Origin: Gemmatimonadota bacterium
Lineage (GTDB): Bacteria > Gemmatimonadota > Gemmatimonadetes > Longimicrobiales > Gaopeijiaceae
Assembly (NCBI GenBank): GCA_007126575.1
Contig: SLBA01000010.1
Span: 1 to 52,649 of the forward strand
Direction of reading: 5' to 3'
DNA: 52,649 nucleotides
The notes below the pieces were generated by a model. It did not search any database. It was not told where the DNA came from and saw nothing but the letters and a program-made list of their open reading frames with translations. The translations under genes were made by a program, and so were the position numbers. Shown in pieces: positions 1 to 52,649 of this stretch; within the stretch, counting starts at the first letter, position 1; every line of letters starts with the position of its first letter.

Positions 1-242
1 CCGACTGCGACCATGGTGGCCGGGTCCGGAATCACGATCTCGCGCAGAAAGACCCTCAGTCCGAAGTACCAGGCGAGGAGGGTGACCAGAGGCAGCCAGA
101 GGTAGACCCAGATCACCCACGCGATCAGCGTGAGGATCGAGTACAGCATGCGATGCGGCCGCCTCTGCAGCTCGGGCTGGTCCACGATCAGCGGAGTGCC
201 GCTGCGATCCGTACGGACCGCGGGCGAGGTGGATTGGCTCAT
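1..242 (-). CDS. pgaD: PgaD-like inner-membrane subunit, partial (C-terminus beyond left edge)
   Basis: The reading frame starts at an ATG that overlaps the pgaC stop (ATGA) and runs off the left edge after about 80 codons. The N-terminus contains L-I-V-D-Q-P-E-L followed by a strongly hydrophobic stretch with many Trp and Tyr residues, as in the PgaD family. In known pga systems PgaD is a small inner-membrane partner of the PgaC glycosyltransferase, needed for polymerisation of poly-beta-1,6-N-acetylglucosamine and its control by cyclic di-GMP. The identification rests on position, the DQPE-type N-terminus and hydrophobicity. The C-terminus cannot be judged. Confidence 0.8.
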   Translation of the reverse strand, partial: MSQSTSPAVRTDRSGTPLIVDQPELQRRPHRMLYSILTLIAWVIWVYLWLPLVTLLAWYFGLRVFLREIVIPDPATMVAV

Positions 243-1516
243 GTCGGCTTCAGTCCCCGGTCGGGGCTCACCCAGACGGCCCGCCTGCCGCGCCGGCGCA
301 GGAGCGCCTTCGGCACCGCGACCACGGTGGTGAGCATGTTGATCATCCAGAACGCGATGGGATACCAGACCATCCAGTAGTAGTAGCGCCCGAGGCCACC
401 CTCGTACCGTCCGTCGATCGCCAGGCTCACGGCGAACTGGAGCAGACATGTGAAGCCCAGGAGCACGCCGTACCACTCCGGCAGGAGCGAGACGACCCGG
501 ACCGACTCCGGCAGCACCACGAAGAATCCGAGGGCCCACAGGACGATGGTGGCCATCATCAGGTAGGACCAGATCAGCGAGAGGGAGTGCTCGAGCAGGA
601 CCCCCCACATTCTGCGCCGCCGCCAGTTGAGCAGGCTGGATCCATACTTGAGGAGGACTTCCACGCCCCCCTGCGCCCAGCGCAGCCGCTGACTCCACAG
701 CCCCTTGAGGGTTTCGGGCATGAGGATCCAGCAGAGCGCCCGGGGCTCGTAGCGGACATCCCAGTGGTCGCGCTGCAGGGCCCAGCTCACGTCGATGTCC
801 TCGGTCACCATGTCGGTCGACCAGTACCCGATCCGGTGCAGCGCTGCCTTGCGGATCCCCGTGACCACCCCGCTGACGGTGAAGACCCGACCGTAGATGC
901 GCTGGGTTCGCTTGATGAGGCCGATGATCGCCGAGAACTCGCCGACCTGCACCTTGCCGAGCAGGGTGGAGCGGGTCCGGATGCGGGGATTCCCGGTCAC
1001 GGCCCCCACTCGCGGTCCCTCGACGAAGTGCCGGGCGATCCAGGTGGTGGCGTGCGGGTCGAGCAGGGCGTCGCCGTCGATGCAGACCAGCACCTCGCCC
1101 TTCGCGGCCAGCGCGCCCATGCGGAGCCCCACGGCCTTCCCCTGGTTCGATCCGTGATGGATCACCCGGAGCCGCTCGTGCGTGGCCCGGAGCTCCTCGA
1201 GGATCTCGCCGGTGCGATCCGAGCTCCCGTCGTTGATCGCGATCACCTCGAAGTCCGGGTATTCCTGGGCGTGGGCCCAGTGAACCGTTTCCCGAACGTT
1301 GTCTTCCTCGTTGAAACAGGGGATGAGGATCGAGACGAAGGGCGCGTCCTCGAGCTCGGGGGGATCGTCGACCGCACGCCCCTCCTTCCGCTCCCAGTGG
1401 AAGTAGTAGTAGATCCCCCCGATCATCCACAGGTAGGCCATGAAGAGGGGGTAGTAGAAGACGAAGTCGAGCAGGTAGCTCGAGAGGCTGAACAGCTGCA
1501 GCGCCTCGGAGATCAT
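239..1516 (-). CDS. pgaC: Poly-beta-1,6-N-acetylglucosamine synthase PgaC (GT2)
   Basis: This 425-aa processive family-2 glycosyltransferase makes poly-beta-1,6-GlcNAc from UDP-GlcNAc at the inner membrane. An N-terminal membrane segment (about residues 15-38) precedes the GT-A domain. Visible motifs are N-D-G-S-S-D for nucleotide-sugar binding, D-G-D at the metal site, T-E-D-I-D as the catalytic base region and Q-R-L-R-W as the processive-synthase signature. Several membrane helices follow (about residues 310-410). Length matches the PgaC/IcaA family. The start overlaps the pgaB stop by 4 bp and the stop overlaps pgaD, so the genes are probably translationally coupled. Cellulose or hyaluronan synthase is less likely because PgaA, PgaB and PgaD homologues flank it. 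Confidence 0.95.
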   Translation of the reverse strand: MISEALQLFSLSSYLLDFVFYYPLFMAYLWMIGGIYYYFHWERKEGRAVDDPPELEDAPFVSILIPCFNEEDNVRETVHWAHAQEYPDFEVIAINDGSSDRTGEILEELRATHERLRVIHHGSNQGKAVGLRMGALAAKGEVLVCIDGDALLDPHATTWIARHFVEGPRVGAVTGNPRIRTRSTLLGKVQVGEFSAIIGLIKRTQRIYGRVFTVSGVVTGIRKAALHRIGYWSTDMVTEDIDVSWALQRDHWDVRYEPRALCWILMPETLKGLWSQRLRWAQGGVEVLLKYGSSLLNWRRRRMWGVLLEHSLSLIWSYLMMATIVLWALGFFVVLPESVRVVSLLPEWYGVLLGFTCLLQFAVSLAIDGRYEGGLGRYYYWMVWYPIAFWMINMLTTVVAVPKALLRRRGRRAVWVSPDRGLKPT

Positions 1517-3495
1517 CGCGGCCTCCAGGGGTCGGTCTCGACCGAGAGGGCCTCGCGAATCGGATCCAGCTCGGGGAGGCCGAGGATGAAGTCGTCGGGA
1601 TAGTATCCGAAGTGGATCGCGCCCCGCCGTTCGAGCCGCCGCATCCAGTCGGCCATCTGCTCGCCGGGGATATGGGTCTGGTCGCGCCAGTCCATGCTCT
1701 GCAGCTCGAAGATCGTGCCCTCGAGGCCACCGGGAACCTGGCTCACCCGGTCGACCAGCCGGTCGAGCCAGCGATCCGGGTTGCGCGCCCCCTCCATGTA
1801 GGGCATGGCCATGACGGCCGTATGGTCGTAGCGCTCGAGGGAGAGCTCGAAGTTCTGCGCGAACCAGGCTTCACTCTCGGGCTCCAGGACCACCCGGGCG
1901 TAGAGATTCCGAGCGGTCTGGATCGCCGGCCGATGACGCCGAACCACTGCGGCCATCTCGTCGCCGAAGTCGAGGAGGGCCCGGGTCCGCTCGCGCATCG
2001 AGGGAAGGCGCCCGGGCTCGTCGGGGAAGGCCGAGGCGTCCTCCCGGTCGTTCAGGTAGGCGTCGTCGTGCAGGAGGATGCCGTCGAAGGCCGCGTGCGC
2101 CGCGAGGTCCTCGAAGATCTCGGCGATGATCCCGCGTGCCTCGGGCTCCCACGGAGAGAGGCGGCGGTAATCCGGACGGCTGGGGACGGCCCGATCGCCC
2201 TCCCAGCGTTTGACCGACAGGGCGTCGTTGCGCTCGGCGTCTCCCAGGTCGAAGGCCAGCAGGGGCATCCAGGCGAAGACCCGAACCCCCACCCGGGTCC
2301 GCAGCTGCCACGCGACCCGGTTGAAGAGGTCCGCGCGCATCGGGAGGTGCCGGTTCGGGAAGTACAGCGACGCGGCCGTTCCGTCTCCCTGGGGGTCGGC
2401 GAAGGCCTGCAGGTAGACATCCGAGGGCCGGATCGCCTGGATCCGGTCGAGGAGGACGTCGAGGTTCCGCTCCATCTGGGCGGGGTCGTCGTCGTAGACG
2501 TAGTCGAGGTCCACGTGGACCACCCGGATCGGAGAGGTGGCGTCGGTCGACCGGCGGAGGAACCAGCCCAGCGACTCGACCTGCGGGTTGGCGGTCACCA
2601 GGTAGCGCCGAACGCCGGTCAGCCGGTCGATGGGCTGGACGCCGGGCACCAGCCCCAGCGACACGGGCATCCCGAGTTCTGCGGCGATCTCTTCGGTGAC
2701 CTCGTTGAATTCCCCGTAAGGCCAGACCACGACCCGCGGGGCCAGACCGATCTCCTCTTCGATGCGCGACGACGCCAGTTCCAGGTCGGCGCGGATGCGG
2801 GCCCGGTGCTCGTTGTCGGATTCATAGCGGTTCTGCTCGGGGTCGTAGATCCGCGTGACCGCGGCGGGCTGCTCGTTGCCGAAGGGGTTGCCGGTGACCC
2901 CGCGGTGCAGGTCCCAGGAGTGGGTGGCCACCTCGACCAGGCCGCTCGCCTGCATCTCGCGCAGCTCGTCCCAGCTCACGAAGTCTTCGGGGCCCAGCTC
3001 TCCGAGCCCGTCGTAGTCGATGGTCCACCCCTCGGGCGCATCCTGCCAGGAACCCACGACCGCGACGACCGCGGGAAACTCGTAGAGCTGCAGGAGGGGG
3101 AAGACCTTCGTGTACACGCTCCGGAGCCCGTCATCGAAGGTCAGCAGGACGGGGTGGTCGGGAAGGTCGAGCTCTCCGCGTCCGGCAGCCAGAAGATCGT
3201 CGACGCTCACGGGGGTGTACCCGCTCTCGCGGAGCCACTCGAAGTGCTCGACCAGGCGCTCGGTCGAGACCGCGAACCGATCGGGATCGAGGTCGCCGTC
3301 GACATCGTCGCGCACGTCGTGGTAGGAGAGGACCCGAAGGACCGGGGTCTCGCCCTCGGTCAGCGGTTCGAGCGCGGGGATCGGCGTGGGGGTCGGCGCC
3401 CCCACCCCGGGCAGACATCCGGAGAGCAAAAGGCCCAGGACGACCGCCCCGACGAGCCCGGAGCCCCGGGGGAATCGAGCGGCTGCGCGTCTCAT
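1513..3495 (-). CDS. pgaB: PgaB-type poly-GlcNAc N-deacetylase lipoprotein with C-terminal glycoside hydrolase-like domain
   Basis: This 660-aa lipoprotein has a signal peptide ending in the lipobox L-L-S-G-C. The N-terminal polysaccharide deacetylase domain shows S-Y-H-D, T-F-D-D-G (catalytic Asp and metal Asp) and T-H-S-W-D-L-H (metal-binding histidines), with W-P-Y-G-E further on. The C-terminal half begins around D-L-D-Y-V-Y and resembles the GH153-type domain of PgaB. In known systems PgaB partly deacetylates the polymer in the periplasm so that it can be exported by PgaA, and the C-terminal domain binds or cleaves it. Length is close to E. coli PgaB. It overlaps pgaA and pgaC by 4 bp each, consistent with one transcript. 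Confidence 0.95.
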   Translation of the reverse strand: MRRAAARFPRGSGLVGAVVLGLLLSGCLPGVGAPTPTPIPALEPLTEGETPVLRVLSYHDVRDDVDGDLDPDRFAVSTERLVEHFEWLRESGYTPVSVDDLLAAGRGELDLPDHPVLLTFDDGLRSVYTKVFPLLQLYEFPAVVAVVGSWQDAPEGWTIDYDGLGELGPEDFVSWDELREMQASGLVEVATHSWDLHRGVTGNPFGNEQPAAVTRIYDPEQNRYESDNEHRARIRADLELASSRIEEEIGLAPRVVVWPYGEFNEVTEEIAAELGMPVSLGLVPGVQPIDRLTGVRRYLVTANPQVESLGWFLRRSTDATSPIRVVHVDLDYVYDDDPAQMERNLDVLLDRIQAIRPSDVYLQAFADPQGDGTAASLYFPNRHLPMRADLFNRVAWQLRTRVGVRVFAWMPLLAFDLGDAERNDALSVKRWEGDRAVPSRPDYRRLSPWEPEARGIIAEIFEDLAAHAAFDGILLHDDAYLNDREDASAFPDEPGRLPSMRERTRALLDFGDEMAAVVRRHRPAIQTARNLYARVVLEPESEAWFAQNFELSLERYDHTAVMAMPYMEGARNPDRWLDRLVDRVSQVPGGLEGTIFELQSMDWRDQTHIPGEQMADWMRRLERRGAIHFGYYPDDFILGLPELDPIREALSVETDPWRPR

Positions 3496-6002
3496 GGAAC
3501 CCTCCAGGTGACGCCGAGGTGGCCGGCGGTTCTACGCTCCCGGACACCGTCGTACACGGGAAGGCTCCAGCTGGCGCCGTAGATCAGCTCGAAGCGCTGA
3601 TGCACCACCCAGCGGTGTTCCACCGCGGCCGAGAGGATCGGCCGCAGGTCGAAGTCGGCCTGGTCCATGGCTCCACCCGTCAGGGAGACCCTCTGCGAAT
3701 AGCTGCGCTCCCGGCGCTCCATCAGCGTCCAGTCCCAGAGGAGCGAGCCGCTCGCCGACAGGGTGCGCCGGGGGTTGAAGTAGGGAGCATCGTCACGGCT
3801 GTTCGTGGCACCATAGCCTTCCGTCATGAGTGCGAAGCGGTGTCCCGGGGTCCGGGCCACTTGCTGTTCGATATTGAGATAGGCGCTCTGCCTGCGATTT
3901 CCGTCCTCCATCTCGAGGAGCGCGGCCTGCGCGCTCCACCGCCGGGCCTCGTGCGAGCGGCGGGCGACGCCGAGCCGGACCGTCCAGCCGTCGATCGCCT
4001 CCCTCGTGGCCCGCAGGGGGACCTCGGTCGTGCGGGAGTCCCCGAAGAGGTCGAAGGACCAGCGGTCGTCGGGACGCAGCTCGAGGCGTGCGGAAACCCC
4101 GGGATTCAGTTCTCCCTCGCGGTCGGCATGGCCCGTGAGCTCGGCAACCACGGGCCGGGACGATAGGGTGAGGCCGGCGAAGGCCCGGTCGTGCGCACCC
4201 AGCCCCTCGGGATAGCGGGCGTCGGCGCGCCGGCTTCCGGCGACCAGACGCAGGCGGTTGGCGATCGGCGGGGAGACGATTCGGGTTTCGAGCATCCGGT
4301 CCCGGGTCCCGAGATCCCCCACGCCCGTGCTGCGGCCGAGCTCCGCCCGACTCGCGAAGGCCCAGCTCCCGTCCACCCGAAGGTCCTGCGCCACCCGCCG
4401 CACATGCTCGCTCTCGGGGGCGAGCCAGAGGAGGGTGTCGACCACGGCGCGTGCCGTGGCGCGCTCCTGGGTCGCGAGCGCGGCCGAAGCCCGCCCCACC
4501 CGGGCGCCCACCCGCTCCGGATCGACGGCCAGCGTCCGTCGATAGAGGGCGTCGGCCTCTCGTGGCCACCCTCTCCAGAGCCAGACCGAGGCCAGCTCCT
4601 GGCGGATGTCCGCATTCATCGGGGCCCGTGCGTGAAGGTCGGCGAGGCCCGCTTCCGCCCGGGCGAGCTGACCGGCGAAGGCAAGGCCCAGGTGACGGGC
4701 GAGGACGGCCGGAAGGAGATCTGGGTTCGAGACCGGCTCGTTCATCCCGTCGGACCGTCGGGCCGTGGGTTGCCCCTCGATGAAGGCGACGAGGAGATCG
4801 TCGGCCTCGTGGTACCGGCCCTCCTCGATGAGTGCGTAGAAGAGCCCCAGGGTCGTCTCGGGGTGACCGGGCCAGCCCTCGAGGGCGATCCGGTACCGGA
4901 GTACGGCCTCTCTCGGGTTGCGCAGCGCGAGCTCTGCGTCGGCCGCGACGCGCTGAACGTACGGGGGAAGCTCGACGCCCTCCGCCTCGAGCTCGCGCAC
5001 GCCTTCCCGGACGTCGGCCATCCGCTCCCGCTCACGCAGCGCGACCAGCCGATCGAAGCGGAGGCGGAGGAGGGGGAAGCCCACCTCATCTGCGGGGAGC
5101 CGGGCGATCTCGTCGAGTGCGCCATCCACGGTCGCGAGGGCATGATCCACCGCCAGGAAGCGGTCGGCGGGTCCCCGACGCTCCGGGACCGTCGAGCCCC
5201 ATTCCACGGTCCGGGCGGCTCGTCCTGCGAGGAGCTCGGCGTGCAGCTCCGCGGGGTAGGGCGCGGGGGAGCGTCGCATGGCACCAAGCGCGAGATGATC
5301 GGCGCCCAGCGCACGCAGGCTCCTTGATTCGTGCGGGAAGGCTTCGGCCATGGACTCCGCCCGGGTCCCGACCATCCGGTATTCCCGGGCGGCCTCGATC
5401 CAGCGTTCGGAGGCGGCGAGCACGTGGCCGGCGGCGATCCCCGCCTGCGGGTGGTCGGCGGAGAGTGCCCTGAGGTGGGGAAGTCGCTCCAGTGCCCGCG
5501 CGGGCTGCCCGGCCTCGACCAGGGAGAGGGCGTATCCGATCTGGCTCTCCACACGGTCCGGGGACCGATCCAGCACGTCCCGGTAGAGCCCCGCAGCGAA
5601 GGTGGGGCGATCCATGTTCCGGGCGGACCGAGCGATGGCCTCGGAAATGATCGGGGGGAGCGACTGCAGGGGAAGGTGCCCCCCCAATTCGATCGCTTCG
5701 CCATCGCGGCCGGCCCAGCTCAGGACCGCGGCCAGGTCACCGCGCAACCCGACATCCTCGGGAGACTCGGAGTGGAGAGCACGGAGGATGTCGAGGGCCT
5801 CGTCGAACTCCCCCTCGCGAGCGAGGCGCACCGCGCGGTCCCGCTCCGGGTCGAGCGTGGTCGCGGTGGCCGCTGCGCCCCCTTCGGCGATCTGCGCAAC
5901 GAGGGGCGATCCGAGCGGGCAGGCGACGCCGGCCAGAACACCGATCATTCCCCATGTGAGCATCCGAAGCCAACGTCCCGGCACACCGCCTCCCCATTTC
6001 AC
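3492..6002 (-). CDS. pgaA: PgaA-like outer-membrane exporter (TPR + beta-barrel)
   Basis: This 836-aa protein has a signal peptide-like N-terminus (hydrophobic about residues 14-35), about 500 residues of helical TPR-like repeats, and a C-terminal region of alternating aromatic/polar strands typical of a beta-barrel, ending W-R-V-P. The architecture and length match PgaA, the outer-membrane pore for poly-GlcNAc whose TPRs bind PgaB and the polymer. It is the first gene of the operon. The start used is GTG at 6002; a second GTG six codons in lies just after a GGGGAGG stretch and is also possible. Sequence similarity to PgaA looks low, so the call leans on architecture and operon context. Confidence 0.88.
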   Translation of the reverse strand: MKWGGGVPGRWLRMLTWGMIGVLAGVACPLGSPLVAQIAEGGAAATATTLDPERDRAVRLAREGEFDEALDILRALHSESPEDVGLRGDLAAVLSWAGRDGEAIELGGHLPLQSLPPIISEAIARSARNMDRPTFAAGLYRDVLDRSPDRVESQIGYALSLVEAGQPARALERLPHLRALSADHPQAGIAAGHVLAASERWIEAAREYRMVGTRAESMAEAFPHESRSLRALGADHLALGAMRRSPAPYPAELHAELLAGRAARTVEWGSTVPERRGPADRFLAVDHALATVDGALDEIARLPADEVGFPLLRLRFDRLVALRERERMADVREGVRELEAEGVELPPYVQRVAADAELALRNPREAVLRYRIALEGWPGHPETTLGLFYALIEEGRYHEADDLLVAFIEGQPTARRSDGMNEPVSNPDLLPAVLARHLGLAFAGQLARAEAGLADLHARAPMNADIRQELASVWLWRGWPREADALYRRTLAVDPERVGARVGRASAALATQERATARAVVDTLLWLAPESEHVRRVAQDLRVDGSWAFASRAELGRSTGVGDLGTRDRMLETRIVSPPIANRLRLVAGSRRADARYPEGLGAHDRAFAGLTLSSRPVVAELTGHADREGELNPGVSARLELRPDDRWSFDLFGDSRTTEVPLRATREAIDGWTVRLGVARRSHEARRWSAQAALLEMEDGNRRQSAYLNIEQQVARTPGHRFALMTEGYGATNSRDDAPYFNPRRTLSASGSLLWDWTLMERRERSYSQRVSLTGGAMDQADFDLRPILSAAVEHRWVVHQRFELIYGASWSLPVYDGVRERRTAGHLGVTWRVP

Positions 6003-6081
6003 CTCGTCCCGGATGAACCGCTCGTCGCGAGCGGTGGCGACCGTACCGCCGGAACGTCCGAAACGGAGGGTCAGTCCAACC

Positions 6082-6105
6082 GCATGAAAAGTTCAACTTT
6101 CATGC
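6082..6105. promoter_or_regulatory. 24-bp near-perfect palindrome upstream of pgaA (candidate operator)
   Basis: GCATGAAAAGTT and AACTTTCATGC form a palindrome around a central C, with one unpaired A. It lies about 80 bp upstream of the pgaA start codon. It is AT-rich compared with its surroundings. The minus-strand reading also offers TTGAAC as a -35-like hexamer inside the palindrome, but no convincing -10 follows. A dimeric repressor site in the pga promoter is the simplest reading. Confidence 0.4.
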
Positions 6106-6247
6106 CACTCACCACGGATTCCGTCACCCGCCCGGGGATGACGCCGCAATGCCCGGCAGATCAGGCCCAGAGCCCTCTGCACGCAGGGGTGGACGCCTGG
6201 CCGACGTGCGGAATCGTACGCAGATCGGGTGCGGTACTGTGCAAAAA

Positions 6248-6264
6248 TGCGGCAGTCTGCCGCA
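6248..6264. repeat. Short inverted repeat (7-bp arms)
   Basis: TGCGGCA, GTC, TGCCGCA form a perfect 7-bp stem with a 3-nt loop. It lies in the 339-bp gap between pgaA and the four-CBS gene, next to a much longer inverted repeat and within a cluster of TGCGG repeats. Function is unknown. Confidence 0.5.
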
Positions 6265-6271
6265 CTCCGCA

Positions 6272-6327
6272 GGATTATGCGTATTCATCATATCGGGCCG
6301 GTCGGATATCATGAATACGCATAATCC
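6272..6327. repeat. 56-bp inverted repeat with 17-bp perfect arms
   Basis: The left arm GGATTATGCGTATTCAT (6272-6288) is an exact inverted copy of 6311-6327. Inside, ATATC and GATAT can extend the pairing across a GC-rich centre. The arms are AT-rich in a GC-rich region. The repeat starts 15 bp beyond the stop codon of the four-CBS gene, so it could be read as a terminator. However, no U-tract follows on either strand, so an operator or a small mobile-element remnant is equally possible. Confidence 0.6.
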
Positions 6328-6341
6328 CGCCCGGGTCGACC

Positions 6342-7121
6342 TCACCGCACGGCGCGCGCGAAGTCGAGGCCCGAGAGGATTCCGACCAGCCGGCTGCCGT
6401 CCTGCACGACCACGCGGCGCACGCCCGTGGAGGCGGCCTGGGCGGCGGCCCGGAAGATCCGGGTGCGAGACGAGAGGGTGAGCAGTCGGGTGTTCATGAC
6501 GTCTCCGACCGGGGTGGAACGCCGGACATCTCGCGCCTCGAGGGCTTCGGTCTGGGTGAACACGCCCACAGGCCAGTCCTCCTCGACCACGACGAGACCC
6601 GAGACACGGGCTTTCTCGAGGCGCTCCACCGCCATCGCGAGCGGCTCCTCGGCCCGGATGGTGAAGACCGGCGACGACATGAAGTCCGAGACGGGGTCGT
6701 TCATCTGCTTTTCCTCGATTGCCCGCATCACGTCGCGGGTCGAAAGGACTCCGAGGGCCAGGCCGTCCTCACTCACGATCACCCGGTGGATCCGGCGCTT
6801 GACCATCTCGTTGGCGGCGTGCTCCAGCATGGCATCGGGGGACACCGTGTACACGTCCTGGGTCATTTCGTCCGAAACGGCGGCTTCGGGGAGTGCCAGA
6901 TTCGCGGCCTCGGCGCGACGACCGGATTCACGTCGGCCGACCCGCAGCAGGTCGGTGCGAGAAAGGATTCCGACGAGGAGTTCGTCGGCGTCCAGGACCG
7001 CGAGCGACGAGACGCCACCCTCCATCATGGTCTCGTAGGCGGCTTCGAGTGTGGCGTCCTGGGGAATGGAGACCACGGGCTGCGACATATACAGGCTGAC
7101 CGGCACCTGGAAGTTCGACAT
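6342..7121 (-). CDS. Four-CBS-domain protein
   Basis: This 259-aa soluble protein consists almost only of four consecutive CBS repeats (approximately residues 5-62, 80-140, 143-200 and 205-258). Each has the usual S/D-x-M start and a D or T near the end (for example S-R-T-D-L-L, S-T-R-D-V-M). Paired CBS domains form Bateman modules that bind adenosine nucleotides or S-adenosylmethionine in other proteins. No catalytic or membrane part is present, so the target is unknown. I chose the ATG at 7121 because AGGA sits 7 nt upstream; the longer frame from 7169 lacks such a site. It lies upstream of the pga operon on the same strand, but 339 bp separate them. Confidence 0.88.
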   Translation of the reverse strand: MSNFQVPVSLYMSQPVVSIPQDATLEAAYETMMEGGVSSLAVLDADELLVGILSRTDLLRVGRRESGRRAEAANLALPEAAVSDEMTQDVYTVSPDAMLEHAANEMVKRRIHRVIVSEDGLALGVLSTRDVMRAIEEKQMNDPVSDFMSSPVFTIRAEEPLAMAVERLEKARVSGLVVVEEDWPVGVFTQTEALEARDVRRSTPVGDVMNTRLLTLSSRTRIFRAAAQAASTGVRRVVVQDGSRLVGILSGLDFARAVR

Positions 7122-7227
7122 GGATGCGTCCTGGTTCGGGGCGATGGGGAAGCCGGCGAATCTCGCCATTCGAGATCGAAAGAGCCGGCTCGACGATCCC
7201 CTGAGACTAGAAGGATTCGTGCCACGT

Positions 7228-7680
7228 TCAACCGGGAATGCCCACGAAGTGCTCCACGACCCGATTCGCGGAATCGAGAACCGCGAGGACCGCTCCTCGG
7301 ACCGCCTCGGCCTCGGGGACCGCGACCGCCCCGACCAGGAAGTAGGACTCCCCCCCTCCCGAGCCGTTCACGGCCGCAATGATGAGGAAGGAATCGAATT
7401 CCTGCAGGCTCCGGATTCCCTGGAGCTCGAGGTCCAGCCGACCCCGAAGAACCGGGATCAGGGCATCGAGGGTCGCGTTCGCTCCCGCCCGCATTCTCCC
7501 CTCGGGATCATCGGTCCCCGTCGCGTGCCCCATGCTGCGGGCGCTCCCGGCCAGGGTGAGTTCGACCTCGACCTCGCATTCGGCTTCCCGACCTGCGGCG
7601 TCGTTCCCGCGCAGGACCCGCACGTCGGTGACCCGGATCCTCTCGCGCCATGAAGGGTTTATCTGCTCTTCGGAGTCCAT
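7228..7680 (-). CDS. Conserved hypothetical protein, 150 aa
   Basis: I do not recognise a named family. The protein is acidic and lacks a signal peptide or membrane segment. Its C-terminal two-thirds read like a small alpha/beta domain: a strand-rich stretch (V-E-V-E-L-T-L), then E-G-R-M-R-A-G-A-N-A-T-L-D-A-L, then further strands and E-A-V-R-G-A-V-L-A-V-L-D. The helix A-T-L-D-A-L and the strand-helix order are typical of small regulatory or binding domains, but that is only an impression. It sits 107 bp upstream of the four-CBS gene on the same strand and may be co-transcribed. The overlapping plus-strand frame has poorer composition and is rejected. Confidence 0.65.
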   Translation of the reverse strand: MDSEEQINPSWRERIRVTDVRVLRGNDAAGREAECEVEVELTLAGSARSMGHATGTDDPEGRMRAGANATLDALIPVLRGRLDLELQGIRSLQEFDSFLIIAAVNGSGGGESYFLVGAVAVPEAEAVRGAVLAVLDSANRVVEHFVGIPG

Positions 7681-7758
7681 GTCGTCGCTCTATCTGGTGT
7701 GATCGTGAACCGGTGGATCGATCGGCGGGAGACTACGGCCTCGGCGGGGGAAAGACAA

Positions 7759-7775
7759 TGTCCCCGATCGGGACA
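7759..7775. promoter_or_regulatory. 17-bp palindrome in divergent intergenic region
   Basis: TGTCCCCGATCGGGACA has 6-bp perfect arms around CGATC. It lies in the 200-bp gap between the hypothetical gene on the minus strand and the sugar dehydrogenase gene on the plus strand. It could be an operator for either. No good promoter was seen in the rest of the gap. Confidence 0.25.
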
Positions 7776-7880
7776 CCGGTCGCCCGTCCGACGCCCGGTC
7801 GCGCGAGCCCTTGCCCGCACATGACGGGGCCTCGCATTGTGCATGGACTCCCCCGGACACCCAAGGAGCCACCCAAAAGG

Positions 7881-9098
7881 ATGGAGATGGAAATGAAGAT
7901 GCTCGTCAAGCGAAGCTCTCTTGCGCTGCTGGCCCTGGCGCTGATCGTGACTGGCTGTGAGGCCCAGCCGGCCCAGACCGCGGACTCGGCGAGCGGGGAC
8001 GACGACGTCCTCCGGTCGGAGCTCTACGATTATCGGGTCGTTCCGGTCGCCGACGGGCTGGAGCACCCCTGGGGGATCGCCTTCCTTCCCGGCGGCGACA
8101 TGCTCGTCACGGAGCGTCCGGGACGCCTCCGAATCATCCGTGACGGGGAACTCCACCCCGACCCGGTCCCCGGGCTTCCGGACATCCGGACCGGCGGGCA
8201 GGGGGGCCTTCTGGACGTGATCCTTCACCCCGAGTTCGAGTCCAACCAGTTCATCTACCTGAGCTACGCGAAGCCGAACGAGGACGATTCCGAGGGGACG
8301 ACCGCCGTGACCCGCGCTCGTTTCGTCGATGATCAGCTGACCGACGTGGAGGAGATCTTCGAAGCCGTGGCATGGACCGGGGGACGGGGGCACCACGGAT
8401 CCCGCCTCGCCTTCGATGCCGACGGCTACCTCTTCGTGACGGTGGGAGATCGCCAGGCGCGTCCGGCGGGCGACCTGCACGAGCACCCCTCCCAGGACCT
8501 CACCAACCACTATGGGACCATCCTGCGGCTCCACGATGACGGGAGCGTGCCCTCGGACAACCCCTTCGTCGATGACCCGGACGCCCTCCCCGAGATCTGG
8601 AGCTACGGCCACCGCAACCAGCAGGGGCTCGCCGTTCATCCAGAGACCAACGAGGTCTGGTCCAACGAGCATGGACCGCAGGGGGGCGATGAACTGAACC
8701 GGATCGAGCCCGGCCTGAACTACGGCTGGCCCGTCGTCGGCTTCGGGGTGAACTACGGGGCGGGAGCCCCGATCCACGAAGCGGTTCGCGCCGATGGCAT
8801 GGAGGATCCGGTGCACAACTGGACCCCGTCGATCGCGACATCGGGACTGATGATCTACACCGGAGACCAGTTCCCCCGGTGGCAGGGGAACGTCTTTACC
8901 GGAGGGCTCGCCGGGCAGGTGCTCTCGCGGGTGACCCTCCGCGACGGGCGCTTCGCGAGCGACGAGTTTCTCGTCCGCGACATCGGGCGGGTCCGCGATG
9001 TGCGCCAGGGCCCCGACGGGTACATCTACCTGGCGATCGATCATCGGGGCGGGGAGTTGACCCCGATCGTGCGCCTGGAGCCGGTCGCGGCTCGCTGA
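7881..9098 (+). CDS. PQQ-dependent aldose sugar dehydrogenase-type lipoprotein
   Basis: This protein of about 405 aa has a lipoprotein signal peptide (K-R-S-S then a hydrophobic run, lipobox I-V-T-G-C). It is a six-bladed beta-propeller of the soluble glucose/sorbosone dehydrogenase family (YliI/Asd type). Family signatures are L-E-H-P-W-G-I-A-F, L-V-T-E-R-P-G, G-G-Q-G-G-L-L-D, G-R-G-H-H-G-S-R, G-H-R-N-Q-Q-G-L and N-E-H-G-P-Q-G-G-D-E. In characterised members PQQ sits in the central channel, a His acts as base, and aldose sugars are oxidised in the periplasm. Three in-frame ATGs (7881, 7887, 7893) are possible; AAGGAG at 7863 and GGAG at 7883 favour the first or third. No PQQ synthesis gene is in the window. 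Confidence 0.9.
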   Translation: MEMEMKMLVKRSSLALLALALIVTGCEAQPAQTADSASGDDDVLRSELYDYRVVPVADGLEHPWGIAFLPGGDMLVTERPGRLRIIRDGELHPDPVPGLPDIRTGGQGGLLDVILHPEFESNQFIYLSYAKPNEDDSEGTTAVTRARFVDDQLTDVEEIFEAVAWTGGRGHHGSRLAFDADGYLFVTVGDRQARPAGDLHEHPSQDLTNHYGTILRLHDDGSVPSDNPFVDDPDALPEIWSYGHRNQQGLAVHPETNEVWSNEHGPQGGDELNRIEPGLNYGWPVVGFGVNYGAGAPIHEAVRADGMEDPVHNWTPSIATSGLMIYTGDQFPRWQGNVFTGGLAGQVLSRVTLRDGRFASDEFLVRDIGRVRDVRQGPDGYIYLAIDHRGGELTPIVRLEPVAAR

Positions 9099-9114
9099 GT
9101 TCGAGGCGAGTGCG

Positions 9115-10860
9115 GTGAGCTGGTTTCGTTCCGAGCTCGCTCGCCGCGCTCCCGCCGAGGGTGATCGGCACTGGATCCACGTACCGTACGATCAGCTCAC
9201 CGATCGGATCGGCCCCCTCTCCCGGCTACGGCCCGAGGAGACGGGGGTCGTTCTGATCGAGAGCCTGTCGAAGGCACGTCGGCGCCCCTATCACCGACAG
9301 AAGCTCGCCCTGGTTCTGGCCTCGATGCGCGCCTTTGCCCTCGAGCAGGCCGAGCGGGGCGTGGCAGTCCGATATCGGATGACCGAGGCCCCGTACGCGT
9401 CGGTCCTGCGCACGGTGACCCGGGAGGTGGGGCCGCTCCGCATGATGCGGCCGGCCGAACGGGAACTGCGGGTCGAGCTGCAGCCCCTTGTCGACGAGAA
9501 TCTGCTCGAGGTGGTGCGGCACGAGGGCTGGCTGACCACCGACGAGGACTTCACCCGGAGCCAGAAGGACCGTCCGCCCTGGCGGATGGATGCCTTCTAT
9601 CGCGAGGTCCGGCGCCGCACCGGAATCCTGATGGAGGAGGGCCGTCCGGTCGGCGGAAAGTACTCGTTCGACGCCGACAACCGGGAGCGATGGCCGGGAG
9701 ATCCCCCGGCGCCGACGCCTCCGACCTTCCCCCTCGACCCCCTGAAGCAGGAAGTCCTGGAGCTGGTGCGCTCCCGCTTCTCGGGGCATCCGGGACAGCT
9801 CTTACCCGAGCGGCTGCCGGCGACCCGGGCCGACGCGGATCGCGCGTGGAGGTGGGCCCTGGCCGAAGCGCTCCCCACCTTCGGGCCCTTCGAAGACGCG
9901 ATGAGCACGCGATCATCGACGCTCTTCCACACCCGGGCATCGGAGCTCGTGAACCTGCACCGCCTCCTTCCCGCGCAGCTGATCGACGACGTGCTCGGAC
10001 TCGACATCCCGCTTCAGAGCCGCGAGGGATTCATTCGGCAGCTCCTGGGCTGGCGCGAGTTCGTGCGCCATGTCCACGAGCGAACCGATGGCTTCCGCAG
10101 CTGGCCCGGCGGGCCGGAGGTTCCGGTCCAGCAGGCGCCCGGTGACGCAGGGTACGAGCGCTGGCTGGGACGGCCCTGGCGGGCCGGGGAAGAGAGGACG
10201 GCCGCTCGGGACGAGCCCGAACGCGGCGCGAGGTCCGGGGAGACGGGAGGCGATACGGCCGAGGACGCCGGAGGGGGCGCCGCACCCTCCTTCCTGAATG
10301 CGCAGACCCCGCTTCCCCCGGCGTTCTGGGGGGAGCCCTCGGGGTTGAAGTGCCTGGATCACGTGGTCGGGGAGGTCTGGTCCGAGGGCTACTCCCACCA
10401 CATCACGCGCCTCATGGTGCTGTCCAACCTGGCGACCCTGCTCGGGGTGTCGCCGCGGGAGCTCACCGACTGGTTCTGGGTCGCCTACACCGACGCCTAC
10501 GACTGGGTGGTGGAGCCCAATGTGCTGGGGATGGGGACCTTCGCCGCCGGCGAGGTGATGACGACGAAACCTTATGTCTCGGGCACCCCGTACATCGACC
10601 GGATGAGCGACTACTGTGGTGAATGTGCGCTGGATCCGGCGACGACGTGTCCGATCACCTCGCTCTACTGGTCCTTCCTGGATCGACACCGGGACCGCCT
10701 GGGTGACAACCCCCGCATGCGCCTTCCTCTGGCCAACCTGTCACGCCGCAGTGCCACGAAAAGAGCGCTGGACACCCGTGTCCACCAGGCGGTCACCGGG
10801 GCCCTGTCGGCCGGTGGCCGCGTCACCCCGGACATGATGCACGATCTGATCGAGGGCTGA
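9115..10860 (+). CDS. phrB: Fe-S bacterial (6-4) photolyase / cryptochrome-type photolyase-related protein
   Basis: This 581-aa protein of the deoxyribodipyrimidine photolyase-related family begins at GTG 16 bp after the sugar dehydrogenase stop. The N-terminal Rossmann-like region and C-terminal FAD-binding helical region are recognisable. In the latter are G-Y-S-H-H-I-T-R-L-M-V-L-S-N, E-P-N-V-L-G-M-G and the final helix. Four cysteines fit the [4Fe-4S] site of bacterial Fe-S photolyases: one in G-L-K-C-L-D and three in Y-C-G-E-C with T-T-C-P-I. Such enzymes repair UV (6-4) photoproducts with blue light. An extra Gly/Glu/Arg-rich stretch (about residues 350-395) between the two halves is longer than expected and probably disordered. 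Confidence 0.9.
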   Translation: MSWFRSELARRAPAEGDRHWIHVPYDQLTDRIGPLSRLRPEETGVVLIESLSKARRRPYHRQKLALVLASMRAFALEQAERGVAVRYRMTEAPYASVLRTVTREVGPLRMMRPAERELRVELQPLVDENLLEVVRHEGWLTTDEDFTRSQKDRPPWRMDAFYREVRRRTGILMEEGRPVGGKYSFDADNRERWPGDPPAPTPPTFPLDPLKQEVLELVRSRFSGHPGQLLPERLPATRADADRAWRWALAEALPTFGPFEDAMSTRSSTLFHTRASELVNLHRLLPAQLIDDVLGLDIPLQSREGFIRQLLGWREFVRHVHERTDGFRSWPGGPEVPVQQAPGDAGYERWLGRPWRAGEERTAARDEPERGARSGETGGDTAEDAGGGAAPSFLNAQTPLPPAFWGEPSGLKCLDHVVGEVWSEGYSHHITRLMVLSNLATLLGVSPRELTDWFWVAYTDAYDWVVEPNVLGMGTFAAGEVMTTKPYVSGTPYIDRMSDYCGECALDPATTCPITSLYWSFLDRHRDRLGDNPRMRLPLANLSRRSATKRALDTRVHQAVTGALSAGGRVTPDMMHDLIEG

Positions 10861-10877
10861 CCGCACGGGATCGGGGA

Positions 10878-10892
10878 CCGCCATGATGGCGG
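10878..10892. terminator. Hairpin between convergent genes
   Basis: CCGCCATGATGGCGG folds into a short stem between the convergent photolyase and lytic transglycosylase stop codons (37-bp gap). There is no clear U-tract, so a terminator role is inferred from position only. Confidence 0.35.
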
Positions 10893-10897
10893 CGGGA

Positions 10898-12439
10898 TCA
10901 GCGCGCGGTGACCGAGGCTCCGAGGAGTGACTCGCGCTCCCGGATGGCCTCCTGCACGAGCCGAAGAATATTCGGATCGGTCCGGAACTCGGCAAGAATG
11001 TCCGAGCGGGTTCCCGTGTAGGACTCTCCGATCACATAGGCGAGCACGGTGGCCATGACGATGCCCTCTTCGCTCTCCGTGCGCAGGAAGCGGGTACGGA
11101 ACTCGCGCAGGACCGCGGCGAACCCGGGATCCTCCCACTCGAGAAGGGGGCGCTCCACCTGAAGGAACTCCGCCAGCACCGTGGCGAAGTCCGAATCGGC
11201 GGGGCGGTGCCAGAAGGCGATGTCGGGCCCGAAGGCATCCACCTGGAAGGGAAGGTAGAGGGCGGCACCCCGCGGCACCTGGCGGACGAGCGCCGGATTG
11301 TACCGGCGCAACTCGTTGACGGAAAGCCCCGTGCGCTGCGCGATGTCGGCGATCGGGAGGTTCCTCGACGCGCGCATCGCGTGCACCGGCTGCTGCGGGA
11401 TGTCGGCCGTGAGCCGGGTCACGTTGTAGGTGTTCCCGAAGACCATCTCGGCATAGAGGAAGGATCGCGGACCATAGCTTCGCACGACCTCGCGGAACCG
11501 GGTCGGAGAGATCGTGCGCAGGTCCCGGGCGAACTCGGCCCCCAGGAAGTACTGTTCCCGCATGGTCTCACCCCCTAGCCGACTCCCGTTGATAACGGTC
11601 CGGCCCACGTTCGAGCCCCCGGCATGGTGCTCGGAGAGAGCGGGGATGAAGCTGCCGTACTTCGTGGCGAGGATCGTGAGGTACGCTGCGCAGTACGCCG
11701 CCTGCGTCGTCTGGTTGTGCCCCTCGATCTCGAAGGGGGAGATCTGCTTCATCCGGTTCCAGTTCCCCGGAAGCCACTGGCAGAACCCGATCGCCCCGGC
11801 CTCGGAGCGGACCGTGCCGTTCAGTCCCGATTCCAGGATGGCCTGTGCGATTCCGATCTCTGCGGGGACCCCGAAGCGCTCGTAGATTCGGCCCCACTCC
11901 CCGAGAAAGCTTCCGTACGTCCGGACATTGGGAAGCAGAAAGCGTCCCCGCGTGGCATTGTGCAGCACCGGCCCGGTGGTCTCTTCGAGGAGCTCGGCGA
12001 CCTGGTCGCGACGGGGGCTCAGGCGGTTCTCGAGCCGCTGACCGCGAAGGGCCTGGGCGAGCGAGGCGTCTTCCCACCGTCCGTCCCGGGTCCAGTCTCC
12101 ACCATTCGGAAAGACGGCGAGCAGCCGGCCGTCGACCCCGGACCCGAAGGCCACCGAGCCGTCGGGGATCGTGAAGATGTGCTGCCAGAAGGGGTATCCG
12201 GGCCGGAACTCCGACATGGCCTGGAAGTCATCCTGGAGCCGGGCCCTGGCCAGCTCACGGACCCGGTCACCCCCAACGGCGGCCTCTCCGCCTTCATGGA
12301 GTCCGCTGGAGACGAGATGGGCCTGGATCCCGGCCGCGGCTCCCGCATCATGCTGAAGCGCCGCCAGATCGGATGGAATCGCCAGGAATGCGGCAACCAG
12401 CGACCAGACCGCAGCGACCGGAAGGGGGGATCGTCTCAT
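10898..12439 (-). CDS. Secreted lytic transglycosylase with LysM domain (MltD-like)
   Basis: This 513-aa protein starts at an ATG with AAGGAG 6 nt upstream and has a signal peptide (about residues 1-28). The SLT-like domain lies around residues 180-330: I-G-I-A-Q-A-I-L-E-S-G-L-N carries the expected catalytic Glu, followed by G-A-I-G-F-C-Q-W-L-P-G-N-W and S-E-H-H-A-G-G-S-N. A LysM-like repeat follows (N-L-P-I-A-D-I-A-Q-R-T-G-L-S, ending L-Y-L-P-F). Lytic transglycosylases cut murein between MurNAc and GlcNAc, forming 1,6-anhydro ends, during wall growth or turnover. The C-terminal 100 residues show no recognised domain. The gene stands alone, divergent from the amidohydrolase. Confidence 0.85.
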   Translation of the reverse strand: MRRSPLPVAAVWSLVAAFLAIPSDLAALQHDAGAAAGIQAHLVSSGLHEGGEAAVGGDRVRELARARLQDDFQAMSEFRPGYPFWQHIFTIPDGSVAFGSGVDGRLLAVFPNGGDWTRDGRWEDASLAQALRGQRLENRLSPRRDQVAELLEETTGPVLHNATRGRFLLPNVRTYGSFLGEWGRIYERFGVPAEIGIAQAILESGLNGTVRSEAGAIGFCQWLPGNWNRMKQISPFEIEGHNQTTQAAYCAAYLTILATKYGSFIPALSEHHAGGSNVGRTVINGSRLGGETMREQYFLGAEFARDLRTISPTRFREVVRSYGPRSFLYAEMVFGNTYNVTRLTADIPQQPVHAMRASRNLPIADIAQRTGLSVNELRRYNPALVRQVPRGAALYLPFQVDAFGPDIAFWHRPADSDFATVLAEFLQVERPLLEWEDPGFAAVLREFRTRFLRTESEEGIVMATVLAYVIGESYTGTRSDILAEFRTDPNILRLVQEAIRERESLLGASVTAR

Positions 12440-12654
12440 GGCCGTCTCCTTGGCGTACCCAGGTGGGGGGCGTGTGCAGCCCCGAATACTCGTGAAACCA
12501 CCCTGAAGACCAGCAAGTTCCACGCCGGGTCCGGCCCCGAGTCGGGGCTCGCTCCTGCGGTTGATCTGTCGGGGGTCGTGCCTCAAGATGGGGGGCGCCT
12601 TCGTGCGGCGCAAATCGAGTGCGAGCGATCCTGAACCGACTGACGAGGGGTGAC

Positions 12655-14316
12655 ATGGCGTCCGAAGCTGACTGGATTTTCACCGATGCGCGGATCTGGC
12701 GGGGAGGGCCCGCGGGCGACTCCGCCACCGAGGGGGTGCGAAAGGGGGCGCTGGCGCTCCGCAGGGGGCGGATCCTGGCCGTGGGGGACGCGAGCGAGGT
12801 GATGGGGCATCGCGGTCCAGACACCGCCATCTTCCCCCTTGGCGGTCGCTTCGTGATGCCGGGATTCGTCGATGCGCATGTGCACCTTCTGACCGGTGGG
12901 CTTCGTCTCTTCCGCGTCGACCTGAGGGGCGCCAGCTCCCGCCAGGAGTTCGTGCAGCGGGTCGCCGACCGGACCCGGATCACCCCGGACGGGGAGTGGA
13001 TTCTGGGAGGGGACTGGAACCAGGAGGACTGGGGAGGGGCGTTTCCAGACCGCAGCTGGCTCGACCGGACCACGGGCGACAACCCGGTCTTCCTGCAGCG
13101 GATGGATCTGCACATGGGGCTGGCAAACTCGGCGGCGCTGAAGCTGGCGGGGATCTCGGCGGAGACCCCCGACCCCGAGAATGGACGGATCGATCGGAAC
13201 CCGGAGACCGGGGAGCCGACGGGGATCCTGCGGGAGCGGGCGATGCTCCCCGTCTACGACGCGATTCCGGATCTCTCGGATGAGGACTGCATCGCCGCGA
13301 TGCGGACGGGTGCGATCGGCGCCCTCGCCCTCGGGATCACGCAGGTCCACGACATGGGGGCGGTCCAGAAGCTGAGCGAGAGCTGGCAGTCGCTGCGGGT
13401 ACTCGGAAGGCTCGAGGCCGAGGGGCGGCTCCCGTTACGGGTGAACTCGGCCCTTCCGATCCGCCACTGGGAGCGGGCGGCCGAGCTGGTCCGGACCGAG
13501 GGGTACGGGGGCGGGCGGCTGCGCTGGGGTGGAGTCAAGGCCTTCGTCGACGGCTCCTTCGGGAGCTCGACGGCCTGGTTCGAGGAGCCCTACCTGCACG
13601 AGCCGGATTCCCATGGGGGGCCGGTCTGCGACCTGGAGCAGCTCGAGGCCGACCTGACCGGCGCGCTCGAAAACGGGCTTCAGCCGGTGGTGCACGCCAT
13701 CGGCGACCGGGCGAACGACTGGCTTCTGGCGCTGTGCGCGAAGCTCGAGGAGCGGACCCCGGAGGTCACGAAGGCGCTGCGGGTCGAGCACGCCCAGCAT
13801 CTTTCCGAAGACGGGCTGGCGGAATTCGGTCGCACCGGGCGCTTCGCCTCGGTGCAGCCCCTGCACATTATCGATGACGCCCCCTGGATCGAGATGAAGA
13901 TCGGGGAGGAGCGGGGGCGCCGTTCCTACGCCTTCGGCAGTCTGGCGGCCGGGGGGGCCCGGGTGGCTCTCGGGTCGGACTGGCCGGTGGCGCCGATGGA
14001 CCCGCTCGGGGCGGTGCGCACGGCGATGACCCGGATCCTTCCCGAGAGCGTCGGCGGGGGGGAGGGCGGGCCCTGGAACCCCGAGGAGCGGCTCGACCTG
14101 GCGACGGCGCTGCGCGCGCACACCTGGGGAGGCGCGCTCGCCGGGGGCTGGGAGGCCGAGACAGGAAGTCTGGATCCGGGGAAGTTCGGAGACTTCATCG
14201 TCCTCTCCCGGGACCCGTTCGAAGTCGCTCCCGAGGCGCTCGGCCGCGAGGTCCGGGTCGACCTGACCTTCGTCGACGGGATCCTCGCCCACCGCCGCGA
14301 CGACTCACCGCTTTGA
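12655..14316 (+). CDS. Amidohydrolase family 3 protein (YtcJ-like)
   Basis: This 553-aa metal-dependent hydrolase of the TIM-barrel amidohydrolase superfamily starts at ATG with GAGG 6 nt before it. Metal-site motifs are D-A-H-V-H, V-K-A-F-V-D-G-S (Lys likely carboxylated), V-V-H-A-I-G-D-R-A, V-E-H-A-Q-H and G-S-D-W-P-V. The C-terminus returns to the small beta domain (G-D-F-I-V-L-S-R-D-P-F). Members act on N-substituted amides or cyclic amides, but the substrate of YtcJ-type proteins is mostly unknown, so no specific reaction is assigned. No signal peptide is seen, so it is probably cytoplasmic. It converges on asnB with only 5 bp between stop codons. Confidence 0.88.
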   Translation: MASEADWIFTDARIWRGGPAGDSATEGVRKGALALRRGRILAVGDASEVMGHRGPDTAIFPLGGRFVMPGFVDAHVHLLTGGLRLFRVDLRGASSRQEFVQRVADRTRITPDGEWILGGDWNQEDWGGAFPDRSWLDRTTGDNPVFLQRMDLHMGLANSAALKLAGISAETPDPENGRIDRNPETGEPTGILRERAMLPVYDAIPDLSDEDCIAAMRTGAIGALALGITQVHDMGAVQKLSESWQSLRVLGRLEAEGRLPLRVNSALPIRHWERAAELVRTEGYGGGRLRWGGVKAFVDGSFGSSTAWFEEPYLHEPDSHGGPVCDLEQLEADLTGALENGLQPVVHAIGDRANDWLLALCAKLEERTPEVTKALRVEHAQHLSEDGLAEFGRTGRFASVQPLHIIDDAPWIEMKIGEERGRRSYAFGSLAAGGARVALGSDWPVAPMDPLGAVRTAMTRILPESVGGGEGGPWNPEERLDLATALRAHTWGGALAGGWEAETGSLDPGKFGDFIVLSRDPFEVAPEALGREVRVDLTFVDGILAHRRDDSPL

Positions 14317-14321
14317 CGAAG

Positions 14322-15980
14322 CTACCAGCTGCTGCGGTGCACGCCGCGCACGGCCCGTCCCGAGGGGTCGGCCTGTGAGGCGAAGGCTTCGTCCCAGGCC
14401 ACGGCCTCGGGCGAGGAGCAGGCGATGCTCGGCCCCGAGGGCACTGTGGCCGCCGCCGACGCCGAGGGGAAGTGGCGCTCGAAGATCGATCGGTACATGT
14501 AGGCCTCCTTGGTCAGCGGAGGGTTCAGGGGGAACCGCTCCGCCGCTTCCGAGAGTTCGCGGTCGGAGACATGGCGCTCGGCCCGGTCCTTGAGCGCGTC
14601 GATCCACCCGTAGCCGACCCCGTCCGAGAACTGCTCCTTCTGGCGCCAGAGGATCTCGGGGGGCAGGAGCCCCTCGCCCGCCTCGCGCAGGATCGCCTTC
14701 TCGGGCCGATCAGGTCCGGGCATCCGGGCGCTCGGATCGATGCGCATGGCCGTCTCGAGGAATTCGAGGTCGAGGAAGGGGACCCGCGCTTCGACCCCCC
14801 AGGCGGCCATCGACTTGTTGGCGCGAAGGCAGTCGTATAGGTGGAGCGCCTGGACCTTTCGGACCGTCTCGTCGTGGAAGGCGAGGGCATTGGGCGCCTT
14901 GTGGAAGTAGAGGTAGCCCCCGAAGACCTCGTCGGCTCCCTCGCCGGAGAGGACCATCTTGATCCCCATGGCCCGGATGCGGCGGGCCAGCAGGTACATG
15001 GGGGTCGACGCCCGGATCGTGGTCACGTCGTAGGTCTCGACGTGGCGGACCACGTCGTCGATCGCGTCGAGCCCCTCCTCGATCGTGTAGCGGAACTCGT
15101 GGTGCTGCGTCCCGATCCCGTCGGCGGCGGTGCGGGCCGCGGCGAGGTCGGGAGAGCCCTCGAGTCCGATGGCGAAGGAGTGCAGACGGGGCCACCAGGC
15201 GTCTTCCCTGCCGTCGCTTTCGACCCTCCGGTCCGCGAACCGCTTGGCGATCGCCGCCACGAGCGAGCTGTCGAGCCCCCCGCTGAGGAGGACGCCGTAG
15301 GGCACGTCGCACATGAGCTGCCGCTGGATCGCCCCTTCGAGCGCCCGGCGCAGGGCCCCCGCATCGCCCGGCTGGGTGGCCTCGGAGGCGGAGGTCCATG
15401 CGGGATGATAGTAGCGATCGATCGTCCCCTGCTCGCTGTCGAGGTAGCAGCCGGGGGGGAAGCTGCGCACCTGTCCGCACTCCGGTTCGATCGCCTTGAG
15501 CTCCGACGCCACCCAGAGGCGGCCCTCGGAATCTCGGCCGTAGTAGAGGGGCATGACGCCGATCGGATCGCGGGCGATGAGGTAGCGCCCCCGGAGTTCG
15601 TCCCAGAGGACGAAGGCGAAGATCCCGTTCAGCCGACCGAGGAACTCCGGGCCCTCCTCCCGATAGAGAGCGAGGATGACCTCGCAGTCCGACGCGGTCT
15701 GGTACTCGTATTCAGGGGTCTCGGCGCGAAGCTGCCGGTGGTTGTAGATCTCGCCATTGACCCCCAGGATCTGCGTACCATCGGGGCTCAGGAGCGGCTG
15801 GGCCCCCGACTCGACGTCGACGATCGAGAGTCGCTCGTGGACGATGATCGCCCGGTCGCGCACTTCGATGCCGCTCCAGTCGGGGCCGCGATGACGCTGG
15901 CGGCGTGAGGCTTCCAGGGCGCGGGGCCGCAGGGCGGACACAGCACCGGCAGGGTCGAAGATTCCGAGGATCGAGCACAT
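14322..15980 (-). CDS. asnB: Asparagine synthase (glutamine-hydrolysing)
   Basis: This 552-aa protein makes asparagine from aspartate, ATP and glutamine in the cytoplasm. Cys2 at the N-terminus (M-C-S-I-L-G) is the glutaminase nucleophile. The class-II amidotransferase domain shows R-H-R-G-P-D, V-N-G-E-I-Y-N-H and A-S-D-C-E-V. The synthetase domain has the PPi-loop L-L-S-G-G-L-D-S-S and G-E-G-A-D-E-V-F-G-G-Y. The C-terminus ends S-G-R-A-V-R-G-V-H, as in E. coli AsnB, and length is nearly identical to it. The start was set at the ATG giving M-C, because the Cys must be N-terminal after Met removal; the longer upstream frame is not genuine. Confidence 0.96.
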   Translation of the reverse strand: MCSILGIFDPAGAVSALRPRALEASRRQRHRGPDWSGIEVRDRAIIVHERLSIVDVESGAQPLLSPDGTQILGVNGEIYNHRQLRAETPEYEYQTASDCEVILALYREEGPEFLGRLNGIFAFVLWDELRGRYLIARDPIGVMPLYYGRDSEGRLWVASELKAIEPECGQVRSFPPGCYLDSEQGTIDRYYHPAWTSASEATQPGDAGALRRALEGAIQRQLMCDVPYGVLLSGGLDSSLVAAIAKRFADRRVESDGREDAWWPRLHSFAIGLEGSPDLAAARTAADGIGTQHHEFRYTIEEGLDAIDDVVRHVETYDVTTIRASTPMYLLARRIRAMGIKMVLSGEGADEVFGGYLYFHKAPNALAFHDETVRKVQALHLYDCLRANKSMAAWGVEARVPFLDLEFLETAMRIDPSARMPGPDRPEKAILREAGEGLLPPEILWRQKEQFSDGVGYGWIDALKDRAERHVSDRELSEAAERFPLNPPLTKEAYMYRSIFERHFPSASAAATVPSGPSIACSSPEAVAWDEAFASQADPSGRAVRGVHRSSW

Positions 15981-16194
15981 GGGGTCCGCCGACGGGGGGT
16001 GGCTGGCAAGGAACGGGAAAGACCCCCGAAATCTCACACCCCGAAGCGCCCCGTCAACGGGGGGGAATCTCCTCGCGAGGCCGGGGGTCCGGACGGATTC
16101 GATGGTCCCCGTTGTCGCGGTGCGGTGGACCCGGCGCCCGCGAAGCCGCAGATTGCAGGGGGAGATTCGGGATTTCAACAACCACGAGGCTGCG

Positions 16195-16719
16195 GTGAAG
16201 GTGAAGTGGAGCACCGGGATCATTCTGATCGGGGGCGTGGTGGCCCTCGACCTGTGGAGCAAGAGCTGGGCTCTGCGTACTCTCTCCGGCGGGCAGTCGC
16301 TGGAGTGGTTCGGGGGGCTGGTTCCCATCAACCTCGCCTTCAACAGGGGCGCGGCGTTCGGGCTCTCGATCGGCGACGATCCCCGCTGGATCTTCATTCC
16401 GATAACGATCTTCGCGGTGCTCTTCCTGGGGACCCTGCTGGTGCGGGCGAAGGCCGACGACCACCTGCGGATCGTCTCTACCTCGCTCGTGATCGGGGGC
16501 GCCCTGGGGAATCTGTACGACCGGGTCCGCTGGGACCGGGGGGTCGTCGATTTCCTGGGTCCGATCGACCTGGGGTTCATGCTCTGGCCGATCTTCAACG
16601 TCGCCGACATGGCGATCACGGTGGGGGCGATTCTCCTGGCGATCTCGCTCTGGACCGAAGAGATCGACGACCCCCGGAGCGCCACCACTCCCGACGCTCC
16701 CCCCTCCGAGGCCGGCTGA
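16195..16719 (+). CDS. lspA: Lipoprotein signal peptidase (signal peptidase II)
   Basis: This integral inner-membrane aspartyl protease of about 174 aa has four hydrophobic helices. It removes signal peptides from prolipoproteins after lipid attachment, matching the many lipobox proteins in this window. Conserved boxes are D-L-W-S-K, F-N-R-G-A-A-F-G, G-G-A-L-G-N-L-Y-D-R, V-V-D-F-L and F-N-V-A-D-M; the two catalytic aspartates are in the D-R/V-V-D and N-V-A-D segments. The likely start is GTG at 16195 with GAGG 5 nt upstream; a second GTG at 16201 is possible. It is divergent from asnB (about 214 bp apart, no clear promoter seen). Confidence 0.95.
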   Translation: MKVKWSTGIILIGGVVALDLWSKSWALRTLSGGQSLEWFGGLVPINLAFNRGAAFGLSIGDDPRWIFIPITIFAVLFLGTLLVRAKADDHLRIVSTSLVIGGALGNLYDRVRWDRGVVDFLGPIDLGFMLWPIFNVADMAITVGAILLAISLWTEEIDDPRSATTPDAPPSEAG

Positions 16720-16738
16720 GGGGGGGCGGCCCCCCTTT
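16720..16738 (+). terminator. Rho-independent-like terminator after lspA
   Basis: A run of G (from 16720) pairs with a run of C (to 16735) around a very short loop, followed by TTT. It directly follows the lspA stop and precedes the convergent FAD reductase gene. The U-tract is short, so strength is uncertain. Confidence 0.45.
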
Positions 16739-16758
16739 CGGGACCCGACCGCGTTCGG

Positions 16759-17913
16759 TCAGCCGTTCAGGCGGTCGAGGATCTGGGAGTCGGAGCTCCC
16801 GGGGGCCTCGTGCAGGAGGGTCCGGGCGTGTCGCATCGCCCCGGGTCGATTCCAGAGCAGGAGCCCCATGAGCCTCCCCTCGACCCGGTAGATCCCCACG
16901 CCCGGGTCGTCGAGGGCCGACCCCAGGTGGAGGTCGGGCCCCTCTCCGTCGCACTCCGGGAGCCCGACCACCTCCCACGTCAGCCCGAAGAAGCCCGAGT
17001 GGAAATAGGGCATGGGGTCGTAGTCCTGCGGGGATCCGGCCGCCCCCATCCCCGCCAGCATCCCGCTTTCGTTCGCGTGGGACTCGTGCTCCAGCCGGCG
17101 GTGCCGGCCGCCCCGCAGCGACAGGGGGAAGGAGACGACGTCGCCGGCGGCGAAGATCCCGGGCGCGGAGGTGCGCAGGTGCGCGTCGACCCGGATCCCC
17201 CCATCGACCTCAAGCCCCGCATCCCGCGCCAGTTCGACGCGGGGCTCGACCCCGATCCCCGCCACCACGAGATCGGCGTCGGGCAGGGGCGTGCCGCCCG
17301 AGGCCTCGCGGTGCGGATGCAGCTCGATGCCCCGATCCGCGAAGGCGTCAGCGATCCGACGGGGCAGGGGAGCGGGCAGGATCCGCTCCAGGAGGGCGCC
17401 CTCGGGGTAGTGAAGCGACACCGAGGCTCCGGCCTCACGCAGAGACGCGCCCAGCTCGGTGCCGATGAAGCCGCCCCCGATGATCGCGATCCGGCTCCCC
17501 GCCTCGGCGGCCCGCCGGACCGTCCGGTAGGACTCCAGGCTCCGGAAGTAGACGACCCCATCGGGGTTTCCGGGAAGCCGGCGGGGCCGGCACCCCGTCG
17601 CCAGCACGAGGCCCTCGTAGCTCTGGCGCTCCCCCGAGGACAGCTCGATCTCGTGACCCTCGGGATCGATCGCGGCGACCCGGGAATCGACCCGGACGGT
17701 CACGGCCTCGTCGGCGGTGTCCCGCCAGATCCGCTCCTCGGAGGTACCGTGCCAGAGCCCCTTCGACAGGGGTGGGCGGTCGTAGGGGGCATGGGGCTCG
17801 TCGGAGAAGAGCAGGATCGGGCGCTCCGGTTCCACCGAGCGGATCCCGCGGGCGGCGGCGTCGGCCGCCATCCCGCCGCCCACGATGACGAAGGGTCGCA
17901 CGGGGTCGGCCAC
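16759..17913 (-). CDS. FAD-dependent pyridine nucleotide-disulfide oxidoreductase (AIF/ferredoxin reductase-like)
   Basis: This 384-aa two-dinucleotide-fold flavoprotein has an FAD-binding G-G-G-M-A-A motif near the N-terminus, then Y-D-R-P-P-L-S-K and V-L-A-T-G. The NAD(P)H-binding motif I-G-G-G-F-I-G-T-E lies around residue 145, and the second FAD motif I-F-A-A-G-D-V around residue 255. The C-terminal 100 residues resemble the reductase C domain of ferredoxin reductases and AIF-like proteins. No redox CxxC is present. Electron acceptor and role are unknown. It begins 3 bp after the CorC-like gene stop, so the two are likely co-transcribed. Confidence 0.87.
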   Translation of the reverse strand: MADPVRPFVIVGGGMAADAAARGIRSVEPERPILLFSDEPHAPYDRPPLSKGLWHGTSEERIWRDTADEAVTVRVDSRVAAIDPEGHEIELSSGERQSYEGLVLATGCRPRRLPGNPDGVVYFRSLESYRTVRRAAEAGSRIAIIGGGFIGTELGASLREAGASVSLHYPEGALLERILPAPLPRRIADAFADRGIELHPHREASGGTPLPDADLVVAGIGVEPRVELARDAGLEVDGGIRVDAHLRTSAPGIFAAGDVVSFPLSLRGGRHRRLEHESHANESGMLAGMGAAGSPQDYDPMPYFHSGFFGLTWEVVGLPECDGEGPDLHLGSALDDPGVGIYRVEGRLMGLLLWNRPGAMRHARTLLHEAPGSSDSQILDRLNG

Positions 17914-17916
17914 CGG

Positions 17917-19152
17917 CTAGTCCTCGGCCTCGGACTCGGGAAGGAATCGCACGAACTGGATGCGGCGCCCATCCATCTTGACGACGCGAAATCGTCCTCC
18001 CCGAACCGAGAGCTCGTCGCCGACCACCGGAACCCGGTTGAGCCCACCGAAGACGAAGCCACCCACGGTGTCGAAGTCCTCTTCCGGGAGATCGAGGCCC
18101 AGGCGCTCGTTGGCGTCCCGGAGGGTCACCCCGCCCCAGACGCGCGTCACCCCGCGGGCGAGGGGCTGGAAGAAGACGGGCTCGTCGAGTTCGTGCTCGT
18201 CCTGGATCTCGCCCACGATTTCCTCGATCAGGTCCTCGAGGGTGATCAGGCCGGCGATCCCCCCGAACTCGTCGACCACCATCGCCATCTTCACGCGGGC
18301 GCGGCGCATCTCGACGATCAGGTCTTCGACGGGCTTCGAGGCCGGCACGAACTTCGGGGGGCGGAGGATGCCCCGAATCTCCTCGAGCCCTTCGCGATCG
18401 GCCTGCCAGAGCTCACGGGCGACGAGGATCCCGACGATCCGGTCGAGGGACTCCTCGAAGACGGGAAGGCGGAGATGGCCCTCGTCGAGCATCATCGCCT
18501 TTGCCTCTTCGATGCCGGCATCGATCGAGATCGCGACCATGTCGGTGCGCGGCGTCATGACCTCGCCCACCGTGACCTCGCTCAGGTTCATGACGTTCGT
18601 CACGACCCGCCACTCGGCCTCGTCGAGGGTGCCCTCCCGCCGGCCGATCTCGGCCATGACCTCGAGTTCGGCCCGGCTCACGGTGGACTCCGCCTGCCGG
18701 CCTCTCGAGACCAGTCCGGAGAAAAGCGACAGGGGGATCAGCACCGGCTTCATGACCAGGATGAGGCCGCGGAGGAACCAGGCGGTGGGAGCGGCGAGCT
18801 CCTTCCAGAAGGTGGCTCCCAGCGTCTTGGGAACGATCTCGGAAAGCAGGAGGATCGCCAGGGTGAGCCCGGCCGAGAAGAGCGCGATCCACTCCTCGCC
18901 GAAGACCTGCAGGGCCAGCCCGCCCCCGATGGCCGCCCCCATCGTATGGGCGATCGTATTGAGGGTGAGGATCGCCGAGATCGGCTCGTCGATCTTCTGC
19001 TGCATGTCGTGCAGGAACTGCCCGGCACGCTTCCCCTCGTCCTTCATCACGCCCACGAAGGCGTGATTGGCCGAAAGGAGGACCGCCTCCAGGATCGAAC
19101 AGATGAAGGAGACGCCGATCGAGATGACGAGGACCCATATGAGTGTGACCAT
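17917..19152 (-). CDS. CorC/HlyC-family membrane protein (CNNM + CBS pair + transporter-associated domain)
   Basis: This 411-aa protein has an N-terminal DUF21/CNNM domain with about four hydrophobic helices (residues 1-160), including L-L-S-E-I-V-P-K-T-L-G. Two CBS domains follow (around V-G-E-V-M-T-P-R-T-D-M and F-V-P-A-S-K-P-V), then V-V-D-E-F-G-G-I-A-G-L-I-T-L-E-D-L-I-E-E-I-V-G and the C-terminal CorC_HlyC domain. Members are linked to Mg2+/Co2+ efflux and, as PaeA, to cation or polyamine export; 'hemolysin' is a historical name. The operon with an FAD reductase and possibly osmC (97 bp upstream, same strand) hints at an envelope or oxidative stress context. Confidence 0.92.
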   Translation of the reverse strand: MVTLIWVLVISIGVSFICSILEAVLLSANHAFVGVMKDEGKRAGQFLHDMQQKIDEPISAILTLNTIAHTMGAAIGGGLALQVFGEEWIALFSAGLTLAILLLSEIVPKTLGATFWKELAAPTAWFLRGLILVMKPVLIPLSLFSGLVSRGRQAESTVSRAELEVMAEIGRREGTLDEAEWRVVTNVMNLSEVTVGEVMTPRTDMVAISIDAGIEEAKAMMLDEGHLRLPVFEESLDRIVGILVARELWQADREGLEEIRGILRPPKFVPASKPVEDLIVEMRRARVKMAMVVDEFGGIAGLITLEDLIEEIVGEIQDEHELDEPVFFQPLARGVTRVWGGVTLRDANERLGLDLPEEDFDTVGGFVFGGLNRVPVVGDELSVRGGRFRVVKMDGRRIQFVRFLPESEAED

Positions 19153-19249
19153 CAGGGCACAGTATCACCCTTCGTGCACCGCCTCACAACCCGTCGGGGT
19201 GGGGGGCGGACATGCCGAAGTGGATCGGACTTCCCCTGGTCCGGAGTGC

Positions 19250-19681
19250 TCAGCTGACCAGCTCGGCGTCGAGGGTGATCTTGACCGCGGAGAGGGCTCG
19301 CGAGATCGGGCATCCGGTCTTTGCACCCTCAGCGATCGACTGGAAGGTGTCGTTGTCGATCCCGGGCACATCGGCCTTGCAGCTGAGTTCGATGTGCGTG
19401 ATTCCGGGGCCATCGTCGGTCTCGCCCAGGTGCACGTGGGCCTCGGCGGCGACGCTGTTGGGGGTGTGCCCCGCCTGGTCGAGCTCGTGGGAGAGGGCCA
19501 TGGCGTAGCAGCTGGCGTGGGCGGCGGCCATGAGCTCGTCGGGGTTGCTCCCCACACCCGACTCGAACCGCGAGGCGAAGGTGTACCCCGCCTGGTTCAC
19601 GACCCCGCTCTCGGTCGACACCGACCCGGTTCCCTTGGCCAGATTTCCCTTCCACTCGGCACTCGCGCTGCGAACTGGCAT
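19250..19681 (-). CDS. osmC: OsmC-family peroxiredoxin
   Basis: This 143-aa protein is the exact length of E. coli OsmC. It starts at ATG with AAGGAG 9 nt upstream. The two reactive cysteines are in H-A-S-C-Y-A-M-A-L and T-G-C-P-I-S-R-A-L, and the helix [10 protein letters not shown] carries the usual acidic residue. OsmC-type enzymes reduce organic hydroperoxides using a dihydrolipoyl-type donor in the cytoplasm. I cannot separate OsmC from the closely related YhfA or Ohr groups with certainty, but the N-terminal [12 protein letters not shown] favours OsmC. Confidence 0.92.
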
Positions 19682-19834
19682 CGGATGCTTCTCCTTGTCT
19701 TGAGCTGAACTCGATCCGGCCCTTCCGGGCATTCCGGTGGCCGGCGGGGTGACGAGTACCCGGCCCCGGGGGCTACGGTCCCCCCTCGGGGCCTTCGGGA
19801 GGGGAGAAGGCTGGCCTCCGGGGGCCGGGCCGGC

Positions 19835-19840
19835 TAGAAT
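19835..19840 (+). promoter_or_regulatory. Candidate -10 element (TAGAAT) for the propeller lipoprotein gene
   Basis: TAGAAT lies about 50 bp upstream of the ATG at 19891, in the 209-bp divergent gap with osmC. A weak TGGCCT hexamer stands 17 bp further upstream. The same -10 hexamer occurs in the strong rRNA promoter of this window. Otherwise the gap contains only GC-rich inverted repeats. Confidence 0.35.
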
Positions 19841-19890
19841 TTCGGGAGGAGGTCGGGAAATCACGTGCGTTCCGGAACGAGGGTCAGACC

Positions 19891-21111
19891 ATGATGGGGA
19901 AGGGCACCGGGGTTCGTATCCTGCTAGGTGGGCTCGTGACGGTGGCCGTGCTCGCTCTCTCCTCGTGCGGAGGGGCGGCCGGCGCTTCGGGGGCCGGAGC
20001 CGGAAGCGGTTCGTCCGAGGCCCCGCAGGCCGACTACTGGATCTACGTGGGGGCCGAATCGGCGGACCAGATTCACCGTCTCCGCTTCGGGCCGGAGGGC
20101 ATCGAGGTCGAGCAGACGCGCCACATCGGTCGGCTTCCGACCGAGGTCGAAGGGCCGCACGGCCTGGCCGTCTCGCCCGACGAGCGGTTCCTCTACATGA
20201 GCACGGGCCATGGCGCCCCCGACGGGCACTTCTGGAAGTTCGCCGTCGGACCCGACACCCTCGTGGCCGATCCGATCCCGCTGGGGGACTTTCCCGCGAC
20301 GATCGACCTGACCCCCGACGGGCTCTACGCTATGGTCGTCAACTTCAATCTCTACGGCTCGATGGTCCCGTCGACCATGTCGGTCGTCTACACCCCCGAT
20401 GTCGTCGAGGTCGACCGGATTGAACTGTGCACGATGCCCCATGGGGTGCGTACCCACCCGACGGGCAACTGGGTGTACACGACGTGCATGATGGACGACC
20501 AGCTCGTGGAGGTCGATACGCGCAGCTTCCGGGTATCGCGGCGATTCTCCGTCGAGGCGGGTGAGGAGGGTCCGATCGAGACGGCAGCGGTGGCCGGGCA
20601 TGACCACGCGATGATGGACCATGCGGATCATGCGGGCATGGACCACATCGGGCACGCAGAGCAGACCTGCTCTCCGACCTGGGCCCTTCCGTCGGCGGAC
20701 GGGACCCACCTGTACGTGGCCTGCAACCGGACCGACGAGATCCTCGAGGTCAGTCACGAGAGTTGGGAGCTGACGCGGCGGTTCGCGAGTGGGCGGGGAC
20801 CCTACAACCTCGCCACCACCACCGACGGTCGACTCCTGGTCGCCACCCTCAAGCAGGGGCATGCCGTGGAGTTCTTCGATCTCGAGACGGGCACCTCGCT
20901 CGCGACGACCCCGACCTCGACGAATGTCGTCCACGGGGTCGTTCTCTCCCCCGATGATCGGTATGCCTTCGTGAGCGTGGAAGGCATCGGGGCCGAGCCC
21001 GGAAAGGTCGACGTCTACGACCTGGCCACCTTCGAGCGGGTCGCATCCGCCGAGGTCGGGCAGCAGGCGTCGGGGATCGATTTCCTGAGGATGGCACCTC
21101 GGGCTCCTTGA
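19891..21111 (+). CDS. Beta-propeller (YVTN/YncE-like) lipoprotein with His/Met-rich loop
   Basis: This 406-aa lipoprotein has a signal peptide with lipobox A-L-S-S-C, then a Gly/Ala/Ser linker. Repeated blade-like motifs (L-A-V-S-P-D-E-R-F-L-Y, L-T-P-D-G-L-Y-A-M-V-V, T-H-P-T-G-N-W-V-Y, V-L-S-P-D-D-R-Y-A-F-V) mark a seven-bladed YVTN-type propeller. Around residues 236-262 a loop contains H-D-H, M-M-D-H-A-D-H and G-M-D-H, then C-S-P; such His/Met-Asp-His clusters are typical of copper or zinc binding segments. Several other cysteines lie near blades (L-C-T-M-P-H, V-A-C-N). The protein is probably periplasmic and membrane-anchored. Function is unknown; metal binding is inference. A histidine kinase gene follows after 23 bp. 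Confidence 0.83.
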   Translation: MMGKGTGVRILLGGLVTVAVLALSSCGGAAGASGAGAGSGSSEAPQADYWIYVGAESADQIHRLRFGPEGIEVEQTRHIGRLPTEVEGPHGLAVSPDERFLYMSTGHGAPDGHFWKFAVGPDTLVADPIPLGDFPATIDLTPDGLYAMVVNFNLYGSMVPSTMSVVYTPDVVEVDRIELCTMPHGVRTHPTGNWVYTTCMMDDQLVEVDTRSFRVSRRFSVEAGEEGPIETAAVAGHDHAMMDHADHAGMDHIGHAEQTCSPTWALPSADGTHLYVACNRTDEILEVSHESWELTRRFASGRGPYNLATTTDGRLLVATLKQGHAVEFFDLETGTSLATTPTSTNVVHGVVLSPDDRYAFVSVEGIGAEPGKVDVYDLATFERVASAEVGQQASGIDFLRMAPRAP

Positions 21112-21134
21112 CCATCGACCGGGGGGCCGACTGA

Positions 21135-23021
21135 ATGGCAGCGTCTGCAGAGCGTCCGGAGCCGCGTCCCGGGTACGGGGCGGGAGAGGTGAGCGTATCG
21201 CTCGACCGCAACGTGGCCGAGGCGCTCCCCCCCGTTCTTGCCGCCCTGACGCTGGTCTACGCCACGCTCGTTCCCGCGCACCTGTTCGTGCTGGAGTATG
21301 CCGCCGCTTCCCAGCTCGCCCTGGGCTGCGCCATCGGTGCGGGGCTGATGGGCGCGGGGCTGGTCGCGCTTCGGGTCGCCCCGATTCCCGCGGGGCGTGG
21401 GCATCCGGCGGCCACGGCGCTGGCCCTCCTGGTCCTGGCGCTCTCGGTACTCCATCTCTACCTGGGAGGGGTTCCGAGGGAGACGACCACCATCGTCCTT
21501 CTCGTTCTGGGAGTCGGCCTCTTCTTCCTCGACTGGGGGTGGTTCTCGATCGTGGTCGGGGCCTCGCTGGCGTCCTGGCTGGCGGTCGCCGCTCCGAATC
21601 TTCCCGATCCGGACTGGCTTCACTTCGGGATCACGCTGGCGATCGCGACCGTACTGTCGGGAACCGTTCTGAAGGTCCGCCGCGCCAACCTCACCCGAAT
21701 GGAGCAGCTGCGCACGCAGCATCGGGTGCGGCAGATCGAGCTCGAGAGTGCGCTCGATCAGACGGAGCGGGCCCGCAGCGAGGGCGAGGACGCCCGAAAG
21801 GCGATGGAGACCGCCATCGTGCAGGTCAAGGAGAGCGAAGAACGATTCCGCCGGCTCGCCGAGGCCACCTTCGAGGGCGTGCTCTTCTACCGGCGCGGAC
21901 TGATCCTCGACGCGAACCCCCGAGCCGCACAGCTGCTTCGGGTGAGTGTCTCGCAAATGGTCGGGGATCCGGTCCTGAACCTGGTGGCCCCCGAACACCG
22001 AAACCGCGCCGAGGGCTTTCTGCTCGGCTCGGGCCGGGGGCGGGATCCCTCGGGCCCGGACACCCTCGAGGTCGAGGGGCGGCGCTACGACGGCACGTTC
22101 TTGCCTGCGGAGCTCTCGGTGGTCGATTCGCTCTACCAGGGCGACCCGGCACGGGTTCTGGTGATCCGCGACGTGACGAACCAGAAGCGGGCGGAGCGGA
22201 TGCTGCGCCGAGCGCTCGAGGAGGCCGAGGCCAACTCTCGGGCCAAGAGTTCCTTTCTGGCGAACATGAGCCATGAGCTGCGAACTCCGCTCAACTCCGT
22301 GATCGGCTTCGCCAACATCCTGTTGAAGCGACAGTCCGAGAGCCTCCCGGCGCGGGAGCTCGACTACCTGCGTCGCATCCAGACGAACGGAGAGCACCTG
22401 CTCGCCCTGATCGAGGACATTCTCGACCTCTCGAAGATCGATGCGCAGCGCATGGAGGTCGTCCGGGAACCGGTCCCCCTCGACGAACTCACCGAGGAAG
22501 TCGTCCGCATGCTGGATCTGCAGGCCAGACGCCGGTCGCTCGAACTCGCGACCGAGGTGCCGGCGAACCTGCGCCCGGCGATCGCGGACCACCGTCGGCT
22601 GCGGCAGGTCCTCCTGAACCTGGTGGGAAACGCCCTCAAGTTTACCCAGGAGGGCGGGGTGACGATTCGGGTGGTGAGCGACGGAGACGCCGGCCGCCCC
22701 CTCCGGATCGAGGTCGAAGACACCGGAATCGGAATCCCGGAGGCGGAGCTCGAAGAGGTCTTCTCGCCCTTTCATCAGATCGACGGCTCCCAGGCCCGCA
22801 GCTTCGGGGGTACCGGTCTCGGCCTCGCGATCTCGCGATCCCTCTGCGAACTGATGGGCTTCGAGCTGGGGGCCCGAAGCCGGGTCGGACAGGGCTCGAC
22901 CTTCTTCGTGGACCTCGATCCCACCGGATCCCCGGGATCGGACGGACGGGGTGGGCAGTCGGACCGACGCCCTCGACCCGAGTCCGGCAATGGAGCCATC
23001 GACGCGGTGCTTCCCGGCTGA
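21135..23021 (+). CDS. Membrane-bound PAS sensor histidine kinase
   Basis: This 628-aa protein has about six hydrophobic segments (residues 30-180), a coiled coil (about 190-235), one PAS domain (about 235-350), a DHp domain with S-H-E-L-R-T-P-L-N-S (His380) and a HATPase domain. The latter shows the N-box N-L-V-G-N-A-L-K-F, G1 D-T-G-I-G-I-P, the F-box F-H-Q-I-D and G2 G-G-T-G-L-G-L-A. It should autophosphorylate on His380. No receiver domain is fused and no response regulator gene is adjacent, so the partner is encoded elsewhere. The start lies 23 bp after the propeller lipoprotein stop, suggesting co-transcription and perhaps a shared signal; that link is inference. Confidence 0.92.
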   Translation: MAASAERPEPRPGYGAGEVSVSLDRNVAEALPPVLAALTLVYATLVPAHLFVLEYAAASQLALGCAIGAGLMGAGLVALRVAPIPAGRGHPAATALALLVLALSVLHLYLGGVPRETTTIVLLVLGVGLFFLDWGWFSIVVGASLASWLAVAAPNLPDPDWLHFGITLAIATVLSGTVLKVRRANLTRMEQLRTQHRVRQIELESALDQTERARSEGEDARKAMETAIVQVKESEERFRRLAEATFEGVLFYRRGLILDANPRAAQLLRVSVSQMVGDPVLNLVAPEHRNRAEGFLLGSGRGRDPSGPDTLEVEGRRYDGTFLPAELSVVDSLYQGDPARVLVIRDVTNQKRAERMLRRALEEAEANSRAKSSFLANMSHELRTPLNSVIGFANILLKRQSESLPARELDYLRRIQTNGEHLLALIEDILDLSKIDAQRMEVVREPVPLDELTEEVVRMLDLQARRRSLELATEVPANLRPAIADHRRLRQVLLNLVGNALKFTQEGGVTIRVVSDGDAGRPLRIEVEDTGIGIPEAELEEVFSPFHQIDGSQARSFGGTGLGLAISRSLCELMGFELGARSRVGQGSTFFVDLDPTGSPGSDGRGGQSDRRPRPESGNGAIDAVLPG

Positions 23022-23056
23022 ATCCGGGGTGCCGGCGCTTGCGTGCGCACCCCTGA

Positions 23057-23962
23057 TTGGTGAGACTTGGCAGGTTCCGTAGCCCGCCTGTCGCCCGGTC
23101 CGGTGATGGCGGGATCACACACGATTCCCCCGAGGCCTCCACTCCGTTGTCCGCCACGTCCACCCCCTCGCACGCCAGACTTCCCCTGATCGGCCGACCG
23201 CTCGCCGCGATCGGCCGCACGAGTGCGCTCGTGGCCGAGCACGCGGGGCAGCTGGGGCTTCTCCTGGCCCGGTCGGTGCGTGCGCTGGTGGGCCTCCAGG
23301 TCTCGTTCCGCTCGATCCTGAACCAGATCTACATCATGGGAGCGCAGAGCGTCCCGATCGTCCTGGTGACCGCGGTTCTGGCCGGGATCGTGACCAGCCA
23401 GCAGGGGGGCTACCAGTTTCAGGGGTCGGTCCCCCTCTACATTCTGGGCTCCGTCGTGACGTCGTCGGTGGTGCTGGAGCTGGGGCCCGTGCTGACCGCG
23501 ATCGTCCTGGTGGGACGGGTGGGAGCGCGCATCACCGCAGAGCTCGGCACGATGAAGGTCTCGGAGCAGATCGACGCCTTCGAGGCGCTCGGGCGGGATC
23601 CGGTCGCGATCCTCGCGGCCCCCCGGATCCTGGCGGGGATCATCGTGCTCCCGGTGCTGGTCGCCCTTGCCAACCTGGTCGGCGTGACGTCCGGCATGGT
23701 CGCGGCGCGCCTCACCCTGGGACTGGGGTACGAGTCCTTCCTCTACGGGGCTCGGCTCTTCTGGCACAACTGGGACATGTTCTACTCTATGACCAAGGCG
23801 GTGACCTTCGGGCTCGCGATTCCCCTGATCTCGATCCACATGGGGCTGCGCACCAGCGGGGGCGCCTCGGGGGTCGGGCGCACGACGACGGCCTCGGTGA
23901 TGTTCATGACGCTGACGATCCTGATCCTCGACGCCTTCTTCCCCCCGCTCCTCCTCCAATGA
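23057..23962 (+). CDS. mlaE: MlaE-family ABC transporter permease
   Basis: This membrane protein of about 270-300 aa belongs to the MlaE/YrbE permease family of MCE lipid transporters. Its conserved core includes the Q-S-V-P-I-V-L-V-T-A segment, V-L-E-L-G-P-V-L-T-A-I-V-L-V-G-R-V-G, A-E-L-G-T-M-K-V-S-E-Q-I-D-A and about five helices. The start is uncertain: there is no ATG before the core, and TTG 23057, GTG 23060 or TTG 23147 could serve; the last gives the usual family length. It is followed by an ATPase and an MCE protein, forming an inner-membrane complex moving phospholipids or other lipids between membranes. Confidence 0.93.
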   Translation: MVRLGRFRSPPVARSGDGGITHDSPEASTPLSATSTPSHARLPLIGRPLAAIGRTSALVAEHAGQLGLLLARSVRALVGLQVSFRSILNQIYIMGAQSVPIVLVTAVLAGIVTSQQGGYQFQGSVPLYILGSVVTSSVVLELGPVLTAIVLVGRVGARITAELGTMKVSEQIDAFEALGRDPVAILAAPRILAGIIVLPVLVALANLVGVTSGMVAARLTLGLGYESFLYGARLFWHNWDMFYSMTKAVTFGLAIPLISIHMGLRTSGGASGVGRTTTASVMFMTLTILILDAFFPPLLLQ

Positions 23963-23996
23963 GCGTCCGCTCCCGGTGCGGCGAAGGGCGGCGAGC

Positions 23997-24764
23997 ATGA
24001 TCCGCTTTCGTTCGGTCTACAAGGCCTTCGACGCCCCCGTGCTGCAGGGTGTCTCCTTCGAGGTCGAAGAGGGCGAAATGTTCGCGGTATTCGGGCCCTC
24101 GGGTACCGGAAAGAGCGTCCTTCTGAAGACGACGATCGGGCTGATCGCGCTGGACCACGGGAATGTGGCGGTCGAGGGGGACTGGGTGTACGGCTCCGGC
24201 AAGCAGACTCTCGCGAGGGTGCGCCGGAAGGTGGGGTACGTCTTTCAGAACTCGGCGCTCTTCGACTCTCTGAACGTGTGGGAGAACGTCGAGATGGGGA
24301 TCGCGGAAGCGGAGCTGGCGACCCTGGCGGGGCGGGAACGGACGCGCAAGATATGGGATGCGCTGGAGCTCGTGAACCTCGAGCCGCGCGATATCCTGAA
24401 GAAGATCCCGTCCGAACTCTCGGGAGGGATGCGCAAGCGGGTGGGGATCGCCCGGGCAATCGTGGGGCGTCCCCGGATCCTGCTCTGGGACGAACCGACG
24501 ACCGGGCTCGATCCGGTCAACACGGCCGCGGTCGAGCGCCTGATCGCCCGACTGTCGGCCGAGCTCAACGTGACCTCGATCGTTGTCACCCACGACATCG
24601 AGGGGGGCCTCCTGATGTGTGATCGGGTGGCCATGCTGGAGGGAGGCCGTCTGCGGTTCATCGGAGCCCCCGACGCCTTCCGATCATCGGAGGATCCCGT
24701 AGTGCGAGCATTCGCAGACCGAGCGGCGGCCGAGGCCGCCCTGGACCAGATGGAGATCACATGA
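23997..24764 (+). CDS. mlaF: MlaF-family ABC transporter ATP-binding protein
   Basis: This cytoplasmic ATPase of about 255 aa has Walker A G-P-S-G-T-G-K-S, Q-loop F-Q-N-S-A-L-F-D, signature L-S-G-G-M-R-K-R-V-G, Walker B I-L-L-W-D-E-P-T-T-G-L-D and the switch His in V-V-T-H-D. The S-G-G-M-R-K-R signature is typical of MCE-linked ATPases. It powers the MlaE-type permease just upstream (34-bp gap). The start is taken as ATG 23997 (M-I-R-F-R); a GTG at 23976 would add seven residues. The stop overlaps the MCE gene start by 4 bp. Confidence 0.95.
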   Translation: MIRFRSVYKAFDAPVLQGVSFEVEEGEMFAVFGPSGTGKSVLLKTTIGLIALDHGNVAVEGDWVYGSGKQTLARVRRKVGYVFQNSALFDSLNVWENVEMGIAEAELATLAGRERTRKIWDALELVNLEPRDILKKIPSELSGGMRKRVGIARAIVGRPRILLWDEPTTGLDPVNTAAVERLIARLSAELNVTSIVVTHDIEGGLLMCDRVAMLEGGRLRFIGAPDAFRSSEDPVVRAFADRAAAEAALDQMEIT

Positions 24765-25723
24765 CGGACCGAGAGGCAAGCGCAGACCGGAAGGGCAGGA
24801 GCCCCGGAGAAGACGAGCTCGAACGGGCCACACCCGCCTCCACGGGAGGTAGGGAGGCCCGAATCGGGATGTTCGTCATCCTGGGCTTCTTCGCCACCAT
24901 CGTCCTCCTCTTCCTCCTGACGGATCCGGCCACCTTCCGCGGGCGATACATGGTCACGACGCAGGTCGAGGACGCGGGAGGGGTGCGACGCGGAGACCCC
25001 GTGCAGATGAGGGGAGTGAACATCGGGCGGGTCCACCGCTTCGATCTCGACACCGAGGGGAACCGGGTCGACATGACGCTCGAGATCAACGGGGAGTGGG
25101 AGATCCCCCAGGACTCCTACGCGCAGATCACCGGAATGGGCCTGCTCGGGGGCCGGACCGTCGAGATCGTGCCGGGAACCTCGGGGGTCGCGGTGGCACG
25201 CAACGGCTTCATCGAGGGCCGACCGGCGACCGGCGGTCTCGAGGACCTGGCGGACATGATGGGTGCGGATGTCACCGAGATCATGGACCGGCTGCAGCGG
25301 CTCACCTCGGACACGACGGTCGATGCGGTGCAGGGCACCGCGCTCGATGCGAGGCGCCTGGTCTCGGACCTGAACGCGATGCTCGACACGCAGCGTGCCG
25401 AGATCGAGGGGCTGACGGCGAGCCTGAGGAGCTCCGCAGAGGCGATCGAGGGTTCGGTCTCGGGCCCCGAGCTCGAACGCACCCTGGCACGCGCGGATTC
25501 GACGATGGCTCGGCTCCAGGAAACCGGCGAGACGCTCGGACAGGCGTCGAACTCGCTCGAGGCGATCCTGGCCCGGATCGAATCCGGCGAGGGGACCCTG
25601 GGCCGACTCTCGAACGACGATCAGCTCTACGAGAACTGGAACCGTGCGGCGACGGCGTTCCTCGAGCTCGCCGAGGACATTCGGGAAAACCCCGGCCGGT
25701 ACGTGCGACTCCGCATCTTCTGA
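24761..25723 (+). CDS. mlaD: MCE-domain protein (MlaD-like), membrane-anchored
   Basis: This 320-aa protein has a polar cytoplasmic N-terminus (about 35 residues), one membrane helix (I-G-M-F-V-I-L-G-F-F-A) and a periplasmic MCE domain (about residues 60-145; V-Q-M-R-G-V-N-I-G-R-V). A long helical, coiled-coil-prone tail ends Y-V-R-L-R-I-F. MCE proteins form hexameric rings that carry lipids across the periplasm. The tail is longer than in E. coli MlaD and resembles the helical tails of larger MCE proteins, so it may build a tube rather than need a soluble MlaC carrier. No mlaC or mlaB gene is seen nearby. Confidence 0.92.
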   Translation: MTDREASADRKGRSPGEDELERATPASTGGREARIGMFVILGFFATIVLLFLLTDPATFRGRYMVTTQVEDAGGVRRGDPVQMRGVNIGRVHRFDLDTEGNRVDMTLEINGEWEIPQDSYAQITGMGLLGGRTVEIVPGTSGVAVARNGFIEGRPATGGLEDLADMMGADVTEIMDRLQRLTSDTTVDAVQGTALDARRLVSDLNAMLDTQRAEIEGLTASLRSSAEAIEGSVSGPELERTLARADSTMARLQETGETLGQASNSLEAILARIESGEGTLGRLSNDDQLYENWNRAATAFLELAEDIRENPGRYVRLRIF

Positions 25724-25775
25724 GCCGGGGGGTTGCGGCCGGTCCCCTCCGGAACGTGACCGAACGGATCAAGAC

Positions 25776-25819
25776 ACGAACGCCCCGCCACCCGCTTTTC
25801 GCAGGTGACGGGGCGTCGT
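25776..25819. terminator. Bidirectional hairpin between convergent MCE and Omp85-like genes
   Basis: ACGAACGCCCCGCCACC (25776-25792) pairs with GGTGACGGGGCGTCGT (25804-25819), with one bulge and one wobble, around an 11-nt loop containing TTTT. It lies in the 130-bp gap between two convergent stop codons, where a shared terminator is expected. There is no long U-tract directly after either arm. Confidence 0.55.
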
Positions 25820-25853
25820 GCTTCGCGGTGGAACTGCCGGGTGCGGCTCGGGC

Positions 25854-28800
25854 TTACCAGCCCGGCATCATCTGGAATCCCCAGTGTCCGCCCTTGCCGG
25901 GACGCTGCCAGGGATAGGCGTAGTACAGCTCCATGATGAGCGCGCCGAGCACGTTGAAGCGGGCGCTGACCCCCGTGCTCATGACCGGGATCCGCTCGGC
26001 CGACGTCCGGCTGAACTCGAGCGTCGGCTCCCGCGTCGAGTCCCACGCGAGACCGATGTCGTTGAAGAACGAGATCTCGGTGGGGATGAACCCGAAATCG
26101 AGCAGCCCGTAGCGGTCGGTGCCGATCAGGGGGATGCGGGCCTCGAGGTTGAGCACTCCGATCCGGTTGCCCTGCAGGCGGTCGAACACGGGGCAGGTGC
26201 CCGACTGCTCCGGCAGCATCGACTGCATCTGGCATTCCTGCTGCTCGAAGGAGTGCGCCGCGTAGCCTCGGACCAGCGACTGCCAGCCCAGGAAGTAGGG
26301 TCTGAGCACGCCCTCGGTGCTCCGATCGTCGACATCGGACCCGTATCGCCCGAGGTGCAGCCCACGCACCGCGATCGTCAGGTTGGTCGAGGGGCTGAAG
26401 TAGCGACGGTGGTCGAGGTTCAGACTCGTGAACCCGACCGTCCCCATGGTCTGCCCGATCTCGTAGCGAAAGCGCCCGCCGCGGATCGGAGAGGTGAAGC
26501 CCACGAAGGAGTTGTCCCCCACGTACGCAGCCGTCGCCTCGGCCAGATTGATCGGGTCGGGCGTGAGATCGTCGCGATCCCTCCGCTGGTAGTCGATCAC
26601 CTGCTGGCCGGGACCGAGTACGAAGACCTCTTCCTCGATGTCGTACGAGTACCGGTTCACCCCGGCCGCGAAGTCGAAGCGGCGGGTCTGGTTGAGTGCG
26701 TACGAGGCCAGACCGAAGGCCTGGGTCTGGTAGAGTCGCACCCACTGGCGGATGAACTCCGGGCCCTGCTCCCCCTGGCCGAGACCGGCAACCACGAAGA
26801 GGTTGGGGATTCTACCTGCACCCACGCCCCAGTCCCATCGACTCTCGAGGTTCTGGTACATGAACTGTCCGCCCAGGTCCTTGAGCGACCCCTGGGCCTG
26901 CACGGCGACTCCCAGGTTGCGGTTGCCGAGCATGTCCGAGAAGAGCGCCAGGATCGAGCCGCCCACATAGTTGCCGAACCGATCGGTCCCCACCGAGACC
27001 GACGGCTGGGTGATCAGGTCGAGCGAGAGCGAACGGTCGTAGTCCCGGCTGGTCTCCTCGGCATACACGCCGGTCGGAGCCAGGGCGGTCTCGGGATCGT
27101 CCAGGTAGGCCACGATCCGGGACGGTGCGGGAGAATCGCCCAGGGGGAGCATGCGCCCCTCGCGATCCATGTCGGCGACCACGGTCGGAGCCGTGGGCAG
27201 GTCCCGCGAATCCACCGAGTACACGTGGAACTCGAACTCGTCGAAGACCGAGAACACCACCGTCCCGGTCTCGCGAGCCACCGACATCGCCGGAGACATC
27301 GTGGTGATTCCACTGACCCCGGTGGCCAGGTTCGTCACCCGCTGAAGCTCTCCGGACTCGAGCTCCATCCGGTAGATGTCGCTGAATCCGTCCGGGTCCG
27401 ACAGGAAGTACAGTCCCCGACCATCCGGGGTGAACTGCGGGTTGCTGTGACGGACGTTGCCGAAGATCTCGAGGGTTTCGACCGAGTGCTCAACGAGGTC
27501 GAAGAAGGCGATCCTCATCTCCGAAAAGACGAGCCTCTGGAAGTCGGTCTCGGGACCCCGGTCGCTCACGAAGGCGATCCGGTTCCCGTCCGGCGAGAAC
27601 ACGGGCTGCATCGCCGAGTGCTTGTCCCGCGTCAGCGCCGTGACGTCCTCGGTCGCGAGGTCCACCAGGTACAGGTCGGTGGCGCCTCGGGCCTGGCCCG
27701 AAAACACCAGCTGGCTGCCGTCGGGTGAGAAGCTGGGGCCGGTGATCTCGCCGATCTCCCGGCTCACCCGAACACGCTGCTGCACGTTTCCGCGATCGGT
27801 GTCGACGATCACGATCTCGTTGCGACCGTTGGCGAAGACCACGAAGGCGATCCTCTCTCCGTCCGGGGACCACGCTCCCGACGAGTCGATGAATCGCAGT
27901 GCGTCGAAGTGGGGGTCCGCAATCGCGCTCGACAGCTTCCGGATCACCTCTCCGGTCTGCGCGTCGGCCAGGAAGAGGTCAAAGGAGAAGAGATCCTTTT
28001 CGGACATGAAGACCATCTTCGAACCGTCGGGGGAGATCGACGGCGCGACATTCTGGGCTCCGGCGCCGGTCGACGGGGCCAGGAGCAGGGTGCCGGCCTC
28101 GCCGGGGGGCGTCTTGTCCTCCATGCGGGCGGCGTAGTGGCTCTCGGCCGCGGCCTTCCAGTGCACTGAGAGCGAGTCGTGGCTGATCCCGAGAACCTGC
28201 TGGATCGCGGGCTGCCATCCGATGCGCAGAGACGACCGGAAGAGTCGGATCACGGCGTCATCCCCGTACTCCGCACCCACGTAGGTCCAGAACGCCTGTC
28301 CGAACCGGTAGGGGAAGAAGCGGGTCTCGCGAGTCAGCTGGATGAGGGTGGGGAAATCGTCGCGGCGCAGGGCGTCGCGCAGCCACATGCCGGTCAGCGG
28401 GTCTTCCCGACCCAGGGAGAGGTACTCCGCCATCCCCTCGACCATCCAGAGGGGGAGCGACATCAGGCCCTGCATTCCGCCGCCCCGCCTCGACTGGGCG
28501 ATATTGAACTGGAATGCGTGCACGAGCTCATGGCCGAGCACGTGGTCGGTGGACGCGTACGAATTCGAGATCGGCATCACGACACGGTTTTTCAGTCCCT
28601 CGGTGACTCCCCCCGTCCCCTCTCCGACCATGCCGCCAATCGTGTTGGTCTGCTGGAAGTCCGGGTGGTCCGCGTAGAAGATCAGCGGCTTGCGGGCCTC
28701 GAACTCGTGCTGGAAGAGGCGGGCGAGCCGCTCGTACCAGCGCTCGGACATCCGGGCCAGGTCCTCGACGGCTTCGCGCTTCGCCGAGTAGTAGTGGATA

Positions 28801-28976
28801 TCGAAGTGGGGTGTGGTGAGAACCCGGAAGTCGAAGTCGTCGTACTGGACCTTGTTGCGACCGAAATACTGCGCGTCGGCCGTTGCGGGAAGCAGGAAGA
28901 TGAGGCCGAGCACGGGGACGAGCCAACGACCCAGGCGGTAGATCAGGGTGAACCGTCGGGGGCTACTGCTGGACAT
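25854..28976 (-). CDS. Secreted gluzincin-like peptidase / TolB-type propeller / Omp85-like barrel fusion
   Basis: This 1,040-aa protein has a signal peptide ending around A-D-A-Q (residue 36). Residues about 45-300 hold a gluzincin-like metallopeptidase domain with H149-E-L-V-H153 and W-M-V-E-G-M-A-E-Y, in which Glu180 is the likely third ligand. Residues about 320-640 contain at least five TolB/PD40-type blades (S-P-D-G-S-K-M-V-F, S-P-D-G-E-R-I-A-F, S-P-D-G-S-Q-L-V-F, S-P-D-G-N-R-I-A-F, T-P-D-G-R-G-L-Y-F). The C-terminal 350 residues read as beta-strands and include V-R-G-Y (902-905), the Omp85 loop-6 signature, and N-L-E-A-R-I-P-L-I-G, ending in an aromatic strand. The start (ATG 28976) has AAAGGGA upstream. 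It is probably an outer-membrane protein with a periplasmic front. Substrate and role are unknown. Confidence 0.85.
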   Translation of the reverse strand: MSSSSPRRFTLIYRLGRWLVPVLGLIFLLPATADAQYFGRNKVQYDDFDFRVLTTPHFDIHYYSAKREAVEDLARMSERWYERLARLFQHEFEARKPLIFYADHPDFQQTNTIGGMVGEGTGGVTEGLKNRVVMPISNSYASTDHVLGHELVHAFQFNIAQSRRGGGMQGLMSLPLWMVEGMAEYLSLGREDPLTGMWLRDALRRDDFPTLIQLTRETRFFPYRFGQAFWTYVGAEYGDDAVIRLFRSSLRIGWQPAIQQVLGISHDSLSVHWKAAAESHYAARMEDKTPPGEAGTLLLAPSTGAGAQNVAPSISPDGSKMVFMSEKDLFSFDLFLADAQTGEVIRKLSSAIADPHFDALRFIDSSGAWSPDGERIAFVVFANGRNEIVIVDTDRGNVQQRVRVSREIGEITGPSFSPDGSQLVFSGQARGATDLYLVDLATEDVTALTRDKHSAMQPVFSPDGNRIAFVSDRGPETDFQRLVFSEMRIAFFDLVEHSVETLEIFGNVRHSNPQFTPDGRGLYFLSDPDGFSDIYRMELESGELQRVTNLATGVSGITTMSPAMSVARETGTVVFSVFDEFEFHVYSVDSRDLPTAPTVVADMDREGRMLPLGDSPAPSRIVAYLDDPETALAPTGVYAEETSRDYDRSLSLDLITQPSVSVGTDRFGNYVGGSILALFSDMLGNRNLGVAVQAQGSLKDLGGQFMYQNLESRWDWGVGAGRIPNLFVVAGLGQGEQGPEFIRQWVRLYQTQAFGLASYALNQTRRFDFAAGVNRYSYDIEEEVFVLGPGQQVIDYQRRDRDDLTPDPINLAEATAAYVGDNSFVGFTSPIRGGRFRYEIGQTMGTVGFTSLNLDHRRYFSPSTNLTIAVRGLHLGRYGSDVDDRSTEGVLRPYFLGWQSLVRGYAAHSFEQQECQMQSMLPEQSGTCPVFDRLQGNRIGVLNLEARIPLIGTDRYGLLDFGFIPTEISFFNDIGLAWDSTREPTLEFSRTSAERIPVMSTGVSARFNVLGALIMELYYAYPWQRPGKGGHWGFQMMPGW

Positions 28977-29290
28977 GGGAAATCCCTTTATCAGTGGTTG
29001 CGAACCCTCCGGGAACGCAATCACCGGGGGGAGAAGGGGAGTCAGCCCACTCTCTCTACCCGTACGCGCGGACTTGGGTCCTGGATCATCGCCTCCAAGG
29101 ATTCGACGCCGTAACCGACGGGTTCGAAGGCTGCGAAGACCGCCACTCACGCAGGGCTGTCTTCGAAATCCCTCGAGCCCGGCCGCGGTTCCGCAGGGGT
29201 CCCGTGGACACCCCCGTTGCGGACCGATGGTCGCCCCGCCATGATCTCCTTCGAAGGCCCCGTTCGCCACGTACCCACAGAGTCCCAGCC
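28977..29290. other. Divergent intergenic region, no clear element
   Basis: This 314-bp gap separates the peptidase-barrel gene (minus) from the PLP enzyme gene (plus). It contains an imperfect inverted repeat near 28994-29025 (GGTTGCG against CGCAATCACC) and several TTCGAA/TTCGAAG words. I see no convincing promoter pair. Open frames crossing it belong to upstream extensions of the neighbouring genes and lack good ribosome sites. Confidence 0.5.
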
Positions 29291-30493
29291 ATGACCGAAC
29301 TTCCCGAGCCCGCACGACCCCATGACCCTACTCCGATCGCCAAGGCAGAGGCCGCGCCGGAGGATCCCTTCGCACCGGTCCGGGTGCGTGAGCCGGAGCT
29401 CGAAACCCCCGCCGGCTGGATCGACATCGACCGGGTCCGCTCCAATCTGGCGAAGGTTATGGCGTACCTGACGGACCGGGGACTCGAGTGGCGCCCCCAC
29501 GTGAAGACGCACAAGAGTCCCTGGCTGGCCGGCCTTCAGCTCGAAGCGGGCGCGAGCGGGCTCACGGTCGCCACCCCGCGGGAAGCCGAGGTCATGGCGA
29601 CGGTGGCCTCGGATCTGATGCTGGCCCATCCCCCGCTGCGCCGGAAGGCGGAGCGCGTCGTACGGATCCCCCCCGAGGTCAGGCTTCGGGTGGCGCTCGA
29701 CTCCCTCGAATCGCTGCGAGCTCTCGAGGCCGCCGCCCACGGGGCGGGACGGGAGGTCGGAATCCTGGTCGAGATCGACGTGGGGATGGGCCGGGTCGGG
29801 GTGCCGGACGGGGCAGCCGCGATCGAACTCGCCCGGGCCGCCAACGCGTCGCCCTGCCTCACCTTCGACGGGGTCCTCTTCTACCCGGGGCACATTCGCA
29901 CGACGGGCGAGGAGCGTCGGCGCCGGATCGGCCGCACCTCGGAGCGGCTTTCCGAGTTCCTGGCCGCACTCGAGGCCGATGGCCTGCCCGCGGGGATCGT
30001 GAGCGGAGGGTCCACTCCGACCCTGTGGGAGAGTCACCTCTTCGCGGGAGTGACCGAGATTCGCGCGGGGACCTGCATCTTCCACGATCGGGACATGGTC
30101 GAGCTCGGCGTGGCCAGCCCCGAGGAGGTCGCCTACTGGGTCCGGGCCTTGGTGGTGAGCGTGGTTCCGGGGGTCCGGGCGGTCGTGGATGCGGGCTCGA
30201 AGGCCCTTTCCAAGGAGGCCTTCCGGGGCGATGGGCGGGGCTTCGCGGTCCTCATGGATCCTCCCCACCTGGCGGTCGGGTCGCTGTCGGAGGAGCACGG
30301 GGTGATCGACCTCGAGGGGTCCGAATGGGCTCCACGGGTCGGGGACGCCGTGCGGATCCTCCCCAACCACGTCTGCGTCTCGGTCAATCTGCAGGATCGG
30401 CTCCTCCTCGCCCCCGACGCGGAGCACTCCACGCACCGTGCCCTCCCACTTCCCGGTCGGGGCCGGCTCCCCTGGGTCGATGCGGGGGGCTGA
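29291..30493 (+). CDS. D-serine dehydratase / D-threonine aldolase-like PLP enzyme (fold-type III)
   Basis: This 400-aa protein has an alanine racemase-like N-terminal barrel with the PLP motif R-P-H-V-K-T-H-K (Lys72 expected to bind PLP), E-I-D-V-G-M-G-R-V-G, and S-G-G-S-T-P-T for phosphate. The C-terminal D-serine dehydratase-like domain carries P-N-H-V-C (His360, Cys362). A His-x-Cys pair binds zinc in eukaryotic-type D-serine dehydratases, while D-threonine aldolase is reported to use His-x-Asp. This favours dehydratase activity (D-serine to pyruvate and ammonia), though the family is mixed. The next gene is ridA, which fits. The start is ATG 29291; the ribosome site is weak. It is a cytoplasmic enzyme. 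Confidence 0.85.
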   Translation: MTELPEPARPHDPTPIAKAEAAPEDPFAPVRVREPELETPAGWIDIDRVRSNLAKVMAYLTDRGLEWRPHVKTHKSPWLAGLQLEAGASGLTVATPREAEVMATVASDLMLAHPPLRRKAERVVRIPPEVRLRVALDSLESLRALEAAAHGAGREVGILVEIDVGMGRVGVPDGAAAIELARAANASPCLTFDGVLFYPGHIRTTGEERRRRIGRTSERLSEFLAALEADGLPAGIVSGGSTPTLWESHLFAGVTEIRAGTCIFHDRDMVELGVASPEEVAYWVRALVVSVVPGVRAVVDAGSKALSKEAFRGDGRGFAVLMDPPHLAVGSLSEEHGVIDLEGSEWAPRVGDAVRILPNHVCVSVNLQDRLLLAPDAEHSTHRALPLPGRGRLPWVDAGG

Positions 30494-30667
30494 ACCGAGC
30501 CCGACGAACCCGACCGAACAGCGAGGGGGACCGCCGCGGCTCGGGCCGAGGGTGCCCAACGCCCACGAGATCCCCTACCTTGCAGGGCCGGGTCGTCGCG
30601 GGATGATCCGGACCGAACCGGTCTGCGTCGGCAGGCCCTCCATCGTACCCCTCAGCCGAGAGCTCCC

Positions 30668-31057
30668 ATGCCGCACATCGATCCCGTCGCCACCGACCTC
30701 GCCCCCGCCGCCATCGGTCCCTACTCGCAGGCCATCGTGAGCGACGGGTGGATCTACGTCTCGGGTCAGATCCCGCTGGATCCGTCCACCGGAGAGATGG
30801 AGCCGGGTGGGATCGCCGCGCAGACCCACCGGGTCTTTCGGAACCTCGAAGCGGTCCTGGTCGAGGCGGGCGGAGGGCTCGACACCGTGGTCAAGACGAC
30901 CGTCTTCCTTTCGGACATGGCGAACTTCTCGGCGATGAACGAGGTATATGCGGAATACTTCGGGGATCATCGTCCGGCTCGCGCCTGTGTCGAGGCCGCG
31001 GCCCTCCCCCGAGCGGTGGATGTCGAGATCGAAGCGATTGCGAGGGTCTCGGACTGA
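30668..31057 (+). CDS. ridA: RidA-family enamine/imine deaminase
   Basis: This 129-aa protein is the typical length of the YjgF/YER057c/UK114 family. Visible are A-I-G-P-Y-S-Q-A near the N-terminus, [16 protein letters not shown], and [10 protein letters not shown] with V-E-I-E-A-I-A at the end. The Arg before C-V-E is the one that holds the substrate carboxylate in RidA proteins. These enzymes hydrolyse reactive 2-aminoacrylate and related imines to keto acids and protect PLP enzymes. The gene follows a PLP enzyme that may release aminoacrylate (174 bp gap), a sensible functional pair. Confidence 0.94.
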
Positions 31058-31088
31058 AGCCGGCATTCCGGTCCCAGTGGAGGTCTGA

Positions 31089-31463
31089 TTGAAAGCGCTT
31101 CTGAGTGTGCTCCTGGTTGCAGTGCTGGCCGCAGGCTGCACCTCCTTCGGCCCCCAGGCCTTCAGGGGAGATCCCTTCGCGCCCTCGGCCGACCGGAGTC
31201 TCATCGTGTTCATCGAGAACACGACGATGGAGGATGTCCGCGTCGAGGCCCGCAGTCCCAGGGACCGCTACGAGCTGGGGATGATCAACAGCCGTTCGGC
31301 CCGCCGGACCTCGATCCCGTGGAGCGACCTTCAGGACCTCCGCTTCCAGCTGGACCCGCTCTCCGGCCGACGCGTGACCACGCGGCCTGCGTCGGTCGGC
31401 CCAGGCGAGCGCGTCACCCTCGTGATCGTGCAGCCCCTCGAGCAGTCCTTCATCCGGCGCTGA
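31089..31463 (+). CDS. Small lipoprotein of unknown function
   Basis: This 124-aa protein starts at TTG with a strong GGAGG 5 nt upstream. The signal peptide is K-A-L-L-S-V-L-L-V-A-V-L-A-A-G-C with lipobox L-A-A-G-C. The mature part is short, beta-rich and Arg-rich (V-F-I-E-N-T-T, then P-R-D-R-Y and R-R-V-T-T-R-P) and ends Q-S-F-I-R-R. The pattern of a strand with V-x-N-x-T followed by a conserved P suggests an immunoglobulin-like fold, but this is only an impression. It lies 31 bp after ridA on the same strand. Confidence 0.72.
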   Translation: MKALLSVLLVAVLAAGCTSFGPQAFRGDPFAPSADRSLIVFIENTTMEDVRVEARSPRDRYELGMINSRSARRTSIPWSDLQDLRFQLDPLSGRRVTTRPASVGPGERVTLVIVQPLEQSFIRR

Positions 31464-31482
31464 GCCTCCAGGTCCTTCCAGA

Positions 31483-33924
31483 TCAGGCGCCGTAGGGGAT
31501 CCAGATGTTCTTCACCTGGGTCGCCTCGCGCAGGAAGCGCTCTCCGGCTCCCTGGCGTGTGTCCAGCCAGTTCGGCTGCCCGACCCCCGGGGTCCAGCAC
31601 CGCTTGAGGTTGCCCGCGGACTCCCGTTCGATCATGGAGGCCTCCTCGGCGGACCCGAAGCCCCAGAACCCGTCCACCCCGTCGTGCGCGGCCAGGACCC
31701 GGACGAGCTCGGCGCGGGGACCCGTGATCAGGTTCACCACCCCGCCGGGAACGTCCGAGGTGTCCAGCAGCTGGTAGAGGGGGTGTGCCACCAGCGGAAA
31801 GGTGTTCGACGGCAGGGCGATGACCGCGTTGCCCATGGCGATGACGGGGGCGAGCGTCGAGATCAGCCCGAGCAGGGGGGCTTCGTCGGAGGCGGCGACG
31901 GCAAGTACGCCCAGGGGCTCGACCATCGCGACCGTGACGTTCCGGAAGGGGGTGGCGTGGACCCGTCCGTCGTACTTGTCGGCGAGTGCTGCGTAGTCGA
32001 AGAGGCGCTCCAGCGAGAGCCGGACCTCGCGGGCGGCCGCCTCGGGAGAGAGACCGGCCCCGCCCGTCAGGAGGGTCTCGAGCTCCTCGCGGCGGGCCTC
32101 GAGGTTCTCGGCCAGGTAGTAGAGGATCTGGGCCCGGAGGTGCGCGGGAGCCTGCCCCCAGGAGGGTTGCGCCTTGAGCGCGGCCTCGACGGCGTCGCGG
32201 ACATCCTTGCGGTTCCCCCGGGGGATCTCGCCGACCCGGCGGCCCTCGGGATCGAGGACCGAGAGGGTATAGCCCCCGTCCGGCCGCTTCTGACGTCCAC
32301 CGATGTAAAGCTTGAGCGTGCGGTCGATCGGACGAAGGCCGTCGGTCGAACGGGGTGCGGGTTCGGAATCCCCGTTCGAGCGGTCCATGCCGTCGGTCAC
32401 CGACGATCGGGGACGATGCCCGGCCCGGTGATCGGCAGGATCGGCCTCGCCGGAATCCGGATCCGGTCGCAGGTACTCGTGCATCCCCTCGCGCCCACCC
32501 TCGCGGCCGAAGCCGCTCTCCCGGTACCCACCGAAGCCCGACGCCGCATCGAAGAGGTTCGTGCAGTTGACCCACACCGTCCCGGCCTTCACCGCGGGGG
32601 CGACCTCGAGCGCCAGGTTCACATTCTCGGTCCAGATCGAGGCCGCGAGCCCGTAACGGGTGTCGTTGGCCAGCTCGATCGATTCCTGATGGGTGCGGAA
32701 GGTCATCATGGCCACGACCGGCCCGAAGATCTCGACCTGGGCCAGGGTTCCCGCCGGCTCGACCCCGGTGCAGAGGGTGGGCGGGTAGAAGAGGCCCGCT
32801 TCGGGAATGGCCCACGAGGGCTGCCAGATCTCGGCGCCCTCGCTTCGACCGCGCTCGACGAGCTCGCGGATCGTGTCCAGCTGGACGGGGGACACGATTG
32901 CGCCCATGTCGACGCCCTTGTCTAGGGGATCGCCCATGCGGAGCGTCTCCATGCGGGCACGGAGCTTCTCTTCGAGAAGTCCCGCCACCCCCTCCTGCAC
33001 CAGGATGCGGGATCCGGCGCAGCAGACCTGGCCCTGATTGAACCAGATCGCGTCGACCACCCCTTCGACGACCGAGTCGAGGTCGGCGTCTTCGTAGACG
33101 ATGAAGGGCGACTTGCCGCCCAGCTCGAGCGAAAGCTTCTTCCCCTGGCCCGCGGTGGCCCGCCGGATCTCGCGACCGACCTCGGTGGAGCCGGTGAACG
33201 CCACCTTGCGCACCTTCTCGTGCGCCACGAGGGCGGCACCCGTGCGTCCATCGCCGGTCACCACGTTGACGACCCCGGGGGGAACGCCGGCCTCGTCACA
33301 CAACTGCGCGAAGAGCAGGGCGGTGAGCGAGGTGTACTCGGCCGGCTTCAGGACGAGGGTGTTTCCGGCCGCGAGGGCGGGGGCCACCTTCCAGGCCAGC
33401 ATGAGGAGGGGGAAGTTCCATGGGATGACCTGGCCCACGACTCCGTGCGGGCGCATCCCGGGAAACTCCCGGTCGAGGAGCTGGGCCCACCCGGCATGGT
33501 GGTAGAAGTGTCGGGCCACCAGAGGGATGTCGAGGTCGCGGGATTCACGGATCGGCTTTCCGTTGTCCATCGATTCGAGTACCGCGAAGAGCCGGGCGTG
33601 CCGCTGGACGGACCGGGCGATCGCGTACAGAACACGCGCCCTGTGGTGCGGGCCCTCGGACCACCACCCCTCCCGAGCCGCCTCGGCGGCCCGCACGGCC
33701 CGCTCCACATCGTCGGAGGACCCCTGACTGATCGATCCCAGCACCCGACCGTTGGCCGGATTTACGCTGTCGAAGCGAACGCCCTCGGAGGGTGGAGACC
33801 AGCGGCCGTCGATGAAGTGGTCGAAGCCTGACGCATGCTCCGCCAGCCACTGCTCGGCCAGCTCCGCGCTCTCGGGCGCCGGACCGTACTCCATCGTCTC
33901 GAAGATGCGGGTAATCGTGGTCAT
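31483..33924 (-). CDS. ALDH16-type two-domain aldehyde dehydrogenase
   Basis: This 813-aa protein has a complete first aldehyde dehydrogenase domain (about residues 30-500). It shows V-I-P-W-N-F-P, F-T-G-S-T-E-V-G, L-E-L-G-G-K-S-P (general-base Glu) and F-N-Q-G-Q-V-C-C-A-G, where Cys301 aligns with the classical nucleophile Cys302. After a Pro/Ser/Asp-rich linker (about 500-540) comes a second, shorter ALDH-like domain (about 540-813). It has I-A-M-G-N-A-V-I-A-L-P and the beginning of the cofactor fold but no catalytic Cys region. This active-plus-pseudo arrangement is that of bacterial ALDH16. It starts 6 bp after deoC, so acetaldehyde from DeoC is a plausible substrate. Confidence 0.92.
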   Translation of the reverse strand: MTTITRIFETMEYGPAPESAELAEQWLAEHASGFDHFIDGRWSPPSEGVRFDSVNPANGRVLGSISQGSSDDVERAVRAAEAAREGWWSEGPHHRARVLYAIARSVQRHARLFAVLESMDNGKPIRESRDLDIPLVARHFYHHAGWAQLLDREFPGMRPHGVVGQVIPWNFPLLMLAWKVAPALAAGNTLVLKPAEYTSLTALLFAQLCDEAGVPPGVVNVVTGDGRTGAALVAHEKVRKVAFTGSTEVGREIRRATAGQGKKLSLELGGKSPFIVYEDADLDSVVEGVVDAIWFNQGQVCCAGSRILVQEGVAGLLEEKLRARMETLRMGDPLDKGVDMGAIVSPVQLDTIRELVERGRSEGAEIWQPSWAIPEAGLFYPPTLCTGVEPAGTLAQVEIFGPVVAMMTFRTHQESIELANDTRYGLAASIWTENVNLALEVAPAVKAGTVWVNCTNLFDAASGFGGYRESGFGREGGREGMHEYLRPDPDSGEADPADHRAGHRPRSSVTDGMDRSNGDSEPAPRSTDGLRPIDRTLKLYIGGRQKRPDGGYTLSVLDPEGRRVGEIPRGNRKDVRDAVEAALKAQPSWGQAPAHLRAQILYYLAENLEARREELETLLTGGAGLSPEAAAREVRLSLERLFDYAALADKYDGRVHATPFRNVTVAMVEPLGVLAVAASDEAPLLGLISTLAPVIAMGNAVIALPSNTFPLVAHPLYQLLDTSDVPGGVVNLITGPRAELVRVLAAHDGVDGFWGFGSAEEASMIERESAGNLKRCWTPGVGQPNWLDTRQGAGERFLREATQVKNIWIPYGA

Positions 33925-33930
33925 GAGAGC

Positions 33931-34950
33931 CTACGCGAGGGGATGACGGTGATGGGCCGAATAGCGGCCGGTGACGTGATGCTCGAGCTGACGCTCGATG
34001 TCGCCGAGGAGGGACGAGGCTCCGAAGCGGAAGAGATGAGGGTCCATCCACCCGGTGCCGAGCTCCTCGCGCACCAGGATCAGCCACTGCAGCGCCTGCT
34101 TGGCGGTACCGATCCCCCCCGCGGCCTTGAGTCCGACCTCGAAGCCGGTGCGGTCCCGATAGCTGCGGATCTGGCGGGCCATCGCGATCCCGGTGGGGAG
34201 GGTGGCGTTGACCGACTCCTTGCCCGTCGAGGTCTTGATGAAATCGGCGCCGGCCATCATGCTGACGATGCTCGCCTGGGCGATGCGGGTGAGGGTCCCG
34301 AGCTCGCCGGTGGCGAGGATCACCTTCAGGTGCGCGCCTCCGCAGGCTTCCCGGAAGGCCCGTACCTCGTGGTACAGGGCGCTCCAGTTCCCCGTCAGGA
34401 CGTGGGAGCGTGTGATCACGACGTCGATCTCGGTGGCGCCCGCTTCGACCGAGGCCTCGATCTCGGCGATCCGAAGCCGCAGGGGCGAGAGGCCGTGCGG
34501 AAATCCGGTGGAGACGGCCGCGACAGGAATTCCGGTGCCATCGAGGGCCTCGAGGGCGACGGGGACGAAGGCGTGATACACGCAGACGGCGCCCGTCGTG
34601 AGCCCCAGCCCCTCGATTTCCAGCGCCTCGACCAGATCGGGACGCAGGGGCCGTCGCGCCTTGGCGCAGAGCCTGCGCACGCGGCCGGCGGTGTCGTCCC
34701 CCGAAAGGGTGGTGAGGTCCATGAGCGAGACGGCCTTCAGGAGCCAGGCCGCCTGCCACCTCTTCTTCACGGTTCGGCGGGTGCCGAGCGTCGACGCCCT
34801 GCGCTCGACCGCGCTCCGGTTCAGGCGCAGGTCGCGCACCCAGTCGAGTTCCAGGGGCATCCCGGGGTTCAGGCGGGCGGGGGTCGGGACAGTGTCGACC
34901 TCGGGGTCGGACACGCTGCGGTCGGATTCACGGGTTCGGGTCGTGGCCAC
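33931..34950 (-). CDS. deoC: Deoxyribose-phosphate aldolase (long form)
   Basis: This enzyme of about 339 aa cleaves 2-deoxyribose-5-phosphate to glyceraldehyde-3-phosphate and acetaldehyde. It has the DERA core with D-F-I-K-T-S-T-G-K (Schiff-base Lys) and G-L-K-A-A-G-G-I (second Lys), plus M-D-L-T-T-L near the start of the barrel. An N-terminal extension of roughly 60-70 residues makes it longer than E. coli DeoC, as in the eukaryote-like long DERAs. The start is set at GTG 34950 because GAGGAGG lies 7 nt upstream; the ATG six codons earlier has none. It heads a two-gene operon with the ALDH16 gene. Confidence 0.94.
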   Translation of the reverse strand: MATTRTRESDRSVSDPEVDTVPTPARLNPGMPLELDWVRDLRLNRSAVERRASTLGTRRTVKKRWQAAWLLKAVSLMDLTTLSGDDTAGRVRRLCAKARRPLRPDLVEALEIEGLGLTTGAVCVYHAFVPVALEALDGTGIPVAAVSTGFPHGLSPLRLRIAEIEASVEAGATEIDVVITRSHVLTGNWSALYHEVRAFREACGGAHLKVILATGELGTLTRIAQASIVSMMAGADFIKTSTGKESVNATLPTGIAMARQIRSYRDRTGFEVGLKAAGGIGTAKQALQWLILVREELGTGWMDPHLFRFGASSLLGDIERQLEHHVTGRYSAHHRHPLA

Positions 34951-35066
34951 TGAAGACCCTCCTCGCATCAGGAGTCGGATGGTACGACGGCACGGCCTCC
35001 CGAAGCACGGGAGCCCTCGATTGGACGTCTAACCTACCACCGGCCGAACCGGGATTCCACCGCGGA

Positions 35067-36167
35067 TCAGCGCGACGGGAGGAACGGTACGGAGTCCCCG
35101 GGGGTGAGGAGCCACTGCTCGTACCACTGCGCCCTGCGCTGAATCGTCCCATCGGGGAGGGTCTTCCAGGTCAGCGACTCCAGGGGAAGCAGCCGGGGTG
35201 GGCCGTTCGCCGCCATCCCCGGGAAGCTCGCCCATCCGCCGGCGCTCTCGTCGGGATCGGGGGTCACGAACTCCCACTCGGCCAGGGTAAGGGTCGTGTC
35301 GGCCGAGAACCGGAGTCGACCCCTGAGTGCGGCACGATCTTCGTCGACGGGGCAGAAGTGCAGGTCGAAGCCGCGGTCGCCGCGGATGTCCACGCGATAG
35401 AGATAGTGCCATCGGATGAAGCCGGGGGACAGGAAGTGCTGCGCAAAATCCGCCTCGAGGGGAGCGTACGACCAGGAGTCGTAGGAACCGCCACGATTCG
35501 TGCGGCGGACCGCGAAGGCATATCCCTCCCGTTCCACCCGTCGCTCCCAGGAGAAGCGCAGGAGCGGCGCGGATCCCCGCTGCCCCTCGACGAGCCCCTC
35601 GACATCTCCGACGGGGGCCCGAGAGGCGGTCGTCTCGAGGGTGTCGGTCCGGGCCAGGGTGTAGGTGGCCACCCCGAGAGTGTCCAGGTCGAGCTGGTGC
35701 CGGCGCGACGCGGCCTCCCACAGATCCCGCGCCTGCGGAGCGGTCTGGGAGCAGGTCGGGGCGGCTCCGAAGACTTCGATCCCGGGCAGGGGAAGGGGCG
35801 AATCGGTCAGCTCGACGCGAATCTCGTCGGTTGGAATGGACTCGAGGGTCTCCTCGAAGGTCTCGTAGCCGAGCCGCTCGACGCGGAGGCGGATGGGCGG
35901 GTCGACCTCTCCCGGGACCCGCAGTTCGAAGGAGCCGGTCGGGCTCGTCATGGTCGAGGCCAGGATGCGACCGTCCTTGAGGAGCTGCACGCGGGCCGCC
36001 CTCACACCCTCCGCCCCCCGGTCGACGACCCACCCCCGGAACTCTGTCGCCGGGGCGCACCCGGTTTCGCATCCGCCCCCCAGGTCGGCAGCAGGACCCA
36101 GGAGGAGGGCGAGCCCCCCCAGGAGGGGGACGAGCGCACGGGCGGAACGTAGAGTCGAGGTTCGCAT
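35067..36167 (-). CDS. Secreted protein with carboxypeptidase-regulatory-like domain
   Basis: This 366-aa protein has a signal peptide-like N-terminus (hydrophobic about residues 10-30). Residues about 40-125 form a CarboxypepD-regulatory-like beta-sandwich (F-R-G-W-V-V-D, then S-P-T-G-S-F-E-L-R-V-P, V-E-R-L-G-Y). The rest (about 150-366) contains beta-rich segments with many aromatic residues (S-Y-D-S-W-S-Y-A-P-L, I-R-W-H-Y-L-Y-R-V-D-I-R-G) and two cysteines (C-S-Q-T, H-F-C-P). This resembles surface proteins with an N-terminal carboxypeptidase-like domain but no TonB barrel. Function is unknown. The start is ATG 36167; no good ribosome site is seen. Confidence 0.75.
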   Translation of the reverse strand: MRTSTLRSARALVPLLGGLALLLGPAADLGGGCETGCAPATEFRGWVVDRGAEGVRAARVQLLKDGRILASTMTSPTGSFELRVPGEVDPPIRLRVERLGYETFEETLESIPTDEIRVELTDSPLPLPGIEVFGAAPTCSQTAPQARDLWEAASRRHQLDLDTLGVATYTLARTDTLETTASRAPVGDVEGLVEGQRGSAPLLRFSWERRVEREGYAFAVRRTNRGGSYDSWSYAPLEADFAQHFLSPGFIRWHYLYRVDIRGDRGFDLHFCPVDEDRAALRGRLRFSADTTLTLAEWEFVTPDPDESAGGWASFPGMAANGPPRLLPLESLTWKTLPDGTIQRRAQWYEQWLLTPGDSVPFLPSR

Positions 36168-36540
36168 ACTGAGGTGGTATCGCCGGCATGCTCGGGGAGT
36201 TCCCGCGCACGAGCGCAGTACGGAGTCAGTCGGCGTCTTCGTCCACCCGCGGTCCCGGCAACGCGATTCCGACCCGCGAGGGTTGGGGCGCCTTCGGCCA
36301 CGGGCAGGATGGGACATTTGGGCTCGGTTCGGGTCCACATGTCCTCAACGGGGGGAGACGCCGGACAGATCGGCCTAGGGGGTTTCGCAGCCAGATCACG
36401 AGATGATCCATTGTTGACAACCCCTGCCGGGTCATCCGATGATGGGTCGCCGGGCTGGCCTTCCTGCGGTATGTTCTCTGCATCGTGGATCACTCGCAGC
36501 CCGTTCGTTCCTTGACGCCGCAATGACTCTGGAGACTCTC
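36168..36540. other. Divergent intergenic region upstream of usp
   Basis: This 373-bp gap lies between the secreted regulatory-like gene (minus) and the universal stress gene (plus). The only element I can support is a promoter candidate near 36414-36443, listed separately. The left half is GC-rich and gave no promoter or palindrome that I trust. Confidence 0.5.
36414..36443 (+). promoter_or_regulatory. Candidate sigma-70-type promoter of usp
   Basis: A consensus TTGACA (36414-36419) is followed after 18 bp by GATGAT (36438-36443), four of six matches to TATAAT. It lies about 100 bp upstream of the usp start. The perfect -35 box in a GC-rich gap supports it; the -10 is only fair. Confidence 0.45.
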
Positions 36541-37464
36541 ATGAAACGCATCTTCGTTCCACTCGACGGCTCGGATTTCGCCGAGTCGGCGCTCCCGACG
36601 GCTTCGGCCCTGGCCGCCCGCTTCGACGCGGCCCTCGATCTGGCTTCGGTGGTCTCTGATCTTCCGCCGGTGCCCCTCGCGACGGGTGACGGCGAAATGC
36701 TCACCCGCTGGTTCGCCGAAGAGGAGGGACGGGCCGAAGCGTACCTTCGGGAGCATGCGGATCGGCTCGGCGCCACCGAGCTCGGCGAGGTGAACGCGCA
36801 TGTGAAGAGCGGCCCGGTCTCTCGCACCCTCGAGTCGATCGCGACGAAGGCGGGCGCGGATCTGATCGTCCTGACCACCCACGGACGTGGAGCGTGGCAG
36901 CGGGCCTGGCTCGGCAGTGTGGCGGACTCGCTGATTCGCCGCTCGAGCCATTCGCTCCTCCTTTTGCGGAACAAGCGCTCCGAGTCCGCCTGGGAGGGGG
37001 GAATTCCCCGCAAGGTCGTGATCCCCCTCGACGGTTCGTCGCAGGCCGAGGTCGCCATCGAGCGTGCGCAGGCGCTCCTGGACCCCGAGGTGAGCGAGGT
37101 GAGCCTCGTGATGGTGATCCACGAGCCCTTCCCCCTCGCGACGACGTACATCCCTCATGCGATCGAGGAAGGTGCGCTGATGGAGACCCGCAAGGAGAAG
37201 GCCGCGGCGTACCTGGCGAAGGTCGCGGGCCCGCTGGGATCCTACGCTCGCAATGTCGAAACCCGCGTTCGGGTGGCGAGCGACGCGGGCCAGGGCATTC
37301 TGGACCACCTGAAGGAAACCGAGGCGGATCTGGTTTCGGTGGCCACGAGAGGCCGGGGGGGCGCATCGCGCTTCATTCTGGGCAGTGTGGCGGACAAGGT
37401 GATCCGGGGAGCCACGATCCCCGTGCTCGTCTCGCGACGCCCGGGGTCGAACGAAGAGGAGTAG
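36541..37464 (+). CDS. Tandem universal stress protein (two Usp domains)
   Basis: This cytoplasmic protein of 307 aa has two Usp domains (about residues 1-145 and 155-300). Each begins with the expected strand (R-I-F-V-P-L-D-G-S, K-V-V-I-P-L-D-G-S). Each ends with the ATP-binding pattern G-R-G followed after nine residues by G-S: T-H-G-R-G-A...L-G-S-V-A-D and T-R-G-R-G-G...L-G-S-V-A-D. Both copies therefore look able to bind ATP. The start is ATG 36541, with GGAG 7 nt upstream. Its neighbours are signalling genes (histidine kinase, CBS pair, NtrC-type regulator), which suggests a stress or energy-state role. Confidence 0.93.
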   Translation: MKRIFVPLDGSDFAESALPTASALAARFDAALDLASVVSDLPPVPLATGDGEMLTRWFAEEEGRAEAYLREHADRLGATELGEVNAHVKSGPVSRTLESIATKAGADLIVLTTHGRGAWQRAWLGSVADSLIRRSSHSLLLLRNKRSESAWEGGIPRKVVIPLDGSSQAEVAIERAQALLDPEVSEVSLVMVIHEPFPLATTYIPHAIEEGALMETRKEKAAAYLAKVAGPLGSYARNVETRVRVASDAGQGILDHLKETEADLVSVATRGRGGASRFILGSVADKVIRGATIPVLVSRRPGSNEEE

Positions 37465-37473
37465 GCACCGGCG

Positions 37474-37516
37474 CCCGGGTGACGATCCTGATCAGGCTTC
37501 GGTATCGTCACCCGGG
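37474..37516. terminator. 43-bp inverted repeat between convergent usp and histidine kinase genes
   Basis: CCCGGGTGACGAT (37474-37486) is perfectly inverted at 37504-37516, with a second palindrome (CCTGATCAGG) in the loop. It spans the usp 3' side and overlaps the last codons of the convergent histidine kinase gene. It is probably a shared terminator; there is no U-tract. Confidence 0.5.
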
Positions 37517-39610
37517 GACGGGATCGGGGCTGAAGGCCGGGGTCTGCCTGGCCGGACTCCCCTGCAGGGGGAGTGCGAAGGTGAAGGAGCTGCCGTGTCC
37601 GGCGACGGATTCGGCCCAGATACGACCTCCATGGGCTCGGACGATCCCCCGGGCGATCGAGAGGCCCAGTCCGATTCCGAGCCCACGACCCCCGGGCCCC
37701 CGCCAGAAGCGATCGAAGACGTGGGCCAGGTTCTCGGGCGCGATGCCGGGTCCCTCGTCGTCGATCCGGACCCAGAGCTCGTCGCCCCGGCGCTCGCCGG
37801 ATACCCGCACGGTCGATCGTTCCTGCGTGTGCTTGACCGCGTTGCCGACGAGATTCGAGAGCACCTGCTGGATGCGGTCCCCGTCCACGGCGATCTCTGG
37901 AAAGTCGGCATCTTCGAAGGCGTTTTCGATCTCGACGGCTTTCACCTTCGCCAGCGGGTCGATGACCGCGAGGGCTTCCCGGACGAGGGGGCCCAGTGGC
38001 TGGGGCACGGGGTCAAGGGTCAGGTGCCCGGCCTCGATCCTGCGGATCTCGAGGAGGTCGCGGATGAGCCTCTCCATCAACTCCGCGGATCTTCGGATCG
38101 CGGAAAGATAGTACTCCTCCTGCCCCGGATGATGGTCACCCCTCCTCGCCCGCTCCCGCTCGAGCGCCTCGAGTCCGATGAAGATGGCCTGCAGTGGATT
38201 GCCCAGGTCGTGTGAGACGATGCCGAGGACGTCATCGCGGGCGAGAAGCGCCTTCTGCACGTCGCGGTAGAGGATCGTGTTCTGCAGGGCGAGTCCGGTT
38301 CTCGAGCCGATCTCGGTCCCGAGCACCAGGTCGGTCTCATTGAAGGGCTGCCGGTCGCTCCCCCTCGAGAAGACGATCGTCCCGAGCGTCTCGTCGCGGG
38401 CTCGGAGGGGAACGGCCAGGTAGGAGCCCGGATCGAGGGCGCGCAGGGCGGCCTCGTGCTCCTCGCTCTGGGCCAGTTCGGAGAGGTGCTCCTGGTCGGT
38501 GTTGGATACGAGGGTGGCCACCCCCGACTCGTGGATCTGCGACCCCAGGTGCGGAGCGGAGCGGTCGAGCGGGATCCGCTGAAGTGCCCGGGCGGCCTCC
38601 TGACCGTAGGGAAGCCGGTGCCGAGACTCCACGCGCCGTGTCCCTTCTTCCGGGGTGACGCGATCGATCAGGCAGAAATCGGCCCACTGCCGGGTCGCGA
38701 TCTCGGCCACGCCCCTGAGGGATTCGGTCTCGTCGAGCGACTCCGAAAGGATGCGCCCGATCTCGGCCAGAACGCGCTGGCCCTCCTCATGCCGGACCCG
38801 ATCCGAGATGTCCCGAAGGACCACGGTGAAGATCCGCCCCCCCGGCAGGTCGAGCTTGAGGATCGATGCCTCGGCAGGGAAGGGCTCCCCGCTTCGGCGA
38901 AGACCCGAGATCTCCTGCCTCTGCCCCATCCGACGGGCCTGGACCGGGGCGTCGGCGAAGTTCTCAACATGATGTCGATGCGCCTCGCGGGCCGCTTCCG
39001 GAAGGAGGATATCGAGCGGCTTGCCCAGAACCTCGCTCTCGGTCCAGCCGAAGATGGCCTCGGCGCCCCGGTTGAAATGGACGATCGAATGCCGGGCATC
39101 GATCGAGATGATCGCGTCGGAGGCGATCTCGATGATGCCCGCGAAGAGGGCCTCCGACGCCTCGGTGGCCTCTTCACGGGCCAGACGCTTCCGGTCTGCC
39201 TGCGCCAGTCGACGCTCCCGATCCTCGAGCTGCCGCAGGTCGGTGACATCGCTCCCGGTGGCCAGCACGGCCTCGGGTTCTCCCGCGGGGTCGTGGAAGA
39301 CCCGGTAGTGCCACAGGATGCGACGGCTGCCCCCGCTGCTCAGGACGATCTCGAGTTCGAGGGGCTCGGTCTCGTCTCCCGAAAGCACCCGATCGAAGAG
39401 CCGCCGGGTACGCTCTTCGGCTCCGGCCGGGAAGAGTGAGTCCCAGACCGGCCGGCCCCGCAGCTCCCGCTGGGTCCTTCCCAGGAGAGTCTCGGCGGCC
39501 GTGTTCAGGTACCGGATGCCCCCGTCCGCGTCGGCGAGGATGACCGGTCCATCGAGGATGTCCGGCAGCGCTGACAGGAAGTCGGCTCGAAGGCGTCCGC
39601 CCGTTGTCAT
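37508..39610 (-). CDS. Soluble PAS-PAS-GAF sensor histidine kinase
   Basis: This 700-aa protein has no membrane segments. Domains in order are: PAS1 (about 15-125), a short coiled coil, PAS2 (about 155-270, with D-A-I-I-S-I-D), a GAF domain (about 290-450), a DHp domain with V-S-H-D-L-G-N-P-L-Q (His467) and a HATPase domain. The HATPase shows N-L-V-G-N-A-V-K-H, D-E-G-P-G-I-A and G-L-G-I-G-L-G-L-S. The DLGNPL variant of the His box is common in GAF-linked kinases. The start is ATG 39610. The gene is divergent from a CBS protein and an NtrC-type response regulator, the most obvious partner. It should sense a soluble, redox or light signal in the cytoplasm. Confidence 0.93.
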   Translation of the reverse strand: MTTGGRLRADFLSALPDILDGPVILADADGGIRYLNTAAETLLGRTQRELRGRPVWDSLFPAGAEERTRRLFDRVLSGDETEPLELEIVLSSGGSRRILWHYRVFHDPAGEPEAVLATGSDVTDLRQLEDRERRLAQADRKRLAREEATEASEALFAGIIEIASDAIISIDARHSIVHFNRGAEAIFGWTESEVLGKPLDILLPEAAREAHRHHVENFADAPVQARRMGQRQEISGLRRSGEPFPAEASILKLDLPGGRIFTVVLRDISDRVRHEEGQRVLAEIGRILSESLDETESLRGVAEIATRQWADFCLIDRVTPEEGTRRVESRHRLPYGQEAARALQRIPLDRSAPHLGSQIHESGVATLVSNTDQEHLSELAQSEEHEAALRALDPGSYLAVPLRARDETLGTIVFSRGSDRQPFNETDLVLGTEIGSRTGLALQNTILYRDVQKALLARDDVLGIVSHDLGNPLQAIFIGLEALERERARRGDHHPGQEEYYLSAIRRSAELMERLIRDLLEIRRIEAGHLTLDPVPQPLGPLVREALAVIDPLAKVKAVEIENAFEDADFPEIAVDGDRIQQVLSNLVGNAVKHTQERSTVRVSGERRGDELWVRIDDEGPGIAPENLAHVFDRFWRGPGGRGLGIGLGLSIARGIVRAHGGRIWAESVAGHGSSFTFALPLQGSPARQTPAFSPDPVPG

Positions 39611-39923
39611 CTTGAAAGCCCCCTGGGGTGAAGACGAATATGCCCCCAACCTATGTCGTAAAGGGTCCCGCCAACAGGCGGCGACCGGTGTCTTTCCGTC
39701 TCCAGTACGGGCCGATATGTCCCAGCGTTCCGGGTCGGCCCTCCGCACCTCCGGCCTCGGTCCGGGTATGCGAAGGCTCAGAGGGCCCGGTCCGACCGGC
39801 TTGCCGCCACGACCGGCCCGGGGATTCCGGGGACCGGAGTCCGGCATGGAGCTTGTACCGTGTCGGTACTGCCCGGCAACGGGTTCTCGGTTCCATTCCG
39901 ATTGAATATTCAGGAGACCTGCG
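39611..39923. other. Divergent regulatory region between histidine kinase and CBS-ntrC genes
   Basis: This 313-bp gap contains the palindrome at 39855-39869 (listed separately) and an AT-richer patch just before the CBS gene (TTGAATATTCAGGAG at 39903-39917). I found no clear sigma-54 -24/-12 pair and no convincing sigma-70 promoter. GC content falls near both start codons. Confidence 0.5.
39855..39869. promoter_or_regulatory. 15-bp palindrome, candidate operator
   Basis: GTACCG, TGT, CGGTAC form perfect 6-bp arms. It lies 55 bp upstream of the CBS gene start in the divergent region shared with the histidine kinase gene. The NtrC-type regulator encoded two genes away is a possible ligand. Confidence 0.35.
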
Positions 39924-40436
39924 ATGAAAAGCGTTCGAGATATCATGAAGACCGACGTGGTGACGGTGAGACTCGGCACCACGGTACAGGAACTGGTTCG
40001 GACCCTCGATGACGAGGGAATTTCCGGCGTGCCCGTTCTGGACCCCGTCGGCCGCATCCGCGGCGTCGTGTCGAGGACCGATGTGATCCGATTTGCGGCC
40101 CGCGAGCCGGAGCTTCCGCTCGAGGGTGCATTCTGGGAGTCGATCTCGACCGACGACGGCGGCGAGGAGGGGTACTTCATGTCTCCCGAGTCCGCCGCGA
40201 TGGTGCTTCCGGGGCTCGGCCTGGATCGGTTCACCTTCCAGGATCTGACCGTGGACGAGATCATGACCCCGGTCGCCTTTACCGTGGACCCGGAGATGCT
40301 GATCTGGGAGGCTGCGGAGTTTCTGGTCCGGGGCCGGATCCACCGGGCGCTCGTCATCGAGGACGAGAAGCTGGTCGGCATCGTGACGGCCTTCGACATC
40401 CTGCGGGTCATGGCCGGCGACGCGAGCCCCGGGTGA
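39924..40436 (+). CDS. CBS-domain pair protein
   Basis: This 170-aa soluble protein is made of two CBS domains (about residues 1-60 and 110-165). They begin V-R-D-I-M-K-T-D-V-V and V-D-E-I-M-T-P-V-A-F and end S-R-T-D-V-I and T-A-F-D-I-L. A 50-residue acidic insert (E-G-A-F-W-E-S, D-D-G-G-E-E-G) separates them. AGGAGA stands 7 nt before the ATG. Such stand-alone Bateman modules bind adenine nucleotides in other bacteria. The gene lies 12 bp upstream of the NtrC-type regulator and is very likely co-transcribed, so it may tune that system. Confidence 0.9.
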   Translation: MKSVRDIMKTDVVTVRLGTTVQELVRTLDDEGISGVPVLDPVGRIRGVVSRTDVIRFAAREPELPLEGAFWESISTDDGGEEGYFMSPESAAMVLPGLGLDRFTFQDLTVDEIMTPVAFTVDPEMLIWEAAEFLVRGRIHRALVIEDEKLVGIVTAFDILRVMAGDASPG

Positions 40437-40448
40437 CCGGAACGTCCC

Positions 40449-41960
40449 ATGACGGAGTCTCCCGGTCCGGCCCACCGGCCCCATTCGACGCAGACAGGAG
40501 CCAGCGACGTGCAACCACTGGATGAGAGAGCCGACGCGGCCCGGGAGTCGGACCCCGCAGGGACTCGTTCCGACGGGGCCGGCCCCCGGGTCCTCGTCGT
40601 CGAGGACGAGGAGGTCCTCAGGGAACTCCTCCTGGGGACGCTCTCGGGTGAGGGGTACCGCGTAACCGCGGTTTCATCGGGGGAGGAAGCCCTGCGCACC
40701 CTCTCCTCGACACTCTTCGACATCGTGCTTCTCGATCTGAATCTCCCGGGGATGCACGGCCTGAACGTGCTGTCGGCCGCACCGGCGACCCAGACCGACG
40801 CCCAGTTCGTCATCATGACCGCCTTCGGGTCGGTCGACAGCGCGGTCGAGGCCATGAAGCTGGGGGCCTACGACTACATCCACAAACCGTTCAGAACCGA
40901 AGAGTTGCTCCTGACGCTTCGCAGGGCGTACGAGGAGACCGAGCTCCGACGGGAAGTGGCGCAGCTCCGTTCGCGGGTCGGCTCGGGAGTCCGCGATCAG
41001 ATCATCGGAAAGACCGCGGTGATGCAGCGCGTCTTCGATCTGATCGAGCGGGTGGCTCCGACCCGGGCAACCGTCCTGATCCAGGGGGAGACGGGAACGG
41101 GGAAGGAGCTGGTGGCCCGGGCGGTACACGAGGCCTCGGACCGCTCGCGCAAGCCCTTCGTCCCGGTCAACTGCTCGGCGATCCCCGAGACCCTCCTGGA
41201 GTCCGAGTTGTTCGGCCACATTCGAGGCGCGTTCACCGGAGCGGTCCAGTCCCGTCGGGGGCTCTTCGAGACCGCTCAGGGCGGGACCCTCTTCCTGGAC
41301 GAGATCTCGACGATCACTCCGTCGATCCAGGTGAAGCTGCTTCGTGTACTCCAGGAGCGGCGGATCACGCCCGTGGGTGGATCGGAGTCGATTCCCGTCG
41401 ACTTCCGACTGGTAGCGGCGACGAACGAAAGCCTGACCACGCTCGCCGAGCGTGGAGACTTCCGGGAGGACCTCTACTACCGCCTGAACGTCTTTCCGAT
41501 CGAAATCCCCCCGTTGAGGCAGCGACGGGAGGACATTCCGCTGCTCGCGAACGCGTTCCGACTGCGCTTCGCCGAAGAGAACGGGCTCGAGCCCCCTCCC
41601 ATCCTGCCCGAGACCCTCTCGCGAATGATGGCCTACGACTGGCCGGGGAACGTCCGGGAACTCGAGAACTCGATCGAGCGGGCGCTCATTCTTCACCAGG
41701 GGGCCCGATCCCTCCCCTTCGAAACCACTCCGGGTGCGAACACGGGGTCTCAGCGTGCGACGCTCGACCGGGCCTCCGAAGAGGAATGGTCGCTCGAGCG
41801 ACTCGAGCGCGAACACATCCTCAGGGTCCTGGACGCCCAGGGCTGGCATCAGGGGAACGCCGCCGAAGTGCTGGGGATCAACCGCCGGACGCTCTACCGG
41901 AAGCTGAAGAAGTATCGCGAGGAGGGCCTCCTTCCCGACTCGGCTTCGGATTCGGGCTGA
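40449..41960 (+). CDS. NtrC-family sigma-54-dependent response regulator
   Basis: This protein of about 480-503 aa has a receiver domain (V-V-E-D-E-E; phospho-acceptor Asp96 in L-L-D-L-N-L-P-G; Lys in I-H-K-P-F). The AAA+ domain shows Walker A G-E-T-G-T-G-K-E, the sigma-54 contact loop G-A-F-T-G-A, Walker B G-T-L-F-L-D-E-I and R-E-D-L-Y-Y-R-L-N. A Fis-type helix-turn-helix closes it (G-N-A-A-E-V-L-G-I-N-R-R-T-L-Y). The intact G-A-F-T-G-A shows it can activate sigma-54 polymerase. ATG 40449 gives the longest form; GTG 40509 has AGGAG 8 nt before it and may be the true start. The divergent soluble histidine kinase is the likely partner. Confidence 0.94.
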   Translation: MTESPGPAHRPHSTQTGASDVQPLDERADAARESDPAGTRSDGAGPRVLVVEDEEVLRELLLGTLSGEGYRVTAVSSGEEALRTLSSTLFDIVLLDLNLPGMHGLNVLSAAPATQTDAQFVIMTAFGSVDSAVEAMKLGAYDYIHKPFRTEELLLTLRRAYEETELRREVAQLRSRVGSGVRDQIIGKTAVMQRVFDLIERVAPTRATVLIQGETGTGKELVARAVHEASDRSRKPFVPVNCSAIPETLLESELFGHIRGAFTGAVQSRRGLFETAQGGTLFLDEISTITPSIQVKLLRVLQERRITPVGGSESIPVDFRLVAATNESLTTLAERGDFREDLYYRLNVFPIEIPPLRQRREDIPLLANAFRLRFAEENGLEPPPILPETLSRMMAYDWPGNVRELENSIERALILHQGARSLPFETTPGANTGSQRATLDRASEEEWSLERLEREHILRVLDAQGWHQGNAAEVLGINRRTLYRKLKKYREEGLLPDSASDSG

Positions 41961-42069
41961 CCCCGGACCGTTGCTCGCTGCCCCCCGTCTGCGACATCTT
42001 TGCGGCCTCATCATGCCGGACCCCGGTCGGGTGCGGTGTCGGAACACGCAGGGCGGACGAGGCGGGCGG

Positions 42070-43101
42070 ATGCGGATGGAATCCATTCATGTGATCGCGA
42101 ATCCCCATGCGGCGGGCGGGCGGGGGAAGCGGGTGGTCCGGCAGTTGCGGACCCGTCTGGCGGACTGGCCCGCCCCGGTGTTCGTCCATGAAACGAGCCG
42201 TCCGGGCGAGGCCACCGAGTGGGTCAGGGACCTGCCCGGCGACGCTCCTTCGGGACCCCTGCTGGTCGTCGGTGGGGACGGGACGTTACACGAGGTGGCG
42301 AACGGGCTCCTGCAGAGAGACGATGCCATGGCCTCGCGCCGGCCGATCGTGCTCCTTCCCGTTGGAACCGGAAACGACTTCAATCGGATGCTCCGGAGCG
42401 GGGACACGATCGACGAGGTGCTGGCGCTGCTTCGGAACGGCTCCCCCCGGCCCTTCGATGTAGGGCGGGTGCGGTACTCCGATCAGGTGCGCCACTTCGT
42501 GAATCTGCTGGGGGTGGGGATCGACGTGGCGGTCCTGCAGCGGCGCCACCGCTTCGCGCTCCTCCCCGGTCTGCTGCAGTACCTCGGGGCCCTCCTTTCC
42601 GCCCTGGTCCGCTTTCGGCCCCTCCCCACGACGGTCCGATACGTGGACGCCGATGGGGTCGAACGGCATCTGGCGGGTCGGACCCTTCTGACCGCGGTGA
42701 CGGTAGGCCCCTCGGTGGGAGGGGGCTTCCGGATCTCTCCCGACGCCCGTCCCGATGACGGACTTCTCGACCTGTTTCAGGTGGAGCGTCTCTCCCTCGG
42801 CGAGATTGCGCGAATCCTTCCCCGGGTGGTGCGGGGAACCCAGAAGGAGGGGCGACGCGTGCATATGCGGCGAATGCGCTCCGGGTATATCGCGCGATCC
42901 GATCAGGGCCCGCTGACCTTTGAACTCGATGGAGAACTGATGACCGCGGAACCCTTGAGCCTCGAGATCGACATCGTGCCGGGAGCACTCACCTTTCTGG
43001 ATGCCCCCGAGGTGGACGGCGCCATCGGACCGGGGAAGTCCGGGATCTCCCGGGGTCCGGATCCCGCCCCGATCCCCGAACCGACGGGGGATGAGCGATG
43101 A
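42070..43101 (+). CDS. Diacylglycerol kinase family lipid kinase
   Basis: This cytoplasmic or membrane-associated enzyme of about 343 aa belongs to the DagK/YegS family. It shows A-N-P-H-A-A-G-G-R-G, V-V-G-G-D-G-T-L-H-E-V and P-V-G-T-G-N-D-F, the nucleotide-binding core, and a C-terminal beta domain ending in D-G-E-L-M. Family members phosphorylate diacylglycerol or similar lipids with ATP, recycling them to phosphatidate. The start is ATG 42070 (GAGG 7 nt upstream); ATG 42076 is also possible. The stop overlaps the next gene by 4 bp. The C-terminal 25 residues are Pro-rich and probably disordered. Confidence 0.9.
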   Translation: MRMESIHVIANPHAAGGRGKRVVRQLRTRLADWPAPVFVHETSRPGEATEWVRDLPGDAPSGPLLVVGGDGTLHEVANGLLQRDDAMASRRPIVLLPVGTGNDFNRMLRSGDTIDEVLALLRNGSPRPFDVGRVRYSDQVRHFVNLLGVGIDVAVLQRRHRFALLPGLLQYLGALLSALVRFRPLPTTVRYVDADGVERHLAGRTLLTAVTVGPSVGGGFRISPDARPDDGLLDLFQVERLSLGEIARILPRVVRGTQKEGRRVHMRRMRSGYIARSDQGPLTFELDGELMTAEPLSLEIDIVPGALTFLDAPEVDGAIGPGKSGISRGPDPAPIPEPTGDER

Positions 43102-43724
43102 CATCGGTCGGCCGTGGGCTCCTGGGGCTCGGGGCGGCCCTGGTCATTCTGATCGGGGCGACGCCCGCCAGTTCGCAGGTCGAGAACCTCCTCCCGACCG
43201 GCGACGGTCCGGCAGAGGAAGATGTGGTGAGGGGTCCGGTTTCTCCGGCCGGTGCATTCGGACGGTCTCTGCTGGTCCCCGGATGGGGTCACTTCGCTAG
43301 CGAATCCCCGACTCGGGGCGCCTTCTACGTGGCGGCCCAGTCGGCGACGATGTGGATGATCTTCAAGTCGGCGTCGAAACGTCGTTCCGCCGAGCGCCTG
43401 CGAGAGCTCGAGCGGGTCGCCGTGAAGTCGGAGCTCCGCCTGTCCGGAGTCCAGAATCCCGACTCTCTCCGCTTCCTGTCGGACAACGACCCACGGGTGC
43501 AGGGCTGGGACGACCTGCGTGAAACCCGCAGCCAGCAGGTCGAGGACTGGATCTCGCTCGGTGTCTTCCTGACGCTCCTGGGGGCTGCGGACGCCTTCGT
43601 CGCCGCACACCTCGCCGATTTTCCCGAGCCCCTCTCGATCGACCTCCTGCCGGGGGTGGGTCCGAGGGAGGTCGAGTTCCGCCTCAGCTATCCCCTGGGC
43701 CGGATCCCCGGCCGCTGGGAGTAG
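43098..43724 (+). CDS. DUF5683-like exported protein
   Basis: This 208-aa protein has a signal peptide (to about A-S-S-Q, residue 27). The central segment P-A-G-A-F-G-R-S-L-L-V-P-G-W-G-H followed by R-G-A-F-Y-V-A-A-Q-S-A matches the hydrophobic signature of DUF5683 proteins, which occur mainly in Bacteroidota and relatives. Two further hydrophobic stretches lie at about 70-90 and 150-170. Function is unknown. It overlaps the lipid kinase gene by 4 bp and should be translated with it, which suggests an envelope role. Confidence 0.78.
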   Translation: MTSVGRGLLGLGAALVILIGATPASSQVENLLPTGDGPAEEDVVRGPVSPAGAFGRSLLVPGWGHFASESPTRGAFYVAAQSATMWMIFKSASKRRSAERLRELERVAVKSELRLSGVQNPDSLRFLSDNDPRVQGWDDLRETRSQQVEDWISLGVFLTLLGAADAFVAAHLADFPEPLSIDLLPGVGPREVEFRLSYPLGRIPGRWE

Positions 43725-43764
43725 CGCTCCCGGAAGTCGGGATCGGTGGTGAGCGCCCGGCCCC

Positions 43765-44520
43765 TCAGGGGGAGGTGCTTTCCGGCTCCTGCAGCGCACG
43801 GAGGCGGGGCGCTTCGCCGGGTGCGATCTCCACCCACGTGCAGTGATGGATCCAGTCCCCGGTGTTGAAGTAGTAGCGCCCCGGCCCCACTTCGCGCTGC
43901 TGAGGCTGGTGGGTGTGGCCGAGCAGGACCAGGTCGAGTTCGTCGTCTTCGAGGAGGCGGTCCCGAGCCCAGAGCTCCAGGGCGTTCACCCGCTCCGCAG
44001 ACGGGGGAGGTGGGGAGAGGTCGCGCGTGGGGGTGCGCGAAACCCTCCGGGCGATCATGGCACCCACATCGGGGTGAATCCAGCGGAATCCCCACTGGGC
44101 GAACGGGCTTCGGAGGGTGTGTCTCAGGATCCGGTATCCCAGATCCCCTTGGCCCAGTCCATCCCCGTGGGCCACGAGGGCCGTGCGTCCGGCAAGGTCG
44201 AGCCGGACCGGTTCCCGATGAAAGTGGACGCCGATCTCGTCCTCCAGAAAGGAGCCTCCCCACCAGTCGTGGTTGCCCCCGAGGAAGTCGATTCGAATGC
44301 CGGCATCGACCATGTGGGCAAGAATCGCCAGGGTTCGGGTATATCCCCTTGGAATGACACTCCGATACTCGAACCAGAAATCGAAGAGATCCCCATTGAT
44401 CACGAGATGCCCGGTGCGCGAGGCCGCTTCCTCCAGCCAGGAGCGGAAGCGGAACTCCCGGTCCGGGGGGATTCCGCCCAGGTGCACGTCACTGACCACG
44501 AGTACGGGAAGATCGGTCAT
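43765..44520 (-). CDS. lpxH: UDP-2,3-diacylglucosamine diphosphatase LpxH
   Basis: This 251-aa calcineurin-like metallophosphoesterase has all five metal motifs: S-D-V-H-L-G, G-D-L-F-D, G-N-H-D-W-W, H-G-D-G and G-H-T-H-Q. G-D-L-F-D-F-W and R-R-V-S-R-T are typical for LpxH. The enzyme splits UDP-2,3-diacylglucosamine into lipid X and UMP at the cytoplasmic face of the inner membrane (fourth step of lipid A synthesis). This supports an outer membrane with LPS. The start is ATG 44520 (M-T-D-L-P-V-L-V-V-S-D). It is convergent with the DUF5683-like gene and divergent from the next lipoprotein. Confidence 0.93.
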   Translation of the reverse strand: MTDLPVLVVSDVHLGGIPPDREFRFRSWLEEAASRTGHLVINGDLFDFWFEYRSVIPRGYTRTLAILAHMVDAGIRIDFLGGNHDWWGGSFLEDEIGVHFHREPVRLDLAGRTALVAHGDGLGQGDLGYRILRHTLRSPFAQWGFRWIHPDVGAMIARRVSRTPTRDLSPPPPSAERVNALELWARDRLLEDDELDLVLLGHTHQPQQREVGPGRYYFNTGDWIHHCTWVEIAPGEAPRLRALQEPESTSP

Positions 44521-44659
44521 GGCGGCGAAGGTAGCCCCGGCCCCGGGGGAGCGGAAGTGGGGGCGGGTGGCCCACGGGCGTCGCTTCGTTATCTTGTCGA
44601 TGCCGGGTTCGACCGGTACCGACCCACATCCAGCCGGGACCCCCGTCCTGATCAGACCT

Positions 44660-45361
44660 GTGAATTCAATTCGACCTCCGACCCTGTCCTCCGTCATCGC
44701 GCCGGTTCTCGTGGTTCTCCTCGCGATGCTGTCCGCCTGTGCCTCCGCCCCCGCCGAGGAGGCCCCTCCCGTGGACGCCGGGCAGCTCGGCCAGCAGGCG
44801 GAGCGGGCTTCCGTCCTCGACGGGTCCTATCGCCTCGTCTTCCAGTGGACGCTGAATGAACCCGGGGTGCGGATCAGCGGACGCGGGGTGGCGCGAGTCG
44901 AGGGGCCCTACCGGGCGAGGCTCGACCTGTTCACGTCGAACGGAGAACGGATCGCGGCGGCCGCGCTCGTCGATGATGACCTTCGGATTCCTTCGGGGAT
45001 GCCGAACATCATCCCGATGTCCTCGATGCTCTGGGCCTCGCTCGGCGTGTTTCGCCCCGGCCCGGGAATGGCGCCGGCCGGAGCGACCCTGGACGGGCCG
45101 GAGAGGTCGCAAATTCGCTACCGGGTGGCAGGCGGCGGGGAGTTGCGCGCCGACCTTCTGCGCCGGAAGCTCGAGCACATGGAAATGAGGGGGGCCGACG
45201 GGGTTCGCCAGGAGGTGCGGCTGAACCTGCCGGTTGGAGAAAGATTTCCCCGTGAGGCGGTATACCGTCATCATGGAGACGTACGAGAGCTCAGAATGAC
45301 CCTGGAGCAGGTCGAGCATGTCGAAACCTATCCGTCCGATGTCTGGAATCCCGGTGCGTAG
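44660..45361 (+). CDS. Outer-membrane lipoprotein of the DUF4292/LolB-like kind
   Basis: This lipoprotein of about 233 aa starts at GTG 44660; the lipobox is L-S-A-C after a hydrophobic run. The mature part looks like a curved beta-sheet (Y-R-L-V-F-Q-W, G-R-G-V-A-R-V-E-G-P-Y-R-A-R-L-D-L-F, L-V-D-D-D-L-R-I-P), as in LolB/LppX/DUF4292-type lipid-binding lipoproteins. It ends in E-T-Y-P-S-D-V-W. No clear ribosome site was found. Its 3' end overlaps the start of the LptE-like gene by 44 bp, so they are co-transcribed. A role in lipoprotein or LPS handling is inference. Confidence 0.78.
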   Translation: MNSIRPPTLSSVIAPVLVVLLAMLSACASAPAEEAPPVDAGQLGQQAERASVLDGSYRLVFQWTLNEPGVRISGRGVARVEGPYRARLDLFTSNGERIAAAALVDDDLRIPSGMPNIIPMSSMLWASLGVFRPGPGMAPAGATLDGPERSQIRYRVAGGGELRADLLRRKLEHMEMRGADGVRQEVRLNLPVGERFPREAVYRHHGDVRELRMTLEQVEHVETYPSDVWNPGA

Positions 45362-45881
45362 ACGGCCGGAGCGTCGTGCCGTGCCGGGGGTGCTCGCCTT
45401 GGTGGGCCTCCTGTGGGCTCTGACGGGGTGCAATTACACCTTCCAGGCCGGCTCGGGGTTCCCCCCGCACGTGCGGACCGTGGCCGTCGAGACCTTCGAC
45501 AACGAGACGGACCGCTTCGAGGTCTCGCAGGAGCTCTACGAGAAGCTTCTCGATGAGATCCCGCGCTCCTTCGGTCTGACCTCCGCCGGCGAGGAGTTCG
45601 CGGACGCGATCGTTCGCGGTTCGGTTCGCCGCTACAGCGTCGATGCCCCCTCCTATCGGACGGGGCAGGACGGAAATCCGCAGGTCGTGGAGCGACAGGT
45701 CGTGATCGGCATCGAGGTCCAGGTCATCGACCGCGTGAACAACATGATCCTCTGGGAGAACAACTCGCTCTCGGAGCGGGGCGAGTATCTCGAGGCGAGT
45801 GAGCTCGAGGAGACGGGGCGCGAGCTCGCGATCGAGCGCCTGGTGCGCGCGATCGTGAACGGCCTGCAGTCAAACTGGTGA
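45318..45881 (+). CDS. lptE: LptE-like LPS assembly lipoprotein
   Basis: This 187-aa lipoprotein has lipobox A-L-T-G-C. The mature protein has the expected order: Y-T-F-Q-A-G near the N-terminus, then V-R-T-V-A-V-E-T-F-D-N-E-T, a helix (E-L-Y-E-K-L-L-D-E-I), R-G-S-V-R-R-Y-S-V-D, a strand pair and the terminal helix E-R-L-V-R-A-I-V-N-G-L. LptE plugs the LptD barrel in the outer membrane during LPS export. This fits lpxH nearby, but lptD is not in the window. It overlaps the preceding lipoprotein and nearly touches hemC. A second in-frame ATG at 45339 is possible. Confidence 0.88.
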   Translation: MSKPIRPMSGIPVRRRPERRAVPGVLALVGLLWALTGCNYTFQAGSGFPPHVRTVAVETFDNETDRFEVSQELYEKLLDEIPRSFGLTSAGEEFADAIVRGSVRRYSVDAPSYRTGQDGNPQVVERQVVIGIEVQVIDRVNNMILWENNSLSERGEYLEASELEETGRELAIERLVRAIVNGLQSNW

Positions 45882-45910
45882 TCAGCCATGAGGATGGGAG
45901 ATCTATCGAC

Positions 45911-46846
45911 GTGACGCCGTTACGGTTGGGGACCCGGGGGTCGCTTCTCGCGACGACACAGAGTGGAATGGTGGCCGAGGCCATTCGGAACGAGGCGGGC
46001 TTCGATGTGGAGCTGGTGATCATCAAGACGACCGGTGATCGGATTCAGGATCGACCCCTCGCCGAAATCGGAGGACGGGGTATCTTCACGAGGGAGCTCG
46101 ACGAAGCCCTCCTCGAAGGCACGATCGACCTGGCGGTCCACTCCCTGAAGGATCTGCCTACGGTGCTGCCCGACGGGCTCGCCCTGGCCGCCGTTCCGGA
46201 GCGCGAGGACAGCCGCGACGTGCTGATCGCTCCGAAGGATTCCGGGCTCACGTTCGAGACCCTGCCTGCCGGGTCGCGGATCGGGACCGGCTCCCTTCGT
46301 CGCCAGGCCCTGGCCCTCGGGCATCGCCCCGACCTCACGGTGGCCCCGATTCGGGGAAATCTGGATACGCGGCTTCGCAAGGTGGACGAGGGCGAGTACG
46401 ATGCCATCCTCCTGGCGGCTGCGGGCGTGCGTCGACTCGGGTGGACCGACCGGATCTCCGAGGCGATGGACCCGGGGGGCTGGCTTCCGGCTCCCGGTCA
46501 GGGGGCGCTCGCGATCGTGGTCCGCGAGGAAGACCTCGAACGCAGCCGGGAGTGGGCGGACCGGCTCGACCATGCACCCACCCGTGCGGCTGTCGAGGCG
46601 GAGCGAAGCGTCCTCCACCGGCTCGAAGCCGGCTGCCAGCTTCCCGTGGGTGCACTCGGGATTCCCTATGGCGGGGGGATGCGCCTGCGCGCGATCGTCG
46701 CCTCTCCCGATGGGTCCCGGGCGGTGCGTGCCGAGGCGTCGGGCACGGAAGTGGCCGCCACCGAGCTGGGAGAGGTTGTGGCCGATCGACTCCTGACGAT
46801 GGGTGCCGACCGTATTCTGGAAGGCATTCGGGCACCCCGGCCCTGA
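45911..46846 (+). CDS. hemC: Porphobilinogen deaminase (hydroxymethylbilane synthase)
   Basis: This 311-aa enzyme joins four porphobilinogens into hydroxymethylbilane for haem and other tetrapyrroles, in the cytoplasm. It shows R-L-G-T-R-G-S-L-L-A, H-S-L-K-D-L-P-T (catalytic Asp), G-T-G-S-L-R-R, R-G-N-L-D-T-R-L-R-K and the cofactor-holding Cys in L-E-A-G-C-Q-L-P-V-G. All key residues are intact. The start is chosen at GTG 45911 with GGGAGA upstream; a GTG at 45878 would add 11 residues of poor match. hemC heads the run rph-rdgB-DUF971. Confidence 0.96.
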   Translation: MTPLRLGTRGSLLATTQSGMVAEAIRNEAGFDVELVIIKTTGDRIQDRPLAEIGGRGIFTRELDEALLEGTIDLAVHSLKDLPTVLPDGLALAAVPEREDSRDVLIAPKDSGLTFETLPAGSRIGTGSLRRQALALGHRPDLTVAPIRGNLDTRLRKVDEGEYDAILLAAAGVRRLGWTDRISEAMDPGGWLPAPGQGALAIVVREEDLERSREWADRLDHAPTRAAVEAERSVLHRLEAGCQLPVGALGIPYGGGMRLRAIVASPDGSRAVRAEASGTEVAATELGEVVADRLLTMGADRILEGIRAPRP

Positions 46847-46894
46847 CGGATCGAACGACCCCTCCATCCGCTGACTCCAGGCAGGTACATCGAA

Positions 46895-47620
46895 ATGTCC
46901 ATTGGCTCCAGAAGAACTCGGGCGGTCGACGCCCTGCGTGCCCTCACACTGGAGCCCGGTTGGGCGCCGTACGCCGAGGGTTCCTGCCTCATCTCCACCG
47001 GCCGTACCCGGGTGCTGTGTACCGCCTCGGTCGAGGAGCGGGTGCCGCGATGGAGGATGGGCAGCGGGAAGGGATGGGTGACCGGGGAGTATTCGATGCT
47101 CCCGCGCGCGACCCATACCCGCACCGGGAGGGAGCGGGACGGTCTGCGGGGGCGTACGCAGGAGATCCAGCGCCTGATCGGTCGCTCCCTGCGGTCCGTC
47201 GTCGACCTGCGGCTCCTGGGGGCCCGCACCATCACACTCGACTGCGACGTGCTTCAGGCCGACGGGGGAACGAGGACCGCTGCGGTGACCGGTGCCTGGG
47301 TCGCCCTGGCCCTTGCCACCCGGGCGCTCCTTCGTGATGCCGTGATCGAGACCGATCCGATCGTCGGGCAGGTGGCCGCCGTCAGCGTCGGGCTGGTCGA
47401 GGGGCAGGCCCTGCTGGACCTGGACTACGGTGAGGATTCGAGTGCCCAGGTCGACATGAATCTGGTCGGCACGGCACGCGGAGAGCTCGTCGAGGTGCAG
47501 GGAACCGCCGAAGGGGCGCCCTTCACCCCCGAAGAGATGCAGGCGCTCATGTCACTGGGGCTCGCGGGGATCGAGACGCTCTGTGCGGCGCAGCGCGAGG
47601 CCGTCGAGGGATCGGAATGA
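46895..47620 (+). CDS. rph: Ribonuclease PH
   Basis: This 241-aa phosphorolytic 3'-5' exoribonuclease trims tRNA precursors at the 3' end. It shows E-G-S-C-L-I-S-T-G-R-T-R-V-L-C-T-A-S-V, G-W-V-T-G-E-Y-S-M-L-P-R-A-T, R-T-Q-E-I-Q-R-L-I-G-R-S-L-R and D-C-D-V-L-Q-A-D-G-G-T-R-T. Length is normal for RNase PH. Its stop overlaps the rdgB start by 4 bp; hemC lies 48 bp upstream. The pairing of rph with rdgB is common in bacteria. Confidence 0.97.
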   Translation: MSIGSRRTRAVDALRALTLEPGWAPYAEGSCLISTGRTRVLCTASVEERVPRWRMGSGKGWVTGEYSMLPRATHTRTGRERDGLRGRTQEIQRLIGRSLRSVVDLRLLGARTITLDCDVLQADGGTRTAAVTGAWVALALATRALLRDAVIETDPIVGQVAAVSVGLVEGQALLDLDYGEDSSAQVDMNLVGTARGELVEVQGTAEGAPFTPEEMQALMSLGLAGIETLCAAQREAVEGSE

Positions 47621-48258
47621 GGATTCTGGTCGCGACCCGCAGCGCGCACAAGCTTCGGGAGATCCGCGGAATCCTGAGAGGACTGACCGAGGTTGAACTC
47701 CTCTCCCCCGAAGGCGTGGGGCTGGCCTACGACCCATCCGAAGAGGAGACCGAGGCGTTCGAGACCTTCGAGGAGAACGCGTTGGCCAAGGCCCGGTGGT
47801 TCCACGAACGCTCCGGGTTGCCGGCGCTCGCTGACGATTCCGGTCTCGAGGTGGACCTTCTGGATGGGGCGCCCGGGGTGCATTCCAAGCGGTTCGCCCC
47901 ACAGTCCGATCCCGACGAAGCACGGGATCGGGACGCGCTGAACAACGAGCACCTGCTGGCCCGGCTGGGAGATGCGCCCCTTGCCGAGCGGACCGCTCGC
48001 TTCGTGTGTGTCGCCGCGCTCGTCGATGGGCGAAGCTCGCCCCTGATCGCCCGGGGGGAGGCGCCGGGGCTGATCCTGGGTCGACCCCGAGGATGGGACG
48101 GCTTCGGCTACGACCCCCTTTTCTTCGACCCCCAGTCCGGGCGGACCTTCGCCGAGCTGAGCGCCGAAGAGAAGGCCGCGCTGGGCCATCGGGGAAAGGC
48201 CTTTCGCGAAATGTCCGGGTTGATCCGCGAATCGGTCCTTTCGGGGTCTCATGACTGA
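47617..48258 (+). CDS. rdgB: RdgB/HAM1 family XTP/dITP pyrophosphatase
   Basis: This 213-aa enzyme removes non-canonical purine nucleotides such as dITP and XTP from the pool. Motifs are A-T-R-S-A-H-K-L-R-E-I, T-F-E-E-N-A-L-A-K-A, L-A-D-D-S-G-L-E-V, F-G-Y-D-P-L-F and T-F-A-E-L-S-A-E-E-K. A slightly long C-terminus (S-G-L-I-R-E-S-V-L-S) is present. It overlaps the preceding rph by 4 bp and the DUF971 gene by 8 bp, so these are surely one transcription unit. Confidence 0.96.
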   Translation: MRILVATRSAHKLREIRGILRGLTEVELLSPEGVGLAYDPSEEETEAFETFEENALAKARWFHERSGLPALADDSGLEVDLLDGAPGVHSKRFAPQSDPDEARDRDALNNEHLLARLGDAPLAERTARFVCVAALVDGRSSPLIARGEAPGLILGRPRGWDGFGYDPLFFDPQSGRTFAELSAEEKAALGHRGKAFREMSGLIRESVLSGSHD

Positions 48259-48586
48259 CCTGTCCCGCGAGGCCATGGCTCCGGCCGAGATCGGTCCCAA
48301 TGCCGACGGAACCGCCCTCCTGATCGAATGGAAAGACGGGCATCGCTCCACCTTCCCGCCGCGCCTGCTCAGGCTTTCCTGCCCATGCGCGGGGTGCGTG
48401 GACGAGATGACGGGGCGGAGGACTCTTCGCGAGTCGGACGTCCCCTCCGATGTCCACCCCCTGGCGATCGAATACGTGGGCCGGTATGCCCTGCAGTTCG
48501 AATGGAGCGACGGGCACCGGACCGGGATCTACCCCTTCGAATTCCTTCGCAGGCTCTGTCCCTGTCCTGCCTGCTCCGCGAACTGA
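48251..48586 (+). CDS. DUF971 domain protein
   Basis: This 111-aa protein has the DUF971 (gamma-butyrobetaine hydroxylase N-terminal-like) signature: L-L-I-E-W-K-D-G-H, then R-L-S-C-P-C-A-G-C-V-D-E-M-T-G, and Y-A-L-Q-F-E-W-S-D-G-H-R-T-G-I-Y. It ends C-P-C-P-A-C. The cysteines suit zinc or an Fe-S site; in related proteins the domain is thought to bind a metal. Function is unknown. It is the last gene of the hemC run. Confidence 0.9.
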   Translation: MTDLSREAMAPAEIGPNADGTALLIEWKDGHRSTFPPRLLRLSCPCAGCVDEMTGRRTLRESDVPSDVHPLAIEYVGRYALQFEWSDGHRTGIYPFEFLRRLCPCPACSAN

Positions 48587-48697
48587 TCCCCAGCCCGCCC
48601 CGATATCCTTCCGGCGGCATCGGCTTCCCCCGGCGCACGGCCAATCTCAGTCGAGATCTACACGTGTTGGTTCCGATTCTCTATCTTCCTTGCCGCG

Positions 48698-48771
48698 CGG
48701 GGCGTGGCGCAGCTCGGTAGCGCGCCTGCTTTGGGAGCAGGAGGTCCCCGGTTCGAATCCGGGCGCCCCGA
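48698..48771 (+). tRNA. tRNA-Pro (UGG)
   Basis: 74 nt. The acceptor stem CGGGGCG pairs with CGCCCCG, the discriminator is A, and the T loop is GTTCGAATC. The anticodon stem CCTGC/GCAGG encloses TTTGGGA, giving anticodon TGG (48732-48734). The 3' CCA is not encoded. It stands 112 bp after the DUF971 stop. Confidence 0.97.
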
Positions 48772-48826
48772 CTCAACACCTTAGGTCCATCGTCCATTCA
48801 CCCCAATCACCTGAGAGGAATCAGTC

Positions 48827-50926
48827 GTGGATCCCTTCCTGATTCTCACCCCCATTGCAGCGCTCATCGCCCTGGCCGCGGCCGGGCTACTCGCCCGGGG
48901 GGTGCTTAGCGCCGAAACCGGAAACGACCGGATGCGGGAGATCTCCGACGCGGTCCGGGAGGGCGCCAGCGCGTACATGAACCGCCAGTACAGGACGATC
49001 TTCTATGTCGCCCTGGTCATCGTGGCGCTCTTCGCACTGGTGGCGCTGCTTCAGTCCGGAGAGGAGGCCACGATCTGGTGGTGGACCACGATCGGGTTCG
49101 CCTTCGGGGCGCTGTTCTCCGCTCTGAGCGGCTATGCGGGGATGAATGTGGCGGTACGGGCCAACGTTCGGGTCGCTCACGCGGCCAGCAAGGGGCTGAC
49201 GCAGGCGCTGAAGATCGCCTTCAACGGGGGAGCCGTTGCGGGTCTGGCCGTGGCCGGCCTGGCCCTGCTGGGGGTGGCGGGGTTCTTCTACCTCTTCCAC
49301 AACGTGTTCGATCTGCACAACCCGGTCGAGCCGCTCGTCGGCTTCGCGTTCGGTGCGAGTCTGATCAGCCTCTTCGCCCGGGTCGGTGGGGGCATCTACA
49401 CCAAGGCCGCGGACGTGGGCGCGGACCTGGTCGGGAAGGTCGAGGCCGGGATCCCCGAGGATGACCCCCGCAATCCCGCCGTGATCGCGGACAACGTCGG
49501 CGACAACGTCGGCGACTGCGCCGGCATGGGTGCCGACCTGTTCGAGACCTACGCCGTCACGGTGATCGGAGCGGTCTTCCTCGGATACCTCCTGCCCGAC
49601 ATCAACGCGGTGACCGAGCTCGTCACCTACCCCCTGTACCTGGGCGCCGTGGCGATTATCGCGAGCATCCTGGGTGTCTTCTTCGTACGTCTGGGCCGGG
49701 ACGGCAACATCATGAGGGCCCTTTACAAGGGTGTGTTCGCGAGTGCGGCACTGAGCATCGCCGGCTTCCTCCTGGTCACCATCTGGCTCTTCGGCGACTT
49801 CGACTTCGCCGCGGTCGGAGGGTTGATGCCGGGAGGGATCACCTGGGTCGACCTGTTCATCTCCTCGATCGTCGGGATCCTGGTGGTGATCGGTCTGATG
49901 TTCATCACCGAGTACTACACCAGCACACGCTATGGGCCGGTGCGGCGAATTGCCAAGGCGTCGGAGACCGGAGCCGCGACGAACATCATCAGCGGGCTGG
50001 CCGTGGGGCTCGAGAGCACCCTCGTGCCCACGATCATCCTGATCGTGGCCATGTTTATCTCCTTTTCATTCGCCGGCCTGTACGGGATCGGCGTGGCCGC
50101 GGTGGCCATGCTGAGCGTAGCCGGCATGGTGGTGGCGATGGACACCTACGGCCCGATCACCGACAACGCCGGAGGGATCGCGGAGATGAGCGAACTCCCG
50201 GCCGAGACGCGAACCAACACCGACGCTCTCGATGCGGTCGGCAACACCACGAAGGCGACCACGAAGGGGTACGCCATCGGTTCCGCTGCGCTCGCCGCCC
50301 TGGTGCTCTTCGCGGACTACGTCTTCCGGCTCGACCTCGGCATGGATGCCTTCCGTCTCAATGATCCGATCGTCCTGATCGGAGTTCTGATCGGTGCAAT
50401 GCTGCCCTTCCTCTTCTCCGCATTCCTCATGGAGTCGGTCGGGAAGGCCGCCGGCGCCGTGATTCAGGAAGTGCGTCGGCAGTTCAGGGAGATGCCCGGG
50501 ATCATGGAGGGGACTCAGCGCCCCGAATACGACACCTGTGTCGACATCGTCACGAAAGCCGCCCTCAAGGAGATGGTTCTTCCGGGTCTGATCTCGGTGC
50601 TCGCACCGCTGATTGTCGGCTTCCTTCTGGGCCCGCTGGCCCTTGGCGGCCTGCTCATCGGAGTGATCGCGAGTGGACTCATGCTTGCCCTCATGATGTC
50701 GAATGGGGGTGGAGCCTGGGACAATGCGAAAAAGTACATCGAAGACGGGAACCACGGAGGGAAGGGAAGCGACGCCCACGCGGCGGCCGTGGTCGGTGAT
50801 ACCGTCGGCGACCCGTACAAGGACACCGCCGGGCCAGCCATCAACCCCCTGATCAAGGTGATCAACACCGTCGCCCTGATCTTTGCCGCGCTCATCGCGT
50901 CCCACGGAGGTTGGCTCCTTTTCTGA
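48827..50926 (+). CDS. hppA: K+-independent membrane-bound pyrophosphatase, H+-translocating
   Basis: This 699-aa integral membrane protein with about 16 helices couples PPi hydrolysis to ion pumping. It shows [11 protein letters not shown] (PPi-binding), [32 protein letters not shown] and G-P-A-I-N-P-L-I-K. The segment [10 protein letters not shown] (472-481) has Lys and Thr at the positions that mark K+-independent, proton-pumping enzymes; K+-dependent ones have Ala there. The start is GTG 48827, with AGAGGA about 8 nt upstream. It probably runs from its own promoter; a tRNA gene lies before it. Confidence 0.96.
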
Positions 50927-50929
50927 CGT

Positions 50930-50945
50930 CCGGGGCATGCCTCGG
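50930..50945 (+). terminator. Hairpin just after hppA
   Basis: CCGGGGCATGCCTCGG folds into a short stem around GGCATGCC a few bases after the hppA stop. No U-tract follows, so a terminator role is weakly supported. Confidence 0.35.
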
Positions 50946-50956
50946 GATCCGAACGT

Positions 50957-50985
50957 TTGACATGAGCTCGGCCCCGTCGTACTCT
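50957..50985 (+). promoter_or_regulatory. Candidate promoter of the cold-shock gene
   Basis: A perfect TTGACA (50957-50962) is followed after exactly 17 bp by TACTCT (50980-50985). This would give a leader of about 155 nt before the cold-shock ATG, the length class of known cspA leaders. The leader contains a hairpin (CCGGCC 51012-51017 with GGCCGG 51026-51031). Confidence 0.45.
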
Positions 50986-51146
50986 GCCGATGTTCATTTC
51001 CGGGTCGCGGCCCGGCCGTCGAAAGGGCCGGCAGAGAACGCGACAGCCTAGCGCGGGGGCATGATCCGCGGAATCGACGAGTCCCGCCGGAACGGGGCCT
51101 CAGGGCCCGATGGGCGAGACTCGGAGCAGCACAGGGAGTAGTGCAG

Positions 51147-51356
51147 ATGCGAACGACCGGCACGGTAAAATGGTTCAACGATGCCAAGGGCTTCGGCTTC
51201 ATCACCCCCGATGGGGGCGAGCGAGACTGCTTTGTCCATCACTCCGCGATCCAGGCGGAAGGCTTCCGCTCTCTCTCCGAAGGGGAGAGGGTCGAGTTCG
51301 ACCTGGTTGAGGGCGACAAGGGACCCGCGGCTGAGAATGTCATGAAGCAGGGCTGA
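51147..51356 (+). CDS. CspA-family cold-shock protein
   Basis: This 69-aa protein is a single OB-fold cold-shock domain: G-T-V-K-W-F-N, RNP1 K-G-F-G-F-I, RNP2-like D-C-F-V-H-H-S-A-I (Cys and His replace the usual Val and Phe), ending A-E-N-V-M. It binds single-stranded RNA or DNA as an RNA chaperone. The start is ATG 51147 with GGGAG upstream; GTG 51141 would add two residues. It is followed by a strong rho-independent terminator and preceded by a long, structured leader, so it is a single-gene unit. Confidence 0.94.
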
Positions 51357-51393
51357 CGCCAGGAGCCGTCCGGCAATCGCAGTGCCGGACCGA

Positions 51394-51433
51394 GGGGGGC
51401 GACCGATCCATGAATCGGTCGCCCCCCTTTTTT
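51394..51433 (+). terminator. Strong rho-independent terminator after the cold-shock gene
   Basis: GGGGGGCGACCGAT (51394-51407) is perfectly complementary to ATCGGTCGCCCCCC (51414-51427), followed by TTTTTT. The stem is 14 bp with a 6-nt loop. This is the clearest terminator in the window. Confidence 0.93.
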
Positions 51434-51490
51434 CCTGCCCGGGATTGAGCTGCCCCGGACTCCACGCCGCTCCCCCCGGGGCAGCGCCCG

Positions 51491-51519
51491 TTGACCCGGA
51501 TCCGGCACCTATGTAGCTT
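51491..51519 (+). promoter_or_regulatory. Candidate promoter of tRNA-Arg
   Basis: TTGACC (51491-51496) is followed after 17 bp by TAGCTT (51514-51519), which shares T, A and the final T with the consensus. The distance to the tRNA-Arg start (51538) is about right for a short leader. Confidence 0.4.
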
Positions 51520-51537
51520 GCCCTCCTCACCTCACAT

Positions 51538-51611
51538 GCGCCCGTAGCTCAGCTGGATAGAGCATCGGCCTTCTAAGCCGACGGTCCCAGGTTCGAATCC
51601 TGGCGGGCGCG
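51538..51611 (+). tRNA. tRNA-Arg (UCU)
   Basis: 74 nt. The acceptor stem GCGCCCG pairs with CGGGCGC, the discriminator is G and the T loop is GTTCGAATC. The anticodon stem TCGGC/GCCGA encloses CTTCTAA, giving anticodon TCT (51572-51574), which reads AGA and AGG. CCA is not encoded. Confidence 0.97.
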
Positions 51612-51699
51612 TACCGTCTCAGAAGAGCACGAAAGGCACCCGACAGGATCTGCGGAGCCAAGCGCCGCTAATCCGGATGCGCCTTTCACTTGCTCCGAT

Positions 51700-51870
51700 C
51701 GAGATCGAGAGCCTCAGAGGGCCCGTTGTACAACGAAGTCTGGAGGCCGGAAGCCGCCCGCACTGGGCGGTGTGGCCCGAGGGGTTTACCTGAGGCGCCC
51801 AGCGGTTTAAGTTTGACGTCTTGCATGGAAACCTTGTGGGTTTCTGGAGCAATCCGGCCTGCGCCGGAAG
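51700..51870 (+). ncRNA. Structured non-coding RNA candidate, possibly 6S RNA
   Basis: This stretch between two tRNA genes has no credible ORF but several compatible helices. GGCCGGA (51745-51751) pairs with TCCGGCC (51853-51859); CCGCCC (51754-51759) with GGGCGG (51765-51770); GGAAACC (51827-51833) with GGTTTCT (51839-51845); and TTGC with GCAA around the last. GCCTCAG (51711-51717) could also pair with CTGAGGC (51790-51796). The order near the 3' end (A/U-rich GGTTTAAGTTTGAC, small hairpin, then GGCCTGCG) recalls the 3' half of 6S RNA, which binds RNA polymerase. This assignment is from memory of the consensus; ends are approximate. SRP RNA, RNase P RNA and tmRNA signatures are absent. Confidence 0.42.
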
Positions 51871-51872
51871 AT

Positions 51873-51947
51873 GGTGGGCGTAGCTCAGTTGGTTAGAGCG
51901 CCAGGTTGTGGCCCTGGAGGTCGCCGGTTCGATTCCGGTCGCTCACC
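51873..51947 (+). tRNA. tRNA-His (GUG)
   Basis: 75 nt including the extra 5' G that marks tRNA-His (G-1 paired with C73). The acceptor stem GTGGGCG pairs with CGCTCAC with one wobble. The anticodon stem CCAGG/CCTGG encloses TTGTGGC, giving GTG. The T loop is GTTCGATTC. The rRNA promoter starts 64 bp downstream. Confidence 0.96.
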
Positions 51948-51989
51948 CTGTGGCCAGTGCGGCGAAACGCGCGGAAGATTGCGGGTTTC

Positions 51990-52039
51990 GGAAAAAGTTT
52001 TCCCCGGGTGTTGACACCGGGAGCCGCCCCCACTAGAAT
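51990..52039 (+). promoter_or_regulatory. rRNA operon promoter with UP-like element
   Basis: TTGACA (52011-52016) and TAGAAT (52034-52039) are separated by exactly 17 bp. An A/T-rich patch (GAAAAAGTTTTCC at 51991-52003) sits just upstream like an UP element. It is the best promoter match in the window. Transcription should start near 52046 and give a leader of about 245 nt before 16S. Confidence 0.88.
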
Positions 52040-52292
52040 CATTGTCCGTCGCAGCGGGCCGGGCTTCACGGCTCACTCGAGGCGACGCCGGAGAAGGGGA
52101 GATTCTTCGCCGGACCAAACGAAAGATTTTTGAAAATCAGGGTCTTGAGAAAGTGAGCGGGCCCACACGGCCTCGGGCACTACGTCCCGGGGTTTTCGAC
52201 TCCTAGAGAGTCGGTGGGTTCAAACATAACGTAGATTCCGAACAAATTGATCTACGAGATCAGTGTTCAAAATGTTAGAGCAGATTAAACAC
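52040..52292 (+). other. rRNA leader region
   Basis: This 253-bp leader holds two hairpins: CGACTC/GAGTCG (52197-52213) and GAACAAATTGATCT paired with AGATCAGTGTTC (52240-52268). GATTTTTGAAAATC (52125-52138) is AT-rich and may be part of an antitermination box, but no good boxA consensus is seen. The sequence just before 16S is AT-rich. No ORF is credible. Confidence 0.6.

Positions 52293-52649
<357 letters not shown>

Follow-up and report, generated by a model that had tools for sequence, protein, structure and literature searches.

A single gene on the minus strand of the window, the 52,649-nucleotide stretch of Gemmatimonadota contig SLBA01000010.1 analysed here, encodes a protein in which a gluzincin-type zinc peptidase domain, a TolB-like propeller, and an Omp85-type barrel follow a predicted signal peptide. 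The protein is a near-universal core protein of Gemmatimonadota. It is considered probable, by a modest balance of the evidence, that it acts as an outer-membrane-anchored, periplasm-facing zinc endopeptidase which cleaves envelope polypeptides, most likely outer membrane proteins (OMPs) or lipoproteins, in envelope or OMP quality control.

The roles known for Omp85 proteins are the building or translocation of OMPs, and outer membrane proteases are, to our knowledge, generally separate molecules. In 2014, Heinz and Lithgow described a subfamily, 'WD40-Omp85', whose Omp85 barrel lacks POTRA domains and is preceded by a TolB-like propeller, and speculated that it represents a fusion resembling BamA-BamB (PMC4104836). 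The preliminary description of this DNA had stressed that TolB-like propellers and Omp85 barrels normally belong to separate assembly machines; as this subfamily shows, their combination has a precedent. The window protein fits the published definition, with its N-terminal TolB-like propeller on a POTRA-less Omp85 barrel, but adds an intact gluzincin domain, as judged against the published description. The main text of the 2014 paper mentions no peptidase for WD40-Omp85 (PMC4104836). Hence what appears to be new is the joining of an intact gluzincin to propeller-Omp85, while the propeller-Omp85 fusion itself was already known.

An enzyme-Omp85 fusion has also been studied in PlpD, a patatin-Omp85 protein whose enzyme domain likewise lies N-terminal to the barrel. 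This domain is exclusively periplasmic, and reuse of the Omp85 scaffold for novel functions has been suggested (PMC11116518). PlpD differs in carrying a patatin-like domain in place of a zinc peptidase, in having POTRA, and in having no propeller (PMC11116518). In the openly licensed literature, the term 'WD40-Omp85' was found only in the 2014 paper (PMC4104836) and no paper combined Omp85, TolB-like, and metallopeptidase, the protein being apparently unstudied. Subunits of the F. johnsoniae BAM (BamP, BamM, and others) were considered as the same protein and rejected, as neither a peptidase nor a propeller turned up among the subunits in a text search of the paper on that complex.

Gene and domain architecture

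The interval 25854-28976 had been described as one protein of 1,040 residues. The coordinates and the length stand, while the strand is corrected to minus (28976..25854). The frame begins with Met at 28976, its stop codon ends at 25854, and the plus-strand frame across the same interval is broken by internal stops. The motifs HELVH, WMVEGMAEY, VRGY, and NLEARIPLIG (residues 943-952) lie where they were originally placed. The source genome, a 3.68 Mb bin, holds a single copy of the three-module gene.

Table 1. Features of the three-module gene and its convergent neighbour in the window.
Feature	Residues	Position	Strand	Basis
Whole gene (signal peptide, gluzincin, TolB-like propeller, Omp85 barrel)	1-1040	25854..28976	-	1040-aa ORF; full-length homologues
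Signal peptide (predicted)	1-35	28872..28976	-	Sequence, conservation, pLDDT <50 for 1-35
Gluzincin (peptidase MA) domain	36-290	28107..28871	-	Peptidase_MA_2, fold model
HELVH zinc-binding motif	149-153	28518..28532	-	H149, E150, H153 in 131/131
WMVEGMAEY	177-185	28422..28448	-	E180 (probable third zinc ligand) and E184 in 132/132
Tyr223, expected transition-state tyrosine	223	28308..28310	-	132/132; collagenase alignment
Six-bladed TolB-like beta-propeller	~291-594	27195..28106	-	PD40, TIGR02800, TolB fold
Linker	595-650	27027..27194	-	DSSP, pLDDT; no POTRA recognised
Omp85-type transmembrane barrel	~651-1040	25857..27026	-	BamA fold; orthologues match PF01103
Loop-6 motif VRGY	902-905	26262..26273	-	Between strands 11 and 12
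FNDIG, (F/G)xDxG signature	971-975	26052..26066	-	Strand 13 (966-978)
MlaE-MlaF-MlaD (MCE) operon, convergent neighbour		23057..25723	+	MlaE 3.6e-62, ABC_tran 4.7e-33, MlaD 3.7e-18 (Pfam)

Signal-peptide cleavage was placed by eye after ADA, giving a predicted mature start of QYFG in which Q36, F38, and G39 are almost invariant across an alignment of 132 diverse members. Prediction of the full-length structure resulted in a mean pLDDT of 87.8 and a pTM of 0.85. Profile searches of the window protein gave no POTRA match, residues 36-594 being taken up by the peptidase and the propeller, and the linker that follows is the lowest-conservation segment of the mature protein.

The proposed anatomy of gluzincin, TolB-like propeller, and Omp85 barrel is well supported by sequence profiles, structure prediction, and conservation, and on these models all three modules are real. 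Two outcomes had been named as counting against it, a C-terminus without a closed barrel and homologues that lose HExxH, and neither came out that way. Chance motifs within a strand-rich protein are ruled out, as conserved motifs stand at matching positions throughout the family alignment.

The peptidase domain

Taken alone, the window protein gives a weak Pfam peptidase signal (BSP, 0.001); Peptidase_MA_2 matches 57 of 72 diverse members, with a best value of 1.5e-17. When predicted separately, residues 34-294 form a domain of mean pLDDT 90.8. Its best structural match is the Vibrio-type M9 collagenase 8jt1_A (Z 17.6, rmsd 3.4 over 234 residues), followed by the M30 peptidase lugdulysin (7bb8_A, Z 16.0) and then by M1 aminopeptidases (Z ~14). 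The M9 collagenases and lugdulysin share with this domain the gluzincin fold, the HExxH, Glu, and Tyr set, and its spacing, but they have only ~10-15% identity to it and are secreted proteins without a barrel.

The 132 diverse members were surveyed for HExxH, the downstream Glu, and VRGY. None of the 131 sequences that can be scored there has lost H149, E150, or H153, and E180, E184, and Y223 are kept in all 132. The WMVEGMAEY segment aligns with WWSEGVAEY or WWSEGIAEY of Vibrio-type collagenases, and Y223 with the tyrosine of the collagenase IYRWG. E150 and Y223 are separated by 73 residues, the same spacing as between E242 and Y315 of lugdulysin, both of which are mutated in PDB 7bb9. As HELVH, E180, and Tyr223 are invariant and agree with collagenase and lugdulysin in register and spacing, the site looks catalytically complete. 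The gluzincin-type site of the preliminary description is thereby borne out by its invariant HExxH and Glu, a peptidase MA profile, and a fold match.

Part of the loci came from searches seeded with peptides containing WMVEGMAE, a possible source of conservation bias; the 63 sequences from the full-length search alone show the same conservation. A degenerate peptidase is ruled out, with no loss of HExxH or Glu among the 131-132 sequences or among these 63. The catalytic set is never lost in three lineages, down to ~30% identity, and selection therefore appears to maintain an active enzyme. Median identity to the query in the 63-sequence unbiased set falls from 57% in the peptidase to 45% in the propeller and 40% in the barrel, making the peptidase the best conserved of the three domains.

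PF00149 is a calcineurin-like phosphoesterase family and not a gluzincin family. It defines the 'Omp85-metalloprotease' group of Heinz and Lithgow, which is another subfamily (PMC4104836).

The propeller

At least five TolB-like blades had been noted earlier; Pfam finds five PD40 stretches that each pass on their own score (8.5e-31), and the fold model has six blades, the ring being closed by strand 296-299 on our reading of DSSP. TIGR02800 (TolB) matches at 1.1e-40, yet under the equivalog cut-off. The nearest solved relative is TolB 6pnv (VIA-align Z 26.5 over 250 residues), which shares the six-bladed PD40 propeller. The window protein differs from TolB in being membrane-anchored and in lacking the TolB N-terminal domain (PF04052), which elsewhere in the genome occurs in one gene (G000:C88). 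A genuine TolB with this domain is a separate gene in the source genome and its relatives (19 of 19 genomes searched), which rules out the window protein as the TolB of the genome.

The Omp85 barrel

The modelled residues 652-1038 superimpose on BamA 8bnz_A with a VIA-align Z of 23.2 (308 residues aligned), and numerous further structures of BamA and Sam50 match at Z ~20-22. DSSP assigns 16 long strands, with an extra short strand at 793-800 read as a loop strand. Two motifs mark Omp85 proteins, (V/I)RG(Y/F) at the loop-6 tip and, in strand 13, (F/G)xDxG (PMC4490367), and the window protein carries both. R903 is kept in 126 of 129 members and G904 in 129 of 129, while F971, D973, and G975 are kept in 127 of 127 scorable members. 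This FxDxG is the TamA/BamA form, FhaC having GxDxG. The barrel therefore resembles BamA and TamA in its fold and in both motifs, but is preceded by a peptidase and a propeller in place of POTRA domains. In three loci (L086, L097, and L152) loop 6 reads HGY for RGY and the FxDxG aspartate is kept, a natural variant of the lid-lock.

The profile search had a split outcome: Pfam Omp85 (PF01103) does not detect the window copy itself, but matches above the curated cut-off in the C-terminal part of a 79%-identical orthologue and of several others (1e-13 in L026 and 1.2e-9 in L163). An hhalign comparison of the family barrel with PF01103-matching loci of the phylum, a set that included a few wrong-frame ORFs, gave a probability of 96.4% (E 9e-10) and placed the RGY motifs opposite each other. 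A likeness to Omp85 resting on VRGY only is ruled out by the second motif, the fold, and the orthologue Pfam matches, the same evidence that upholds the original Omp85 assignment of the C-terminal region.

The PF01103 search of relatives also returned many weakly matching Omp85-like frames per genome, of 640-1500 aa. Judged by sequence, this suggests that the phylum holds more undescribed Omp85 architectures.

Distribution

Homologues are present in 59 of 59 near relatives searched; most are full-length, some are split or partial at contig ends, and one (G014) matches through the propeller only. With a homologue threshold of E up to 1e-60, the family was found in 291 of the 295 Gemmatimonadota genomes sampled, in 144 of 247 in the Bacteroidota phylum sample, and in 46 of 149 in that of Acidobacteriota. 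Carriers in Gemmatimonadota include genomes of 1.6-2 Mb. Such presence, extending to genomes of this size, suggests a housekeeping rather than an accessory role.

A distant branch matches the query mainly at residues 20-590; its frames are still ~950-1280 aa, and nearly all of those read have HExxH, EGxAE[YF], RG[YFL], and FxDxG. The whole architecture, and not just the N-terminus, is therefore ancestral to the family. It is conserved to ~30% identity.

Single records depart from this pattern. One relative carries two full-length copies in tandem (G054:C53:132848-139306), and the single-contig genome G131 has only the last 224 barrel residues, a copy that may be truncated, broken, or mis-assembled. 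Four public MAGs labelled 'Gammaproteobacteria bacterium' (L047, L048, L058, and L106) hold homologues 57-59% identical to the Gemmatimonadota-type protein, and these records are probably mislabelled or misbinned.

Gene neighbourhood

The gene had been described as standing alone next to an MCE lipid transporter. This agrees with what was found, as it is monocistronic, convergent with the adjoining MlaE-MlaF-MlaD operon and divergent from an alanine-racemase/D-serine-dehydratase-like gene. The convergence on the MCE operon recurs in the window and 15 Gemmatimonadota-type loci. It rules out a shared operon and, together with the different neighbours in other lineages, means that the MCE genes provide no evidence of a shared pathway.

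Among Sphingobacteriales, 18 loci (including L094, L089, and L101) have a PBP1A-type transglycosylase/transpeptidase gene directly upstream on the same strand, at ~20-180 bp. In Rhodothermales (L067-L085), PBP2 (12 loci, identified by eye) and RodA (9 loci) are divergent from the homologue. Two lineages thus have two different peptidoglycan-synthesis neighbours. A distant Bacteroidota branch has RNase R upstream, also identified by eye. The cell-envelope neighbours hint at an envelope function; synteny does not fix the pathway, because neighbours vary by lineage and one Bacteroidota branch has RNase R.

Elsewhere in the window, an 813-aa frame on the minus strand (31483-33924) contains two aldehyde-dehydrogenase stretches (Aldedh, 1.4e-195) and is a tandem ALDH fusion. 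It adjoins a DeoC-family aldolase gene (33931-34968).

Proposed function and alternatives

Beyond this anatomy, the topology, the proteolysis, the kind of substrate, and any part played by the barrel as an insertase are inferred. The signal peptide would direct the protein to the periplasm and the C-terminal barrel would insert in the outer membrane. Omp85 barrels have their N-terminal side in the periplasm, and so the peptidase and propeller would also be periplasmic, hanging below the barrel in the usual position of POTRA domains. The propeller is probably a docking site for a partner or a means of presenting substrate. In the active site, H149, H153, and E180 would bind zinc, with E150 as the general base and Y223 stabilising the transition state. 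Cleavage of envelope polypeptides would take place near the membrane, most likely on OMPs or lipoproteins in the course of assembly or stalled in it. This endopeptidase reading is supported by the conserved catalytic set, the peptidase being the best conserved domain, the M9/M30-like fold (Z 16-17.6), and the BamA-like barrel with its lid-lock motifs. The periplasmic enzyme of PlpD (PMC11116518), the near-universal presence in the phylum, and the envelope genes next to the homologues in other lineages also speak for it.

OMPs and lipoproteins as the substrate class are the weakest step of the mechanism, suggested by analogy with BepA, which acts beside BAM. BepA is a soluble M48 peptidase of a different gluzincin family and carries TPR repeats. 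The likeness is one of function only, BepA being a precedent for a periplasmic zinc metallopeptidase acting on OMP assembly (PMC8423444). A search of 19 relatives found M48 peptidase genes in every one, which leaves the protein unsupported as a stand-in for a missing M48 peptidase. Since the related genomes also hold these peptidases and a separate TolB, its role need not be unique.

It may be that the barrel inserts or folds OMPs through a lateral gate and loop-6 lid like BamA, with the peptidase removing failures or trimming successes. Both lid-lock motifs are in the insertase form (FxDxG 127/127), the barrel matches BamA at Z ~21-23, and the protein is near universal in the phylum. However, the POTRA domains which hold the substrate in studied insertases are absent, and the genomes of the relatives each contain several canonical Omp85 genes as it is. 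The scaffold reuse proposed from PlpD also weighs against insertion, and with the periplasmic location of the PlpD enzyme it leaves the 'insertion device' of the preliminary description hypothetical (PMC11116518). Overall, a protease-insertase is rather unlikely. The more ambitious proposal of a POTRA-less Omp85 insertase, with the propeller as substrate receiver and its own protease destroying failed substrates, would make the protein a one-polypeptide outer membrane quality-control machine and a core envelope component of Gemmatimonadota, and we regard it as unlikely.

The PBP1A-type gene upstream in 18 loci, PBP2 or RodA divergent in 9-12 loci, and TolB as the nearest solved relative of the propeller could instead indicate a protease whose processing targets are lipoproteins of peptidoglycan synthesis or of the Tol/Pal type and whose propeller binds a partner resembling Pal. 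These neighbours are lineage-specific, with the MCE transporter in the protein's own phylum and RNase R in another branch, and the missing TolB N-terminal domain and separate TolB gene also make a cell-wall role quite unlikely. Very unlikely is type Vd-like self-secretion, in which the barrel would export the peptidase, perhaps with the propeller, as a surface-anchored extracellular protease. The order of enzyme and barrel resembles PlpD as first interpreted and the nearest peptidase folds are secreted collagenases, but the enzyme of PlpD, the only tested analogue, is exclusively periplasmic (PMC11116518). In addition, ~560 folded residues would need to pass through a lid-locked barrel, and core conservation in reduced genomes speaks against an accessory exoenzyme.

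Significance

The anchored endopeptidase favoured here would be a complete zinc protease fused to an Omp85 barrel, intact in at least three phyla and near universal in one. As a second enzyme-Omp85 type beside PlpD, it bears on whether such barrels serve as insertases or as mere anchors. It is a testable candidate for outer membrane surveillance in these little-studied diderms.
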